Shown here: one piece after another, positions 1 to 64,000 of the stretch | Numbering within the stretch: the stretch's first letter is position 1 | Layout of the letters: the number at the start of each line of letters is the position of its first letter | Assembly (NCBI GenBank): GCA_031291075.1 | Contig: JARLJS010000095.1 | Location: 1 to 64,000 of the forward strand | Length of the DNA: 64,000 bases | Direction: 5' to 3' | DNA from: Nevskia sp. | GTDB lineage: Bacteria; Pseudomonadota; Gammaproteobacteria; Nevskiales; Nevskiaceae | Notes under the pieces: model-generated | What the model saw: the letters and a program-made list of their open reading frames with translations, nothing else | Told to the model about the DNA's origin: nothing | Database searches by the model: none | Position numbers and translations under genes: made by a program

Positions 1-4
1 GGCC

Positions 5-1210
5 ATGGCCGTGCGCGAACGCGAGATCGCCGCGGCGCGCGCGGCGCAGGGGCAGGCGCAGGCCCAACTGGCGGCGGCGCAGGCCGACAACGCCGCGCTG
101 AAGACCGCGCTCGACAAGGAGCGCGAGGCGGCCGCCGAGAAGCTGCAGCTGCTGCAGCAGGTGGGCGAGGAGATGACGCTGCGCTTCAAGCAGCTCTCGC
201 AGGAGATCCTGGAGGACAAGTCGCGCCGCTTCACCCAGCAGAACCAGCAGAACCTCGACCAGCTCCTCAAGCCGCTGCAGGAGAAGATCGCCGGCTTCGA
301 GCGGCAGGTGAAGCAGGCTTACGAGCTGGAGACGCGCGACCGCGTCGCGCTGAAGGAGCAGATCGTGCAGCTGGCGCGGCTCAACCAGCAGGTCTCCGCC
401 GAGGCCAACAACCTGGCCGGCGCGCTGCGCGGCCATACCCGCACCCAGGGCGCCTGGGGCGAGCTGATCCTGGAGCGCATCCTCGAGCTGTCCGGCCTGG
501 AGAAGGGGCGCGAGTACGACACCCAGGCCTCGCACCGCGACGAGGCCGGCCACCTGCTGCGGCCGGACGCCGTGGTGCACCTGCCGGGCGGGCGCGACAT
601 CGTGATCGACGCCAAGGTCTCGCTCACTGCGTACACGCGGCTGAGCGCCGCGGCGGACGAGGCCGAGCGCGCGCTGGCGCTGGCCGAGCACGTGGCCTCG
701 CTGCGCACGCACATCCGCGCGCTCGGCGGCAAGAACTACCACGCGCTGGAGGGCATCGGCTCGCTCGATTTCGTGCTGATGTTCGTGCCCAGCGAGGCGG
801 CCTACATCGAGGCGGTGAAATGCAGCCCCGAGCTGTACGAGGAGGCGCTGGCGCAGAACATCGGCCTGGTCTGCCCCTCCACCCTGCTGCCGACCCTGCG
901 CACCGTCGACAACCTGTGGAAGATCGAGCGGCAGGGACGTAACGCGCAGAAGATCGCCGAGGAGGCCGGCCGCCTGTACGACAAGTTCGTCGGCTTCGAG
1001 CAGGACCTGAGCCGGCTCGGCCGCGCCCTCGAGGTGGCGTCGCAGGCCTACGGCGACGCGCGCAGCAAGCTGGTGGAAGGGCCAGGCAACGTGGTGCGCA
1101 AGATCGAGCAGCTGCGCAAGCTGGGCGCCAAGGCCTCCAAGCAGCTGCCGGATCCCCTGCTCGACCGGGCCCTGCCAGACAGCGACGAAGACGGCGCCGA
1201 GAGCGAATAG
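5..1210 (+). CDS. rmuC: DNA recombination protein RmuC
   Basis: N-terminal coiled coil followed by RmuC core (GAWGELILERILELSGL, DAVVHLPGGRDIVIDAKVSL, FVPSEAAYIEA, CPSTLLPTLRTVDNLWK). 5' end may lie upstream of the window. Confidence 0.93.
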   Translation: MAVREREIAAARAAQGQAQAQLAAAQADNAALKTALDKEREAAAEKLQLLQQVGEEMTLRFKQLSQEILEDKSRRFTQQNQQNLDQLLKPLQEKIAGFERQVKQAYELETRDRVALKEQIVQLARLNQQVSAEANNLAGALRGHTRTQGAWGELILERILELSGLEKGREYDTQASHRDEAGHLLRPDAVVHLPGGRDIVIDAKVSLTAYTRLSAAADEAERALALAEHVASLRTHIRALGGKNYHALEGIGSLDFVLMFVPSEAAYIEAVKCSPELYEEALAQNIGLVCPSTLLPTLRTVDNLWKIERQGRNAQKIAEEAGRLYDKFVGFEQDLSRLGRALEVASQAYGDARSKLVEGPGNVVRKIEQLRKLGAKASKQLPDPLLDRALPDSDEDGAESE

Positions 1211-1336
1211 CTGGCCGTATACTGACGGCGGACTGTAAGACTGGTCTTCAGGGCGCCGCCTCCTCGGGTCCGCCCGGCAAAGCGAGCCGCGCAGCGCCCG
1301 GATCCTTCCGCGCCGACGTGGCCGAAGGAGGATGCC

Positions 1337-3418
1337 GTGTCGCTTGCGGACATGAACGTGGGGCGTCGCCTCACCCTCGGTTTCGGCGCGGCCCTGGTGC
1401 TGGTGGCCGTCGCCGCCGTCATGACCATGATCCGGCTCGCCGAGACCCGCGACCTGGTAGCCGACACCACCAAGTACTACGCCATCCTCGCCGCGGCGCA
1501 GGCGCTGGGCGAGGACGCCGCCGCCGGCGCCGCGCTGATGGACGAAATGATCCTCACCAACGACGATGCCGGCGCCAGCAAGATCGAAGCGCAGGCGGGC
1601 GCCGCCCGGCCACGCGACGACCAGGCCATGGCCAAGCTAGTCGAGCTGGTCAAGAGCGAGGAGGGCAGGAAGCAGTTGGCCGCGCTGGGCCACGGCCGCG
1701 ACGCGTACGCCGCGGCGTTCGGAGAAACGCTGCAGTACCTGCGCAACGGCCAGAGCTACCAGGCGCGGCAGAGCTTCGACGGCAAGGTGGCGCCATTGGG
1801 CAAGGCATTCCACGCCGATCTGGCGGCCTTCGCCGGCACCCAGATGCAGCACGCGCAGGTCAAGCTCAAGACCTCGGCCTCGGCGCTGGGGTTCAGCATC
1901 TGGATCCTGGCCGCCGGCCTGCTGGTGGCGGTCGCCGCCACCCTGCTGATCGGCCGCTGGACAAGGCGCAACGTCACCCTGCCGCTGGCGCGCGCCACCG
2001 AGGTTTCCGAAGCCGTCGCGGCCGGGCGACTGGACCAGACGGTGGAGCCGCACGGCTGCTACGAGGCCCGCCACCTGCTCGCCGCCTGCCGCACCATGCA
2101 GACGACATTGCGGGAGTTCGTGCGGCAGCAGCAACAGGTGGCCCGCCAGCACGCTGAAGGCTATGTCTCGCGCACCATCCAGGCCGAGCGATTCAAGGGT
2201 GTATTCGCCGAGGTGGCGCAGGCCGTCAACGGACTGATGGCGGCCCAGCTCGCCACCACCATGCGGCTGGTGGAAGTCGCCGGGTGTTACGCGGTCGGCG
2301 ACCTGTCGGCGGACATGGACCGCCTGCCCAACGAGAAGGCGCTGATCACCGAGACCATGGACCGGGCCAAGGCGAGCCTGAGCGCGATGAGCGCCGAGAT
2401 CATGTCGCTGGTGGACTCGGCGCGCAGGGGCGAGCTCGATCAGCGTGGCAATGCCCAGCGCTTCCAGCACGACTTCCGGCACATGATCGAAGGCGTCAAC
2501 CAGACCCTCGACGCCGTGGTGGCACCGATCGGGGAGGTGTCGGCGCTGCTCGCGGCACTGGCCGGTGGCGACCTCAGCCGCGTCATCGAGACCGAGCACC
2601 AGGGGGCGTTCGGCCGCCTCAAGGACGATGCCAACGCCACCGTCGCCGGGCTACGCCGGCTCACCGGCCAGATCCGCGAGGTGAGCGAGTCGATCGACAC
2701 GGCCTCCAGGGAGATCGCCACCGGCAACGGCGACCTGGCGGCGCGCACCGAGCAGCAGGCCGCCAGCCTGGAGCAGACCGCCGCCTCGATGGAAGAGCTC
2801 ACCACCACCGTCAAGCAGAACGCGGAGAACGCCCGGCGCGCCAGCCAGGTGGCGAGCGGCTCCCTCGACACTGCCCGCAGGGGCGGCGAGTCGGTCCAGG
2901 AAGTCGTCAGCACCATGCAGGCGATTCACGAATCGAGCGGCAAGGTGGTGGAGATCATCTCGCTCATCGACGGCATCGCCTTCCAGACCAACATCCTGGC
3001 CCTCAACGCCGCGGTCGAGGCCGCGCGCGCCGGCCAGCAGGGACGCGGCTTCGCGGTGGTGGCCTCGGAGGTGCGCACTCTGGCGCAACGCTCCGCCGCC
3101 GCCGCGCGGGAGATCAGGTCGCTCATCACCGCCTCGACCGAGCGGACGGGTTATGGAATGGCGCTGGTGCAGGAGGCCGGCAAGACCATGGCCGAAGTCG
3201 TGGCCGGCGCGCAGACCGTGGCGGAACTGATGAGCGAGATCACCGCCGCCAGCCGCGAGCAAAGCAGCGGTATCCAGCAGATCAACCAGGCCGTCTCGCA
3301 CATGGACCAGGCCACCCAGCAGAACGCCGCGTTGGTCGAGCAGGTCGCCGCCTCGGCCAAGTCGCTGCAGGACCAGGCCGCCGGCCTGGTGACGGCGGCG
3401 CGGCAGTTCAAGCTCTAG
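1337..3418 (+). CDS. Methyl-accepting chemotaxis protein
   Basis: N-terminal TM and periplasmic helical region, HAMP-like segments, MCP signalling hairpin (IIDGIAFQTNILALNAAVEAARAGQQGRGFAVVASEVRTLAQRSA). Confidence 0.95.
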   Translation: MSLADMNVGRRLTLGFGAALVLVAVAAVMTMIRLAETRDLVADTTKYYAILAAAQALGEDAAAGAALMDEMILTNDDAGASKIEAQAGAARPRDDQAMAKLVELVKSEEGRKQLAALGHGRDAYAAAFGETLQYLRNGQSYQARQSFDGKVAPLGKAFHADLAAFAGTQMQHAQVKLKTSASALGFSIWILAAGLLVAVAATLLIGRWTRRNVTLPLARATEVSEAVAAGRLDQTVEPHGCYEARHLLAACRTMQTTLREFVRQQQQVARQHAEGYVSRTIQAERFKGVFAEVAQAVNGLMAAQLATTMRLVEVAGCYAVGDLSADMDRLPNEKALITETMDRAKASLSAMSAEIMSLVDSARRGELDQRGNAQRFQHDFRHMIEGVNQTLDAVVAPIGEVSALLAALAGGDLSRVIETEHQGAFGRLKDDANATVAGLRRLTGQIREVSESIDTASREIATGNGDLAARTEQQAASLEQTAASMEELTTTVKQNAENARRASQVASGSLDTARRGGESVQEVVSTMQAIHESSGKVVEIISLIDGIAFQTNILALNAAVEAARAGQQGRGFAVVASEVRTLAQRSAAAAREIRSLITASTERTGYGMALVQEAGKTMAEVVAGAQTVAELMSEITAASREQSSGIQQINQAVSHMDQATQQNAALVEQVAASAKSLQDQAAGLVTAARQFKL

Positions 3419-3428
3419 GAAAAAAAGA

Positions 3429-3457
3429 GCCCGGCACGTCTGTCGACGTGCCGGGCC
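3429..3457. terminator. Bidirectional hairpin terminator between convergent genes
   Basis: agcccggcacgtc-tgtc-gacgtgccgggc stem preceded by an A-run (T-run on the minus strand). Confidence 0.7.
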
Positions 3458-3483
3458 ACACGGAGTAAGCGTGGTACGGTGGC

Positions 3484-5727
3484 TTACTGATTGCTCACGC
3501 AGGCCTCATAGACATCGAGCTGGCCGATCACCGACAGCAGCCCGCCGTTGCTGACCTGCACCGTGTCGAACGGCCTGCTGGCCTGGAAGCTCAGGAAGCC
3601 GCCATTGACGTTGCCGACCGGGATGGTGAGCAGGCCTACGCCGAGCGTGCCGCTGGCCAGCGTCACCGGGCCGTCCGCCGGCTTGCCGGCGAGCTCGGTC
3701 GACAGCGACACCGAGCGCAGCAGGCTGGCGGTGAGCAGCTCGTTGGGCGCCGCCACGATGAAGCCGACGGTGCGTCCGATCGGGAACACGGTCGGCGTGG
3801 TATTGCTCAGGCTCGGTCCGACGGTGAGCGTCTCCGTGCCCAGGATTCCCACCGCGTTGTTGATCACCGAGTACGGCTTGGTGGCCTGCGTCACGCCCGG
3901 GGTCACCACGTTCTGCGGCTGGCTCACCGAGCACCCCAGACAGCCGCCGGATGAGGCGTCGCTCTCGACGTAGGGCGTCGCCAGCAGGCCGGTGCTGGGC
4001 TGGCCGATGCCGCAGTCGTCCGCCACCGAGGCGCCGCTGACGGTGAGCAGGGCGTTCGCCGCGGCGCTACCCGAGGGGCCGGTGCACACCAGCGTGTACG
4101 AGTAGGCCCCGGCGTTGCTCAGCACGCCGGTGCTGGAGGTGCCGGACAGCGGTTCCGAACCGCTCCAGGAGCCGCTGGCGGTGCACGAGGTGGCGTTGGT
4201 CGAACTCCAGGTGATGATCGACGACTGGCCGGGCTGGATCGAAACCGGGTTGACCGCGATCGTCACCGTGGGCGGCGGCGGCGTGCCCACCGTCACCGTG
4301 GTCGAGCTGGAGGCGCTGCCGTTGGGGCCGCCGCAGGTCAGGGTGTAGTTGTAGACACCCGCGGTGTTGAACGGACCCACCGGGTAGCTCGGCGGCGCGT
4401 TGGCCGTCGGCTGACTGCCGCTCCAGTTGCCGCTGGCGGAGCACACGCTGACGTTGGTGCTGCTCCAGGTCAGTGACGAACTGCCGCCCACCGCCACGCT
4501 GGCCGGCGTGGCGGTGATCGTCACCGTCGGCATCAGGCTGCTCGACACGAACAGGTTGGTGACGTTGGCGCCGGAGCCGCCCGGACCGGTGCAGGACAGC
4601 ACGTAGCTGTAGGTGCCTGTGGTCGACGGCGCGGTGACGTTGAAGGTCCCGCTGGTCGGCTGGGACCCCGTCCAGTTGTCGTCGCCGTCACCGCCGGAGG
4701 CGGAGCAGGTGCTCGCGTTGGTGGTCGACCAGTACACCACGGCCACCTGGCCCGGCTGGATCGAGGACGGGCTGACGTTGATCGTCACTGTCGGCGCCGG
4801 AACCGGGCCCACCGTCACTGATGCGGTGCCCACGCCGCTGCCGGAGGCGTCGGTGCAGGTCAGCACGTAGCTATAGGTGCCGACGGTAGTGGATGCGGTG
4901 ACGCTGCCGCTGCCGCTGCCGGGCTCCGCTCCCTTCCATGGGGCCGCGCCGGTGCCGCCGGATGCCACGCAGGTCGCGCTCGGATCCGACGACGACCAGC
5001 TCAGGGTGAGCGAAGCGCCGGCCTGGACCGCTGCGGGAGTGGCGGTCAAGGTCACCGTGGGGCCGGTACCGCCGCCGCTGGAGGAGGAACTACTGCCCGA
5101 GGACGAGGAGCTGCCCGACGAACTGCTGCTCGATGACGACGAACTGCCGGATGACGAACTGCTGGATGACGAGCTGCTCGACGACGAAGAGCTGCCCGAC
5201 GAGCTGCTGCTCGAGGAGCCGCTGCTGGAAGACGAGGAGCTGCCCGACGACGAGCTGCCGCCCGACGAACTGGAGGAAGAGCCGCTGCCGCCCGTCACGG
5301 TGACCGAGGTCGTGCCGACCGCGCTGCCGCTGGTGTCGGTGCAGGTCAGGGCGTAGCTGTACTGGCCCGCCGTGCTGGGGGCCGTGATGGTGGTGCCGGC
5401 GCTGAACGCGGGCTCTGGGCCCGCCCAGCCATCGGTGCCGTTGCCGACGCCGCCGGATGCGGTACAGCTGGCACTCTGGTCGGAGGCCTGCCAGGCGAGC
5501 AGGAATGTTTGGCCGGCCGCCACCATGCTGGACGAGGCGGTGATGGTCACCGTGAGCCCGGAGCCGCCGCTGCTGCTGCCTGACGAACTGCCGCCGCTGC
5601 TGCTGCTGGATGAGCTGCCGCTGGCGTTGCCACTGTCGGCGGAGCAGCCCGCCAGCGCCAAGCCTGCGCACATCAGCAACGCACTTGCGCCGCGTGAAAG
5701 CGCTCCAAATCCGATCCTGCCTTCCAT
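3484..5727 (-). CDS. Secreted lipoprotein with poly-Ser/Gly linkers and about five tandem Ig-like repeats
   Basis: Lipobox LALAGCSAD; Ser/Gly tracts; repeated units of the form VTITATPASVxxGxSxxLTWSSTNxxxCxASG...GxYxYxLTCTGPxGSxxxxxxxVT. Confidence 0.8.
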   Translation of the reverse strand: MEGRIGFGALSRGASALLMCAGLALAGCSADSGNASGSSSSSSSGGSSSGSSSGGSGLTVTITASSSMVAAGQTFLLAWQASDQSASCTASGGVGNGTDGWAGPEPAFSAGTTITAPSTAGQYSYALTCTDTSGSAVGTTSVTVTGGSGSSSSSSGGSSSSGSSSSSSSGSSSSSSSGSSSSSSSSSSSSSSSGSSSSSSSSSSGSSSSSGSSSSSSGGGTGPTVTLTATPAAVQAGASLTLSWSSSDPSATCVASGGTGAAPWKGAEPGSGSGSVTASTTVGTYSYVLTCTDASGSGVGTASVTVGPVPAPTVTINVSPSSIQPGQVAVVYWSTTNASTCSASGGDGDDNWTGSQPTSGTFNVTAPSTTGTYSYVLSCTGPGGSGANVTNLFVSSSLMPTVTITATPASVAVGGSSSLTWSSTNVSVCSASGNWSGSQPTANAPPSYPVGPFNTAGVYNYTLTCGGPNGSASSSTTVTVGTPPPPTVTIAVNPVSIQPGQSSIITWSSTNATSCTASGSWSGSEPLSGTSSTGVLSNAGAYSYTLVCTGPSGSAAANALLTVSGASVADDCGIGQPSTGLLATPYVESDASSGGCLGCSVSQPQNVVTPGVTQATKPYSVINNAVGILGTETLTVGPSLSNTTPTVFPIGRTVGFIVAAPNELLTASLLRSVSLSTELAGKPADGPVTLASGTLGVGLLTIPVGNVNGGFLSFQASRPFDTVQVSNGGLLSVIGQLDVYEACVSNQ

Positions 5728-5775
5728 GACGAAAACCCTCCCTGTGCCTGACCTAAGCAGTGCGCAACCCGCGCA

Positions 5776-6873
5776 CTATTTTTCGAGTACGTGGAACTCC
5801 ACCCGGCGATTGCGCTCGCGGTCCGCCGCGGTGCGCTCCGGTTTGATCAGTGGCCGGCTCTTGCCGTAGCCGCGGGCGATCAGCTGTTCGGGTTTGGCGC
5901 CCCTGCTGATCAGGTAACGGCGCACGGCCTCCGCGCGCCGCTGGGACAGCTTCAGATTGGCCGCGGCGCCGCCGACGCCGTCGGTGTGGCCGGCGATCTC
6001 CACTTTCAGCGTGGGCTGGCCGGTGAACGCCGGCGCCACCGTGTCGAGTATGGTCTCGGCGTTGGCGGTCAGCGTGGCCTTGTTGAACTCGAAGCTCACG
6101 CCGTTCAGCGCGATCTCCTGGCCCGGGATCACGCAGCCGTGGGCATCCACCTTCAGGCCCTTGGGGGTGCCGGGGCACAGGTCGTGCTCGTCGTCCACGC
6201 CGTCGCCGTCGCTGTCCACCCAGGGACGCGGCACTTCCTTGATGACTTCCTTGACCTCCACCGGTGCGGAAGGTGCCTGCACGCTGCGCTCGATCACCCG
6301 CCCGAGCGGGATTTCGACGCCGAGCAGGGTGCGGTAGTCGTTGAAGCCGTAATGGCCCAGGTAGTGGTAGAAGTCATGCAGATAGCGGCCTTCCACGCGC
6401 ACGCGGATGCCGTGGTAGAGCGGCTGGGTCACCAGGCCGATGCCGGCGTCCGGCGCGAACGTCCCGGCCGACTGCGTCTGCGGTACCACGTCCTGGTACA
6501 TGCCGCCCACGCCGATCAGGCCGAAAGGCGTCACCGGCGCCTTGCGGCGGTCGAACAGGCTGTAGGTGAGATCGACGGTGGCGCCCCACTGGTAGAAGTC
6601 GGTGCCGCCGGTGTTGCCGGTCTCGAACACCGAGCCCTGGATATTGGCCTCGACGCCGAAATGGTCGGTGAACTGGTAGCCGTAAATCCCGGACGCCGTG
6701 AAGCCGCTGCGCAGCGTGCCGCGGCGGCGGTCCGGCAGGGCATAACCGGGGAGCACCGCGATGTAGTCGGGGGAGATGTAGCTGGTTTCCGAACGGCCGC
6801 CGGTACCGTCCTGGGCCGCGGCTGCGGATGCGAGCGCGAGCAGCGCCAACGCAAAGCATACGTGGGTACGCAT
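5776..6873 (-). CDS. OmpA family outer membrane protein (beta barrel plus TSP3-like DSDGDGVDDEHDLCP plus OmpA C-terminal domain)
   Basis: Signal peptide MRTHVCFALALLALASAAAAQ; OmpA peptidoglycan-binding motif VEIAGHTDGVGGAAANLKLSQRRAEAVRRYL. Start chosen at the internal Met preceding the signal peptide. Confidence 0.9.
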   Translation of the reverse strand: MRTHVCFALALLALASAAAAQDGTGGRSETSYISPDYIAVLPGYALPDRRRGTLRSGFTASGIYGYQFTDHFGVEANIQGSVFETGNTGGTDFYQWGATVDLTYSLFDRRKAPVTPFGLIGVGGMYQDVVPQTQSAGTFAPDAGIGLVTQPLYHGIRVRVEGRYLHDFYHYLGHYGFNDYRTLLGVEIPLGRVIERSVQAPSAPVEVKEVIKEVPRPWVDSDGDGVDDEHDLCPGTPKGLKVDAHGCVIPGQEIALNGVSFEFNKATLTANAETILDTVAPAFTGQPTLKVEIAGHTDGVGGAAANLKLSQRRAEAVRRYLISRGAKPEQLIARGYGKSRPLIKPERTAADRERNRRVEFHVLEK

Positions 6874-7083
6874 TGTACGGGTTCCTTCCCTGGGCAACTC
6901 CCTGCTTATCCAGCGTAACGAAACGAATTTCGCGAGCTGTTTCCTTGGCACAACTCGGCTTACTATCCGCGAGATGCGCCCGGCAGTCAACGAGCTTTAC
7001 CCGCCGTTGTCCCTGCTGCGGCGGACGCCTATGACATGAACGAATCGTCGGGTTGCGTGTTCGCGACGGCACCGCATTGAAAC

Positions 7084-7157
7084 TGGAGCGGGTGATGGGA
7101 ATCGAACCCACGTTAGCAGCTTGGGAAGCTGCAGTTCTACCATTGAACTACACCCGC
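7084..7157 (-). tRNA. tRNA-Gly (anticodon CCC)
   Basis: Reverse complement gcgggtgtagttcaatggtagaactgcagcttcccaagctgctaacgtgggttcgattcccatcacccgctcca folds as a cloverleaf with encoded CCA and anticodon loop TTCCCAA. Confidence 0.95.
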
Positions 7158-7287
7158 GCGTCCGTGGTGAATTCTAGTCGATCGTTCCCCGGCTGTGTCG
7201 ACTGCAACCCGGCAGGCCCGCTCCGGTTAACTCTTGACCATCGATGTGCATCGCGGCAATTCTGACAACCCAAGAGGGAGTCCGCAT

Positions 7288-8157
7288 TTGAAAACGTTTG
7301 AGAACAAGGTTGCTGCCATCACCGGCGCCGGTTCGGGAATGGGGCGCTCGCTTGCCCTGGAGCTGGCTTCGCAACATTGCGAGCTGGCTCTGAGCGACGT
7401 CAACGAAAGTGCGTTGGAGGAGACCGTCCGGCTGGCGTCTCCCACCGGCGTCAGGATCACTTCGAAAAAGGTCGACGTGGCCGACCGTGAGCAGGTCTGC
7501 GCCTGGGCCTCCGACGTTGTGCGCGACCACGGCCGGGTCAACCTGATATTCAACAATGCCGGCGTGTCCCTGGCCTCGACGGTGGAAGGTGTGTCCTATG
7601 AGGACATGGAGTGGATCGTCGGCATCAACTTCTGGGGCGTGGTCTACGGGACCAAGGCCTTTCTGCCGCACCTCAAGGCCTCCGGCGACGGGCATATCGT
7701 CAACATGTCGAGCCTGTTCGGGTTGATGTCCGCGCCCGCCGGCAGCGCCTACAACGCCACCAAGTTCGCGGTGCGCGGCTTTACGGAAGCATTGCGCCAG
7801 GAGCTGGAGCTGGCAAATCTGCCGGTCAGCGCGACCAGCGTGCATCCGGGCGGGATCAAGACCAACATCGTGCGCTGGGGGCGCCGCGATGCGTCGGTGC
7901 GCGCGATCGGCCTGGACGAAACCCAGCCGTTCGACGAAATCGAGAAAAGATTCATGACCACTGCCGACCGCGCGGCACAGATCATTCTGCGCGCGGTGCG
8001 CAACAACAAGCGGCGCGTGCTGGTGGGAACGGATGCCGTCATCATCGACAAGCTCGTACGGATGTTTCCCGCGGGGTACCAGTGGATCATCGTGTCCCTG
8101 AGCCGCCTGAGGTTGCGTCTGTCGGGCGGCAAGCAGCGCATGGCTGATTCACCGTAG
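7288..8157 (+). CDS. SDR family NAD(P)-dependent oxidoreductase
   Basis: AAITGAGSGMGRSLAL cofactor motif, NNAG, YNATK catalytic motif. TTG start after gagggag RBS (track ORF begins at 7234). Confidence 0.88.
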   Translation: MKTFENKVAAITGAGSGMGRSLALELASQHCELALSDVNESALEETVRLASPTGVRITSKKVDVADREQVCAWASDVVRDHGRVNLIFNNAGVSLASTVEGVSYEDMEWIVGINFWGVVYGTKAFLPHLKASGDGHIVNMSSLFGLMSAPAGSAYNATKFAVRGFTEALRQELELANLPVSATSVHPGGIKTNIVRWGRRDASVRAIGLDETQPFDEIEKRFMTTADRAAQIILRAVRNNKRRVLVGTDAVIIDKLVRMFPAGYQWIIVSLSRLRLRLSGGKQRMADSP

Positions 8158-8457
8158 TCAGTATTGATCGCCGCTCGTATCGTGCGCTGACCAAATCCCA
8201 ACGTCGCACCCGGCCCACGGGCCGGCATTGTTGCGCCAAGGGGGAAAATGGCCTAATCTGACAAAATGGCGCTTGTTCTGTAAATTTTGTTGTGCCGCGT
8301 CATATCCGGTCACGGCCGTGAAAGCAGGATGCGCCATGAGTTATCCCCGCAGTGAACTGGTCAAAACGGAAGACCGCGTGACGCCAACGGGCCGGAAGGC
8401 ACTGTCGCGTGGTTCGAACTGAACTGTAGTGACCAGCCCATCCAGGAGCGTAAATCG

Positions 8458-9324
8458 ATGAGTGGTGCAGCACTACAAGGCGAGCCGGTGCCAGCCAGGT
8501 TGAGAGGCGAGGACGTCGGTATTCCGGTCAGGAAGCTGGGCCTGCAATACGGCGACAACGTGCCCGAGTTCTGGTTCGGCGACAATGCGCTCCTGACCTG
8601 CCTTTTCGCCAGCTTCTCCGCCAGCCTGCCCGGCGGCGAGGGGCAATTCATTCACAGCGTCAGGAACTATCAGGATCAGATCAAGGATCCCCTGTTGATG
8701 GCCCAGGTCCGTGCCTTTATCGGCCAGGAGGCACAACATTCCCGCGAACATGAAGCGCTGAACAAGTGCATGCAAGCCAAGGGCTATCCGATCGGCAGGA
8801 TCGAAAGGCTCTTGGAGAAGATCAATAAATCGCAGCGCGAGCATGCGGCACCCAAGCGACAGCTGGTAATGACCGTCTGCGGCGAGCACATCACGGCGTT
8901 GATGGCGGACTATTACATCAGCAAGAACCCCGAGACGCTCGGCATGGTGCATCCGAGCGTGCGGAAGATCTGGGCCTGGCACTCGATCGAGGAATCCGAG
9001 CACAAGGCCGTGGCGTTCGACGTTTATATGAAGCTGGTCGGTGACCGCAAGTACCTGTGCCGGCAGATGCGGATCAGTATCTTCATGTTCCTGCTCACAG
9101 CCCCCCTCCTGGCGCTGTACCTGCTCATGTACAGCGGGCGCTTTTTCAGCTGGAAGACCTGGAGGGAAGGCCTTCCCCTCCTGTGGCGAATGCTGAGGGA
9201 CTCCCGGCACGACTTCCGGGATTTCTACAAGCCGGACTTCCATCCGTCGCAGCACGACAACACTGAAAAACTGAACGCGGCTCGCGCACGCTACCTTGGC
9301 GAGTACGGTCCACAGCCGGGCTGA
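8458..9324 (+). CDS. Predicted metal-dependent hydrolase (COG3687-like)
   Basis: Conserved His/Glu pattern (FIGQEAQHSREHEALN, WAWHSIEESEHKAVAFDVY). Confidence 0.8.
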   Translation: MSGAALQGEPVPARLRGEDVGIPVRKLGLQYGDNVPEFWFGDNALLTCLFASFSASLPGGEGQFIHSVRNYQDQIKDPLLMAQVRAFIGQEAQHSREHEALNKCMQAKGYPIGRIERLLEKINKSQREHAAPKRQLVMTVCGEHITALMADYYISKNPETLGMVHPSVRKIWAWHSIEESEHKAVAFDVYMKLVGDRKYLCRQMRISIFMFLLTAPLLALYLLMYSGRFFSWKTWREGLPLLWRMLRDSRHDFRDFYKPDFHPSQHDNTEKLNAARARYLGEYGPQPG

Positions 9325-9492
9325 CGCCGGTGTTGGCAGCAAGGGGCAACGCAGGGTTATCTCTGCGCTGGGTTGAAGTATTCCGGGCTACCAACGATCC
9401 AATCGCGGCCGCTGCACCACTGAGGGCGGCGTAACGCGGCATTGCGACATATTTCGGAGGCCAGCGCCCGGCGCCCGGCCGCTGTTTCCGCA

Positions 9493-10473
9493 CTACCAGG
9501 CCGGATGGACCGGACTGTCCGGCGTGTGATCCGCCGGCGCCGGATCGAACCCGCCCGCTGCCGTGCCATAAGCGGGCGCGATCCGCGGCGTGACCGCATC
9601 GATCGAACGCCTGAGGTCCGTCGCCATTGCGTTCAGCCAGTGGTAGCGCCGGGCATAGCGCGCGCGCTTCCTGGCGGGGATGTCGCCGGGCTCGCGTGGC
9701 GGCGTTGTCGCGCTCATCTCGATCCAGTCGCCGTATGCGCTGCCGCCGGCCTCGAGCCACAGTTCCTCGTAACTGCAGCGTACGTGGCCGCCGTAGCTGC
9801 GGGCGTAATGGCCGTGCTGATAGACGTGGCGCGAGTCGCGGATTCCCATCACGCTGTGTGCGCCCAGCCGGTCCGCCAGTTGCCGGCTGGCCCAGAGCAG
9901 CAGGGCCTTGGGCCGCATGCCGTGATAGTCGCGGGTGAAGTCGCGGATCAGTTCCAGGGTGTCGGCGCCATTGTCGGCGTGGATACAGCCGATGCGCAGC
10001 GCCAGCCCGCCCGGACCGGAGGGATCGATGGTGAAGGTCAGGGAGCACAGCCGGCGGCGGTCGGCGCGGCGGCGCAGGCTCAGCGTGATCTCACCTTCGT
10101 TGCCGAAGCGCGGCTCGTAGGAAAGGAACAGTTCGTAGCCCCGCTCCGATTTGTCCAGGCCGGCGAGGAACAAGCCGTCGCGGAGGTAGACCGGCACCAC
10201 GAAGGCCGTGCCCAGGTGCTGCATGACAAAGCGGTAGTGGCCGACCACAGCCTGCAGGCGACGGGCGCGGCTCCACGAGGACGAAAGATAGGGGCGGCGG
10301 GCCCGGTGCAGGATCATCGGATCCCTGCGCAGCAGCGGTTCCAGCGGAGATCCTGCCAGCAGGCGCAACAGGGGTGCGACCCAGGGCCAGCAGAGCCAGA
10401 TCCTGGCGGCGTAGCGCAACCGTTCCTTCCGGCGCGGTATGCGCGCCGATAGTTCCCACACCCTGATGCTCAT
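9493..10473 (-). CDS. VirK/YbjX family (DUF535) protein
   Basis: DUF535-like features: RRPYLSSSWSRARRLQAVVGHYRFV and KALLLWASRQLADRLGAHSVMGI. Start at internal Met MSIRVWEL; ORF extends to 10608. Confidence 0.75.
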   Translation of the reverse strand: MSIRVWELSARIPRRKERLRYAARIWLCWPWVAPLLRLLAGSPLEPLLRRDPMILHRARRPYLSSSWSRARRLQAVVGHYRFVMQHLGTAFVVPVYLRDGLFLAGLDKSERGYELFLSYEPRFGNEGEITLSLRRRADRRRLCSLTFTIDPSGPGGLALRIGCIHADNGADTLELIRDFTRDYHGMRPKALLLWASRQLADRLGAHSVMGIRDSRHVYQHGHYARSYGGHVRCSYEELWLEAGGSAYGDWIEMSATTPPREPGDIPARKRARYARRYHWLNAMATDLRRSIDAVTPRIAPAYGTAAGGFDPAPADHTPDSPVHPAW

Positions 10474-10793
10474 GCCCTGATCCCAATACCCGCCCAAAAC
10501 CCGGGGGAAGGGATGGCTCGGCTGAGGCGCTGAGGCCCCGGCGCTGCCGGCCGATGCATGCCCGCCCGTGGTCGCAAACTCCCCGTAGCCTTGGACCCGT
10601 CCCTTCAACCCGCCCCGGAAATCCCGTTGGCGTGCCCCCGTGCCCCACTTGAGTACACACTATACCAAATCGTAAAGAAAGGTTAATTAATGTATCGAAC
10701 GGTAATGGCGGCTTCAGCCAGGGTGAACGGAAGCGGGCCCAGGCTGGGGTAGAATCGCGCGCCCGTCATATCCGGAATGCTTTCGACAATGTC

Positions 10794-10994
10794 ATGCAGA
10801 TAGTCCTCAATGGCGAGCCCGTAGCCGTTGCCGACGGCAGCTCCGTTGCCGATCTGGTGGGTGTATTGGGGCTGCAGGGGCAGCGGGTCGCCGTCGAGCT
10901 GAACGGCGACATCGTGTCGCGCAGCCGCTGGACCGAAATGCGGTTGAAGGATGGCGACCACGCCGAAATCGTGCGCGCGATAGGAGGGGGGTGA
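10794..10994 (+). CDS. thiS: Sulfur carrier protein ThiS
   Basis: 66 aa, ubiquitin-like, C-terminal di-glycine (AIGGG), close to thiG. Confidence 0.9.
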   Translation: MQIVLNGEPVAVADGSSVADLVGVLGLQGQRVAVELNGDIVSRSRWTEMRLKDGDHAEIVRAIGGG

Positions 10995-11033
10995 GGGCCC
11001 TATCGAATGACTCAATGTCATTCGATAGGGCCC
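10995..11033. repeat. Perfect inverted repeat directly after thiS
   Basis: gggccctatcgaatgac-tcaat-gtcattcgatagggccc: 17-bp perfect arms, 5-nt loop. Confidence 0.9.
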
Positions 11034-11251
11034 GAACGCCCGGCCAGGGATGGCCGAGCCGGGGGTTCAAGCGGATGCGAGGTCGCGCCATGGATGGCTT
11101 TGCCGAGGTATCAGGAGAGGGTCGAAGCGACTCCATGTCATTCGATAGCACCCGAACGCGTCTCGGTATGATGGGGCTGGCAGCCCATCATGCCGCTGCC
11201 GCATCCCTGTAAACACGGCGTCGCCCGGGCGACGCCCCAGCGAGATCAACG

Positions 11252-12058
11252 ATGAACCTGGCAGAACCGATTCAGCCCGCGGAAGACAGCCTCAGGATTG
11301 CCGGACGCACCTACCGTTCGCGCCTGCTGGTCGGCACGGGCAAGTACAAGGACCTCGAACAGACCCGGCAGGCGATCGAGGCGAGCGGCGCCGAGATCGT
11401 CACGGTGGCCATCCGCCGTACCAACATCGGCCAGAAACCCGGCGAACCGAACCTGCTCGACGTGCTGCCGCCGGATCGCTACACCATCCTGCCGAACACC
11501 GCCGGCTGCTACACCGCCGAGGATGCGGTACGCACCTGCCGCCTGGCGCGCGAGCTGCTCGACGGCCACCGGCTGGTCAAGCTGGAGGTGCTGGGCGACG
11601 CCAGGACCCTGTTCCCGGATGTGGCGGCGACCGTGGTCGCTGCGGAGCAATTGGTGAAGGAAGGTTTCGAGGTGATGGTCTATACCAGCGACGACCCGAT
11701 CGCGGCCAAGCGGCTGGAACAGATCGGCTGCGTCGCGGTGATGCCGCTGGCCGCACCCATCGGCTCCGGCCTGGGCGTGCAGAACCGCTACAACCTGCTC
11801 GCCATCGTCGAGAATGCGCAGGTGCCGATCCTGGTGGACGCGGGTGTCGGCACGGCCTCCGATGCGGCGATCGCCATGGAGCTGGGCTGCGACGGCGTGC
11901 TGATGAACACCGCCATCGCCGAAGCCAGGGACCCGGTGCTGATGGCGAGCGCCATGAAGCACGCCGTGGTGGCCGGCCGCGAGGCGTTCCGTGCCGGCCG
12001 CATGCCGCGCCGGCGTTACGCCTCGGCCTCGTCGCCGCTCGACGGCACCATCGCCTGA
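11252..12058 (+). CDS. thiG: Thiazole synthase ThiG
   Basis: [18 protein letters not shown]-like segment, [65 protein letters not shown]. Confidence 0.96.
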
Positions 12059-12061
12059 CGC

Positions 12062-12775
12062 ATGAGCGCCGCCGGCCGCCAACCGCTCACACCCGACGTG
12101 GCGCATCCCCGCGCGGTGCGCAGCTTCGTGCGTCGCGAGGGACGCATCACGCCAGCGCAGCAGCAGGCGCTACAACACCTGTGGCCGCGCTACGGCATCG
12201 AGACCACCGGCGCGCTGCTGGACCCGGCCGCCGCGTTCGGCCGCACCGCGCCGCTGGTGGTGGAGATCGGCTTCGGCAGCGGCGACCACCTGCTGGCCGG
12301 CGCGCGGGCGAGGCCGGGGGCGGACTTCCTCGGCATCGAGGTGCACCGGCCCGGCGTAGGCCGCGTGCTGCAGCAGGCCGAGAAGGATGGCCTGAACAAT
12401 CTGCGCGTGATCTGCGCCGATGCGGTGGAGGTACTGCGCGACTGCCTGCCGCCGGGATGCGTCGACGAGATCGTCATATTCTTTCCCGACCCGTGGCCGA
12501 AGAAGCGGCATCACAAGCGGCGCCTGATCCAGCCGGATTTCGCGCGTGTGCTGGTGCGGGCCCTCCGCGGCGGCGGCCGCCTGCGGCTGGCCACCGACTG
12601 GGCGGACTACGCCCGTCACATGCTGGAGGTGCTCGGCGCCGAGCCGGGCCTGCGCAACGTTGCCGGCGACGGCGCCCTGATCGAGCGCCCGGCTGACCGG
12701 CCGCTGACGCGCTTCGAGGCGCGCGGCCTGCGGCTGGGGCATGCCGTGGCCGACCTCGAATTCGTTCGCGGCTAG
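12062..12775 (+). CDS. trmB: tRNA (guanine-N7-)-methyltransferase
   Basis: VVEIGFGSGDHLL SAM motif; FPDPWPKKRHHKRRLIQPDF. Confidence 0.95.
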   Translation: MSAAGRQPLTPDVAHPRAVRSFVRREGRITPAQQQALQHLWPRYGIETTGALLDPAAAFGRTAPLVVEIGFGSGDHLLAGARARPGADFLGIEVHRPGVGRVLQQAEKDGLNNLRVICADAVEVLRDCLPPGCVDEIVIFFPDPWPKKRHHKRRLIQPDFARVLVRALRGGGRLRLATDWADYARHMLEVLGAEPGLRNVAGDGALIERPADRPLTRFEARGLRLGHAVADLEFVRG

Positions 12776-12781
12776 CCCACA

Positions 12782-13687
12782 ATGTCCGCCGAACACCCCA
12801 TCATCGCGGTCACCGGCGCCTCCGGCGCCGGCACCAGCACGGTGCGGCGTGTGTTCAAGCGCATCTTCGACAACCTTGGCCTGGAGGCGGCCTACGTCCA
12901 GGGCGACAGCTTCCACGCCTACAACCGCGAGCAGATGCGCGCCCTGGTGGAGAAGGCGCGCATCCGCGGCGAGAATTTCAGCCACTTCGGTCCGGGAGCC
13001 AACCTGTTCGACCGGCTGGAGCGCCTGTTCCGCGACTACGGCGCGCGCGGCACCGGCATGGTGAGGCAGTACCTCCACACCGAGGACGAGGCGGCGGAGT
13101 CCGACCAGCCGGTGGGCACCTTCACGCCCTGGACCAAGTTGCCGCCGGACACCGACGTGCTGTTCTACGAGGGCCTGCACGGCGGCGTGGTGACTTCCGA
13201 GGTCAACGTGGCGCGCCATGTCGACCTGCTGATCGGCGTCACCCCCATCATCAACCTGGAGTGGATCCAGAAGATCAAGCGCGACCGCGACGAGCGCGGC
13301 CAGGCGGTGGAGGACGTGACCAAGACGATCCTGCGCCGCCTGCCGGACTACGTTACCTACATCACCCCGCAGTTCTCGCGCACCGACGTCAATTTCCAGC
13401 GCGTGCCCCTGGTCGACACCAGCAACCCCTTCGTCGAGCGCGACATTCCCACCCAGGAGGAGAGCCTGGTGGTGATCAGCTTCCGCCTCAACTCGCGCGC
13501 CGAGGCCGACATCGGCAAGCTGGTCGACACCATCCCCAATGCCTTCCTGTCGCGGCCGACCACGCTGGTGGTGCCGGGCACCGAGATGGAAGTGGCGATG
13601 GAGGCGGTGCTGCGCCCGGCGGTGAAGCGCCTGGCCAAGGTGCGCCTGAAAGCGCTCAAGAAGAAGGACAAGGACGAGGACGATTAG
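12782..13687 (+). CDS. prk: Phosphoribulokinase family protein
   Basis: P-loop GASGAGTSTV, DSFHAYNREQM, FYEGLHGG, VNVARHVDLLIGVTPIINLEWIQKIKRD. Confidence 0.88.
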   Translation: MSAEHPIIAVTGASGAGTSTVRRVFKRIFDNLGLEAAYVQGDSFHAYNREQMRALVEKARIRGENFSHFGPGANLFDRLERLFRDYGARGTGMVRQYLHTEDEAAESDQPVGTFTPWTKLPPDTDVLFYEGLHGGVVTSEVNVARHVDLLIGVTPIINLEWIQKIKRDRDERGQAVEDVTKTILRRLPDYVTYITPQFSRTDVNFQRVPLVDTSNPFVERDIPTQEESLVVISFRLNSRAEADIGKLVDTIPNAFLSRPTTLVVPGTEMEVAMEAVLRPAVKRLAKVRLKALKKKDKDEDD

Positions 13688-13953
13688 GGTCTGTTAACGC
13701 TATTTGGATCGCTGCGCCGGGGTATATTTTCGCGCAGTGCAAGGAACGAGCGACGCGGTGTACTTGAAGTACATGAGGAGCGAGAGACGTAGCAATGCGC
13801 GAAAATATACCCCGTCCCGGAGGGTTGCCCCCGGATTTGCGCCCAGGCGGCGTTGCTCGTCGCTTACGTACTCCGAGTACGCTGCGCTCCTCGCGCCTTG
13901 CCTGGACGCAAATCCGGGGGCAACGCAGCGATCCAAATAGCGTTAACAGACCC
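13687..13953. mobile_element. MITE-like non-coding element with nested hairpins
   Basis: Perfect 34-bp inverted repeat at 13683-13716/13924-13957 flanked by TA dinucleotides; internal perfect 18-bp hairpins at 13719-13736/13796-13813 and 13824-13841/13907-13924. Confidence 0.75.
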
Positions 13954-13955
13954 TA

Positions 13956-14990
13956 ATGCGTCTCAACGTGCTTGGCGGCACCGAGCTGAAAGTCAGCCGC
14001 ATCGGCCTGGGCACCATGACCTGGGGCGAGCAGAACACCGAGGCCGAGGCGCATGCCCAGCTCGACTACGCGGTGGCGCAGGGCGTCAACTTCATCGACG
14101 CCGCCGAGATGTACCCGGTGCCGCCCAAGGCCGACACGCAGGGGCGCACCGAGCAGTACCTGGGCAGCTGGCTGCGTTCGCGCGGCGGCCGCGAGCGGCT
14201 GGTGATCGCCACCAAGGTGATCGGGCCGGGCGAGTTCCCGTGGATCCGCGGCGGGCCGCGGCTGGACCGCAACAGCGTGCTGGCCGCCTGCGACGCCAGC
14301 CTCAGGCGATTGCAGCTCGACGTCATCGACCTGTACCAGGTGCACTGGCCGGCGCGCAGCACCAACTACTTCGGCCAGCTCGGCTATCGCCCCACCTACG
14401 ACCGCGCCGCCACGCCGATCGAAGAGACGCTGGGCGCGCTCGACGAGCTGGTCAAGCGCGGCAAGGTGCGCCACGTCGGCGTGTCCAATGAGACGCCCTG
14501 GGGCGTGGCGGAATACTTCTGCCTGGCGCGGGAGTCTGGCCTGCCGCGCCCGGTGTCGATCCAGAACCCCTACAGCCTGCTCAACCGCAGCTTCGAGATC
14601 GGCCTGGCCGAATATGCGCACCGCGACAAGCTGGGCCTGCTGGCCTACTCGCCGCTGGCCTTCGGCGTGCTCAGCGGCAAGTACCTCGACGGCGCCCGGC
14701 CGCCGGGGGCGCGTATCACACTGTTCGCACGCTTCGGCCGCTACAACGGCGCCCAGGCCGACGCGGCCACCGCCGAGTATGTCGCCCTGGCCCGCAAGCA
14801 CGGACTCGACCCGGCGCAGATGGCGCTGGCGTTCGTGCAGTCGCGGCCGTTCACCGTGTCCACCATCATCGGCGCGACCACGCTCGAGCAGCTGCGCTCG
14901 AACATCGCCTCACACGAGATCAAGCTGCCCGACGAAGTGCTGGCGGGCATCGAGGCGATCCACAAGCGGTATACGATCCCCTGTCCCTAA
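13956..14990 (+). CDS. NADP(H)-dependent aldo/keto reductase (Tas-like)
   Basis: LGTMTWGEQNTEAEAHAQLDYAVAQGVNFIDAAEMYPV; DLYQVHWPAR; HVGVSNETPWGV. Confidence 0.92.
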   Translation: MRLNVLGGTELKVSRIGLGTMTWGEQNTEAEAHAQLDYAVAQGVNFIDAAEMYPVPPKADTQGRTEQYLGSWLRSRGGRERLVIATKVIGPGEFPWIRGGPRLDRNSVLAACDASLRRLQLDVIDLYQVHWPARSTNYFGQLGYRPTYDRAATPIEETLGALDELVKRGKVRHVGVSNETPWGVAEYFCLARESGLPRPVSIQNPYSLLNRSFEIGLAEYAHRDKLGLLAYSPLAFGVLSGKYLDGARPPGARITLFARFGRYNGAQADAATAEYVALARKHGLDPAQMALAFVQSRPFTVSTIIGATTLEQLRSNIASHEIKLPDEVLAGIEAIHKRYTIPCP

Positions 14991-17257
14991 GCCGGGCGTC
15001 TTTGCACCCGCAGGAGCGGCCGGGCCAGCAACAGCAGGCCCAGCACCAGTAGCACACTCCAGTCGAAGCTGCCGGAGGCGCATAGGCCGCCGTTGCTGCC
15101 ACTGCCGTTGCCGCTGCCGACGTTGCAGGCGGGACCGCTGCTGCCCGATGGCGTGCCGCCGGAACTGCCGCCACCGCTGCTACCACCGCCGCCGCCGCCA
15201 CTGCTGCCCGGCGGGTCGCCGGTCCCGTTGGGGGTGGTGCCCGTGAGCTGGGCCACCGCGGCGTCGGCCTGGATCAGTCCGAAGCCGCTGTCGAAATTGA
15301 CGCCGCCGCGCATGGTGGCAGCGGTGTTCTGCAGCGTCGAATAGATCTGGGCCGGCGTCACCGTCGAGTCGAGCTGCAGCAGCAGCGCCGCCACGCCGGC
15401 CGCGTGCGGAGCCGCGGCGGAGGTGCCGAAGAAGTTGGGATAGGCCGGGACGTTCTGGCACGGACCGATCGAGGACGACGGCAGGGAGCTGAACTGGCCG
15501 AAGAAGGTGGTATTGCCGCCGTCCGGCGCCACGAAGTCCGGCTTCTGCCGCGTCACCGGCACAGCCAGGCGTGTGCCGTTCGTATCGAACAGGATGGGAT
15601 CGCCGCCGGCGGACGAGAACGATTCCAGCGTCGCCGGCGAGGTGCCGCAGCGCGGGGTGACCTGGAAGAAGGCGGCGCCCACCGCCGCCGCGCCGGCCGC
15701 TCCCGGGTGGCCCTGAAGGGTCGGGCTGTTGGTCTGGAACCTGCTGATGGTAGTGCCCAGCCCGTCGTCCTGGACGATGATCTTGATCAGGTTCGGCGCG
15801 CTGCCCGACACCAGGCCTACCACCAGTCCGAGGCCTTGCGCGGCGGTCGGGCCGGAGGCGTCCGCCGGGTTGCCGACCGTCAGGAGCACCAACGGATCGC
15901 CGCCCACCGCGTTGGCGCCGCTGCACGCCTGCAGCACGCCGCTGGCGTCGGTATAGCAGAAGTCGAGGGCGCTGGCGGCTCCCGGACTGCCCGCTGCGCC
16001 GGTGACGAATGGCTGATCCCACTCGAGGATGAAGGTGATGCTCTGGCCGGGCGAGAGGGCGGGCACCGACAGCGGCAGCACCGTGCTCTGGCTGCTGCCG
16101 CTGACGTCGAAGTTCAGCAGCTTTTCGCCGGCGTTGGCGCCCTTGCCGGCGATCACCGGGAACGAAGGCGCCAGGTTCTCGTAGGAATTGCGCCCGTCGT
16201 TGCCGGCGGAGGAGAAATAGGCCACGCCGGCAGCTTCCACCTGGTTGATCGCCTGCGCCAGCAGGCCATCCTGGAACACCGGCTCGTCGGAGTAGCCGAC
16301 GTCGTCGACGATGACCTTGGCGCCGGCCCCGGCCAGGGCCACGATGCCGTTGGCGAAGTCCGCCTCGGTGTTGGCCGCGGTGTGGAACGCCAGGCTGACA
16401 CCAGGGGCGACGTCGTACACGGTCTGCAGCAGGCCGCGCCCTTCGTCGGTCAGCAGCGGCCCCTGCTGGCCGCCGCTGCCGAGGCAGGGGCCTTCTTCCA
16501 GCACCTTCACGCCGGGCGGCAGGGGTGGCAGGTCGCCGGTGGATGCATCGGTCGTGGAAGTAGTGGTGATGCCGTTGGCCGCGTACTGCTTGGCAGGGAT
16601 GCCATGCTGCTGGTAGATCGTGTAGCAGTCGAAGCTATCGGACAACACGCCCACGGTCACGCCGCCGCCGTTCGGGGTCGGGCTGGACAGATTGGTGGAG
16701 GTGCGCACGATGTCGGCGCGCACCGCGTAGTCGCCCTGCGAGGTCACCGCGCCGACGCGCGTGTGCGGACGGGCCGCGTGCATTCCGTGCAGCTCGGCCA
16801 GGGCGGCCGCGTTGCCCACCTGGTCGAGCGGCAGCCAGCCGCCGACGTCGTTGGAGAACACCGAGGGCTCCTGCAGTCCCAGCCCTACCAGCGCCTGCCG
16901 CAAGGCCTGCGGATCGCCCTTGGTCACGGCATCCACCGCAATTTGCGGCACCGCCAGGGGCGGGTTAAGACGCAGCCGCAGGGAGGGGTCGAGGCCGGAC
17001 AGCTGGTTCAGTGCGCCGGCAGGCGGGGCCTGCTGCAACCGCTGCCAGGCTTCGATCAGGCCGCCGTCGAGCTTGGCCAGACCGGTCTGCGTGCGCGCCT
17101 GCGCCGGCAGCGATGATACGCCGAACGCTCGCAGGGGCACGCCGGCGGTGGCCGTCCCTGCCGACGTCTGCAGCGCGGCACCTGCCGGCAACGCCACGGC
17201 TGCCAGGGTCAGCGCGAAGGACGATACAAACCGTGCACAGCTCCTGTTCTCAGGCAA
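14987..17257 (-). CDS. Secreted S8-like serine peptidase family protein with C-terminal TM/Arg tail
   Basis: Signal peptide after a likely TTG start (LPENRSCARFVSSFALTLAAVALPAGAA); VGVLSDSFD; FFGTSAAAPHAAGVAALLLQ; C-terminus GSFDWSVLLVLGLLLLARPLLRVQRR. ORF extends to 17455. Confidence 0.78.
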   Translation of the reverse strand: MPENRSCARFVSSFALTLAAVALPAGAALQTSAGTATAGVPLRAFGVSSLPAQARTQTGLAKLDGGLIEAWQRLQQAPPAGALNQLSGLDPSLRLRLNPPLAVPQIAVDAVTKGDPQALRQALVGLGLQEPSVFSNDVGGWLPLDQVGNAAALAELHGMHAARPHTRVGAVTSQGDYAVRADIVRTSTNLSSPTPNGGGVTVGVLSDSFDCYTIYQQHGIPAKQYAANGITTTSTTDASTGDLPPLPPGVKVLEEGPCLGSGGQQGPLLTDEGRGLLQTVYDVAPGVSLAFHTAANTEADFANGIVALAGAGAKVIVDDVGYSDEPVFQDGLLAQAINQVEAAGVAYFSSAGNDGRNSYENLAPSFPVIAGKGANAGEKLLNFDVSGSSQSTVLPLSVPALSPGQSITFILEWDQPFVTGAAGSPGAASALDFCYTDASGVLQACSGANAVGGDPLVLLTVGNPADASGPTAAQGLGLVVGLVSGSAPNLIKIIVQDDGLGTTISRFQTNSPTLQGHPGAAGAAAVGAAFFQVTPRCGTSPATLESFSSAGGDPILFDTNGTRLAVPVTRQKPDFVAPDGGNTTFFGQFSSLPSSSIGPCQNVPAYPNFFGTSAAAPHAAGVAALLLQLDSTVTPAQIYSTLQNTAATMRGGVNFDSGFGLIQADAAVAQLTGTTPNGTGDPPGSSGGGGGGSSGGGSSGGTPSGSSGPACNVGSGNGSGSNGGLCASGSFDWSVLLVLGLLLLARPLLRVQRRPA

Positions 17258-17468
17258 GGCTATTCTCCCGTCCAGTTTCCAATTGTCGCCGCTCCCCTGT
17301 CGCGGCCCGCGCCCGCCACGCCGCCCGCCCCGGATCGGCGGCGCGCCGGGGCGAAATTGCACCGGTGGTGTCTGTTTTCGCGCCCCGCGCGTTACGTTAC
17401 GCCATCCCCGCAGCGGAAACCATGACGCCGGTCCCGTTGTCGCTACCGCTCGCATCCTGCGGGCGGAC

Positions 17469-18827
17469 TTACTCCGCTTTCGGCGCCGCCACCGAATACA
17501 GCGGCCATTTGCTCGGCACGCCCTTGAGCTCGTGGATGCCGCAGTCCTTGAAGCGGTAGCGCGAGCCGATCAGCACATCGCGCACCGTGCGCGACACCAG
17601 CACGTCGCCGCCGCGCGCCATGCCCAGCACGCGCGCCCCGATGTGCACCGCGGTGCCGCCGACGCGGCCGTCCTCGCGCAGCTCCAGCTCGCCGATGTGC
17701 AGGCCGGCGCGGATCTTGATCTTGAGCTTCTGGTCCTTCAGCGCGGCGTGGATGGCGTGGGCGCAGTCAATCGCGTTGCCCGGCGTGTCGAACATCGACA
17801 GCGCTCCGTCGCCGGCCGAATCTACCAGGCGGCCGCCGTAATGCTCGATCCGCTCGCGCACGATGTGGTCGTGGCGGTCCAGCAGGTCGCGCCAGGCGGC
17901 ATCGCCGATCTTGGCGGCGAGGCGGGTGGAGTCGACGATGTCGGTGAACAGCACCGTGGCAAGGCGGCGCTCGGTCTGGTTGCCGCGCCGATGCCCGGTG
18001 ACGAACTCCTCCAGCAGGCCCAGCACCTCCTCGCTGTTCTCCCACACCAGGTCGCCGTCTGCTCCCGGCAGCTCCACGTAACGGGCACCGGGGATGTGCT
18101 CGGCGATGTAACGGGTCTGTGCCGCGGTGAACAGCCTGGCGTCATGCCGTCCGATCGCCAGCGCGGGCACGCGGATCGACGGCAGCACGCCGCGGGCGTC
18201 GATGCCCTGGCTTTCCTGCAGGTTCTTCACCACCTCGCGCGGCGACGCCATGGCGCGCTGGAACCTGGCGTACCAGCGCGTCAGGGTCGGGTCGTTCGCC
18301 TTGCTGGGCGCCCACAGTGCCACGAACTCCTCGCTGCCCCATTTCTCCGCGATCAGCTCCAGCAGGCGGGCAGCGGCCTTGGGCGAGTGGCCCTGGGGAT
18401 ACCCCTCCGCCTGCAGCAGGCAGGAGGTGGTGGCGCCGAATACCAGGCCGGAACAGCGCTCGGGATGGCGCTCGACGAATTTCAGGATCAGCGGCCCGGC
18501 GTCGACCACGCCCGCCAGGACCGGGGCGCGGGCGCCGGTGGCTTCCAGTACGGCGAGCAGGTCCTGGATCCAGTGCTCAACGATGGAGCCGCCGTCCTCC
18601 GGCCGGCGGTCGGAGACGCCGGAGCCGCGCCGGTCGAAGCGGATCAGGCGGCAGAACGCCGCCAGGCGGCGGGTGAAGCGCGCCAGCGACGGCTCCTCCT
18701 GTTGCATGTCGACATGGCTCCACAACCCGGAGCTGAACACGAAGTCGGGCCCGTGGCCGCTGACCTGGTAGGCCACACGGTCGTTGCCGACCTTGGTGAA
18801 GCGGGTTTCCGGCTCGTTCAAGAACAA
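17469..18827 (-). CDS. Alpha/beta hydrolase fused to C-terminal class III adenylate/guanylate cyclase domain
   Basis: N-terminus RLIRFDRRGSGVSDR hydrolase segment; C-terminus TVLFTDIVDSTRLAAKIGDAAWRDLLDRHD, GDGALSMFDTPGNAIDCA. TTG start. Confidence 0.88.
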   Translation of the reverse strand: MFLNEPETRFTKVGNDRVAYQVSGHGPDFVFSSGLWSHVDMQQEEPSLARFTRRLAAFCRLIRFDRRGSGVSDRRPEDGGSIVEHWIQDLLAVLEATGARAPVLAGVVDAGPLILKFVERHPERCSGLVFGATTSCLLQAEGYPQGHSPKAAARLLELIAEKWGSEEFVALWAPSKANDPTLTRWYARFQRAMASPREVVKNLQESQGIDARGVLPSIRVPALAIGRHDARLFTAAQTRYIAEHIPGARYVELPGADGDLVWENSEEVLGLLEEFVTGHRRGNQTERRLATVLFTDIVDSTRLAAKIGDAAWRDLLDRHDHIVRERIEHYGGRLVDSAGDGALSMFDTPGNAIDCAHAIHAALKDQKLKIKIRAGLHIGELELREDGRVGGTAVHIGARVLGMARGGDVLVSRTVRDVLIGSRYRFKDCGIHELKGVPSKWPLYSVAAPKAE

Positions 18828-18947
18828 GTCGCCGTCGGTTTAGTTATGACTCTAATGCTAGCGGTTCCGGGCATCCGCTGTCCCGCTGCCGTATCATTGC
18901 GCCCCGGCGCCGGGCCCGGGTCCGGTGCAAAAAAAACCTCCCGCTTC

Positions 18948-20327
18948 ATGCCGCAGTCACCCTACAGCGCCTTTCGCGCCGAGCTTCGCACCAACCTGGG
19001 CTTGGCGCTGCCCCTGATCGCCGCGCAGCTCGCGGGGGTGGGCATGGGCACCATCGATACCGTGTTCGCCGGCCGGCTCGGTCCCCAGGCCCTGGCCGCG
19101 GTCGCCGTCGGGGTCAACTTCAATGTGATTTTCTTCGTATTTTTCATGGGCTTGTTCATGGCCTGCTCGCCCATCGTGGCGCACATGACGGGCGCCGGCC
19201 GGGCGCCCGGCGAGATCGGCGCCTTCATCGACAAGGCCCGCCGCCTGTCCTGGCTGGTCGGCTTGATCTGGGTGATCCTGGTCAACGTGACGGCCCGGCC
19301 CGCCCTGACGCGGTTGCAGCTCGCGCCGGACACCGCCGCGCTGGCGGTGGAATTCGTGCGCGCCCTCTCCGGCAGCGCTTTCGGCATGTGCCTGTGGTTC
19401 ACCCTGCGCTTCTCGGCCGAAGGCCTGGGTCGCACCGGCCCGATCTTCTACGCCGGCCTCGCCGGCCTGGCCGGCAACGCCTTGCTCGACTGGCTGCTGC
19501 TGTTCGGCCACTTCGGCATGCCGCGGCTGGGCGTGGCCGGCTGCGGCGTCGCCACCACCGTCTCCAGCCTGGCCATGGCCGGCGTGCTGGCGCTGCTGTT
19601 TCGGCGCGACGCCCACCTGCGCCCCTTCGTCAGGGCCGCCGTCCCGGCGCCGCCCGAGGGCCTGCGCGAGATGTTGCGGATCGGTTTGCCGATCGGCCTG
19701 ATCCTGCTGGCCGAGGCCGGCCTGTTCGTGCTGGCGGCGCTGCTGATGGCGCGGTTCGGCGACGCCACCGTGGCCGCCTACCAGATCGCCATCAACTTCG
19801 CCGCGCTGGTGTTCATGATCCCGCTCGGTGTCGGACTGGCCACCACGGTACGGGTGGGCCATGCCGCCGGGGCCGGGGACAGTGCCGCGGTGCGCTACCG
19901 CGGTTTTGTCGGTATGGGGCTGGGGCTCGGCAACGCCGTGTCCAATGCCGCCGTGATGAGCCTCGGCGGCGGTCTGATCGCCGCCCTCTACACTGAGGAT
20001 GCCGGCATCGCCGCCACCGCCTCCCATTTCCTGTTGCTGGCCGCCGCCTTCCAGCTGTTCGACGGCCTGCAGGTGACCGCTAACGGGGCGCTGCGCGGCA
20101 TCAAGGATACCCGGCTGCCGCTGCTCATCACCCTGGTGTCCTACTGGCTGATCGGCCTGCCGGTCGCCTGGTGGCTGGGATTCCACGCCGGCGGCACCGG
20201 CATGGGGCCGGACGGGTTGTGGTGGGGGCTCACCGCCGGCCTCGGTGCGGCCGCGGCCGGCCTGTCGCTGCGGTACGCCCGGCAGACGCGGCGCCTTAGC
20301 GCGATCCGTTCTGAGCTTATCGCTTGA
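18948..20327 (+). CDS. MATE family efflux transporter
   Basis: MPQSPYSAFRAELRTNLGLALPLIAAQLAGVGMGTIDTVFAGRLGPQALAAVAVG; multiple TM helices. The track ORF starting at 16761 is an over-extension across antisense genes. Confidence 0.93.
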   Translation: MPQSPYSAFRAELRTNLGLALPLIAAQLAGVGMGTIDTVFAGRLGPQALAAVAVGVNFNVIFFVFFMGLFMACSPIVAHMTGAGRAPGEIGAFIDKARRLSWLVGLIWVILVNVTARPALTRLQLAPDTAALAVEFVRALSGSAFGMCLWFTLRFSAEGLGRTGPIFYAGLAGLAGNALLDWLLLFGHFGMPRLGVAGCGVATTVSSLAMAGVLALLFRRDAHLRPFVRAAVPAPPEGLREMLRIGLPIGLILLAEAGLFVLAALLMARFGDATVAAYQIAINFAALVFMIPLGVGLATTVRVGHAAGAGDSAAVRYRGFVGMGLGLGNAVSNAAVMSLGGGLIAALYTEDAGIAATASHFLLLAAAFQLFDGLQVTANGALRGIKDTRLPLLITLVSYWLIGLPVAWWLGFHAGGTGMGPDGLWWGLTAGLGAAAAGLSLRYARQTRRLSAIRSELIA

Positions 20328-20383
20328 TTAGTTGCGCCGGCGGAGCATCATAGGGGCCCCATCAGCTCTGCGAGGAATAAGCC

Positions 20384-21016
20384 ATGGCGCTCCAGCTCGG
20401 CGACACCGCACCCGACTTCGAGGCGGACACCACCCAAGGCAGGATCAGCTTCCATCAGTGGCTCGGCGATTCCTGGGGCGTGCTGTTCTCCCACCCCAAG
20501 GACTACACCCCGGTGTGCACCACCGAACTGGGCTACACCGCCAAGCTCAAGCCCGAGTTCGACAAGCGCAACGTCAAGGTGATCGGGCTGTCGGTGGACC
20601 CGCTGGGTTCGCACGAGGGCTGGTCGCGCGACATCGCGGAAACCCAGGGCCATGCTCTCAATTTCCCGCTCATCGCCGACCCCGACCGCAAGGTGTCCAC
20701 CCTGTACGGCATGATCCATCCCAAGGCCAGCGACACCTTCACCGTGCGCTCGGTGTTCGTCATCGACCCGGCCAGGAAGATCCGCCTCACCATTACCTAC
20801 CCGGCCAGCACCGGGCGCAATTTCGACGAAGTGCTGCGCGTGATCGACTCGCTGCAGCTCACCGACAAGCACAAGGTGGCCACGCCGGTGAACTGGAAGC
20901 AGGGCGAGGATGTGATCATCGTCCCCTCGGTCAAGGACGAGGATGCCCACAAGCTGTTCCCCAAGGGCTGGAAGGCGCTCAAGCCCTATCTGCGCCTGGT
21001 GCCGCAGCCGAAGTAG
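20384..21016 (+). CDS. Peroxiredoxin (1-Cys / Prx6 type)
   Basis: SHPKDYTPVCTTELGYTAKL active site; Prx6-like C-terminus. Confidence 0.94.
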   Translation: MALQLGDTAPDFEADTTQGRISFHQWLGDSWGVLFSHPKDYTPVCTTELGYTAKLKPEFDKRNVKVIGLSVDPLGSHEGWSRDIAETQGHALNFPLIADPDRKVSTLYGMIHPKASDTFTVRSVFVIDPARKIRLTITYPASTGRNFDEVLRVIDSLQLTDKHKVATPVNWKQGEDVIIVPSVKDEDAHKLFPKGWKALKPYLRLVPQPK

Positions 21017-21064
21017 ACCGCGGTCGCGCCGGTCCGACGGCGAGGGCCGGGCGGCAGTGCCTGA

Positions 21065-23611
21065 TCAGACCGCCGCCTGGAGCACCTCGTGTATCTTGGC
21101 GATCAGTTCCTCCCGGCGGTACGGTTTGGTAAGGAGGCGGTTGGCGATCATGACACTGTCGCCCGGCGCGACGAAGGCGTCGGCAAAGCCCGAGGTGAAC
21201 AGGACCTTGAGACCCGGCCTCAGATTGAGCGCCCGGCGCGCCAGCTCGACGCCGTTGAGGCCGCCGGGCATGACGATGTCGGTGAACAGCAGGTCGATCT
21301 CGTCTCGCCGCGCCAGCAGCGCGAGGGCGGCATGGCCGTCGTGCGCCAGGATCGGCACGAAACCGGCGGCGGCAAGCAGCGCCCCGACCGACTGCGCCAG
21401 GGCCTCGTTGTCTTCCACCACCAGGATGCTTTCGTGCCCCGCGGTCGGTGGTTGCGCGGCGTACGGCGTGCGCACCTGGCCGGGCCCTTCCAGCGCGGAA
21501 TGCGGCAGGTACAGCTTCACCGTGGTGCCCGCTCCGACCTCGCTATAGATGCGGATGTGGCCGCCCGACTGCTTGACGAAGCCGAACACCATGCTCAGTC
21601 CCAGCCCGGTGCCCTGGCCGACGGCCTTGGTGGTGAAGAACGGGTCGAACGCCTGGTCGACCACCTCCTGCGTCATGCCGGTACCGCTGTCCGTCACCGC
21701 CACCATCATGTAGCGGCCCGGCGACACGTCGCTGAAGCGCGCGGTGTAGCTGTCGTCCAGCACCACGTTCGCGGTTTGGATCGACAGGTGGCCGCCCTGC
21801 GGCATCGCATCGCGCGCGTTGGTGGCGAGGTTGGTCAGGGCGGTTTCGAACTGCACCGGATCGATCAGCACCGGCCAGGTCTCCGGATCGAGCTTGAGTT
21901 CGATCTCGATATGCGTGCCCAGGGTCCGCCCCAGCAGCTTTGCCATGTTGCGGACCAGGTCGTTGACTTTCAGCAGTTTCGGCTCGAGGCTTTGTTTGCG
22001 CGCGAACGCGAGCATATGGGCGATCAACTCGGCGCCCCGCAGCCCCGCTCCCATCGCCGCGTCACATAGTTCCCAGGCCCTGCCGCCCGGCTGCAGGCCT
22101 TCCTGCAGCAACTCCAGGTTGGAGATGACAATGCCCAGCAGGTTGTTGAAATCGTGCGCCACCCCGCCGGTGAGCTGGCCCATGGTTTCCAGCTTTTGGG
22201 AGTGCCGGAGCTGTTCGGCCAGCGCCTTGCGCTGGGTGATGTCGTCGATCACGAATACGAAACCGCGCGGTTCTCCCTGCGCTCCGAACAGCGGCGCCGA
22301 CGAGACGCTGACCTCCACCGGCTGCCCGTCGTGGCGGCGGTGACGTAGCTCGACCCCGCGCCTGGTCCCGCCACGGCTGGCGAGCGCGATCAGCTCACCG
22401 CGCGGGCGGCCGGCTGATCCGTCCCCTTCCATCACTTCCGCCTGACGCCGGCCGATCGCTTCCGCCGCGTAGCAGCCGTAGATCTGTTCGGCGGCTTTGT
22501 TCCACGATTCGATCACGCCGTCCGGACCGGTAGCGACGATGCCGACCGGGGAGGCTTCGAGCACGCTCGCCAGCGCTTCGTTGCTGCGTCTCAGGGCTTC
22601 GGCCGAACGCCGGCGTTCTTCCGCTATGGCGGCCTGGCGCCGGGCCTCGTTGCGCGCCTCCTCCGCCCTTTTTTCGCCGGTGATGTCGCGCGCGATCTTG
22701 ACGAAGCCGGCCAGGGCGCCGGCTTCGTCGCGGACTGTGTCGATCACGACGTGGGCGAGGAAGCGGCTGCCGTCCTTGCGTACCCGCCAGGCTTGCTTTT
22801 CGAACCGGCCCTGTGCCGTGGCTGCGGCCAGCGCCTTCGCAGGTTCGCCCGCCGCACAATCCTCGTCGGTGAAGAATACCGAATAGTGGCGTCCGACGAT
22901 TTCCTCCGCGCTGTATCCTTTGATGCGCGCCGCGCCGCTGTTCCAGGTGACGACGGTGCCTTTCGCATCCAGCATGTAGATGGCGTAGTCCGTGACGCCG
23001 CTGACCAGCATGCCCAGCTGTCGTTCGCTGTCCGCCAGGGCACGTTCGATCCGACGGCGTTCGCTGACGTCGCGGATCGCGACCAGGGTTTCGACGCCGC
23101 CGGCCTGCGCCATCGGGCTTAAGTTGATCTCGACCGGGATTTCGCGCCCGTCGCGGTGCAGCGCATGGAGTTGCGGCCCGATACCCACCGCGCGCGTGCG
23201 GGGATTGGTCAGAAAATCCCGCCGGTGCGCCAGGTGCACGTTGCGGAACCGCTCCGGCAACAATGCTTCGACCGGGGTTTTGGTCAGGCCGCCGGGCGCG
23301 TAACCGAACAACTCTTCCGCCAGCGCGTTGGCATGCACGATGCGACCGTCCGCCGCCACCAGGAGCATCGCATCGGGGGCGACCGCCATGAAATCGCGGA
23401 TAGTCTGCACAGCCTGCACCGCCTCCCGCATTGCATCCGATGCGGGACTGATAGGGGGTCCGTATCGCTTTGATGTCGCTCTGTTCGTACCATAGATCCT
23501 GACCGGATGCATTGACGTGACGTCCGTCACGTCTTTGCGCGGTTCCCGGCCGCTGCATTGCGCACCGGCCTTGTCGTCCGGCGCGGGCGGTTTGGCGCCG
23601 CAGGCGGTCAC
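21065..23611 (-). CDS. PAS domain hybrid sensor histidine kinase with C-terminal receiver
   Basis: Several PAS domains, H-box [14 protein letters not shown], HATPase [18 protein letters not shown], receiver [13 protein letters not shown]...[14 protein letters not shown]. True start probably at an internal Met (MHPVR or MREAV). Confidence 0.92.
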
Positions 23612-23672
23612 GCATAAGATATGGGCCCCGCGTTCACGGGGCTTCTTTGATTATCTGCCAGGACACCGACCG

Positions 23673-25349
23673 ATGAGCGACAACCGCCGCAGCCGCACCA
23701 TCACCGAGGGCGTGGCCCGTTCCCCCAACCGCGCCATGCTGCGTGCGGTCGGCTTCACCGACGCGGACTTCGACAAACCGATCGTCGGTGTGGCCAGCGG
23801 CCACTCCACCATGAACCCCTGCAACGCCGGCATCGGGCCGCTGGCCCAGCGCGCCGAGGCCGGCCTGCGCGATGCCGGCGCGATGCCGCAGACCTTCGGC
23901 TTTCCCACCGTCACCGACGGCATTGCCATGGGCACCGAGGGCATGAAGTTCTCGCTGGTGTCGCGCGAGGTGATCGCCGACGCGATCGAGACCGCGGTGC
24001 AGTCGCAGTTCATGGACGGCGTGCTGGTGATCGGCGGCTGCGACAAGAACATGCCGGGCGCGATGATCGCCATGCTGCGCATGAACATCCCCGCCATCTT
24101 CTGCTACGGCGGCACCATCAAGCCGGGGCACTGGAAGGGTCAGGCGCTGACCATCGTCTCGCCGTTCGAGGCGGTGGGCGCGTACAGCGCCGGCAGGATG
24201 AGCAGGGAGGACTTCGAGGGCATCGAGAAGAACGCCTGCCCCAGCTTCGGCGCCTGCGGTGGCATGTACACCGCCAACACCATGTCCAGCGCCATCGAGG
24301 CCATGGGCCTGTCGCTGCCGTCCTCCTCCACCATGGCCAACCCCGATCCGGAGAAGGGCGATTCGGTGGCCGAGTCCGCCCAGGCCCTGGTCGGCGCCAT
24401 CCAGCGGCAAATCCTGCCGCGTGACATCGTCACCCGCAAGAGCCTGGAAAACGCCGTGGCGGTGGTGATGGCCACCGGCGGCTCCACCAACGCCGTGCTG
24501 CACCTGCTGGCCATCGCCCACGCCGCCGGCGTGCCCTGGAACATCGACGATTTCGAGCGCATCCGCCGCAAGGTGCCGGTGCTGTGCGACCTCAAGCCCT
24601 CCGGCAAGTACGTCGCCACCGACCTGCACCGCGCCGGCGGCATCCCGCAGGTGATGAAGATCCTGCTGGAAGCCGGGCTGCTGCACGGTGACTGCCTCAC
24701 CATCACCGGCGAAACGGTGGCGGAGGTGCTGCAGGACGTGCCGGCCACGCCGGCCACGGATCAGGACGTGATCCGTCCCATCGACAACCCGCTCTACGCG
24801 CAGGGCCACCTCGCCATCCTCAAGGGCAACCTGGCGCCGGAAGGCTGCGTGGCCAAGATCACCGGGCTGAAGAACCCGGTCATCACCGGCCCCGCCCGCG
24901 TGTTCGACTCCGAGGACGCGGCGATGCAGGCCATCATGGCCGACGGCATCCGTCACGGCGACGTGCTGGTGATCCGCTACGAAGGGCCCAAGGGCGGTCC
25001 CGGCATGCGTGAGATGCTGGCGCCCACCTCGGCCCTGATCGGCAAGGGCTTCGGCGAGAGCGTCGGCCTGATCACCGACGGCCGATTCTCCGGCGGCACC
25101 TGGGGCATGGTGGTGGGGCACGTGGCGCCGGAAGCCTACGAGGGCGGCAACATCGCGCTGGTGCAGGAGGGTGATTCCATCACCATCGACGCCCGCCGCC
25201 AGCTCATCCAGGTCAACGTTTCCGACGAGGAACTGGCGCGCCGCCGCGCTGTCTGGAAACAGCCGGCGCCGCGATATACCACCGGCGTGCTCGCCAAGTA
25301 CTCACGCCTGGTGGGTTCCGCCAGCCGCGGTGCCATTACCGACGCCTGA
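23673..25349 (+). CDS. ilvD: Dihydroxy-acid dehydratase
   Basis: [79 protein letters not shown]. Confidence 0.97.
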
Positions 25350-25379
25350 CAAGGCGGATACAACAAAAGGAGTTTCAAC

Positions 25380-25880
25380 ATGGGACTGTTCAGCTTCGTG
25401 AAAGCCGTCGGCGAAAAGCTGGCCGGCGGCCAGCCGCTCAGCGTCGAGTCGCTGATCGAGCACATCAAGGCGCTCAACCTCAAGATCGACAAGCTGTTCG
25501 TGTCCTGGGACGGCTCCACCTGCATCCTGTTCGGCGAGGTGCCGGACCAGGCCGAGAAGGAGAAGGCCATCCTCGCCGTCGGCAACCTCGACGGCGTCCA
25601 CCAGGTGGTGGACAAGCTCAAGGTGGTGGAGGGCGCCGCCGCCGCCGGCACCACCGTGGCGGCCGCGGCGCCGGAAGTGGTGGATCCGGCCAAGGAGCCG
25701 CCCGGGCAGACCGAGGCGCAGTTCTACACCGTCAAGTCCGGCGACACGCTGTCCAAGATCGCCAAGGAGCACTACGGCGACGCCAACAAGTATCCGGCGG
25801 TGTTCGAGGCCAACAAGCCGATGCTGAAGAGCCCGGACCGCATTTTCCCGGGCCAGGTGCTGCGCATCCCCAAGCAGTAA
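25380..25880 (+). CDS. BON and LysM domain protein (YgaU/Kbp-like)
   Basis: MGLFSFVKAVGEKL; BON-like middle; YTVKSGDTLSKIAKEHYGDANKYPAVFEANKPMLKSPDRIFPGQVLRIP. Confidence 0.92.
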   Translation: MGLFSFVKAVGEKLAGGQPLSVESLIEHIKALNLKIDKLFVSWDGSTCILFGEVPDQAEKEKAILAVGNLDGVHQVVDKLKVVEGAAAAGTTVAAAAPEVVDPAKEPPGQTEAQFYTVKSGDTLSKIAKEHYGDANKYPAVFEANKPMLKSPDRIFPGQVLRIPKQ

Positions 25881-25922
25881 ACAGTCTGGTGACGGGGATC
25901 CGGGGCGCCGCCCCGGATCTCC

Positions 25923-26708
25923 TCAGGAAACGATGCCGAAGAACCGGCGGGCGTTGGCCGCGGTCTGCCGCGCCAGCGCCTGCGGATCCTCGCCGCGCAC
26001 CTCGGCGATGGATCGCACCACCCAGCCCAGGTAGGCCGGCTCGTTGCGCCGGTGTTTCGGCGCCGGCTTGATAGTGCGCGGCAGCAGGTAGGGCGCGTCG
26101 GTCTCGACCAGCAGGCGCTCGGCCGGGATGCGGGGCATCAGCGCGCGCAGGCCGAGGCCGCGGCGCTCGTCGCAGACCCAGCCGGTGATGCCGATGTAAC
26201 AGTCCAGCGCCAGGTAGGCCTCCAGTGCCTCGGCGTTGTCGGTGAAGCAGTGCACCAGGCAGCCCGCCAGGCCGCGGCGGTAATCGCGCAGGATGGCGTG
26301 GAAATCGGCATGGGCGTCGCGCTGGTGCAGGAACACCGGTTTGTCCGCCTGCAGGGCCAGGCCGAGCTGGGCCACGAAGGCGCGGCGCTGGTCCGCATGC
26401 GGCGAATAGTTGCGGCAGTAGTCGAGCCCGCACTCGCCCAGCGCCACCAGCTGCGGCTCGCGCGCCAGCTCGGCGATGCGCGCGGCCAGGGTCTCGTCCC
26501 AGTCGACGGCGTGATGCGGATGCAGCCCGGCGGTGGCGTAGAGCCGACCCGGGTGCTGCCGTGCCAGCTGCAGCGCCTGCTCGTTGCTGGCGGCGCTGCT
26601 GCCGGTGATCACGATGGCCTCCAGCCCGGCATCCCAGGCGCGCTGCAGCAGCACGTCGCGGTCGGCGTCGAAACTGTCGTGCGCCAGGTTGGCGCCGATA
26701 TCGATCAT
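25923..26708 (-). CDS. tatD: TatD family DNase
   Basis: MIDIGANLAHDSFDADRDVLLQRAWDAGLEAIVITG; GLHPHHA; GECGLDYCRNYSPHADQRRAF; LVETDAPYLLPR. Confidence 0.93.
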   Translation of the reverse strand: MIDIGANLAHDSFDADRDVLLQRAWDAGLEAIVITGSSAASNEQALQLARQHPGRLYATAGLHPHHAVDWDETLAARIAELAREPQLVALGECGLDYCRNYSPHADQRRAFVAQLGLALQADKPVFLHQRDAHADFHAILRDYRRGLAGCLVHCFTDNAEALEAYLALDCYIGITGWVCDERRGLGLRALMPRIPAERLLVETDAPYLLPRTIKPAPKHRRNEPAYLGWVVRSIAEVRGEDPQALARQTAANARRFFGIVS

Positions 26709-28516
26709 GGGCTGCCGACCGGGACCGCGGCTTCGATCCGCGCCGGTTCGGAGCAGTCCTGGCGCCACAGGATGCGCTGCTCCACCGTCGAGGTCTGCCC
26801 GGGCGGCGGCGAGGGTTCCAGCATGAAGATCATCTTGAAGCTCTTCAGCGCCTGCTGCGGAGGGTGGCTGCGGTTCCAGCGGCGGCACAGGTAGCGGCCG
26901 TAGTACGGCCGCTGCTCGGCGAACTGCGGCGACCACAGCTTGTCGCCGTAGTCGAGCCAGCGGCGGTTGCGATACTCGAGCGAGACGGAGGCCGGCTTGT
27001 CGTAGCTGACCGCGTCGCGCTCCGGATGCAGCACATCCACCTGCCTGCCGTCCGCCAGCTCGCCCGGGAACACGAACCAGCCGTCGTCCCGGCCGGGTGC
27101 CGGCGCGAAGTCGTTCCAGGTCTGGTCCAGGCGCAGCAGCCTGAGCGGCGGTCCCAGCACCGTACGCAGTGCGGACGGCAGCCAGCCCACCGTGGACAGG
27201 TTCCACGCCAGCAGCAGCAGCGCGCACAGCGCGGCGACGCGCTGTGCGCAGGGTCCGCTCTCGAAGGCGCGCTCGCGCCGCGCCGGCAGGGCGCCGAAGC
27301 GGGCCCGCTGGCGGCCGATGAAATCGTAGGCCGCGTTGCCCGGTACCGCCGCCCAGGCGCCGGACAACAGCCAGCCGAGCCAGCCGAGCAGCGGCGAGCG
27401 CCGCAGCAGCAGGATCAGCGCCGGCCACTTCAGGTAGGCGTGGTCGTCGTGGTCGATCACCACCCAGGAATGATTCGCCTCCAGCAGGGTGCGGGCGCGG
27501 GCCGCATCCTGCGCCGGCACCACCTCGGCGCGCGGCAACAGCAGGAAGCTGCGCAGCAGCAGGCAGCTGCGCAGGCAGAAGGCGCAGTCGCGGTCGTAGT
27601 AGATGCGCAGCGGCAGGCTGCCGCGTCGCTGCTCGCGGCGCTGTGCGCGGCGGTCGAGCGCGTCCCACACCCAGCCGCCGGTGAGGCTCAGGCTGGCGAC
27701 GATGCCGACCCAGGGCGCCAGCCCGAGTCGCAGGCTCAGCGCCAGCCCGAGCTGCAGCGCGATGAACAACAGCATCGCCAGCAGCCGCAGCGGCCGGTTG
27801 AACAGCGGGAAGAAAGCGAGCGGCGGGCCGAGCAGCTGCAGCAGGTAGATCGAGCGGGTCAGCGCCGGCAGCAGGTCCTGCTGCTGGCGCAGCCACGTCC
27901 CGGCCGGCGCCAGGTAACGGTCGAGCTGCAGGATCCAGTAGACGGCGGTGCCATCGGGCCACCACTCGCTGCCGCTCTTCAGCAGGGCGCCGAAGAAGTA
28001 CGGCGACATCACCTGCAGCAGCAGCCCGGCCGAGGCCCACGACAGGTGCCGGTTGTCCGGCGGCGGCCGGCCCAGGGCGGCGTCGACGCCGCAGCGCGCG
28101 CCCAGTGGCAGGAACATGCTCCAGAACAGCAGGCAGGTGAGCAGGACGTCGCTGTTGTCCAGCACCAGGGCGTTGCGGTTGAGCAGCGAGGCGTGCAGCA
28201 CGAAGCACGCCGCCGCTGCGGCGCGCGCGCGCCAGCCGAACGCCAGCGCCAGCGCCGCCAGCGCTTCCAGCAGCAACAGTGCCAGTGCGAACCAGTGCTG
28301 GCCGTTGGCCAGGTGCAGCGAGATGCGCCAGCGCTCCCCCGACTGCGCCAGCCAGCTGCGCGGCAGCACGCCGGCATCGCTGTAGAAGGCGCCGGCGTCC
28401 GCCATGCGGCTGCACAGGTCGAGCAGCAGCAGCCAGCCCAGCAGGATGCGGAACAGCGCCAGGGTACGCAGGTCGATGCCGAATAGCGGCGCCAGCCGCG
28501 GACGCAGCCAGTTCAT
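26705..28516 (-). CDS. HTTM (vitamin K-dependent carboxylase-like) membrane domain fused to DCC/DUF393 thiol-disulfide domain
   Basis: N-terminal HTTM-like TM region (LRTLALFRILLGWLLLLDL...WWPDGTAVYWILQLDRYL); internal RIYYDRDCAFCLRSCLLLRS. 4-bp overlap with tatD. Confidence 0.8.
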   Translation of the reverse strand: MNWLRPRLAPLFGIDLRTLALFRILLGWLLLLDLCSRMADAGAFYSDAGVLPRSWLAQSGERWRISLHLANGQHWFALALLLLEALAALALAFGWRARAAAAACFVLHASLLNRNALVLDNSDVLLTCLLFWSMFLPLGARCGVDAALGRPPPDNRHLSWASAGLLLQVMSPYFFGALLKSGSEWWPDGTAVYWILQLDRYLAPAGTWLRQQQDLLPALTRSIYLLQLLGPPLAFFPLFNRPLRLLAMLLFIALQLGLALSLRLGLAPWVGIVASLSLTGGWVWDALDRRAQRREQRRGSLPLRIYYDRDCAFCLRSCLLLRSFLLLPRAEVVPAQDAARARTLLEANHSWVVIDHDDHAYLKWPALILLLRRSPLLGWLGWLLSGAWAAVPGNAAYDFIGRQRARFGALPARRERAFESGPCAQRVAALCALLLLAWNLSTVGWLPSALRTVLGPPLRLLRLDQTWNDFAPAPGRDDGWFVFPGELADGRQVDVLHPERDAVSYDKPASVSLEYRNRRWLDYGDKLWSPQFAEQRPYYGRYLCRRWNRSHPPQQALKSFKMIFMLEPSPPPGQTSTVEQRILWRQDCSEPARIEAAVPVGSP

Positions 28517-28608
28517 CGCGGCCGGTGCGTGCGCCAGCGAACGCCGGTCGACGCCAATGTCGGGACGGGCATCGGTTTCATCTGCGGGCGGAATTCGATC
28601 TCGGGCTC

Positions 28609-28635
28609 AAAAAAAAGGGGAGCCGACGGCTCCCC
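28609..28635 (-). terminator. Rho-independent terminator
   Basis: ggggagccgtcggctcccc stem followed by a T-run on the minus strand. Confidence 0.8.
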
Positions 28636-28657
28636 TCGGGGTAGCGTACGAATCGTA

Positions 28658-29263
28658 TCATTTGGCGACGAGATCACCCATCTGGCCAGTGCCGGCGTCG
28701 AGCCAGCGGGTATCCGCGCGCTCCAGGTCGAGGCTTGCGGCCGGGCCGGTCAGGGCGGTGCGGCCGGTTGCCGCGGTAGCGGACTTGGACGTGGCCGGCG
28801 GCACATCGGGGCTGCTGTGGCCGCGCACCGCTTCGGCGATCAGGAAGCCGGCCCCGCCGACGCCGACGGCGAGCAGGGTCCAGTCGAAGAAGTTCCAGCT
28901 CGAGCCGCTGTCGGCGGAAGCGCCCGAGCTGTCGCTCTGGTTCAGCCGCAGCTTGTAGCCGGCGAACGGCAGCCCGTAGGCGGAAGCCAGGGTGGCGCCC
29001 CGGCTGTCGCGGTCGAGCTGGAACACCGCCGGCAGCGATGCCGCGGCGGTCTGCTGCAGGCGGCTGTCGCGGTCCAGGCGCAGGCCGTAGTGGAGGGGCG
29101 CCACCAGGCTGTGCTCGCCGGCGCTGCCGCCGAAGCTGTAACTGAGATAGGCGCGTGCTTCCGGCTGTTCGCGGAACTGCTGGAACTGGCCCTGGTTCGC
29201 GGCGTCCGCCCAGACCACCCCGGCGGTGCCGGCCGTGATGATGGTAACCAAAATCTTACGCAT
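28658..29263 (-). CDS. Hypothetical exported protein
   Basis: Signal peptide MRKILVTIITAGTAGVVWADA and C-terminal TM segment; followed by a terminator. Start at internal Met of track ORF ending 29284. Confidence 0.65.
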   Translation of the reverse strand: MRKILVTIITAGTAGVVWADAANQGQFQQFREQPEARAYLSYSFGGSAGEHSLVAPLHYGLRLDRDSRLQQTAAASLPAVFQLDRDSRGATLASAYGLPFAGYKLRLNQSDSSGASADSGSSWNFFDWTLLAVGVGGAGFLIAEAVRGHSSPDVPPATSKSATAATGRTALTGPAASLDLERADTRWLDAGTGQMGDLVAK

Positions 29264-29448
29264 CCTGATCCCCCCGTCGCTCAACCGTGCCCTGTTCTTG
29301 GCCGCCGCAATGGGCGGACACTATGCTTCGCCGCACTATACGGGGGGGTGCTCCGGGCTGACAAGCCCGGCCGGGGCCGTTGCGCGGGGCGGAACACCGC
29401 GGCTGGCGGCCGGTCATAGGAGTGACCGGCCTGCCGAAGCATGCCATG

Positions 29449-30171
29449 ATGACTCCATCCGCAATGCCGCTTCCAGACTCACCGCGTACGATGTCGCCGT
29501 CCACCGCCGCCGGGATGCTGGCCCCCGGGGCCACCCGCGAACTGTTCATCGAGGGGCCCGCCGGCCGCCTCGAGACGCTCCTGGCCGCGCCACGACAGGA
29601 GTCGCCCGCCGGGGTCTGCGTGGTGTGCCATCCCCATCCGCTCTACGGCGGCGAGATGAGCAACAAGGTCGTGTACGCCCTGGCTTCCTGCGCGCTCAAG
29701 GCCGGGCTGCTGACCGCCCGCTTCAACTTCCGCGGCGTGGGCCGCAGCGAGGGGCGTTACGACGCCGCGCGCGGCGAGACGCTGGACGCGCTCGCCGTCT
29801 GCGCCTGGATGCGGCAGCAGTTGCCGGACGAGCCCCTGCTGCTGGCCGGCTTCTCTTTCGGCGCCTACGTCAGCCTGAGCGCCGCCGCCGAGGCACGGCC
29901 GGCGCTGATGGTGAGCGCCAGCGTGCCCCTGCAGCGGCTGCACGATGCCGGCGAATTCGAGCCCCCGCCGCATCCGGGTTGCCCCTGGCTGGCGGTGCAC
30001 GGCAGCGACGACGAGGTGGTGGGCTACGAGGGCACCCGCGCGGCGCTGCTGGCCTACACGCCGCCGCCCGAGCTGGTCACGCTGGCCGGCGCCGGCCATT
30101 TCTACCACGGCAGGCTGGGCGAGCTGCAGCAGGCGGTGCTGCCGTTCCTGCAGGCGCATGTCCCCGCATGA
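29449..30171 (+). CDS. Alpha/beta hydrolase (COG2945-like)
   Basis: HPHPLYGGEMSNKVVYALA; RFNFRGVGRSEG; GFSFGAYVSL nucleophile elbow; GAGHFYHG. ORF extends to 29380. Confidence 0.88.
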   Translation: MTPSAMPLPDSPRTMSPSTAAGMLAPGATRELFIEGPAGRLETLLAAPRQESPAGVCVVCHPHPLYGGEMSNKVVYALASCALKAGLLTARFNFRGVGRSEGRYDAARGETLDALAVCAWMRQQLPDEPLLLAGFSFGAYVSLSAAAEARPALMVSASVPLQRLHDAGEFEPPPHPGCPWLAVHGSDDEVVGYEGTRAALLAYTPPPELVTLAGAGHFYHGRLGELQQAVLPFLQAHVPA

Positions 30172-30869
30172 GGAGCACCCTGCCATTGGCCTTGTTCGGA
30201 CTGTGCTGCGCCTGCGGCGCCGCGGCCGCCGGTCCGCCCCTGTTCTCCGCCGCCGGCCTGCAGGGCTGGGAGCCGGAGAGCATGTTGAACCGCAAGCGCA
30301 CCCAGTACGACGTGGTCGAGGACGGCGGCGTCCAGGTGGTCGCCGCCCGTTGCGACGACAGCGCCTCCATGATCGGCTGGGCCGGCACGGTGGACCTGCA
30401 GCGCGAGCCGATCCTGGACTGGCGCTGGAAGGTCGAGCAGCTCTATCCGGGGCTCGACGAGCGCGTCAAGGGCGGCTCCGATTTTCCGGCGCGCCTCTAC
30501 GTCGTCACCGGCAAGCGCTGGCTGCCGTGGAGCCTGAAGACCCTGATTTACGTCTGGTCCAACGGCGAGATCAAGGCCGCCTCCTGGACCAGCCCCTATT
30601 CCGGCGCCATGGGCGACGCGGTGATCGTGCCGGTGCGCTCCGGCGCCGAAGGGGTGGGGCAGTGGCGCGAGGAGCGGCGCGACGTGCGCGCCGATTTCAA
30701 GCAGTTCTACGGTCTCGACGTCGACAAGATCGGCGCGGTGGCGCTGATGACCGATTGCGATGACGCCCATCGCCGCGGCCGCGCCTGGTACGGCGACGTG
30801 CATTTCCTGCCGCGTCCGGAAAACCGTGCCCAGATCGTCGCCCCGGCCGCGGCGTCGCCTACCGACTGA
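30168..30869 (+). CDS. DUF3047 domain-containing exported protein
   Basis: Signal peptide MRSTLPLALFGLCCACGAAAA; LDWRWKVEQLYPGLDERVKGGSDFPARLYVV; YVWSNGEIKAASWTSPYS. ATGA overlap with upstream gene. Confidence 0.82.
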   Translation: MRSTLPLALFGLCCACGAAAAGPPLFSAAGLQGWEPESMLNRKRTQYDVVEDGGVQVVAARCDDSASMIGWAGTVDLQREPILDWRWKVEQLYPGLDERVKGGSDFPARLYVVTGKRWLPWSLKTLIYVWSNGEIKAASWTSPYSGAMGDAVIVPVRSGAEGVGQWREERRDVRADFKQFYGLDVDKIGAVALMTDCDDAHRRGRAWYGDVHFLPRPENRAQIVAPAAASPTD

Positions 30870-30881
30870 ACCCGTCCCCTC

Positions 30882-31325
30882 ATGCTCGACCGCCTGCTTG
30901 GCCTGCTCTCAGGTACCGCCCCCGCCGCGCGCGAACAGCCGTCGGAGCAACTCTCGGTGGCGCTGCTGCTGCTGGAGCTTGCGCGAGCCGATTTCGAGGT
31001 GCCGGACGTGGAGCTGGCCAAGATCCGCGACCTGCTGACGCAAAGGTATGGCCTCGACGCGGCGCAGGCCGGCGCGCTGTTCGAGCGCGCCAGGGCGGCG
31101 GGTCAGGAGACCGTCTCCCTCTACGACTACGTGCAGACGCTCAACACCCGGCTCGATCCCGCCGGCAAGCGCGGCCTGATGGAGATGCTGTGGCAGGTGG
31201 CCTACGCCGACGGCCGCCTCGACAAGTACGAGGAGCACCTGCTGCGCAAGCTGGCCGGGCTGCTCTACGTTTCCGACGACGACTACATCCGCACCAAGCT
31301 GAGCGTGGCGGAGGGCGGTCGTTAG
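30882..31325 (+). CDS. TerB family tellurite resistance-like protein
   Basis: Helical TerB-like sequence LSVALLLLELARADFEVPDVELAKIRDLL...LMEMLWQVAYADGRLDKYEEHLLRKLAGLLYVSDDDYI. Confidence 0.85.
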   Translation: MLDRLLGLLSGTAPAAREQPSEQLSVALLLLELARADFEVPDVELAKIRDLLTQRYGLDAAQAGALFERARAAGQETVSLYDYVQTLNTRLDPAGKRGLMEMLWQVAYADGRLDKYEEHLLRKLAGLLYVSDDDYIRTKLSVAEGGR

Positions 31326-31335
31326 CGTCATCCTG

Positions 31336-31454
31336 CCTCTCCCTCTGGGAGAGGCCGCGCCGTGAGGCGCGGGTGAGGGCGCTCCGCTTCAGTCGCGGTC
31401 AAGTCTTTCCGGCCGTGCGGTCCTCACCCCTGCCCCTCTCCCAAAGGGAGAGGG
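31336..31454. repeat. Dispersed palindromic intergenic repeat, copy A
   Basis: cctctccctctgggagaggccgcgccgtgaggcgcgggtgaggg...ctcacccctgcccctctcccaaagggagaggg; second copy at 36381-36498. Confidence 0.85.
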
Positions 31455-31486
31455 ATGCTGATTTTGCGCTGATGCATTTCCGGGCG

Positions 31487-32134
31487 TCACACCAAGCCCG
31501 CAGTCGCGCCCGCCACCGGCTTGCGCAGCTTGTACAGCGCGATCTCGCAGAACAGGTGCGGCAGCAGGCTGATGGCGGGGCCGCGGCGGTGGGCGCGGTC
31601 GAGCAGCACGCGGTCCAGCACTTCCCAGCCGGAGCGGCGGCACAGGTCCTCGAAGTCCGCCACCGTGCACAGGTGGATGTTCTCGGTGTTGTACCACTGC
31701 GCCGGCAGCGCCGGCGTGATCGGCATGCGGCCGTTGAGGATGGCCAGGCGCGCGCGCCAGTGGCCGAAGTTGGGGAAGGTGACGATCGCCTCGCGGCCCA
31801 CCCGCAGCATCTCCTCCACCGCCAGGTCCGGCCGCACCAGCGCCTGCAGCGCCTGCGTCATCACCACGTAGTCGAAGGAGCCGTCGGCGAAGTCGGCCAG
31901 CCCCTCGTCGAGGTCGGCCTGGATCACGTTGACGCCGGCGCCGATGCAGGCGGCCACGTTGGCGGCGTCGATCTCCAGGCCATAGCCGCGCACACTGCGG
32001 CTGCGCGCCAGGTGCAGCAGCAGGGCGCCGTCGCCGCAGCCGAGGTCGAGGATGCGGCTGTCCGGCTTGATCAGGTCGCAGATCACGGCCAGCTCGGGGC
32101 GCAGCGGCGGGATGGATGGTCCTGGTCCGCTCAT
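31487..32134 (-). CDS. metW: Methionine biosynthesis protein MetW
   Basis: SRILDLGCGDGALL; YGLEID; VIQADLDEGLADFADGSFDYVVMTQALQAL; adjacent to metX. Confidence 0.95.
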   Translation of the reverse strand: MSGPGPSIPPLRPELAVICDLIKPDSRILDLGCGDGALLLHLARSRSVRGYGLEIDAANVAACIGAGVNVIQADLDEGLADFADGSFDYVVMTQALQALVRPDLAVEEMLRVGREAIVTFPNFGHWRARLAILNGRMPITPALPAQWYNTENIHLCTVADFEDLCRRSGWEVLDRVLLDRAHRRGPAISLLPHLFCEIALYKLRKPVAGATAGLV

Positions 32135-32135
32135 G

Positions 32136-33290
32136 TCAGGTCCCCACCTCGTCCGCCACCCGGCCCAGGTAGCTGTGCAGCACGCGATGGTAATCGGGCA
32201 GCGACAGCAGGAAATCGTCGTGGCCGAGGTCCGAGTCGATCAGCGCATAGCTCACTTCCTTGCCGGCGGCGATCAGCGCCTTGACGATTTCGCGCGAGCG
32301 CTCCGGCGAAAAGCGCCAGTCGGCCTCGAACGCCACCACCAGGAAGCGCGCCTGCGCGCCGCGGAAGGCGGCGGCGAGGTCGTCGCCGTAGTCGCGGGCG
32401 GGGTCGAAGTAGTCCAGCGCCTTGGTCATCAGCAGGTAGGTGTTGGCGTCGAAGCGCTCGACGAAGCTCTGCCCCTGGTGGCGCAGGTAGCTTTCCACCT
32501 CGAACTCGACGTCGAAGTTGAAGTTGAACTGGCCGTCGCCGTCGCGCAGCAGGCGGCCGAAGCGCGCGCGCATCGCCACGTCGGACAGGTAGGTGATGTG
32601 GCCGAGCATGCGCGCCAGCTTGAGGCCGCGCGACGGCACCACGTTCTGCGCATAGTAACGGCCGTCGTGGAATTCGGGATCGGACAGGATGGCCTGCCGC
32701 GCGATCTCGTTGAAGGCGATGTTCTGCGCCGAGATCTTCGGCGCGGCGGCCACCACCAGGGCGTGGCGCACCCGCTGCGGCAGGTCGATGGCCCACTGCA
32801 TCACCTGCATGCCGCCGAGCGAGCCGCCGATCACCGCCGCCCAGCGCTCGATGCCCAGCGCGTCGGCCAGCAGCGCCTGCGAGCGCACCCAGTCGCGTAC
32901 CGTGACGATGGGGAAGTCGGGGCCATGGGGCTGGCCGGTGGCCGGGTCGACCGTGTTCGGCCCGGTGGAGCCGCGGCAGCCGCCGAGGTTGTTGAGGCTG
33001 ACGACGTGAAAGCGGCGGGTGTCGATCGGCTTGCCCGGACCGATGGCCGAATCCCACCAGCCGGGCTTGCGCTCGCCGGCCGAGTGGTAGCCGGCGGCAT
33101 GGTGGTCGCCCGACAGCGCGTGGCAGATCAGCACCGCGTTGCTGCGGTCGGCGTTGAGCTCGCCGTAGGTCTCCACCATCAGGTCGTGCCGCGGCAGGGT
33201 GCGGCCGCAGTCCAGCGTCAGCGCCGTTTCGATGCCGATCCTGCGGGGGACAACGACGCCGACCGAAGTGCCGGCCTCGTGGGCGCCCAT
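32136..33290 (-). CDS. metX: Homoserine O-acyltransferase MetX
   Basis: [57 protein letters not shown]. Start at MGAHEAGT. Confidence 0.95.
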
Positions 33291-33844
33291 CAGCGGAACG
33301 GCCCCAGCGGCAGCAGGCGGTCGACGAACTGCAGCAGCAGCATCACCGGCACCGGCGACAGATCCAGGCCGCCGATCGGCGGCAGGATCCGCCGCACCGG
33401 CCGCAGCAGCGGCTCGTTCAGGCTCCACAGCACGTTCGCCGCCGGGTTGCTCACCCCCGGTCCGACCCAGGACAGCAGCGCCAGCGCGAACAGGCTCAGG
33501 GTGTAGAGGTTCAGCGCCAGGCTGGCGATCTTCAGCAGCGCGAACCAGAGTGCGCTGAGCCAGCCCGGGTTGTACTGGATCAGGCCGGCCACCACCTCGA
33601 CGTAGACCAGCGCGATCAGCAGCAGCACCAGCGAGGCGGCGAGGTCCAGCCGCTGCCAGCGTGGGATGGCCTTGGACAGCGGCCCCACCACCGGCTGCGT
33701 CACGCGCCACACCAGCTGCGAGATCGGGTTGTAGAAATCGGAGCGTGACAGCTGCAGCAGCACGCGCAGCAGGAACGCGCACAGCGCCAGGTCGAGCAGC
33801 GAGGTGATCAGGAACAGCAGGGCGTTGTTGGTGTTGGCAACCAT
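33290..33844 (-). CDS. YggT family membrane protein
   Basis: Two YggT repeats ([38 protein letters not shown] and ...[28 protein letters not shown]). Confidence 0.93.
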
Positions 33845-33870
33845 GGATATTGAGTGGATTCCGGTTCGGT

Positions 33871-34701
33871 TCAGGCGCGCGCGGCGGCCGCCTGCTGCGC
33901 CAGCTCTTCCCCGCGCAGGCGGGCACGGCTGTCGGCCGCGGCCAGCGCTTCGCGGAAGATGCGGCCGAGGCCGGCGGCTTCAAGATGGGCCACGGCGGCC
34001 TCGGTGCTGCCGCCCTTGGAGGTCACCTGCGCGCGCAGCAGCGCCACGTCCTCGCCCGCCGCGCGCGCCATCTGCGCCGCGCCGACGAAGGTGCTATGCG
34101 CCAGCCGCGCCGCCACCGCCGGGTCCAGCCCCAGCGCCGTGCCGGCGTCGCGCAGCACCTCGGTGAGCAGGAAGTAATAGGCCGGGCCGCAGCCCGACAG
34201 GGCCGTCACCGCGTCGATCTGCTCCTCGCGCTCCACCCAGCAGGTCTCGCCGACGCTGCCGAGCACGTGCTCCGCCTGCGCCCGCGCCGTCGCCGCCAGC
34301 TCCGGCGGCGCGTACAGGCCGCTGATGCCGCAGCGGAACAGGGCCGGCGTGTTCGGCATGGCGCGCACTACCGCCGCGCTGCCCAGCCACTGCGCCAGCG
34401 TGGCCACGCGCACCCCGGCGGCAACCGAGATGGTCAGGGCGCCGGGCTGCGGCCGCAGGCCGCGCACCGCTTCCGCCATCTGCTGCGGCTTCACCGCCAG
34501 CACCAGGATGTCGGCGCCGGCCGCGGTCTCGACGTTGTCGGTGCCGGTGGCCACGCCGAAGCGCTGGCGCAGGCGGGCGGCGCTGTCGGCGCTGCGTACC
34601 GCCACGCGCAGACGCTGCGCCGGATGGCCGGCGGCGAGCAGGCCGCCGATCAGGCTGGCCGCCATGTTGCCGCCGCCGATGAATGCGATAAGTGGATACA
34701 T
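33871..34701 (-). CDS. proC: Pyrroline-5-carboxylate reductase
   Basis: [54 protein letters not shown]. Confidence 0.95.
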
Positions 34702-34744
34702 GCCCGGGAGAGTTTGCTTGATTTGAGCTAGATTACGGGCCCTT

Positions 34745-36355
34745 ATGATAAGTGACGCCGCCCCGCGGCACGATCCCGTGCACAACAAGCCAAGCCCCGT
34801 ACGCTCCCCCCGGCCCGCCGAGCGCGACCGCCTGCTGCGCCAGTACCGTGCCCGCATCGAGCAGGCGCGGGTCTACGAGGTTGCCGTGGTGAGCGCGCTG
34901 GAGCCGGCGCCGAAGCTGTCGGAGCGGCTCGGCCACAATGTCCTGCTCAAGCGCGAGGACCAGCAGAGCGTCCATTCCTTCAAGCTGCGCGGCGCCTACA
35001 ACAAGATCGTGGGATTGCCGGAGGCGCAGCGCGCGCGCGGCGTGATCTGCGCCTCCGCCGGCAATCATGCGCAGGGGGTGGCGCTGGCGGCGCAGCGGCT
35101 CGGCATCCCGGCCTGGATCGTGATGCCGCGCACCACGCCGCCGATCAAGGTGGACTCGGTGCGGCGCCTAGGCGGCCGCGCCGTGCTGCACCGCGAAACC
35201 TACGACGACGCGGCGGCGCATGCCGCCGCGCTGGCGGAGGAAAAAGGGCTTGCAGCGATCCCGCCCTACGACGATCCCGAGGTGATCGCCGGCCAGGGCA
35301 CGGTGGGCAAGGAGATCCACGAACAGCTCGGCGCCGGCCGGCTCGACGCCGTGTTCGTGCCCATCGGTGGCGGCGGCCTGGTGGCGGGTGTGTCGGCCTA
35401 CCTCAAGGCGCTGCGCCCCGGGGTCCAGGTGATCGGCGTGGAGGCGGACGACTCCGACTGCATGGCGCAGGCGCTGGAGGCCGGGCGCCGGGTCAAGCTG
35501 GCGCAGGTGGGCCTGTTCGCCGACGGTGTGGCCGTGCGCCAGGCCGGCGCCGAGACCTTCCGCGTCGCCCGCCACACCGTGGACGCGGTGATCCGGGTCG
35601 GCGTCGACGAGATCTGCGCGGCGATCCGCGACGTGTTCCAGGAAAACCGCAGCGTGCCGGAGCCGGCCGGGGCGCTGGGCGTGGCCGGGCTCAAGCGCTG
35701 GGCCGCGCAGAACCCGGGCGGCGGCAAGACCTGCGTGGCCATCGTCAGCGGCGCCAACCTCAACTTCGACCGTCTGCGCCACATCGCCGAGCGCGCCGAA
35801 CTGGGTGACGGCCGCGAGACCCTGCTGGCGGTGACCATCCCGGAGCGGCCCGGCAGCTTCAAGCGCTTCCTCAAGGAGATCGGCCGGCGGCCGATCACAG
35901 AGTTCAACTATCGCTACGCCTCGCCGGCCGAGGCTCACGTATTTGCCGGTGTGCACTTCGCCGGCGCCGAGGACCGCGACGCGGTGCTGGCCAGGCTGGT
36001 TGCCGACGGTTACCCGGTGGTCGACATGAGTGGCAACGAGATGGCCAAGACGCACGTGCGCTACATGGTTGGCGGCCGCGCGCCGGGCCTGCCCGACGAG
36101 CACCTGTTCCGCTTCGAGTTTCCGGAGCGGCCGGGCGCCTGCCTGGACTTCCTCAGCGCCGTCAGCGGCCACTGGAACATCTCGCTGTTCCATTACCGCA
36201 ATCACGGCGCCGCCTACGGCCGCGTGCTGTGCGGCCTGCAGGTACCCAAGGCGGAACGGGCCGAATGCCGGCGCGCGCTCGAGCATCTCGGCTACGAGTA
36301 CTGGGACGAGAGCGATAACCCCGCCTACGCCCTGTTCCTCGGCACCGGCGGGTAG
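34745..36355 (+). CDS. ilvA: Threonine ammonia-lyase, biosynthetic
   Basis: LLKREDQQSVHSFKLRGAYNKI PLP motif; PIGGGGLVAGVSAYLK; two C-terminal ACT-like domains. Confidence 0.95.
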   Translation: MISDAAPRHDPVHNKPSPVRSPRPAERDRLLRQYRARIEQARVYEVAVVSALEPAPKLSERLGHNVLLKREDQQSVHSFKLRGAYNKIVGLPEAQRARGVICASAGNHAQGVALAAQRLGIPAWIVMPRTTPPIKVDSVRRLGGRAVLHRETYDDAAAHAAALAEEKGLAAIPPYDDPEVIAGQGTVGKEIHEQLGAGRLDAVFVPIGGGGLVAGVSAYLKALRPGVQVIGVEADDSDCMAQALEAGRRVKLAQVGLFADGVAVRQAGAETFRVARHTVDAVIRVGVDEICAAIRDVFQENRSVPEPAGALGVAGLKRWAAQNPGGGKTCVAIVSGANLNFDRLRHIAERAELGDGRETLLAVTIPERPGSFKRFLKEIGRRPITEFNYRYASPAEAHVFAGVHFAGAEDRDAVLARLVADGYPVVDMSGNEMAKTHVRYMVGGRAPGLPDEHLFRFEFPERPGACLDFLSAVSGHWNISLFHYRNHGAAYGRVLCGLQVPKAERAECRRALEHLGYEYWDESDNPAYALFLGTGG

Positions 36356-36380
36356 GCTGCGCCGTCGCGCGGCAACCTCG

Positions 36381-36498
36381 CCTCTCCCTTTGGGAGAGGC
36401 CGCGCCGCGAGGCGCGGGTGAGGGCGCGGGGTATCGGTTGCGCGCAACACTTGTGGCCGTGCCGCCCTCACCCCTGCCCCTCTCCCAAAGGGAGAGGG
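36381..36498. repeat. Dispersed palindromic intergenic repeat, copy B
   Basis: cctctccctttgggagaggccgcgccgcgaggcgcgggtgaggg...ctcacccctgcccctctcccaaagggagaggg; related to copy A. Confidence 0.85.
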
Positions 36499-36529
36499 GA
36501 CAATATGGCATACACCCGCATTACCGGTC

Positions 36530-36988
<459 letters not shown>

Positions 36989-37023
36989 GGAACGTGCGCC
37001 CCCGCTCGGGAAAGTGACGGCGG

Positions 37024-37647
37024 CTATTTTAATGGGCTCGGCGCGCCGTCGCGGACGTACATCACCCCCTCGCCGGTGCTCTGCACGTCGGCCAGGAATT
37101 GCAGCGCCGACTGGCGCACGATCACCGAGAACGCCTCGCCGGTCGGGTGGGGCTGGCCGCGGCTGGGGGTCGGTGTGCGGCCGGCCACCGTGATCATGGC
37201 GTGGCTGTACAGGCCGGTATGCGGCTTGGCCTGCGGGCGCTCCAGCAGGCTGTAGGCGAAGTTGTAGTTGTCGCGTGTGGATACGCCCACCAGGCCCTCG
37301 GTCAGGCCGGTGACTAGTCCGTTCATGTGCCCCCGCTCGGGGTCGGTGCGGTCGTCGACCGTGACCTTCAGCGTCGCCCCGGCCGCTGGGCCGGCCGGCA
37401 TCAGCATGCGGGTATTGCGCAACACGTTGCGCACTTCCTTGCAGACCGCCTCGTCGACTTCCGGATGCGGCTCGCCGTTGCGCTTGAATTCGCAGACGAC
37501 ATGCACCGGCGTCGGCGGATCGCGGGCCGCCAACTCCGGAAAATCGGCCTTGTCGTGCCCGTCCTCGACAAACGAGTGCACCGACACGCAGCCGCTTGCC
37601 CCCACGGCGAGCAACGGGCCCACCCATCCTGATCGAAGCAGATGCAT
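37024..37647 (-). CDS. Putative lipoprotein of unknown function, paralogue 1
   Basis: Small-residue signal with Cys (GASGCVSVHSFVEDGHDK); strong similarity to adjacent 37743-38369 protein. Confidence 0.75.
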   Translation of the reverse strand: MHLLRSGWVGPLLAVGASGCVSVHSFVEDGHDKADFPELAARDPPTPVHVVCEFKRNGEPHPEVDEAVCKEVRNVLRNTRMLMPAGPAAGATLKVTVDDRTDPERGHMNGLVTGLTEGLVGVSTRDNYNFAYSLLERPQAKPHTGLYSHAMITVAGRTPTPSRGQPHPTGEAFSVIVRQSALQFLADVQSTGEGVMYVRDGAPSPLK

Positions 37648-37742
37648 GCTGGCTTCTTCCAGTCCTTGGAAGAGCTAAGGACAGCGGCTCCGGCGCCGGG
37701 GTTCACACGATCCGCCGAGCGGCGGCCGGCGGCCCGCCCGGA

Positions 37743-38369
37743 TCAGGGCGGCGTCGGCGTATCGGGTACGAACATCACCGGGCCGTCCATCCCGGCGGTG
37801 GCCTGGATGTCGTGGAGGAACTCCAGCACCGACTGCTGCACGATGACGGCGAAGGCATCTCCGGCCGAGCGCGGCCGGCCGTAGCCCGGCACGGGTGCGT
37901 CGCCGGCGACCGTGATCATGGCGTGGTCGTACAGCCCCGACTGCGGTGGCGCCCCGTCCGCATTCAGCAGGCTGAGCGCGAAGCGGAAGTCGTCGCGCGC
38001 GGTGAGCCCGACCTTACCCTGGGTGGCGCCGGTCATAATGCCTTCGGAGCGGTCGCGGGCGAGGTCGGAGCGGTCGTCCACCGTCACCTTGAGCGTGGCC
38101 GCGGCATCTGTCTCCGCCGGCAGCAGCACCTGGGTTTGCTGCAGCACCCGTGCGACTTCCCTGCAGATCGTGCTGTCGACGTCCGGCTCCGGCTCGCCGT
38201 TGCGCGTGTATTCGCAGACCATCTGCACCGGCGTCGGCGGATCGCGCGGCTTGAGCTCGCGGTAGTCGGTCTTGTCGTGCCCGTCCTCGACGTAAGCGTT
38301 GACGCTCACGCAGCCGCTGCCCAGCAGCGCGAACAGGCAGCCAGCCATCCCCAATTGGCGTATCGGCAT
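37743..38369 (-). CDS. Putative lipoprotein of unknown function, paralogue 2
   Basis: Lipobox-like LLGSGCVSVNAYVEDGHDKTDYREL; aligned with paralogue 1 throughout. Confidence 0.75.
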   Translation of the reverse strand: MPIRQLGMAGCLFALLGSGCVSVNAYVEDGHDKTDYRELKPRDPPTPVQMVCEYTRNGEPEPDVDSTICREVARVLQQTQVLLPAETDAAATLKVTVDDRSDLARDRSEGIMTGATQGKVGLTARDDFRFALSLLNADGAPPQSGLYDHAMITVAGDAPVPGYGRPRSAGDAFAVIVQQSVLEFLHDIQATAGMDGPVMFVPDTPTPP

Positions 38370-38420
38370 GCTCCCCCCTCATCGCAGTTTGTCACGCGCC
38401 GTGCCCGCTTGACCAGCGCG

Positions 38421-39026
38421 TCAGCGGAAGCGGCGCAGTCCATGTTCGGTGACCACGGCGTCGAGACGCACGTCCCACGGATCGCGCGGGATCTCCGCTG
38501 CCTCCTGCACCGCATAGGCGTAGCCCACCAGCAGCGGCCGCCGGACCTTGCGCCTGCAGGCCAGCGCGCGGTCGTAGTAGCCGGCGCCGTTGCCGAGGCG
38601 GTGGCCGTCGCCGTCGAAACCCAGCAGCGGCAGCACGATCAGGTCGAACGCGCGGGCCCGGCGCAGCGCTCCGTCGCGCGCCGGCCGCGGCAGGCCCAGC
38701 GCGTCGCGCCGCAGCCTGGCGCCGGGGCGCAGGCAGGCGAAGCCCATCTCGCGCGGCCCGCGTGTGCGCGGCACCCACACCTCGCAGCCCCGGCGCTGCA
38801 GGCTGCGGATCAGGACCGGCGTGGCCAGTTCCGAATGCACCGACAGGTAGACCGCCACGCGGCGTGCGCGCCGGACATGCCGCCAGCGCAGCAGATGCGC
38901 GGCGGCACGGCGTTCGCAGTGGTTGCGCCGGGCGCGGCCGATGGCTTGCCGGCGCCGGCGCAGGACCAGGCGCAGCTCGCGCTTGGTCGGTGAAGGGGGA
39001 AGGGTGTCTCCCGCGTGTGCCGTCAT
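38421..39026 (-). CDS. 5-formyltetrahydrofolate cyclo-ligase
   Basis: KRELRLVLRRRRQAI; VPRTRGPREMGF; LPLLGFDGDGHRLGNGAGYYDRAL. Located downstream of zapA/6S. Confidence 0.93.
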   Translation of the reverse strand: MTAHAGDTLPPSPTKRELRLVLRRRRQAIGRARRNHCERRAAAHLLRWRHVRRARRVAVYLSVHSELATPVLIRSLQRRGCEVWVPRTRGPREMGFACLRPGARLRRDALGLPRPARDGALRRARAFDLIVLPLLGFDGDGHRLGNGAGYYDRALACRRKVRRPLLVGYAYAVQEAAEIPRDPWDVRLDAVVTEHGLRRFR

Positions 39027-39188
39027 CTGTCTTCGACCTTGAGACAGCGTCTCAAGTGGGCGCCGCGCCACATAATCGGGCTTTCCGCTGCAAGGCGGAC
39101 CTGCGCTCCCTATGCGGGTGAGGCTCCCTTTGCATGGCAATTAGGCTCAAGGGGTTCCTGACGGACCACGAACACCGCAGGAGACACC
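39003..39188 (-). ncRNA. ssrS: 6S RNA (SsrS)
   Basis: Position between zapA and 5-FCL gene; closing stem 5' GGTGTCTCCTGCGGTGT / 3' ACACGCGGGAGACACC; 5' strand gtccgtcaggaaccccttgagcc; 3' hairpin acttgagacgctgtctcaaggtcgaagac. Ends approximate. Confidence 0.85.
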
Positions 39189-39288
39189 GGCTCGGAACAT
39201 AGCATCAAGCGCCGGTGGAGGCCAATAGGCAGCGATGAGTGGTCGGTGCGCCGTGACCGGCGCGCGTGCGTGATGCCGAAGTCACCGG

Positions 39289-39630
39289 CTAATCGGTGCT
39301 CGTGAGCGTGTGATCGATGTCCAGCCCGAGCTGGCGCACGCGCTCGATGGCCGCCTCGTCCTGCGGCGTGACGCCGGCGTGGCCCTTGGCGGCCAGCAGC
39401 TCGCGCGCCAGGTTGAGCGCCGTCATCACCGCGATGCGCTCCGCCCCCAGGGCCTTGCCGCGGCGGCGGATCGCGGTCATGCGCTCGTTGAGGTAATCGG
39501 CGGAAGCCACCAGCGCCTCGTGCTCGTCGGGCGGGCAGGCCACGGTGTATTCGCGGCTCATGATGCGTACCGTCACCGTCAACGGATCGCTTTTGCTTGC
39601 GCTCTCCACCATGAGCGTCCTCTCCTTCAT
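39289..39630 (-). CDS. zapA: Cell division protein ZapA
   Basis: VTVRIMSREYTVACPPDEHEALVASADYLNERMTAIR; ERIAVMTALNLARELL. Confidence 0.93.
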   Translation of the reverse strand: MKERTLMVESASKSDPLTVTVRIMSREYTVACPPDEHEALVASADYLNERMTAIRRRGKALGAERIAVMTALNLARELLAAKGHAGVTPQDEAAIERVRQLGLDIDHTLTSTD

Positions 39631-39827
39631 GGTGCCTGGTCGCTTTCGAGCAGGCGGATGCGTTCGACCACGCCCTCGATGCGGCGCTTCAACTCCGCGT
39701 TGAGCGCGAGCAGGCGGTCGCGTTCCTGCAATGCGCGCTTGCGCTCCAGGCGCGCCTGCCGGTATGCCGCGATCAGGCGTTGCACGCGCTCTTCCAGTTG
39801 CGCAAGTTCGTTGTGGAGCATGGACAA
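39627..39827 (-). CDS. TIGR02449-type small coiled-coil protein (ZapB-like)
   Basis: 66-aa coiled coil overlapping the zapA start by 4 bp; NELAQLEERVQRLIAAYRQARLERKRALQERDRLLALNAELKRRIEGVVERIRLLE. Confidence 0.85.
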   Translation of the reverse strand: MSMLHNELAQLEERVQRLIAAYRQARLERKRALQERDRLLALNAELKRRIEGVVERIRLLESDQAP

Positions 39828-39892
39828 GCCGGCATTGATCCTGTCGCAGTATAGCTCAGCGGCCGCCCCCCTTCGGCGGCCTCCGGGCGGCC

Positions 39893-39923
39893 AAAAAAGA
39901 ACGCCCGGCGGTGGCCGGGCGTT
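39893..39923 (-). terminator. Rho-independent terminator of degQ-type gene
   Basis: aacgcccggccaccgccgggcgtt stem with T-run on the minus strand. Confidence 0.8.
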
Positions 39924-39941
39924 CGCCTGAAACGCCTGCCG

Positions 39942-41366
<1,425 letters not shown>

Positions 41367-41486
41367 TGTGTAATCCTTATGAAAGAACGTCCGCTATCGC
41401 AGCGGCGAGCGCTATGACCGTGCGCCGGCCGCCGAGTTTCGCGGCGGCTGCCCCGGCAGCCGCGCGCCGCCTTCGGATATTAGGGC

Positions 41487-42122
41487 TTAGCGGAGACGAA
41501 TCAAGGGGTTGAGCGCATAGCGCCCGGTGATGGCGGCGCTCGCCAGGACGTGGCCGGCAAGCGCGGCGCGGACCTGGGCGGCGGTGAACTGCCCTTCCAC
41601 CGGGCAGCGCTCCAGGTCCACCGCGTGCAGCTCGAAGCGGTAGTGGTGCGGCACGCTGTCGTTCCACGGTGGGCAGGGGCCGTCGTAGCCGAAATAGGGG
41701 CCTTCCATGTCCTTGTCGCCGGCGAACCAGCCGGTGTAGTCGTTGATGCCCTGGCGGCTGCCCGCCGGGCCGCCGGGATCGCGCTTGCCACGGGCGGTGA
41801 TGCCGCTGCTGCAGGCGCCTTCGCCGATGGCGGTATCCCCCGCCGGGATGTCGACCATCACCCAGTGCACGAACTCGCCGCGCGGCAGCCTGGCCGGCAG
41901 CACCGTGCCCGCCACGTTGACGTGCGCCGGCTTGGGCGAAGGCGCGTCGCCGTCCACGCACAGCAGCACCAGGCTGCGCGTGCCCGCGGGGACGCCGCTC
42001 CAGTGCAGTTCAGGGTTGAGGTTCCGCGACAGCGCCAGGTGCCCCACCGGGGCCTTGATGGCGAAGGCACAGCGGCCGGGGATGACGCCGCCGTGGGGGA
42101 AGCTGCGGCTGGCGAGTTTCAT
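41487..42122 (-). CDS. YbhB/YbcL family Raf kinase inhibitor-like protein
   Basis: NPELHWSGVPAGTRSLVLLCVDGDAPS; HWVMVDIPA; YDGPCPPWNDSVPHHYRFELHAVDL. Confidence 0.92.
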   Translation of the reverse strand: MKLASRSFPHGGVIPGRCAFAIKAPVGHLALSRNLNPELHWSGVPAGTRSLVLLCVDGDAPSPKPAHVNVAGTVLPARLPRGEFVHWVMVDIPAGDTAIGEGACSSGITARGKRDPGGPAGSRQGINDYTGWFAGDKDMEGPYFGYDGPCPPWNDSVPHHYRFELHAVDLERCPVEGQFTAAQVRAALAGHVLASAAITGRYALNPLIRLR

Positions 42123-42158
42123 GGAGGTCTCCTGCAGGCGGGAAGGCGGCAGGTAGTA

Positions 42159-43196
42159 TCACATTCCCGGCGGACGCCGCCACAGCGCGCCCAGGCGGCC
42201 CAGGTTGCCGACCAGCCGTTCGCGCAGGTTCTGGCGCACGCGGTAGCGCAGCTCGTACACGTCGGCGGTCCGGGCGCGCTCCAGCAGGTGGTCGTCGCTG
42301 GTGCGGATCTCGTCCACCAGCTTCAGTTCCAGCGCCTCGGTGCCGTACCAATGCTCGCCGGTGGCGACGCGCTCGAGCGCCAGCTGCGGCCGGTTGGAAG
42401 CGACGAAGGCCTTGAACAGGCCGTGCGTATGCTCAAGCTCCTCGCGGAACTTGGCGCGCCCCGCGTCGCTGTTCTCGCCGAACAGCGTCAGCGTGCGCTT
42501 GTGCTCGCCGGCGGTGTGCAGTTCGTAGTCGATGTGGTGCTGGCGCAGCAGCCGGTTGAAATTGGGCAGCTGCCCCACCACCCCGATCGAACCGACGATG
42601 GCGAACGGCGCCGCGATCACGTGGTTGGCCACGCAGGCCATCAGGTAGCCGCCGCTGGCGGCGACCTTGTCGATCGCCGCGGTCAGGCGCAGCCCGCGGT
42701 CGCGGATGCGCTGCAGCTGGGAGGCCGCCAGACCGTAGCCGTGGACCACGCCGCCGGCGCTCTCCAGCCGCAGCAGCACCTCGTCGCCGGGCCTGGCCAC
42801 CTGCAGCAGGGCGCTGATCTCCTCGCGCAGGGTGCTGACCCGGCTGGCCTCGAGGTCGCCGTGGAAGTCCAGCACGAACAGGCGGGGTCGCGCCGGGCCG
42901 CCCTTTTTCAGTGCGCGCGCCTCGGCCTTGCGCTCGCGCCTCAGACGCTTGTGCTCGAGCTTGAGCTGCTCCCGGCTGAGCAGGGCGCGATTGAGGATTT
43001 CGCCGAGCTGCCGCAGCCGGCGGTTGACGTTTTTCACTTCCAGCCGTTCGCCGCTGTCCCCGCGCGCTCCGCGCACGAGTCCGGCGGCCAGAACCCCCAG
43101 GATCGCCAAACTAGCGACCCAGGTCACGGTTTTGGCCAAAAAAAGACCATATTGAAACAAAAAATCATGCACACACGGCTCCTTCGGGACTATCAT
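42159..43196 (-). CDS. sohB: Inner-membrane peptidase SohB
   Basis: LFVLDFHGDLEASRVSTLREEISALL; ESAGGVVHGYGLAASQLQRIR; VASGGYLMACVANHVIAAPFAIVGSIGVVGQLPNFNRLLR. Start at internal Met; ORF extends to 43244. Confidence 0.92.
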   Translation of the reverse strand: MIVPKEPCVHDFLFQYGLFLAKTVTWVASLAILGVLAAGLVRGARGDSGERLEVKNVNRRLRQLGEILNRALLSREQLKLEHKRLRRERKAEARALKKGGPARPRLFVLDFHGDLEASRVSTLREEISALLQVARPGDEVLLRLESAGGVVHGYGLAASQLQRIRDRGLRLTAAIDKVAASGGYLMACVANHVIAAPFAIVGSIGVVGQLPNFNRLLRQHHIDYELHTAGEHKRTLTLFGENSDAGRAKFREELEHTHGLFKAFVASNRPQLALERVATGEHWYGTEALELKLVDEIRTSDDHLLERARTADVYELRYRVRQNLRERLVGNLGRLGALWRRPPGM

Positions 43197-43322
43197 TGGC
43201 TCCTGACGCAGACGCAGGGCTGGGCAGGGCCTGCCTAAGTTCAATTTGTCATGATCCTTGCGTATACTAGATTCGCACGGTTTAGCGTGCTCGGGGTTCC
43301 ATAAGGAAGAGGTTAAGCTCTA

Positions 43323-44342
43323 ATGAACAACCGTTTGCATTTGCAGCTCATTCGATCCGGCCTTGCCCTGACGCTCCTCGCGGCGGCGGTTCCTTCGCAC
43401 GCCGATGACGTTGCAATGCGTCCGTACATCGGTGAAAGCTTCATGTACACCTTCTCGGACAGCAAGCGCACGTCCGACAACGGTGTCGGCGGCATGATCG
43501 GCGGCGGCGTCCCCATCAACCGCTTCCTCAACCTCGAGCTGGACGGCGCCTACTCGCATTTCAATTCGAACAACAACGCCGGCAGCCAGCCCTGGCAGCA
43601 GTACCTCGCCAAGGTGGACAGCCAGTTCTTCTTCTCGCGCAACCCCGAGTTCGCCCCGTACTTCGCGCTCGGCGCCGGCTACGACAAGGAAGTGCTGAAG
43701 ACCGTCGGCCGCAACGGCGCGTTCACCGCCGATACCGGCCTGGGCGCGATCCACTACTTCAAGCTGTTCGACACCGATTTCGGCGTGCGCGCCGATGCCC
43801 GCTACCGCTGGGACGACGTCAAGAGCTCCAAGTTCCCCGGCACCAAGGTCAGCGGCAGCTTCGGCGAGCCCGTGCTGAGCCTGGGCCTGGTGATTCCGCT
43901 GGGTGGCGGCGCCGAGGCTGTGGGACCCGGAGGAGGGGAGGGTCATCCGCCGCCGCCGCCGCCGCCGACGCAACCCGGCCTGAAGGCGAACCAGCGCTTC
44001 GACGACGTGCACTTCGCCTTCGACAAGTACAACCTGACCGAGTACGCCAAGGCCAGCCTGGACGGCGACGTCACCACCATCAACAAGCTGAGCGGCTCCT
44101 ACCCGAGCCTGAAGGTCGACATCTCCGGCCACACCGACTGGATCGGTACGGACGCCTACAACCAGGCGCTGTCCGAGCGTCGCGCCAACGCGGTCAAGGA
44201 ATACCTGGTCCGCAAGGGTGTCGACGCCGGCCGTATCCGCACCTACGCCTACGGCGAAAGCCAGCCGGTGGCGCCGAACACCACGGCCGAAGGCCGCGCC
44301 CTCAACCGCCGCGCGGAGATCCGCACCACCGACGGCAAATAA
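43323..44342 (+). CDS. OmpA family protein
   Basis: Signal peptide, 8-strand barrel-like N-terminus, Pro-rich linker PPPPPPP, OmpA C-domain VDISGHTDWIGTDAYNQALSERRANAVKEYLVRKGV. Confidence 0.92.
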   Translation: MNNRLHLQLIRSGLALTLLAAAVPSHADDVAMRPYIGESFMYTFSDSKRTSDNGVGGMIGGGVPINRFLNLELDGAYSHFNSNNNAGSQPWQQYLAKVDSQFFFSRNPEFAPYFALGAGYDKEVLKTVGRNGAFTADTGLGAIHYFKLFDTDFGVRADARYRWDDVKSSKFPGTKVSGSFGEPVLSLGLVIPLGGGAEAVGPGGGEGHPPPPPPPTQPGLKANQRFDDVHFAFDKYNLTEYAKASLDGDVTTINKLSGSYPSLKVDISGHTDWIGTDAYNQALSERRANAVKEYLVRKGVDAGRIRTYAYGESQPVAPNTTAEGRALNRRAEIRTTDGK

Positions 44343-44363
44343 GCGGTACGCTGCAAACCTCGA

Positions 44364-44393
44364 CCCCCGCCGCATTGCGGCGGGGGTTTTTGT
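44364..44393 (+). terminator. Rho-independent terminator after OmpA-like gene
   Basis: cccccgccgcattgcggcggggg followed by ttttt. Confidence 0.85.
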
Positions 44394-44599
44394 TTGCGCG
44401 GTGATGGATGCTTGGACCGTGACGCAGTCGCCGTAGCCCGTATATGGAGCGAAGCGGAATCCGGGGTCGTGCTCGCAGGAGGCGCCCGGCTGCCGCCATC
44501 CATGGCGAGACAGTTCCGTGATTGCCAACCCCCGGCCCGGTCATCCTGACCGGGCGTTCGCCTGGGCGAATGTCCACTGGACATTCGCTTCATCCCGGC

Positions 44600-45688
44600 T
44601 TACCCCGAGAAGGAGGCGAAAGCCGCCTCCGCGCGCCGCTGCCGCTGGTCCGGCTCCCCGGCGTCCGCCTGCGGCGGCAGCCAGCCGCGCAGCTCGCGCA
44701 ACAGGATGCCGGCCAGGGCGTCGATGTGCGCCGGCTCGTCGTTGAGCGCGGCGATGTAGCGCAGCGCGGTCCCGCCCGCTGCGGCGAAGCTCGCCGCGTA
44801 GCGCAGGCGCACTTCCTCCAGCGTCTCCAGGCAGTCGGCGGAGAAACCGGGGCAGATCACGTCGAGCTGTTTGACGCCGCGCGCGGCCAGCGCGGCGACG
44901 GTGGCGTCGGTGTAGGGCTGCACCCACGGCAGCTTGCCGAAGCGGCTTTGGAAAGCCACGCCGTATTCGCCCTCGCGCAGCCCCAGCGCCTCGACCAGCA
45001 GGCGCGCGGTCTTCATGCACTGACAGTAGTAGGGATCGCCTTCCAGCACGTACTTCTGCGGCAGGCCGTGGAACGACAGCAGCAGATGGTCGCCGCGGCC
45101 CTGGGCCTGCCAGTGGGCCTGCACGCTGGCCGTCAGCGCGGCGATGTAGCCGGCGTCGTCGTGGTAGCTGTTGACCGTGCGCAGTTCCGGCAGCCAGCGC
45201 CGCGTGCCCAGGCAGGCGAACAGGGCGTCGAGCGCGGCGGCGGTGGTGGAGCAGGAGTACTGCGGGAACAGCGGCAGCACCACGATGCGCCGCGCGCCTT
45301 GCGCCTCCAGCTCCGCCAGGGCGGAGCCGATGTCCGGCCCGCCGTAGCTCATCGCCAGCGCCAGCGGTACGTCGCGGCCCAGCTCCTGCGCCAGGCGCGG
45401 CCGCAGCGCGGCGGCCTGGCGCCGCGAGATCGCCAGCAGCGGCGAGCCTTCCGCAGTCCAGATCGCGGCGTAGGCGTGGGCCAGGCGGCGCGGCCGCAAC
45501 GGCAGGATCAGCCCGTACAGGATCGGCAGCCACAGCAGCGGCGTCAGCTCCACCACGCGGCGGTCGGACAGGAACTGCGCCAGGTAGCGCCGGATCGCCG
45601 CTGGCGTCGGCGCGTCCGGGGTGCCCAGGTTGACCAGCAGCACGCCCGTGGCCGGCTGTTGGCGGTGCGCGCCTTGCGGAATGTTCAT
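44600..45688 (-). CDS. hemH: Ferrochelatase
   Basis: GVLLVNLGTPDAPTPAAIRRYLAQFLSDRRVVE; LLLSFHGLPQKYVLEGDPYYCQC; CPGFSADCLETLEE. Confidence 0.96.
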   Translation of the reverse strand: MNIPQGAHRQQPATGVLLVNLGTPDAPTPAAIRRYLAQFLSDRRVVELTPLLWLPILYGLILPLRPRRLAHAYAAIWTAEGSPLLAISRRQAAALRPRLAQELGRDVPLALAMSYGGPDIGSALAELEAQGARRIVVLPLFPQYSCSTTAAALDALFACLGTRRWLPELRTVNSYHDDAGYIAALTASVQAHWQAQGRGDHLLLSFHGLPQKYVLEGDPYYCQCMKTARLLVEALGLREGEYGVAFQSRFGKLPWVQPYTDATVAALAARGVKQLDVICPGFSADCLETLEEVRLRYAASFAAAGGTALRYIAALNDEPAHIDALAGILLRELRGWLPPQADAGEPDQRQRRAEAAFASFSG

Positions 45689-45700
45689 TGTGGGCGAATC

Positions 45701-47356
45701 TTATCTCCTGACGAGCCCTGCGCGCAGGCGTGCGAAGTAGTCGCGGTAGGCCTGCATGGCGCGCCCGCCGAGCAGCAGCATCAGCGGCAGGTTGACCAGG
45801 TACATGAAGCCCATGCCGACGGTGCTGAGCGCGTCGAGCTGCACCGAGGTGCGGATGAAGCCGAAGCAGGCCGCCGCCGCCGCGAAGCACCACAGCCAGC
45901 GGAACGGCCGCACCGCCGCGTCGCCGAACAGGTAGATCACCCCCTGCTCGCCGTAGTAGCCGTAGCTGATCACGGTGGACAGGGCGAACGCCCACACCGC
46001 CAGCGTGATCAGCCAGCGGCCGAAGCCCTCGTGCACGGTGTCGAAGGATTTCGCCACCAGGGTGGCGCCGCGGTAGTCGGCGAACAGGCCCGGCTCCAGC
46101 ATCCGCGGCGCGGTGGCGGCCGCCACCGGCTGCCAGGCGATCTCCCGGCGGTCGTGGCGGCGCTGCACTGTGCCGTAGACCCGGCTGCGCTTGCCGCCGA
46201 CGTCGGCCACCGCGAATAGCGGCGCGCCATCGCTCCAGGCGGGATCGGCCGCTGGCGGCTGGACCAGGTCGGGCGCCCATTGCCCCGGCCCGGTCTGCAC
46301 GAAGGTCGGCGGCGTTTCCCAACGCGCCGCCGGAGCGCGGTTCCATACGCCGCTGCAGAGGATCACCAGGCCGGTGACGGTGCACACGAACATGGTGTCG
46401 ATGAACGGCTCCAGCCCCGCCACCACGCCCTCGGTCACCGGCTCCGGCGTCTTCACCGCGGCGTGGGCGATGGGGGCGGTGCCGAGGCCGGATTCGCTGG
46501 AGAACAGCGCCCGTTTCATGCCCCACATGAAGGCGCTGCCCATCACGCCGCCGGTGAAGGCGCCGGCGGCCTGGGTGGCGGAGAACGCCGACACCACGAT
46601 CAGGCGCAGCAGGTGCGGCAGTTCCTGCGCGTGCAGCAGGATCACGTACAGGCCGCAGACCACGTACACGCCGCACTTCAGCGGCACCAGCAGGCGCGTC
46701 ACGCCGCCGATGCGGCGGATGCCGCCGAGCAGCACCACGCCGGCCAGCACGGCCAGGATGATGCCGCTGGCCCAGGTCGGCACACCGAAGTATTCGCGCG
46801 TGGTGTCGGCCGCGCTCCAGGTCTGGAACATGTTGCCGCCGGTGACGGCGAACAGCAGCAGCGCGCAGGCGAAGAAGCCGCCGACAAAGCGGCCGAAGCC
46901 CAGCAGGCGCGGGTAGATCCGGCCCAGGCCGTCGCGCGCCACGTACATGGTGCCGCCATGGGGATTGCCGGGCTCGGAGGTGTCGCGGTAGAGCAGCGCC
47001 AGGGTCACCTCGGTGGTCTTCAGCGCCATGCCGAGCAGGCCGACCATCCACATCCAGAACACCGCGCCGGGGCCGCCGAAGTCGACCGCGATGGCCATGC
47101 CGGCGATGGCGCCCAGGCCCACCGTGCCGGACATCGCCGTGGTCAGTGCCTGGAAGTGCGACAGTGCCCCGGCGCCGTGGCTGGTGTCGATGCCCCTGCC
47201 GGCGCACAGCGCCAGGCCGTGGGTGAGGGAGCGGTACTGGCAGAAGCCGCTCCACAAGGTGAACAGCAGGCCGATGCACAGCAGCGCCACCAGCATCGGC
47301 ACCGACAGCAGCGCGGCGTTGACGGCCTCGACCGTCTGCCAGAAACCGGCGGGCAT
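45701..47356 (-). CDS. Alanine/glycine:cation symporter (AGCS family)
   Basis: SHFQALTTAMSGTVGLGAIAGMAIAVDFGGPGAVFWMWMVGLLGMALK; TEGVVAGLEPFIDTMFVCTVTGLVIL. Confidence 0.93.
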   Translation of the reverse strand: MPAGFWQTVEAVNAALLSVPMLVALLCIGLLFTLWSGFCQYRSLTHGLALCAGRGIDTSHGAGALSHFQALTTAMSGTVGLGAIAGMAIAVDFGGPGAVFWMWMVGLLGMALKTTEVTLALLYRDTSEPGNPHGGTMYVARDGLGRIYPRLLGFGRFVGGFFACALLLFAVTGGNMFQTWSAADTTREYFGVPTWASGIILAVLAGVVLLGGIRRIGGVTRLLVPLKCGVYVVCGLYVILLHAQELPHLLRLIVVSAFSATQAAGAFTGGVMGSAFMWGMKRALFSSESGLGTAPIAHAAVKTPEPVTEGVVAGLEPFIDTMFVCTVTGLVILCSGVWNRAPAARWETPPTFVQTGPGQWAPDLVQPPAADPAWSDGAPLFAVADVGGKRSRVYGTVQRRHDRREIAWQPVAAATAPRMLEPGLFADYRGATLVAKSFDTVHEGFGRWLITLAVWAFALSTVISYGYYGEQGVIYLFGDAAVRPFRWLWCFAAAAACFGFIRTSVQLDALSTVGMGFMYLVNLPLMLLLGGRAMQAYRDYFARLRAGLVRR

Positions 47357-47363
47357 CGCCGTC

Positions 47364-48860
47364 CTAGTTTTGCTGCGCCAGTTCGCTGTGGCTGCGCGAA
47401 TAGTTGAAATAGATCAACTGGCCGGCCACCAGCCAGACCAGGAACGCGGCCCAGGTGAACACCGACAGATTCAGGGTCAGGTAAAAGCAGGCCAGCGCGC
47501 CGACGATCGGCACCAGCGGGAACAGCGGTGTACGGAACGGCCGCTTCAGTTCCGGCCGGCTGCGGCGCAGCACGATGACGCCGAACGAGACGATGACGAA
47601 GGCGCCGAGCGTGCCGATGTTGGCCACCTCGACCAGCTTGCCGAGCGGCACGAAGCCGCCCAGGATCAGCATGACGATGCCGGACAACACGATGGAGCCG
47701 AACGGCGTCCTGGTCTTCGGGTGGATGGTGGCGAAGAACTTCGGCAGCAGGCCGTCGCGCGAAATGGCGAACAACACGCGCGACTGGCCGAAGAACATCA
47801 CCAGCATCACCGTGGTGAGGCCGGCGATGGCGCCGATCGAGATCAGTCCCGCGGCGGTGTGCGCGCCGACCTGCTCCAGCGCGAAGGCCACCGGGTGCGC
47901 CACGTTCAGCGCCTTGTAGGAGACGATGCCGGTGAGCAGGCCGGAGACAATGATGTAGAGGATGGTGCACAGCGCCAGCGAGGCGAGGATGCCGATCGGC
48001 AGGTCGCGCTGGGGTTTCCTGGTCTCCTCGGCGGCGGTGGACACCGCGTCGAAGCCCAGGTAGGCGAAGAAGATGGTCGCCGCGCCGCTGGCGATGCCGC
48101 TCCAGCCGTAGCGCACTTCGCCCTGGCTGTGGAAGCCCAGCAGCATCTTGAAGTAGTCGAGCAGGCTCATGTCCCAGCTGAAGCCGTTGACGCCGCCCGG
48201 CACCACTTCCTCCGGCGGCACGAACGGCTGCCAGTTCGCCGGGTTGACGTGAAACGAGGCCACGGCGATGAAGATGGCGATGGCGGTGAGCTTCACCGCC
48301 ACCATCACGCTGTTGAACTGGGCGCTGCTCTTGGCGCCGGTGGCGAGCAGCACGCCGAGCAGGGCGATGATGGTCGCCGCCGGCAGGTTGACCAGGCCAC
48401 CCGGATGCGCCGCGTCCCCCGGCGCATGCAGCAGGTAGTCCGGCAGGCCGGAGCCGAAAAACTCCAACAGGCCGCTGTTGAAGTACCCCGACCAGCCCGC
48501 CGATACCGCGGCGACCGAGACCGTGTATTCCAGCACCAGCATCCAGCCGATGATCCAGGCCGGCAGCTCGCCCAGGCCGGCGTAGCCGTAGCCGTAGGCG
48601 CTGCCGGCGCCACCGACCGAGGCGGCCAGCTCGGCGTAGGACAACGCGGCGCAGGCGCAGGCGGTGCCCGCCAGCACGTAGCTGAGCACGATCGCCGGCC
48701 CCGCGTGGGTGGCGGCGGCGACGCCGGTGAGCACGAAGATGCCGGCGCCGATGATCGCACCGATACCCAGCATGGTCAGGTCGAACGCGTTCAGGCTGCG
48801 TTTCAGCCCGGTATCGGCCTCGATGTCGTGGGCAATGGCCTTGGTGCGGAACAAGCTCAT
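47364..48860 (-). CDS. APC family amino acid permease (CAT-like)
   Basis: MSLFRTKAIAHDIEADTGLKRSLNAFDLTMLGIGAIIGAGIFVLTG; FFAYLGFDAVSTAAEETRKPQRDLPIGI. Confidence 0.94.
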   Translation of the reverse strand: MSLFRTKAIAHDIEADTGLKRSLNAFDLTMLGIGAIIGAGIFVLTGVAAATHAGPAIVLSYVLAGTACACAALSYAELAASVGGAGSAYGYGYAGLGELPAWIIGWMLVLEYTVSVAAVSAGWSGYFNSGLLEFFGSGLPDYLLHAPGDAAHPGGLVNLPAATIIALLGVLLATGAKSSAQFNSVMVAVKLTAIAIFIAVASFHVNPANWQPFVPPEEVVPGGVNGFSWDMSLLDYFKMLLGFHSQGEVRYGWSGIASGAATIFFAYLGFDAVSTAAEETRKPQRDLPIGILASLALCTILYIIVSGLLTGIVSYKALNVAHPVAFALEQVGAHTAAGLISIGAIAGLTTVMLVMFFGQSRVLFAISRDGLLPKFFATIHPKTRTPFGSIVLSGIVMLILGGFVPLGKLVEVANIGTLGAFVIVSFGVIVLRRSRPELKRPFRTPLFPLVPIVGALACFYLTLNLSVFTWAAFLVWLVAGQLIYFNYSRSHSELAQQN

Positions 48861-49001
48861 GAGTCCCCCCTTGGAATTCTGGATGGTTATTGCAGGCGCG
48901 GGCCACCATCGAAGGTGCCGCCTGCCCGATGCCAGAAGTATGCCGGGGTGCCGACCCGGCCGCATAGCGCCACCCCCGGAACCTGGGTTCCGGGGGGGAA
49001 G

Positions 49002-50354
49002 CTACTGCCCCAGGAAGCAGCGGTCCCGGCCGGCGCGCTTGGCCCGGTAAAGGGCCTCGTCGGCGCGCTGCAGTACCTCGTCCACCGCGTCGCCGACGTT
49101 GAACACGGCGAGGCCGCAGGAGGCGGTGAGCTTGACGTCCTTGCGCTCGAAGTGGAGGCCGAGGCTGCTCAGCGACTGGCGGATGCGCTCGACCTGGTTC
49201 ATCGCGTTCTGCCACTCGATGCCGCGCAGGATGGTGACGAACTCCTCGCCGCCGTAGCGGGCCACGAAATCGGTCTTGCGCAGGCTGCGCGCCAGGTGCT
49301 GGGCGAAGATGCGCAGCGCCTTGTCGCCGGCGGCGTGGCCGTAGGTGTCGTTGATCGACTTGAACGCGTCAATGTCCCACATCGCCACGCACAGCGGCAC
49401 GCCGGAGGCCTTCCAGTGCAGGTATTCCTCGTTCATGCGCTGGTGGAAGGCGAGCCGGTTGGGGATGCCGGTCAGCATGTCGGTGGAGGCCTTGACCTGC
49501 TCGCGGTACACCGACTCCTGCAGCGCCTCCGCCTCGTGCTCCAGCTCGTCGACGCGCGACTTCATCAGGTCGACGCGGTCCTTGTACTCGCTCAGGCGCG
49601 ACATCTCGCGCTGGCGGAAGCCGTGCAGGTGCTCGCTGATCAGGTCGATGCGCGACAGCACGTGCTCCTGCACCTGGCTCAGGTCCACCGCGGTGCGGAT
49701 GCTGGCGTCGATGGCGTCGACCTCCGCCTGCAGGCGCCGGTCCAGATCGGCGCCGTCCTCGCTCGCCGCGTCGCGCGAGGCCGTTTCCTCGGTGAGCAGG
49801 CGCGCGATCTGGTCCAGCCCGGCGGTGACGTTCTGCAGGATCGCCGCCATGCGAATCTGCTCGCGCTGCATGCCGGCAAGCTGCTGGTTGATCAGGGCCA
49901 CGATGCGGCCCGCCGCCTGCATGATCTCCATCTCGGAGCGGCTGCCGGAGATCTCCGCCTTGGCACCGGTGAGCTGGCTCAGCAGGTGCGGCGAGATCTC
50001 GATGCGGTCGAGCAGGTATTCGAACACCCGGCGGTAGGACCCATCGGTCACGGCGTCGGGCGCAACCGGGCTGGCCGTGGCCTCCAGCTCCGACGGCATC
50101 ACCTCGTTGGCGTGGCCCACCGCATCGGTCAGGTTGATCAGCAGGTGCTCCAGCTCGCCTTCGGCGCTGGGACGATGCATGGCCCGCTCGATCTCGTGGA
50201 GCTGCTCGTCGAAAAGCGGATCCTTGGAGGCCGCGGCCGAGCACAGTCGCGTAATGATGCGCCGCAACAAGAGGCGTTCATTGAAGCGCACCTGCGGTGC
50301 GGCAGGGTCAGAAAGCTCGCGGCCGCTCGGCGGCCGCGTTACGGGTTCAGTCAT
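49002..50354 (-). CDS. Diguanylate cyclase (GGDEF domain)
   Basis: DMLTGIPNRLAFHQRMNEE; FVARYGGEEFVTILRG; N-terminal helical/coiled-coil region. Confidence 0.93.
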   Translation of the reverse strand: MTEPVTRPPSGRELSDPAAPQVRFNERLLLRRIITRLCSAAASKDPLFDEQLHEIERAMHRPSAEGELEHLLINLTDAVGHANEVMPSELEATASPVAPDAVTDGSYRRVFEYLLDRIEISPHLLSQLTGAKAEISGSRSEMEIMQAAGRIVALINQQLAGMQREQIRMAAILQNVTAGLDQIARLLTEETASRDAASEDGADLDRRLQAEVDAIDASIRTAVDLSQVQEHVLSRIDLISEHLHGFRQREMSRLSEYKDRVDLMKSRVDELEHEAEALQESVYREQVKASTDMLTGIPNRLAFHQRMNEEYLHWKASGVPLCVAMWDIDAFKSINDTYGHAAGDKALRIFAQHLARSLRKTDFVARYGGEEFVTILRGIEWQNAMNQVERIRQSLSSLGLHFERKDVKLTASCGLAVFNVGDAVDEVLQRADEALYRAKRAGRDRCFLGQ

Positions 50355-50562
50355 CTAGCCAGTTCCGGATCAAGCAGGCATACCCCCGGGACATAGGGTA
50401 TCCCGGCTCGGATAGCGGCGGACTGCCCCGATTTCTTGAGCGTCTGTCAGCTTATTGCCCCCTTTCGCACATCTTATTGGCAGGAGGGCCTATGCGCTGC
50501 TGGTAAATACTTCCCATGTTCGCGCGGTCGGCACCATCTATAAATGTTAAAAGGGCGAGGGA

Positions 50563-51873
50563 ATGCGCACAACTGCGGTTGTTGAAGTGAGCCAGGAGCG
50601 GAAAGGACCGGCCGTCCCCGGCGGCGTCCGCCCGGCCGCCACCCCGGCGCTGACGGCGGTCGAGTCGCGCCCGCCCCAGCGCGTCCTGATCATCGACGCC
50701 GACGACGCCGTGTGCCTGGCGATCACCGACCACCTGCGGGCGGCCGGGATCGAGGATGTGCTGACGGTCGGCGACGGCGCCCAGGCGGTGCGGCTGCTCA
50801 ACGAGAGCGCGCCCTACACCCTGATCATCTCCGACCTGCTGGTGCCGCGGGTCGACGGCATCCAGCTGATGCGGCTGATCGCGGCGCGGCAGACCGAGGC
50901 GGCGGTACTGTTCATCAGCTCGGCCGAGCGCAAGCTGCTGTCCTCGGCCGAGGACCTGGCCCGCACCCGCGGCCTGCGCGTGCTCAGCTCCCTGCAGAAA
51001 CCGTTGTCGCCTGAGGCCCTGCAAAGCTCGCTGGCCGAGCTGGAGGGGGCGGCGATGCGGCCCTCGGCCCGGGCGGCGGCGCCGATGCCCACCGCGGCGG
51101 ACCTGCGCCGCGCCATCGAGCGCGACGAGATCCGCGTCTACGCCCAGCCCCAGCTCGACGCCCGTGACGGCCAGCTGCACGGGGTGGAGACCCTGGCGCG
51201 GTGGTACAGCTCCGGCTATGGCGTGATCTCGCCCGGCTATTTCGTGCCCCTGGCGGAGAAGAGCGGCCTGATCGACGAGCTGACCGAGCTGATGCTGCGC
51301 AAGTCCTTCGCCGTGTGCGGTGCCTGGCGCCGCTCCGGCCTGATCACCCGCATGTCGGTCAACGCCCCGATCTCCTCGATGTGCCGCCTCAACCTGCCCG
51401 ACACCATTGCGGCGCTGGCCGAGCGCAACGCGCTCGACGTCTGCCAGCTCACCCTGGAAATCACCGAGAGCGGCTTCATGCAGGACCCGGTGCGCTCGCT
51501 GGACGTGCTGACGCGGCTGCGGCTGCGCGGCATCGGCCTCGCCATCGACGACTTCGGCTGCGGCTATTCGACCCTGCAGCAGCTCAAGCGCATGCCGTTC
51601 AACGAGCTGAAGATCGATTGCTCCTTCGTCATGTCGATGTTCCGCGACCGCGAGTCGCGCAGCATCGTCCGCTCCAGCCTGGATCTGGCGCACGAGCTTG
51701 GCCTGCAGACCGTGGCCGAGGGCGTGGAAACCCGCGAGCACTGGGGCGCGCTGACCGAAATGGGCTGCGACGTGGTACAGGGCTATCACATCGCGCGGCC
51801 CTTCCCGGCGGAGCAGCTGCCGAGCTGGTCGCGCCGGCAGGCGCAGGCGGGCGGTACCGCGACCGCCGCCTGA
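50563..51873 (+). CDS. Response regulator with C-terminal EAL domain (putative c-di-GMP phosphodiesterase)
   Basis: Receiver RVLIIDADDAVCLAITDHL...IISDLLVPRVDG; EAL-like VETLARWYSSGYGVISPGYFVPLAEKSGLI, LTLEITESGFM, AIDDFGCGYSTLQQLKRMPFNELKID. Confidence 0.9.
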   Translation: MRTTAVVEVSQERKGPAVPGGVRPAATPALTAVESRPPQRVLIIDADDAVCLAITDHLRAAGIEDVLTVGDGAQAVRLLNESAPYTLIISDLLVPRVDGIQLMRLIAARQTEAAVLFISSAERKLLSSAEDLARTRGLRVLSSLQKPLSPEALQSSLAELEGAAMRPSARAAAPMPTAADLRRAIERDEIRVYAQPQLDARDGQLHGVETLARWYSSGYGVISPGYFVPLAEKSGLIDELTELMLRKSFAVCGAWRRSGLITRMSVNAPISSMCRLNLPDTIAALAERNALDVCQLTLEITESGFMQDPVRSLDVLTRLRLRGIGLAIDDFGCGYSTLQQLKRMPFNELKIDCSFVMSMFRDRESRSIVRSSLDLAHELGLQTVAEGVETREHWGALTEMGCDVVQGYHIARPFPAEQLPSWSRRQAQAGGTATAA

Positions 51874-51950
51874 AGTATCCGCCGCCGGCCCCAGGGACCC
51901 CCTGAACCGGCATAATTGCGGCCTCGCTAAGAGCCCTGGTCGAGGCAGCC

Positions 51951-52679
51951 ATGATCGTGCGCGTGATGCGGAAGGGCGGGCGCTGCGTCCTGCTGCCGGC
52001 GGCCCTGGCCTGCGCCGGGCCGGCCGGCGCGCAGGGGTGGGGCGGCTCCCTCGGCGTGTCCAGCGACAACGTCTACCGCGGCCAGACGCAGAGCCACAAC
52101 GAGCCGTCCGGCCAGGCCGACCTGCACTACTACGGCCGCTCCGGCTGGTTCGCCGGGTTGTCAGCGTCCAGCATCAAGCGCAGCCCCTACGATTCGACCA
52201 GCGCGGAGTTCGAACCCTACCTGGGCTGGCAATGGCAGCTGACCGACCCGTGGAGTGCCCGGGTCGCCGCGGTACACCACGACTATCCCTGGAACAACCC
52301 GGGCCGTCGCTACAACTACGACGAACTGACCGGTACCGTCGGCTATGCCGACCGCGCCTTCCTGACCGTGGCGGCCTCGCCGGACGTCTCGATCGACGGC
52401 CCCTACGCCAGCGCCACCGGGCGCGCCGCGCTGGTGTACGAGCTGGCCCTGCACCAGCCCCTGCAGCACGCGCTTTCGGTCAACGCCGGCGTCGGTTACT
52501 ACGACCTGCGCTGGGCGGCCGGCACCGGCTACGTCTACTGGAATGCCGGCCTGGGCTGGGACCTGGGGCGGGTCCAGCTCGACCTGTCGTACCTGGGCAC
52601 CGACGGCGTGGCCCGCCACCTGTTCTACAGCGGCGTGGCCGTCAACCGCCTGGTGGCGACCGCCCTATGGCACTTCTGA
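51951..52679 (+). CDS. TorF family putative porin (TIGR02001-like)
   Basis: Signal peptide, then GGSLGVSSDNVYRGQTQSHNEPSGQADLHYYGRSGWFAGLSASS; C-terminal VATALWHF. Confidence 0.82.
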   Translation: MIVRVMRKGGRCVLLPAALACAGPAGAQGWGGSLGVSSDNVYRGQTQSHNEPSGQADLHYYGRSGWFAGLSASSIKRSPYDSTSAEFEPYLGWQWQLTDPWSARVAAVHHDYPWNNPGRRYNYDELTGTVGYADRAFLTVAASPDVSIDGPYASATGRAALVYELALHQPLQHALSVNAGVGYYDLRWAAGTGYVYWNAGLGWDLGRVQLDLSYLGTDGVARHLFYSGVAVNRLVATALWHF

Positions 52680-52800
52680 GCGCCCCGTCACCGGTTTGCA
52701 ACCTTTTGCCGTCTCCGCAGCACTCACCGACAGGAGCGACAACCCGTTCGTGAAATCTGGTGCCATGCGTGCGACAGCCGTGAGTCAAAAGGAGGGAAGG

Positions 52801-53370
52801 GTGGCCGACAACAGCCGTGAGCTGCTGCTGCTGGGCCTGACGGCCCAGGGCGACCGGCCGTCCTTCGAGACCCTCTACCGCAGCTACCATCCGCGGCTGT
52901 CGCGCTTCCTGTCGCGGCTGACCCAGCGCCAGGACCTGGTCGAAGAGGTGGTGAACGATACCTTTTGGGTAGTGTGGCAGAAGGCCGGGGAGTTCCGCGG
53001 CACCTCGCTGGTGTCGACCTGGATCATGGGCATCGCCTACCGCTGCACGCTGAAGTCGCTGCGCCGTTCCGGGAGCGCCCTGTCGGAGCCGCTTGCCGAC
53101 TACGAGGACCCGGCGGCGTCCGCGTTGCAGATCGAGCACGAGCTGCGCGACTGGATCGGCAAGGGCATGCGCCACTTGCCGCTGGAGCAGCGCACCACTC
53201 TCGAGCTGGCGTATTTCCTCGGCCACTCCTGCGAGGAGATCGCCGGGATCTTGGATTGCTCCGTAGGTACGGTGAAGGCGCGCATGTTCCACGCGCGGGT
53301 CAAGCTGCGCAACCTGCTGCCTTCGCTCGGCGGTATCAAGGAAAGGGACCGGTATGAACCACTCGGATGA
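52801..53370 (+). CDS. ECF-type RNA polymerase sigma factor
   Basis: FETLYRSYHPRLSRFLSRLTQRQDLVEEVVNDTFWVVWQKAGEFRGTSLVSTWIMGIAYR; region 4 LPLEQRTTLELAYFLGHSCEEIAGILDCSVGTVKARMFHARVKLRNLL. GTG start after aaggagg RBS; ATG at 52765 also possible. Confidence 0.93.
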   Translation: MADNSRELLLLGLTAQGDRPSFETLYRSYHPRLSRFLSRLTQRQDLVEEVVNDTFWVVWQKAGEFRGTSLVSTWIMGIAYRCTLKSLRRSGSALSEPLADYEDPAASALQIEHELRDWIGKGMRHLPLEQRTTLELAYFLGHSCEEIAGILDCSVGTVKARMFHARVKLRNLLPSLGGIKERDRYEPLG

Positions 53371-54025
53371 GATTGTTTCCAGCCACCGCACGACGTGGGA
53401 GCTGATCCCCTGGGTGGTGAACGGCCGCGCGTCCGCCGAGGAACGGCGGATCGTGGAGCAGCACCTGGCGGAATGCGGAGACTGCCGCGACGAGCTCGCC
53501 TTCCAGACGCGCCTGAGCAGCGCCATCGGCGCCGAGACCCAGCCGGTCGCCGACCCGGAGCCGGCGCTGCAGCGGCTGTGGCAGCGCATCGACGGCGTCG
53601 AGGTCGAGGCGCCGCCGCGTCGCCGCGTCGCCGGCCTGCCGCTGGCGCGGGGACTGCTGATGGCCGTGGTGGTGGAGGCGGTGGGCATCGCCCTGCTGGG
53701 CGGCGCGCTGTGGAACCGCACGGCGCCGCAGGGCGGGGGGCCCTACGTCACCTACAGCGAAAAGGCACCCGTGGTGCCGGGCGCCACCATTCACGCGGTC
53801 CTCGCCCCCGATCTCAAGCTGAGCGAGCTGCAGTCGCTGTTGCAGCAGTCGGGGCTGCAGATCGTCGGCGGCCCGGGCGATTCCGGCGTTTACTCGCTGG
53901 CGCCGCTGTCCGCGTCGGCGGTTGCCTCCGCCGCGACGACCCAGGCCCAGCTGGAGCGCCTGCGGGCAAACCCGGCGGTGCGCCTGGCGGAGCCGATCGA
54001 GACGGCGCCGCGACGGGGCTCGTGA
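53354..54025 (+). CDS. Anti-sigma factor (zf-HC2/ZAS) with one TM segment and periplasmic domain
   Basis: Zinc motif HHxxxC-type (VEQHLAECGDCRDELAFQ), TM GLLMAVVVEAVGIALLGGALW, overlaps the sigma factor gene. Confidence 0.88.
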   Translation: MNHSDEIVSSHRTTWELIPWVVNGRASAEERRIVEQHLAECGDCRDELAFQTRLSSAIGAETQPVADPEPALQRLWQRIDGVEVEAPPRRRVAGLPLARGLLMAVVVEAVGIALLGGALWNRTAPQGGGPYVTYSEKAPVVPGATIHAVLAPDLKLSELQSLLQQSGLQIVGGPGDSGVYSLAPLSASAVASAATTQAQLERLRANPAVRLAEPIETAPRRGS

Positions 54026-55314
54026 TGCGGCTTTGCGCGGCGCTGCTGGCGGCGGGCCTGGCGGCCTGCTCCGGCGTGCCCGCGCGCGTGGTGGACTCGG
54101 CGCCCACGCGGCAGGACCCCGGCCGCCTGATCCTGCTCACCGTGGCCAATCCGCCGGAGATACTGGCGCTGCGTGCGGGCTCGACGCTGCGCGGCTATGA
54201 CATCTCTCCGGCCTACCGCCAGAGCGGCAGCGCCCAGGCGCTGCTGGACGGCATCGAAAGCGACTACGGCCTGCGCGAGGTGGCGGCCTGGCCGATTGCG
54301 CCGCTGCAGGTGCACTGCGTGGTGTTGCAAATCCCGGCCGGCGCCTCGCGCCAGGCGTTGCTCGAGCGGCTGGCGCGCGACGCGCGCGTGAGCCTGGCGC
54401 AGCCGCTGCAGTCCTTCGCCACCCTGGCGGGCGATTACAACGATCCTTACTTCGGCTTGCAGCGCGGCTTCGCGCAGATCGACGCCGGCGGCGCCCAGCA
54501 GTGGTCGCGCGGCGAGGGCGTGCGGGTGGCGGTGATCGACACCGGCGTCGACGGCGGCCATCCCGACCTGCAGGGGCGCATCGAGGCGCAACGCAACTTC
54601 GTCGATGACGATCCGCGCCAGTTCGGCGCCGACCGCCACGGCACCGAGGTGGCCGGCATCATCGCCGCCGACGCCAACAACCGCGAAGGCATCGTCGGCG
54701 TGGCGCCGGGCGTGCATATCCTCGCGCTCAAGGCCTGCTGGCAGGTGCAGGCGCGCGCCGATGCCGCCCAGTGCAATTCGTTCACCCTGGCGCAGGCGCT
54801 GACCATTGCGATCGAGTCCGGCGTCCGCGTCATCAACCTGAGCCTCGGCGGGCCGCCCGATCCGCTGCTCACGCAGCTGGTGGAATATGCCTTGCGGCGC
54901 GGCGCGGTGGTGGTCGGCGCCGTGCCGCCCGACGGTCGCACCGACGGCTTTCCCGTCGGCATCGCGGGCGTCATCGCGGTCGATACGCCCGAACACGTTG
55001 CATCCGGCGGCGCGGTTCTGCGCGCGCCCGGGCACGAGGTGCTCACGCTCACGCCGGGCGGCCACTACGATTTCGTCTCCGGCTCCTCGCTCGCCGCGGC
55101 GCACGTGAGCGGCGCGGTGGCGCTGCTGCTCGCGACCGATGCGCGGCTCGACGGCACCGCCGCTTACGGCCTGCTCAAGCGCACCAGCGAGGGCGGCTCC
55201 GGCGCCGACAGCATCAACGTGTGCGCGGCGCTCGCGGTGCTGCGCAGCGGCGGCGACTGCGGCGCGGTGCCGGCGTTTCCCTCGATGCCGGCGGGCTCTT
55301 CGACGCCGCGCTGA
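54025..55314 (+). CDS. S8 family subtilisin-like serine peptidase, lipoprotein
   Basis: Lipobox LLAAGLAACSG; catalytic motifs VAVIDTGVDGGHPDL (D), DRHGTEVAGIIAA (H), FVSGSSLAAAHVSGAVALL (S). Abuts the anti-sigma gene. Confidence 0.9.
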   Translation: MRLCAALLAAGLAACSGVPARVVDSAPTRQDPGRLILLTVANPPEILALRAGSTLRGYDISPAYRQSGSAQALLDGIESDYGLREVAAWPIAPLQVHCVVLQIPAGASRQALLERLARDARVSLAQPLQSFATLAGDYNDPYFGLQRGFAQIDAGGAQQWSRGEGVRVAVIDTGVDGGHPDLQGRIEAQRNFVDDDPRQFGADRHGTEVAGIIAADANNREGIVGVAPGVHILALKACWQVQARADAAQCNSFTLAQALTIAIESGVRVINLSLGGPPDPLLTQLVEYALRRGAVVVGAVPPDGRTDGFPVGIAGVIAVDTPEHVASGGAVLRAPGHEVLTLTPGGHYDFVSGSSLAAAHVSGAVALLLATDARLDGTAAYGLLKRTSEGGSGADSINVCAALAVLRSGGDCGAVPAFPSMPAGSSTPR

Positions 55315-55427
55315 ATCGCCTCGTCTCTTCCGCGCGCAAGATAGCCGCTTTCGACTCAACCGATCTCCGCAGGTGTGGCACTCACGCTGGCAGGACGTGA
55401 ATGCACACCCCTTCAAGGAGACACGTG

Positions 55428-56681
55428 ATGAGATCGCATTGTGGCTTGGCGAAAGAACTGGTTCTGGGTGCTGCGGTCGTCTGCGGCCTGGCGGCTTGCA
55501 GCGGCGGCGGCATGTCCGATCCCATCAGTAGCAGCAATAGCTTGAGCGGCGGCAACAGCAGCGGTGGCAGCAGTAGCAGTAGCAGCAGCGGCGGCGGAAC
55601 CGCCGCCGGCGCCTTCGCCGTCACCAACCTGGTCTCCGACGGCGCGGCCGGGTTTCCCGCCGCGCACCAGGACATGACCCATCTGGTCAATCCCTGGGGC
55701 ATCGCCTTCGAACCCAACGGCGTGGTGTGGACCGCCAACAACGGCACCCAGACGTCGACGCTCTACGACGGCACCGGTACCGCGCAGGGCCTGGTCGTCA
55801 ACCTGCTCAACACCAGCAATGGCCAGTTCGATCCCACCGGCGTGGTCTACAACGGCAGCGCCGACTTCATCGTCAGCCAGGGCGCGGCGTCCGGCGCGGC
55901 CGAGTTCATCTACGACGGCGAGGGCGGCGCGCTCGCGGGCTGGTCGTTCTCCACCGGCAGTACCGCCGTGACCGTGTACGACGACGGCGCCGGCAAGGCC
56001 GTCTACAAGGGCCTGGCGATCGCCAACACCGCCGGCGGCAACCGCCTCTACGCCGCCGACTTCCATAACAACAAGATCGATGTGTTCGACCGCGCCTTCA
56101 ACAAGATCGCCGTCAGCGGCGGCTTCAAGGACGCCACGTTGCCGGCGGGCTACGCGCCGTTCAACATCCAGGCGCTCGGCGGCATGCTCTACGTCACCTA
56201 CGCCGAGCAGATGGCGCCCGCCAACCACGACGAGGTGGACGGCGCCGGCCTCGGCCTGGTCGATGTCTACGACTACGAAGGCAACCTGCAGCAACACCTG
56301 GTTCCCGTCGGCGGCGCCCTCAACGCGCCGTGGGGCCTGGCGCTGGCGCCGGCCGGGTTCGGCTCCGTCGGCGGCGACCTGCTGGTCGGCAACTTCGGCG
56401 ACGGCAGGATCAATGTTTACAACCCGTCCAGCGGCAGCTTCGTCGGCATGCTCGCCGGCACCAACGGCAATCCCGTTGCCATCCCGGGCCTGTGGGGCAT
56501 CTCGTTCGCCAACGGCGGCAATACCCTGTTCTTCGCCGCCGGCATCAACGACGAGGCCGACGGTCTCTACGGACGCATCGACGTGTCCGCAGTCGCGTCC
56601 GGCGGCAGCAGTTCCAGCTCGGGCGGCGGCGGCTCCAGCAGTTCGAGCGGCGGCGGTTCCAGCGGCGGATACATGTACTGA
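55428..56681 (+). CDS. TIGR03118-type secreted lipoprotein with Ser/Gly-rich tracts at both ends
   Basis: Lipobox VVCGLAACSGG; SSSSSSSGGG linker; FAVTNLVSDGAAGFPAAHQDMTHLVNPWGIAFEPNGVVWTANNGTQTSTLYDG; C-terminal GSSSSSGGGGSSSSSGGGSSGG. Confidence 0.85.
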   Translation: MRSHCGLAKELVLGAAVVCGLAACSGGGMSDPISSSNSLSGGNSSGGSSSSSSSGGGTAAGAFAVTNLVSDGAAGFPAAHQDMTHLVNPWGIAFEPNGVVWTANNGTQTSTLYDGTGTAQGLVVNLLNTSNGQFDPTGVVYNGSADFIVSQGAASGAAEFIYDGEGGALAGWSFSTGSTAVTVYDDGAGKAVYKGLAIANTAGGNRLYAADFHNNKIDVFDRAFNKIAVSGGFKDATLPAGYAPFNIQALGGMLYVTYAEQMAPANHDEVDGAGLGLVDVYDYEGNLQQHLVPVGGALNAPWGLALAPAGFGSVGGDLLVGNFGDGRINVYNPSSGSFVGMLAGTNGNPVAIPGLWGISFANGGNTLFFAAGINDEADGLYGRIDVSAVASGGSSSSSGGGGSSSSSGGGSSGGYMY

Positions 56682-56777
56682 TCACGCGCCGTATCCATTC
56701 ACGGGCCCAGCCCCGGCAGCCGGAGCCGGGCCCGAACCACCCGTTCGCTGTTTGCGATTCAGCAGGAGGGTAAGCCC

Positions 56778-57104
56778 ATGCTGCGATTTCCAGCATTGAT
56801 TCTCTGCACCAGCTTGTTTTGTTCCACGCCGGCGGGCGCCGCGGGGATGGCGCAGCCCGGTGATCAGACCGTCCGCGAGGTCTGCTCCGGCTGCCACGGC
56901 AGCGGCCTGCTCGGCGCGCCGCAGATCGGCAACGGCGCCGCCTGGTCGGCGCGGCTCAAGGCCGCGGGTTCGGTCGACGGCCTGCTCGCCTCGGCCGAGA
57001 ACGGCAAGAACAACATGCCGCCGCGCGGCGGCGTACCCGATCTGAGCGACGCCGAATTGCGCGCGGCGATCGAATTCATGCTCGCCAGCAGCGGCATTCA
57101 TTGA
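56778..57104 (+). CDS. c-type cytochrome (cytochrome c5-like)
   Basis: Signal peptide; VCSGCHGSGLLGAPQIGNGAAWSARL; axial Met NNMPPRGGVPDLSDAELRAAIEFML. Confidence 0.92.
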   Translation: MLRFPALILCTSLFCSTPAGAAGMAQPGDQTVREVCSGCHGSGLLGAPQIGNGAAWSARLKAAGSVDGLLASAENGKNNMPPRGGVPDLSDAELRAAIEFMLASSGIH

Positions 57105-58471
57105 AAGGAGCAACTGTGTCGTACACCAATATCCGGACGATTCCGCGCGCCGCCGCGCTGTTGCTGGCCGGCTGGCTACTGAGTCCCACGGCCCTGGCCG
57201 TGCCCAGCTACGCCCAGCAGACCGGGCTGCCCTGCACCAGTTGCCACACCATCGCTTTCGGCCCGGGCCTGACGCCGTTCGGGCAGGACTTCAAGCTCAA
57301 CGGCTACGTCTGGAACGGCGGCAAGTCGGACCTGCCGCCGGTGGCTGCCATGGTCATCTCCTCCTTCACCCACACGGAAGCGGCGCAGGACGGCGGCGCT
57401 GCGCCGCACTTCAGCCCCAACGACAACGGCGCGGTGGACCAGACCAGCCTGTTCTACGCCGGCAGGATCCTCGAGCACCTGGGCGCTTTCGCGCAGTTCA
57501 CCTACGACGGCGTGGCACAGCGCCTGCACTGGGACAACCTCGACCTGCGCTATGCCGACAAGGGCAAGCTCGGCGGCACCGAGCTGGTGTGGGGCGCCAC
57601 GCTCAACAACAACCCCACCGTGCAGGACCTGTGGAACACCACGCCGGCCTGGAGCTACCCCTATGTTTCGTCTGCGCTCGCGCCGACTCCCGCCGCCGCA
57701 CCTCTGATCGAAGGCTCGCTGGCGCAAGAGGTGTATGGCCTCACCGCCTACACCATGATCGCAAACCACTACTACATCGAAGGCGGCGCTTACCGCAGCC
57801 TGCCCGACCGCGCGCTCAGCGTACTGGGCGTCGGTGCCGGCTCCGTCAACCGCTTCCACGGCGTGGCGCCGTACTGGCGGCTCGCCTATCGCTTCAAGCA
57901 AGGGCCGTCCTATGGCTCGATCGGCGCCTTCGGCATCGACGTGCACCAGTATCCAGGCAGCGACCCCAGCGCCGGCACCGACCGCTACGCCGATCTCGGC
58001 TTCGACGCGGTCTACGGTTACACGCGCGGCCGCCATGGCTTCCTGCTGCAGGCCACGCAGGTACACGAGGTGCAGAAGCTGCCCGCCTCGCTGGCCACGG
58101 GCGTCGTCGGCCAGGGTTCGAACGAGCTCAACAGCACGCGCATCAACGCGCAATACACCTGGTCGCAGACCTACGCCTTCAGCGCCGCGCTGTTCCGCGT
58201 CTATGGCGGCAGCGACCCCACGCTCTACGCGCCCGGCGCCATCTCCGGCAGCGCCAGCGGCAGCCCGGACAGCCGCGGCTACATCACGCAGGTGGAATAC
58301 GTACCCTTCGGCAAGGCCCGCTCCTGGCTGCGGCCCTGGGTCAACCTGCGGCTGGGACTGCAGTACGTCTACTACACCGAGTTCAACGGCGGCGGCGCCA
58401 ACTACGACGGCTCCGGCCGCTCCGCGCACGACAACAACACGCTGTACCTGTTCGCCTGGCTGGCGATCTGA
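57101..58471 (+). CDS. N-terminal mono-heme cytochrome / outer-membrane beta-barrel fusion (Cyc2-like cytochrome-porin)
   Basis: Signal peptide, VPSYAQQTGLPCTSCHTIAFGPGLTPFGQDFKLNGYV heme motif, then about 400 aa with alternating barrel-like strands ending in LYLFAWLAI. Confidence 0.72.
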   Translation: MKGATVSYTNIRTIPRAAALLLAGWLLSPTALAVPSYAQQTGLPCTSCHTIAFGPGLTPFGQDFKLNGYVWNGGKSDLPPVAAMVISSFTHTEAAQDGGAAPHFSPNDNGAVDQTSLFYAGRILEHLGAFAQFTYDGVAQRLHWDNLDLRYADKGKLGGTELVWGATLNNNPTVQDLWNTTPAWSYPYVSSALAPTPAAAPLIEGSLAQEVYGLTAYTMIANHYYIEGGAYRSLPDRALSVLGVGAGSVNRFHGVAPYWRLAYRFKQGPSYGSIGAFGIDVHQYPGSDPSAGTDRYADLGFDAVYGYTRGRHGFLLQATQVHEVQKLPASLATGVVGQGSNELNSTRINAQYTWSQTYAFSAALFRVYGGSDPTLYAPGAISGSASGSPDSRGYITQVEYVPFGKARSWLRPWVNLRLGLQYVYYTEFNGGGANYDGSGRSAHDNNTLYLFAWLAI

Positions 58472-58490
58472 GCAACTGCATGCCCGCGGC

Positions 58491-60320
58491 TCAGCCTGCA
58501 GCCGCGCGCGCGGACGGCCACAGCCGCTCGATCTTCAGCACGCGCTCGCAGTCGCGTTCCTCCTGCAGGTCCTTCAGGCGGCCCTGCAGCAGGTCCTCGA
58601 TCACGATCAGCCCGAGCACCCGGGTCGTATCCTCGCGCGCGACCACCGGCAGCGAGGATACGCGGCGGTCGGCCATGCGGTTGGCCACCTCGCGCAGGGT
58701 CTCGTCCGGGTAGGCCAGCACCGCCTCCGTCACGGCGATGTCGTGCACACTGCGGTCCGCCGGGGCGCCGGCGCCCATCAGCGCCGCATCCAGCAGCGCA
58801 CGCCGCGTCACCACGCCCAGCAGCCGGCCGGCGCCGTCCACCACCGCGTACAGGCGCTGGCGCTTGAGCCCGAGCGGGTCGTCCGCCGCGGCGGCGCCGG
58901 CGCGCTGCGCCAGCCGCTGCTCCGCGCCGAGCGCGGTGTAGTCGCGGTGCATCACCTCGGACACGAACAGCACCTCCAGCGGGTCGACCGAGTATTCGCG
59001 GCTCAGGTGCACGCCGCGCCGCGCCACCTTCTCGGTCAGCACCGAGCGGCGCAGGGTCAGCACCGACACGCCGTAGGCCGCGGTGGCGGCCACCGCCAGC
59101 GGCAGCAGGGCGCCGTAGTCGTGCGTCAGCTCGAGCGAGAAGATCACCCCGGTCAGCGGCGAGCGCATCACGCCGCCGACCACCGCCGCCAGGCCCAGCA
59201 GCGCCCAGAACCCCGGCGCCACCGCCGGGAACACCTGCGCCTCCAGGGCGCCCAGCGCCGCGCCGATCATGAAGGTCGGCGCCAGCACGCCGCCGGAGGT
59301 GCCCGAGCCGAGCGAAAGGGACCAGATCAGCGTCTTCACCACCAGGATGCCGACGACCAGGGACAGCGCCGCGCGGCCCTGGATCAGCTCGGCGATGACG
59401 TCGTAGCCCACGCCGAGCGCGCGCGGCTCCACCAGCCCGCCGACGCCGATGATCAGCCCGCCGATGGCCGGCCACCACATCCAGTGCAGCGGCAGCCGCT
59501 TGAACTGGTCCTCCGAGAAATAGACGAGCTGGGTGGCGACGATCGCCAGCCCGCCGGCCAGGATGCCGGACAGCAGGCAGCAGGCAAGTGTGCCGGGGCC
59601 CAGGTGCAGGGCGACGTCGGGCACCGGGAACACCGCGGCCGTCCCCATAAGGTAGCCGCGGCACACGGTGGCGACGATCACGGCGGCGGCCACCGGCAGG
59701 AAGCTGCGCGGCCGCCACTCGAACAGCAGCAGCTCCACCGCCAGCAGGATCGAGGCCAGCGGCGCGTTGAAAGTGGCGGCCATGCCGCCCGCCGCGCCCG
59801 CCACCAGCAGCGTCTTGCGCTCGTCGGCGGTGACGTGCAGGAGCTGGCCGATGAGCGAGCCGAAGGCGCCGCCGGTCATGATCACCGGCCCTTCCGCGCC
59901 GAAAGGACCGCCGGTGCCGATGGTGACCGCCGCCGACACCGGCTTGAGCAGCGCCACCCGCGGCGACACCCGGCTGCCCTTGCGCAGGATGGCGTCGATC
60001 GCCTCCGGCATGCCGTGGCCGCGGATCGCCTCCGAGCCGTAGCGCGCCATCAGGCCCACCACCAGCCCGCCCGCCACTGGCGCCAGCAGGATCAGCCAGG
60101 CGCTGTGCGCTGTCCCGCCCGGCGCCACCAGCGCGGTGGACCAGCGCTGGTAGAACACCAGGTTGGTGATCAGCCCGATCAGGAGCTGCAGCGCCTGCGC
60201 CAGCGCGGCGCTGAGCGCGCCCACGCCCAGGGCCAGGGCGCACACCAGCAACACGCGGGGCGAAGTGGAGAAGTCGCCCAGGCGGGTGAGCGCGCGGGGA
60301 TGATCGTCGGACGTGGACAT
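58491..60320 (-). CDS. CLC family chloride channel/antiporter with CBS domains
   Basis: GHGMPEAIDAIL; GTGGPFGAEGPVIMTGGAFGSLIGQ; GSGTSGGVLAPTFMIGAALGAL; C-terminal CBS pair. Confidence 0.94.
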   Translation of the reverse strand: MSTSDDHPRALTRLGDFSTSPRVLLVCALALGVGALSAALAQALQLLIGLITNLVFYQRWSTALVAPGGTAHSAWLILLAPVAGGLVVGLMARYGSEAIRGHGMPEAIDAILRKGSRVSPRVALLKPVSAAVTIGTGGPFGAEGPVIMTGGAFGSLIGQLLHVTADERKTLLVAGAAGGMAATFNAPLASILLAVELLLFEWRPRSFLPVAAAVIVATVCRGYLMGTAAVFPVPDVALHLGPGTLACCLLSGILAGGLAIVATQLVYFSEDQFKRLPLHWMWWPAIGGLIIGVGGLVEPRALGVGYDVIAELIQGRAALSLVVGILVVKTLIWSLSLGSGTSGGVLAPTFMIGAALGALEAQVFPAVAPGFWALLGLAAVVGGVMRSPLTGVIFSLELTHDYGALLPLAVAATAAYGVSVLTLRRSVLTEKVARRGVHLSREYSVDPLEVLFVSEVMHRDYTALGAEQRLAQRAGAAAADDPLGLKRQRLYAVVDGAGRLLGVVTRRALLDAALMGAGAPADRSVHDIAVTEAVLAYPDETLREVANRMADRRVSSLPVVAREDTTRVLGLIVIEDLLQGRLKDLQEERDCERVLKIERLWPSARAAAG

Positions 60321-60432
60321 GGATCGGCAGGCGTCGAAACGGAGGGCGAAACCTAGCATACTCAGTACCATGTAACGACCAGCGGCTTCCGGGCCGGTAG
60401 GCCCCCGGCAGTCGCCGGCCCGCTTCCCCCTC

Positions 60433-60461
60433 TTGAATTCCGCCCGTCCGTCCTCAAGAAT
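60433..60461 (+). promoter_or_regulatory. Candidate sigma70-type promoter of groESL
   Basis: TTGAAT - 17 nt - AAGAAT immediately upstream of the CIRCE-like element. Confidence 0.4.
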
Positions 60462-60487
60462 TAGCAGCCTCCGCTGGGGAGTGCTAA
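60461..60487 (+). promoter_or_regulatory. CIRCE-like (HrcA) operator upstream of groESL
   Basis: TTAGCAGCC-N9-GAGTGCTAA; matches TTAGCACTC-N9-GAGTGCTAA with two changes in the left arm. Confidence 0.8.
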
Positions 60488-60560
60488 CAGGGCTTGCGCG
60501 CCTGTTGCGGTATCCCAGGGAAAATCACTGTGAAGTCAATCCCTTAGAGGAGTTTCAACT

Positions 60561-60851
60561 ATGAAGCTGCGTCCTTTGCACGATCGCGTGATCGTGAAGC
60601 GCCTGGAAGAAGAGAGGAAATCGGCCGGCGGCATCATCATCCCGGATCAGGCTGCGGAAAAGCCGCTCAAGGCCGAAGTGGTCGCGGTCGGCCCCGGCAA
60701 GATCACCGACGACGGCAAGCTGCAGGCCCCCGACGTCAAGAAGGGCGACACTGTCCTGATCGGCAAGTACTCCGGCACCGAGGTCAAGGTCGACGGCGAG
60801 GACCTGGTGGTCCTGCGCGAAGACGACATCATGGCCGTCTTTACGAAGTAA
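60561..60851 (+). CDS. groES: Co-chaperonin GroES
   Basis: [35 protein letters not shown]. Confidence 0.98.
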
Positions 60852-62525
<1,674 letters not shown>

Positions 62526-62557
62526 GCAGCGCTTCCCACGCAGCAACGTAGTACCGC

Positions 62558-62588
62558 AAGGCCCCGGCAACGGGGCCTTGTTTTTTTG
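62558..62588 (+). terminator. Rho-independent terminator after groEL
   Basis: aaggccccggcaacggggccttg followed by ttttttt. Confidence 0.85.
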
Positions 62589-62659
62589 TCACGCCGCCGT
62601 CGGTTTGTTTCATTTATGATCGGCCGGCATAACGATATTCCGCCAAACAGGAGCTTGCC

Positions 62660-63028
62660 ATGATCGGTTACGTCACGCTGGGGACCAACAACCTGGAGCG
62701 CGCCGCCGCGTTCTACGACGCGCTGCTGGGCGAGATGGGCGCCAAGCGCATGATGGACTACCCCACCTTCATCATGTGGGCCACCAAGCCGGGCGCCGCC
62801 GGCCTGTGCGCGATCAAGCCGCATGACGGCAAGCCGGCCACGGTGGGCAACGGCGTGATGGTGGCGCTGATGGCGGGCAGCAAGGAGCAGGTGGACGCGC
62901 TGTACAACAAGGCGATCCAGCTCGGCGGCACCGACGAGGGCAAGCCGGGCCCGCGCGGCGACGGTTTCTACGCCGCGTACTTCCGTGACCTTGACGGCAA
63001 CAAGCTGAACTTTTTCTTCATGGGGTGA
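62660..63028 (+). CDS. VOC family protein (glyoxalase/bleomycin resistance-like)
   Basis: YVTLGTNNLERAAAFYDALLGEMGAKRM; FYAAYFRDLDGNKLNFFFMG. Confidence 0.92.
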   Translation: MIGYVTLGTNNLERAAAFYDALLGEMGAKRMMDYPTFIMWATKPGAAGLCAIKPHDGKPATVGNGVMVALMAGSKEQVDALYNKAIQLGGTDEGKPGPRGDGFYAAYFRDLDGNKLNFFFMG

Positions 63029-63060
63029 GGTTCCGAACGCTCGGCCGTTGATTAATTTTT

Positions 63061-63144
63061 CGTCATTCCCGCGAAGGCGGGAATCCATTTTTCGTTTGCA
63101 CGAAGCCTGAAGCAGAACTGGGTCCCCGCCTTCGCGGGGACGAC
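63061..63144. repeat. Palindromic intergenic repeat (CGTCATTCCCGCGAAGGCGGGAATCCA type)
   Basis: cgtcattcccgcgaaggcgggaatcca ... tgggtccccgccttcgcggggacgac, two paired hairpins between convergent genes. Confidence 0.85.
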
Positions 63145-63163
63145 AGGGCGAGCAGGGCTGCAC

Positions 63164-64000
63164 TCACGCCGCGAACCGCAGCGGGTTGTAAGGCGCCGGG
63201 TCGAGGCTCGGCGCCCGCCCGGTCAGCAGCTCGGTCACCATCTGCGCGGTGACCGCCGACAGGCTCACCCCCAGCATGCCGTGCCCGGTGGCCAGCCACA
63301 GGTTCTGCAGGCGCGGGGCGCGGCCGATGATCGGCAGGTCGTCGTAGGTCATCGGCCGCCAGCCGTACCACTGCTCCTCCTCGCGCGGGCCTTCCGGCTC
63401 CTCCAGGTATTCGGCGGCGCCGCGCCGCAGGGCCTGCAGCCGCGTCGGATTGAGCGTGTCGTCGTAGCCGGAGAACTCCATCGTACTGCCCAGCCGGTAG
63501 CCGCTGCCCCAGGCGGTGACGCACACACCGCGCTCCTTCAGCACCAGCGGCACCGACGGCGCGCGCTGCGGGCGGGCGTAGGTGATGCTGTAGCCCTTGC
63601 CGGGCTGGATCGGCAGCTTGAGCCCGAGCTGCCGGCCGAGCTGCGGCGACCAGGCGCCGAGCGCGAACACCACCTCGCCGGCCTCGAACTCGCCCTTGGC
63701 CGTCACCGTGCCGGCCAGGCGCTCGCCGTCGACGCGGAAGCCCTGCACCGCGGTGTGCTCCTCGATGCGGCCGCCGCCGGCCAGCACCGCCCGCCGCAGT
63801 TCGGCCACGTAGCGGTCCGGCCGCAGGCGGGCGTCGCCCGGGTGCCAGTGGCCGCCGGCCATGCCGGGCTTCAGCGCCGGCTCCTTCGCCTGTACGGCGG
63901 CGCCGTCGAGCCGCTGCGCCGGCACGCCGACCTCGCGCAGCATGTCGTATTCCGCCTGCGCCCGCTCGAAGGCCCGCGCCTCGCGCCAGACGTAGAGCAT
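63164..64000 (-). CDS. dadA: D-amino acid dehydrogenase small subunit (truncated by window edge)
   Basis: PGKGYSITYARP; GWRPMTYDDLPIIGRAPRLQNLWLATGHGMLGVSLSAVTAQMVTELLTGR. N-terminus lies beyond 64000. Confidence 0.9.
   Translation of the reverse strand: MLYVWREARAFERAQAEYDMLREVGVPAQRLDGAAVQAKEPALKPGMAGGHWHPGDARLRPDRYVAELRRAVLAGGGRIEEHTAVQGFRVDGERLAGTVTAKGEFEAGEVVFALGAWSPQLGRQLGLKLPIQPGKGYSITYARPQRAPSVPLVLKERGVCVTAWGSGYRLGSTMEFSGYDDTLNPTRLQALRRGAAEYLEEPEGPREEEQWYGWRPMTYDDLPIIGRAPRLQNLWLATGHGMLGVSLSAVTAQMVTELLTGRAPSLDPAPYNPLRFAA

Follow-up and report, generated by a model that had tools for sequence, protein, structure and literature searches.

A Cyc2-related fused cytochrome–porin and its one-electron carrier neighbours in Nevskia sp.

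The cytochrome–porin gene and its surroundings

The window, by which we mean the whole stretch of 64,000 nucleotides of Nevskia sp. DNA that was analysed, contains a small gene for a mono-heme cytochrome c followed, on the same strand, by a gene for a porin that carries a heme motif of its own (Table 1). The porin is laid out as a signal peptide ending in ALA, then VPSYAQQTGLPCTSCHTIAFGPGLTPFGQDFKLNGY, one CXXCH and about 380–400 residues of beta-rich sequence; the open frame, signal peptide, quoted peptide, single CXXCH and roughly 400 beta-rich residues described in a first-pass annotation are all present. Two details of that description are revised. It had the two genes overlapping by 4 bp, but, judged from the sequence, the porin gene most likely starts at GTG 57116, which is preceded by AAGGAG, and not at TTG 57101, leaving a gap of 11 bp; since TTG 57101 shares bases with the stop codon of the preceding gene, the overlap is an artefact of start choice. 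It also gave the protein an aromatic C-terminus, which is the norm of the family (FAWLAY/F), although the window copy ends in Ile. Homologues of 32–60% identity span the entire barrel, and this whole-length homology rules out an artefact or chance open reading frame.

The product of the upstream gene, described at first pass as a small c5-like cytochrome, is a mono-heme cytochrome c; we take it to be c5-like from its motif MPP.GG...LSD, together with its identity of up to 62% to a cytochrome that 37 of 41 relatives possess. It is 60% identical to a paralogue in its own genome (C8:12073), and given these two resemblances the gene probably arose by duplication. A promoter and terminator scan of 55250–58600 returned nothing on the coding strand, and a GC-rich hairpin at about 56702–56734 is barely better than shuffled sequences.

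Further upstream, genes for an ECF sigma factor, a zinc-finger anti-sigma factor and an S8 subtilase stand in a row (52543–55314), the C-terminal part of the anti-sigma factor weakly resembling a protease prodomain. They are followed at 55401–56681 by a gene of the TIGR03118 family (E 7.6e-99), whose product is Ser/Gly-rich in stretches at either end, and a similar Ser/Gly tract is carried by a lipoprotein-like ORF at 3484–5727 on the reverse strand. The upstream ECF sigma, anti-sigma, S8 peptidase, TorF and TIGR03118 genes are left out of the interpretation because they were not found near relatives of the porin.

Table 1. Positions of the features at the cytochrome–porin locus, in window coordinates
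Feature	Position	Strand	Basis
Small mono-heme cytochrome c (c5-like), 108 aa, probable periplasmic electron partner	56778..57104	+	PF13442 E 1.1e-13
Shine-Dalgarno AAGGAG serving GTG 57116	57105..57110	+	sequence
Cyc2-like fused cytochrome–porin CDS, 451 aa, GTG start	57116..58471	+	ORF, Shine-Dalgarno, homologues
Signal peptide, probable cleavage after A28 (ALA/VPS)	57116..57199	+	sequence; A28 and P30 invariant in 71 homologues
AVPSYAQQT, counterpart of Cyc2 AXPXFAR[Q/K][T/Y] with two substitutions	57197..57223	+	
Single heme c motif CTSCH	57233..57247	+	kept in 71/71 homologues
TIAFGPGL: PXL with the five-residue spacer before it, typical of the FGP clade	57248..57271	+	
Lys60, candidate sixth heme ligand (putative role)	57293..57295	+	present in 70/71
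Predicted 16-strand outer-membrane barrel	57341..58468	+	AF2 (low to medium confidence); Foldseek to 16-strand porins
ClC-type channel gene, convergent; lies outside the possible transcription unit and marks its limit	58491..60371	-	PF00654

Keffer et al. 2021 (PMC8406198) name OprO and OprP as fold relatives of Cyc2. Structure prediction for the window protein gave 16 strands both from three sequences (pLDDT 40, pTM 0.39) and from four sequences with the mature chain (pLDDT 52, pTM 0.59). With the second AF2 model Foldseek returned 57 PDB chains at E <1e-3, the leading ones mostly 16-strand porins and OprO and OprP among them at TM of about 0.45, which supports folding as a porin barrel; the first model too matched 16-strand porins. 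Of the 16-strand barrel with a heme plug named as a check at first pass, the models, at pLDDT 40–52, show the number of strands, but the heme domain is poorly defined in both (pLDDT under 45 in the second), and a closed barrel holding a heme plug is a putative arrangement.

Relationship to Cyc2 and distribution of the family

Cyc2 is a marker gene used for microbial iron oxidation. When the family of the window protein was compared with presumed zetaproteobacterial Cyc2 profile to profile (hhalign), the match had 99.5% probability and an E-value of 1.5e-22 over 295 columns, running from the signal peptide past the heme and well into the barrel, and blastp against members that we presume to belong to Cluster 1 gave single matches down to 2.6e-7. 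In a tree of 71 homologues (IQ-TREE, LG+C20) the presumed Cluster 1 rows, which serve here as the Cyc2 reference, are set apart with support 100/99, and the window protein falls outside them, in a clade of 24 sampled members with support 92/92 (98/93 in a tree of 58 rows). This clade, termed FGP, has five residues, including a GP pair, between CXXCH and PXL, one member (L038) having a one-residue deletion there; elsewhere the spacer is four residues in presumed Cluster 1 and three in most other rows, and a length of five recurs in one further, small clade (CHAGGQFP).

In the definition of Keffer et al. 2021 (PMC8406198), a Cyc2 is a porin of 16 strands and 365 aa or more that has AXPXFAR[Q/K][T/Y], CXXCH and, four residues on, PXL. 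The window protein has a single CXXCH near the N-terminus after its signal peptide, a length of 451 aa and, from the hhalign comparison above, homology well beyond E 1e-5. Upstream of the heme it has AVPSYAQQT, with F changed to Y and R to Q, and its PGL comes after five residues instead of four; because neither of these two defining features is present in its published form, we do not class the protein as Cyc2. PXFAR[Q/K][T/Y] occurs in 6 of the 24 FGP members as against 12 of the 13 presumed Cluster 1 rows, and a motif screen would therefore drop most of the FGP clade. All 71 heme domains share A28, P30, Q35, C40, C43, H44, G56 and F59, and 70 share K60. As no second His or Met is conserved within the heme domain, Lys60 is the only near-invariant candidate there for sixth ligand.

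On the evidence of these alignments the protein is a cytochrome–porin homologous to Cyc2, in a separate clade. The first-pass suggestion, that the protein either diverges within Cyc2 or is a relative with another function, agrees with the homology, the architecture and the neighbouring carrier gene, but the published motif and the clade of its own, outside presumed Cluster 1, speak against strict membership. FGP sequences may already lie, unremarked, within the published Cluster 2 or 3. In the open-access literature, which is part of the whole and entered here in excerpt, no description was found of a spacer-defined FGP clade or of carrier exchange beside cyc2-like genes.

Neither Pfam nor NCBIfam holds a family that matches the cytochrome–porin, and PDB sequence searches with it gave nothing useful. 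Relatives of 36–59% identity occur in 9 of 61 related genomes searched: 7 of 18 from the window's own genus, one more from its family and one more from its order. A scan of genome contigs yielded only two relatives and a viral collection one, and plasmids of Polymorphobacter, Caballeronia, Acidiphilium, Paraburkholderia, Methylocystis and Ideonella carry relatives of 33–43% identity. With a 16-row profile at E 1e-10 or better, members turned up in 53 of the 369 class genomes and 86 of the 399 phylum genomes, many of those in the phylum by the N-terminal heme domain alone. Most matching genomes of the phylum draw belong to one family of small genomes (f211) that shows the textbook motif AIPAFARQTGAACLSCHFQSFPTL, presumably Zetaproteobacteria (Mariprofundaceae), in which cyc2 is near-universal according to PMC7029218.

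On the contig IMGVR_UViG_3300029955_001365, classed as viral, phage tail-type genes immediately precede, at the cut end, a cyc2-like gene (L105:4899-6227) that has the FGP spacer; this may be host DNA beside a prophage or cargo carried by a phage. On the Acidiphilium multivorum plasmid pACMV3 (L032:5890-7258) the annotation breaks the cyc2-like gene into two frames, unlike a near relative on pACRY03, which is intact; the neighbouring c-type cytochrome of pACMV3 remains.

Carrier neighbours and the host genome

A gene for a one-electron carrier lies beside the porin gene in 18 of the 24 FGP members, namely a mono-heme c2-type cytochrome in 15, nearly always immediately downstream, and a HiPIP, a cupredoxin and, in the window, a c5-like cytochrome in one each; the c2, c4 and c5 labels follow from motifs and the number of hemes rather than from dedicated models. 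The HiPIP belongs to the closest relative (G017, L016; 59% identity), 48 bp downstream (PF01355 E 2.2e-22), and the cupredoxin to G777 (L116), 21 bp downstream of the porin (PF00127 E 1e-9). The remaining six members show no adjacent carrier gene; they include L017, among the two nearest relatives of the window protein, which was traced across a contig break into L025 (139-bp overlap) with no carrier gene alongside. In the clades outside FGP, diheme c4-type cytochromes prevail as neighbours.

Among long loci a carrier adjoins 10 of 22 cyc2-like genes as against 3 of 77 control ORFs (Fisher p 8e-6), by a strict count that misses cupredoxins. The type of carrier tracks the porin tree, with 14 changes against a mean of 29 when shuffled and none of 200 shuffles as low, a clustering that related rows inflate. 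Since c2, HiPIP and c5-like partners all occur within the window's genus, the carrier has been exchanged there, and such swaps among relatives suggest a plug-and-play electron inlet. The first-pass proposal of electron transfer to a periplasmic c5-type cytochrome is well supported, by gene neighbourhoods across the family, as far as a periplasmic carrier is concerned, but the c5-like partner is a property of this locus and not of the clade.

The host genome, 97% complete, encodes a second Cyc2-like protein (G000:C256:633-1985; L002/L015), homologous over its whole length at 37–41% identity; it differs from the window porin in its canonical AVPLFARQT, its three-residue spacer and the diheme c4-type cytochrome gene downstream. 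The genome also has four heme-copper oxidases (COX1 genes) and one HiPIP, encoded elsewhere than at the porin locus. RuBisCO was not found in it, so Calvin-cycle lithoautotrophy on iron is unlikely, and a heterotroph that would gain extra electrons from a soluble donor fits this gene content.

Proposed role and related systems

Taken together, we consider it probable that the protein acts as an outer-membrane conduit for single electrons, from an extracellular reductant through the fused heme and the neighbouring cytochrome c to a heme-copper oxidase. The 16-strand barrel would admit a small extracellular reductant to the single heme c, held by the N-terminal plug at the periplasmic mouth of the barrel; the heme would hand electrons one at a time to the soluble c5-like cytochrome encoded just upstream, which would ferry them on to the oxidase. 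The inward direction of flow and the pairing with the c5-like protein are both what we infer from the locus and its relatives. By homology Fe(II) leads the candidates for donor, a choice we make tentatively.

A narrower form of this explanation is a true Fe(II) oxidase, equivalent in function to characterised Cyc2, with which a cell that is heterotrophic in other respects would respire Fe(II). This is a serious possibility, if short of an even one: the homology to Cyc2, the carrier neighbour and the oxidases of the genome agree with it, and Fe(II) oxidation is on record for representatives of each of the three published Cyc2 clusters (Keffer et al., PMC8406198), but the diagnostic motif is lacking, the heme loop differs in length, the clade is separate, the host is without RuBisCO, and the same authors caution that the function of distant homologues is uncertain. 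PMC12442390 adds that cyc2 expression does not of itself track iron oxidation. It is rather unlikely, though worth weighing, that the same conduit serves another soluble donor, e.g. Mn(II), reduced sulfur species or phenolic or humic reductants, or several donors. The wide spread of the family over plasmid- and chromosome-borne loci, including those of Caballeronia, Methylocystis, Ideonella and Acidiphilium, is in keeping with this, as is the proposal of Cyc2 for Mn(II) in Manganitrophus (PMC9040806), but no donor-specific gene is conserved around the family. A point in favour of another donor comes from one FGP relative (L111:4356-10001; G380), whose cyc2-like gene has downstream of it, on the same strand, a very large exported ORF of more than 1,250 aa. 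This ORF recalls the giant Mn-oxidising multicopper oxidases, but its multicopper-oxidase match is weak and, at E 0.003, below the Pfam cut-off.

The neighbouring carriers bear on two further readings, both less likely because the partners come from unrelated families of high-potential carriers. That the porin dumps periplasmic electrons onto extracellular acceptors is improbable: the same parts could in principle run in either direction, but the partners are HiPIP, cupredoxin, c2 and c4 proteins, and multiheme quinol-oxidising cytochromes do not recur among the neighbours of the family. Very improbable is a solute porin gated by, or sensing through, its heme and not routing electrons at all, for although the barrel makes up most of the protein, this would leave the repeated independent pairing with unrelated one-electron carriers without a reason.

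A broader proposal, which we put forward as doubtful, takes the FGP clade for a separate and widespread class of electron inlet in the outer membrane that a screen with the published Cyc2 motif mostly overlooks. Its periplasmic carriers (c2, c5-like, HiPIP, cupredoxin) would be interchangeable, to the point of being swapped between members of a single genus, and through it heterotrophs would respire some soluble donor in addition to Fe(II) or in its place. The presence in one cell of a canonical paralogue and of a porin from a sister clade, which keeps the architecture but departs from the motif, offers a direct way of asking what the extra copy oxidises, and the swap of c2, HiPIP and c5-like carriers among species of the genus amounts to a natural test of which periplasmic protein accepts the electron of the heme plug.

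Considering known systems, the 16-strand porins OprO/OprP, OmpF, Omp32 and DcaP share the predicted barrel fold with the window protein, but they have no heme and about 10% identity to it. MtoAB and PioAB likewise combine a barrel and heme to pass electrons across the outer membrane to a periplasmic carrier, MtoD or the HiPIP PioC (PMC10654088 and general background); they do so with a separate decaheme protein and a 26-strand barrel, in contrast to one heme fused to the porin, and no gene for a multiheme cytochrome, of the kind that accompanies the 26-strand porin in MtrAB, MtoAB and PioAB, adjoins the window porin. Also among the closest known systems are the Cyc2 proteins themselves, e.g. 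A. ferrooxidans Cyc2, Mariprofundus Cyc2PV-1 and Leptospirillum Cyt572 (Keffer et al. 2021, PMC8406198), which likewise have a signal peptide, a single CXXCH preceded by A.P...Q(T) and followed by PXL and FG..FK, a predicted 16-strand barrel of about 400 aa and a periplasmic carrier as partner, and from which the window protein is set apart by its AVPSYAQQT, its five-residue spacer between CXXCH and PXL and its separate clade.
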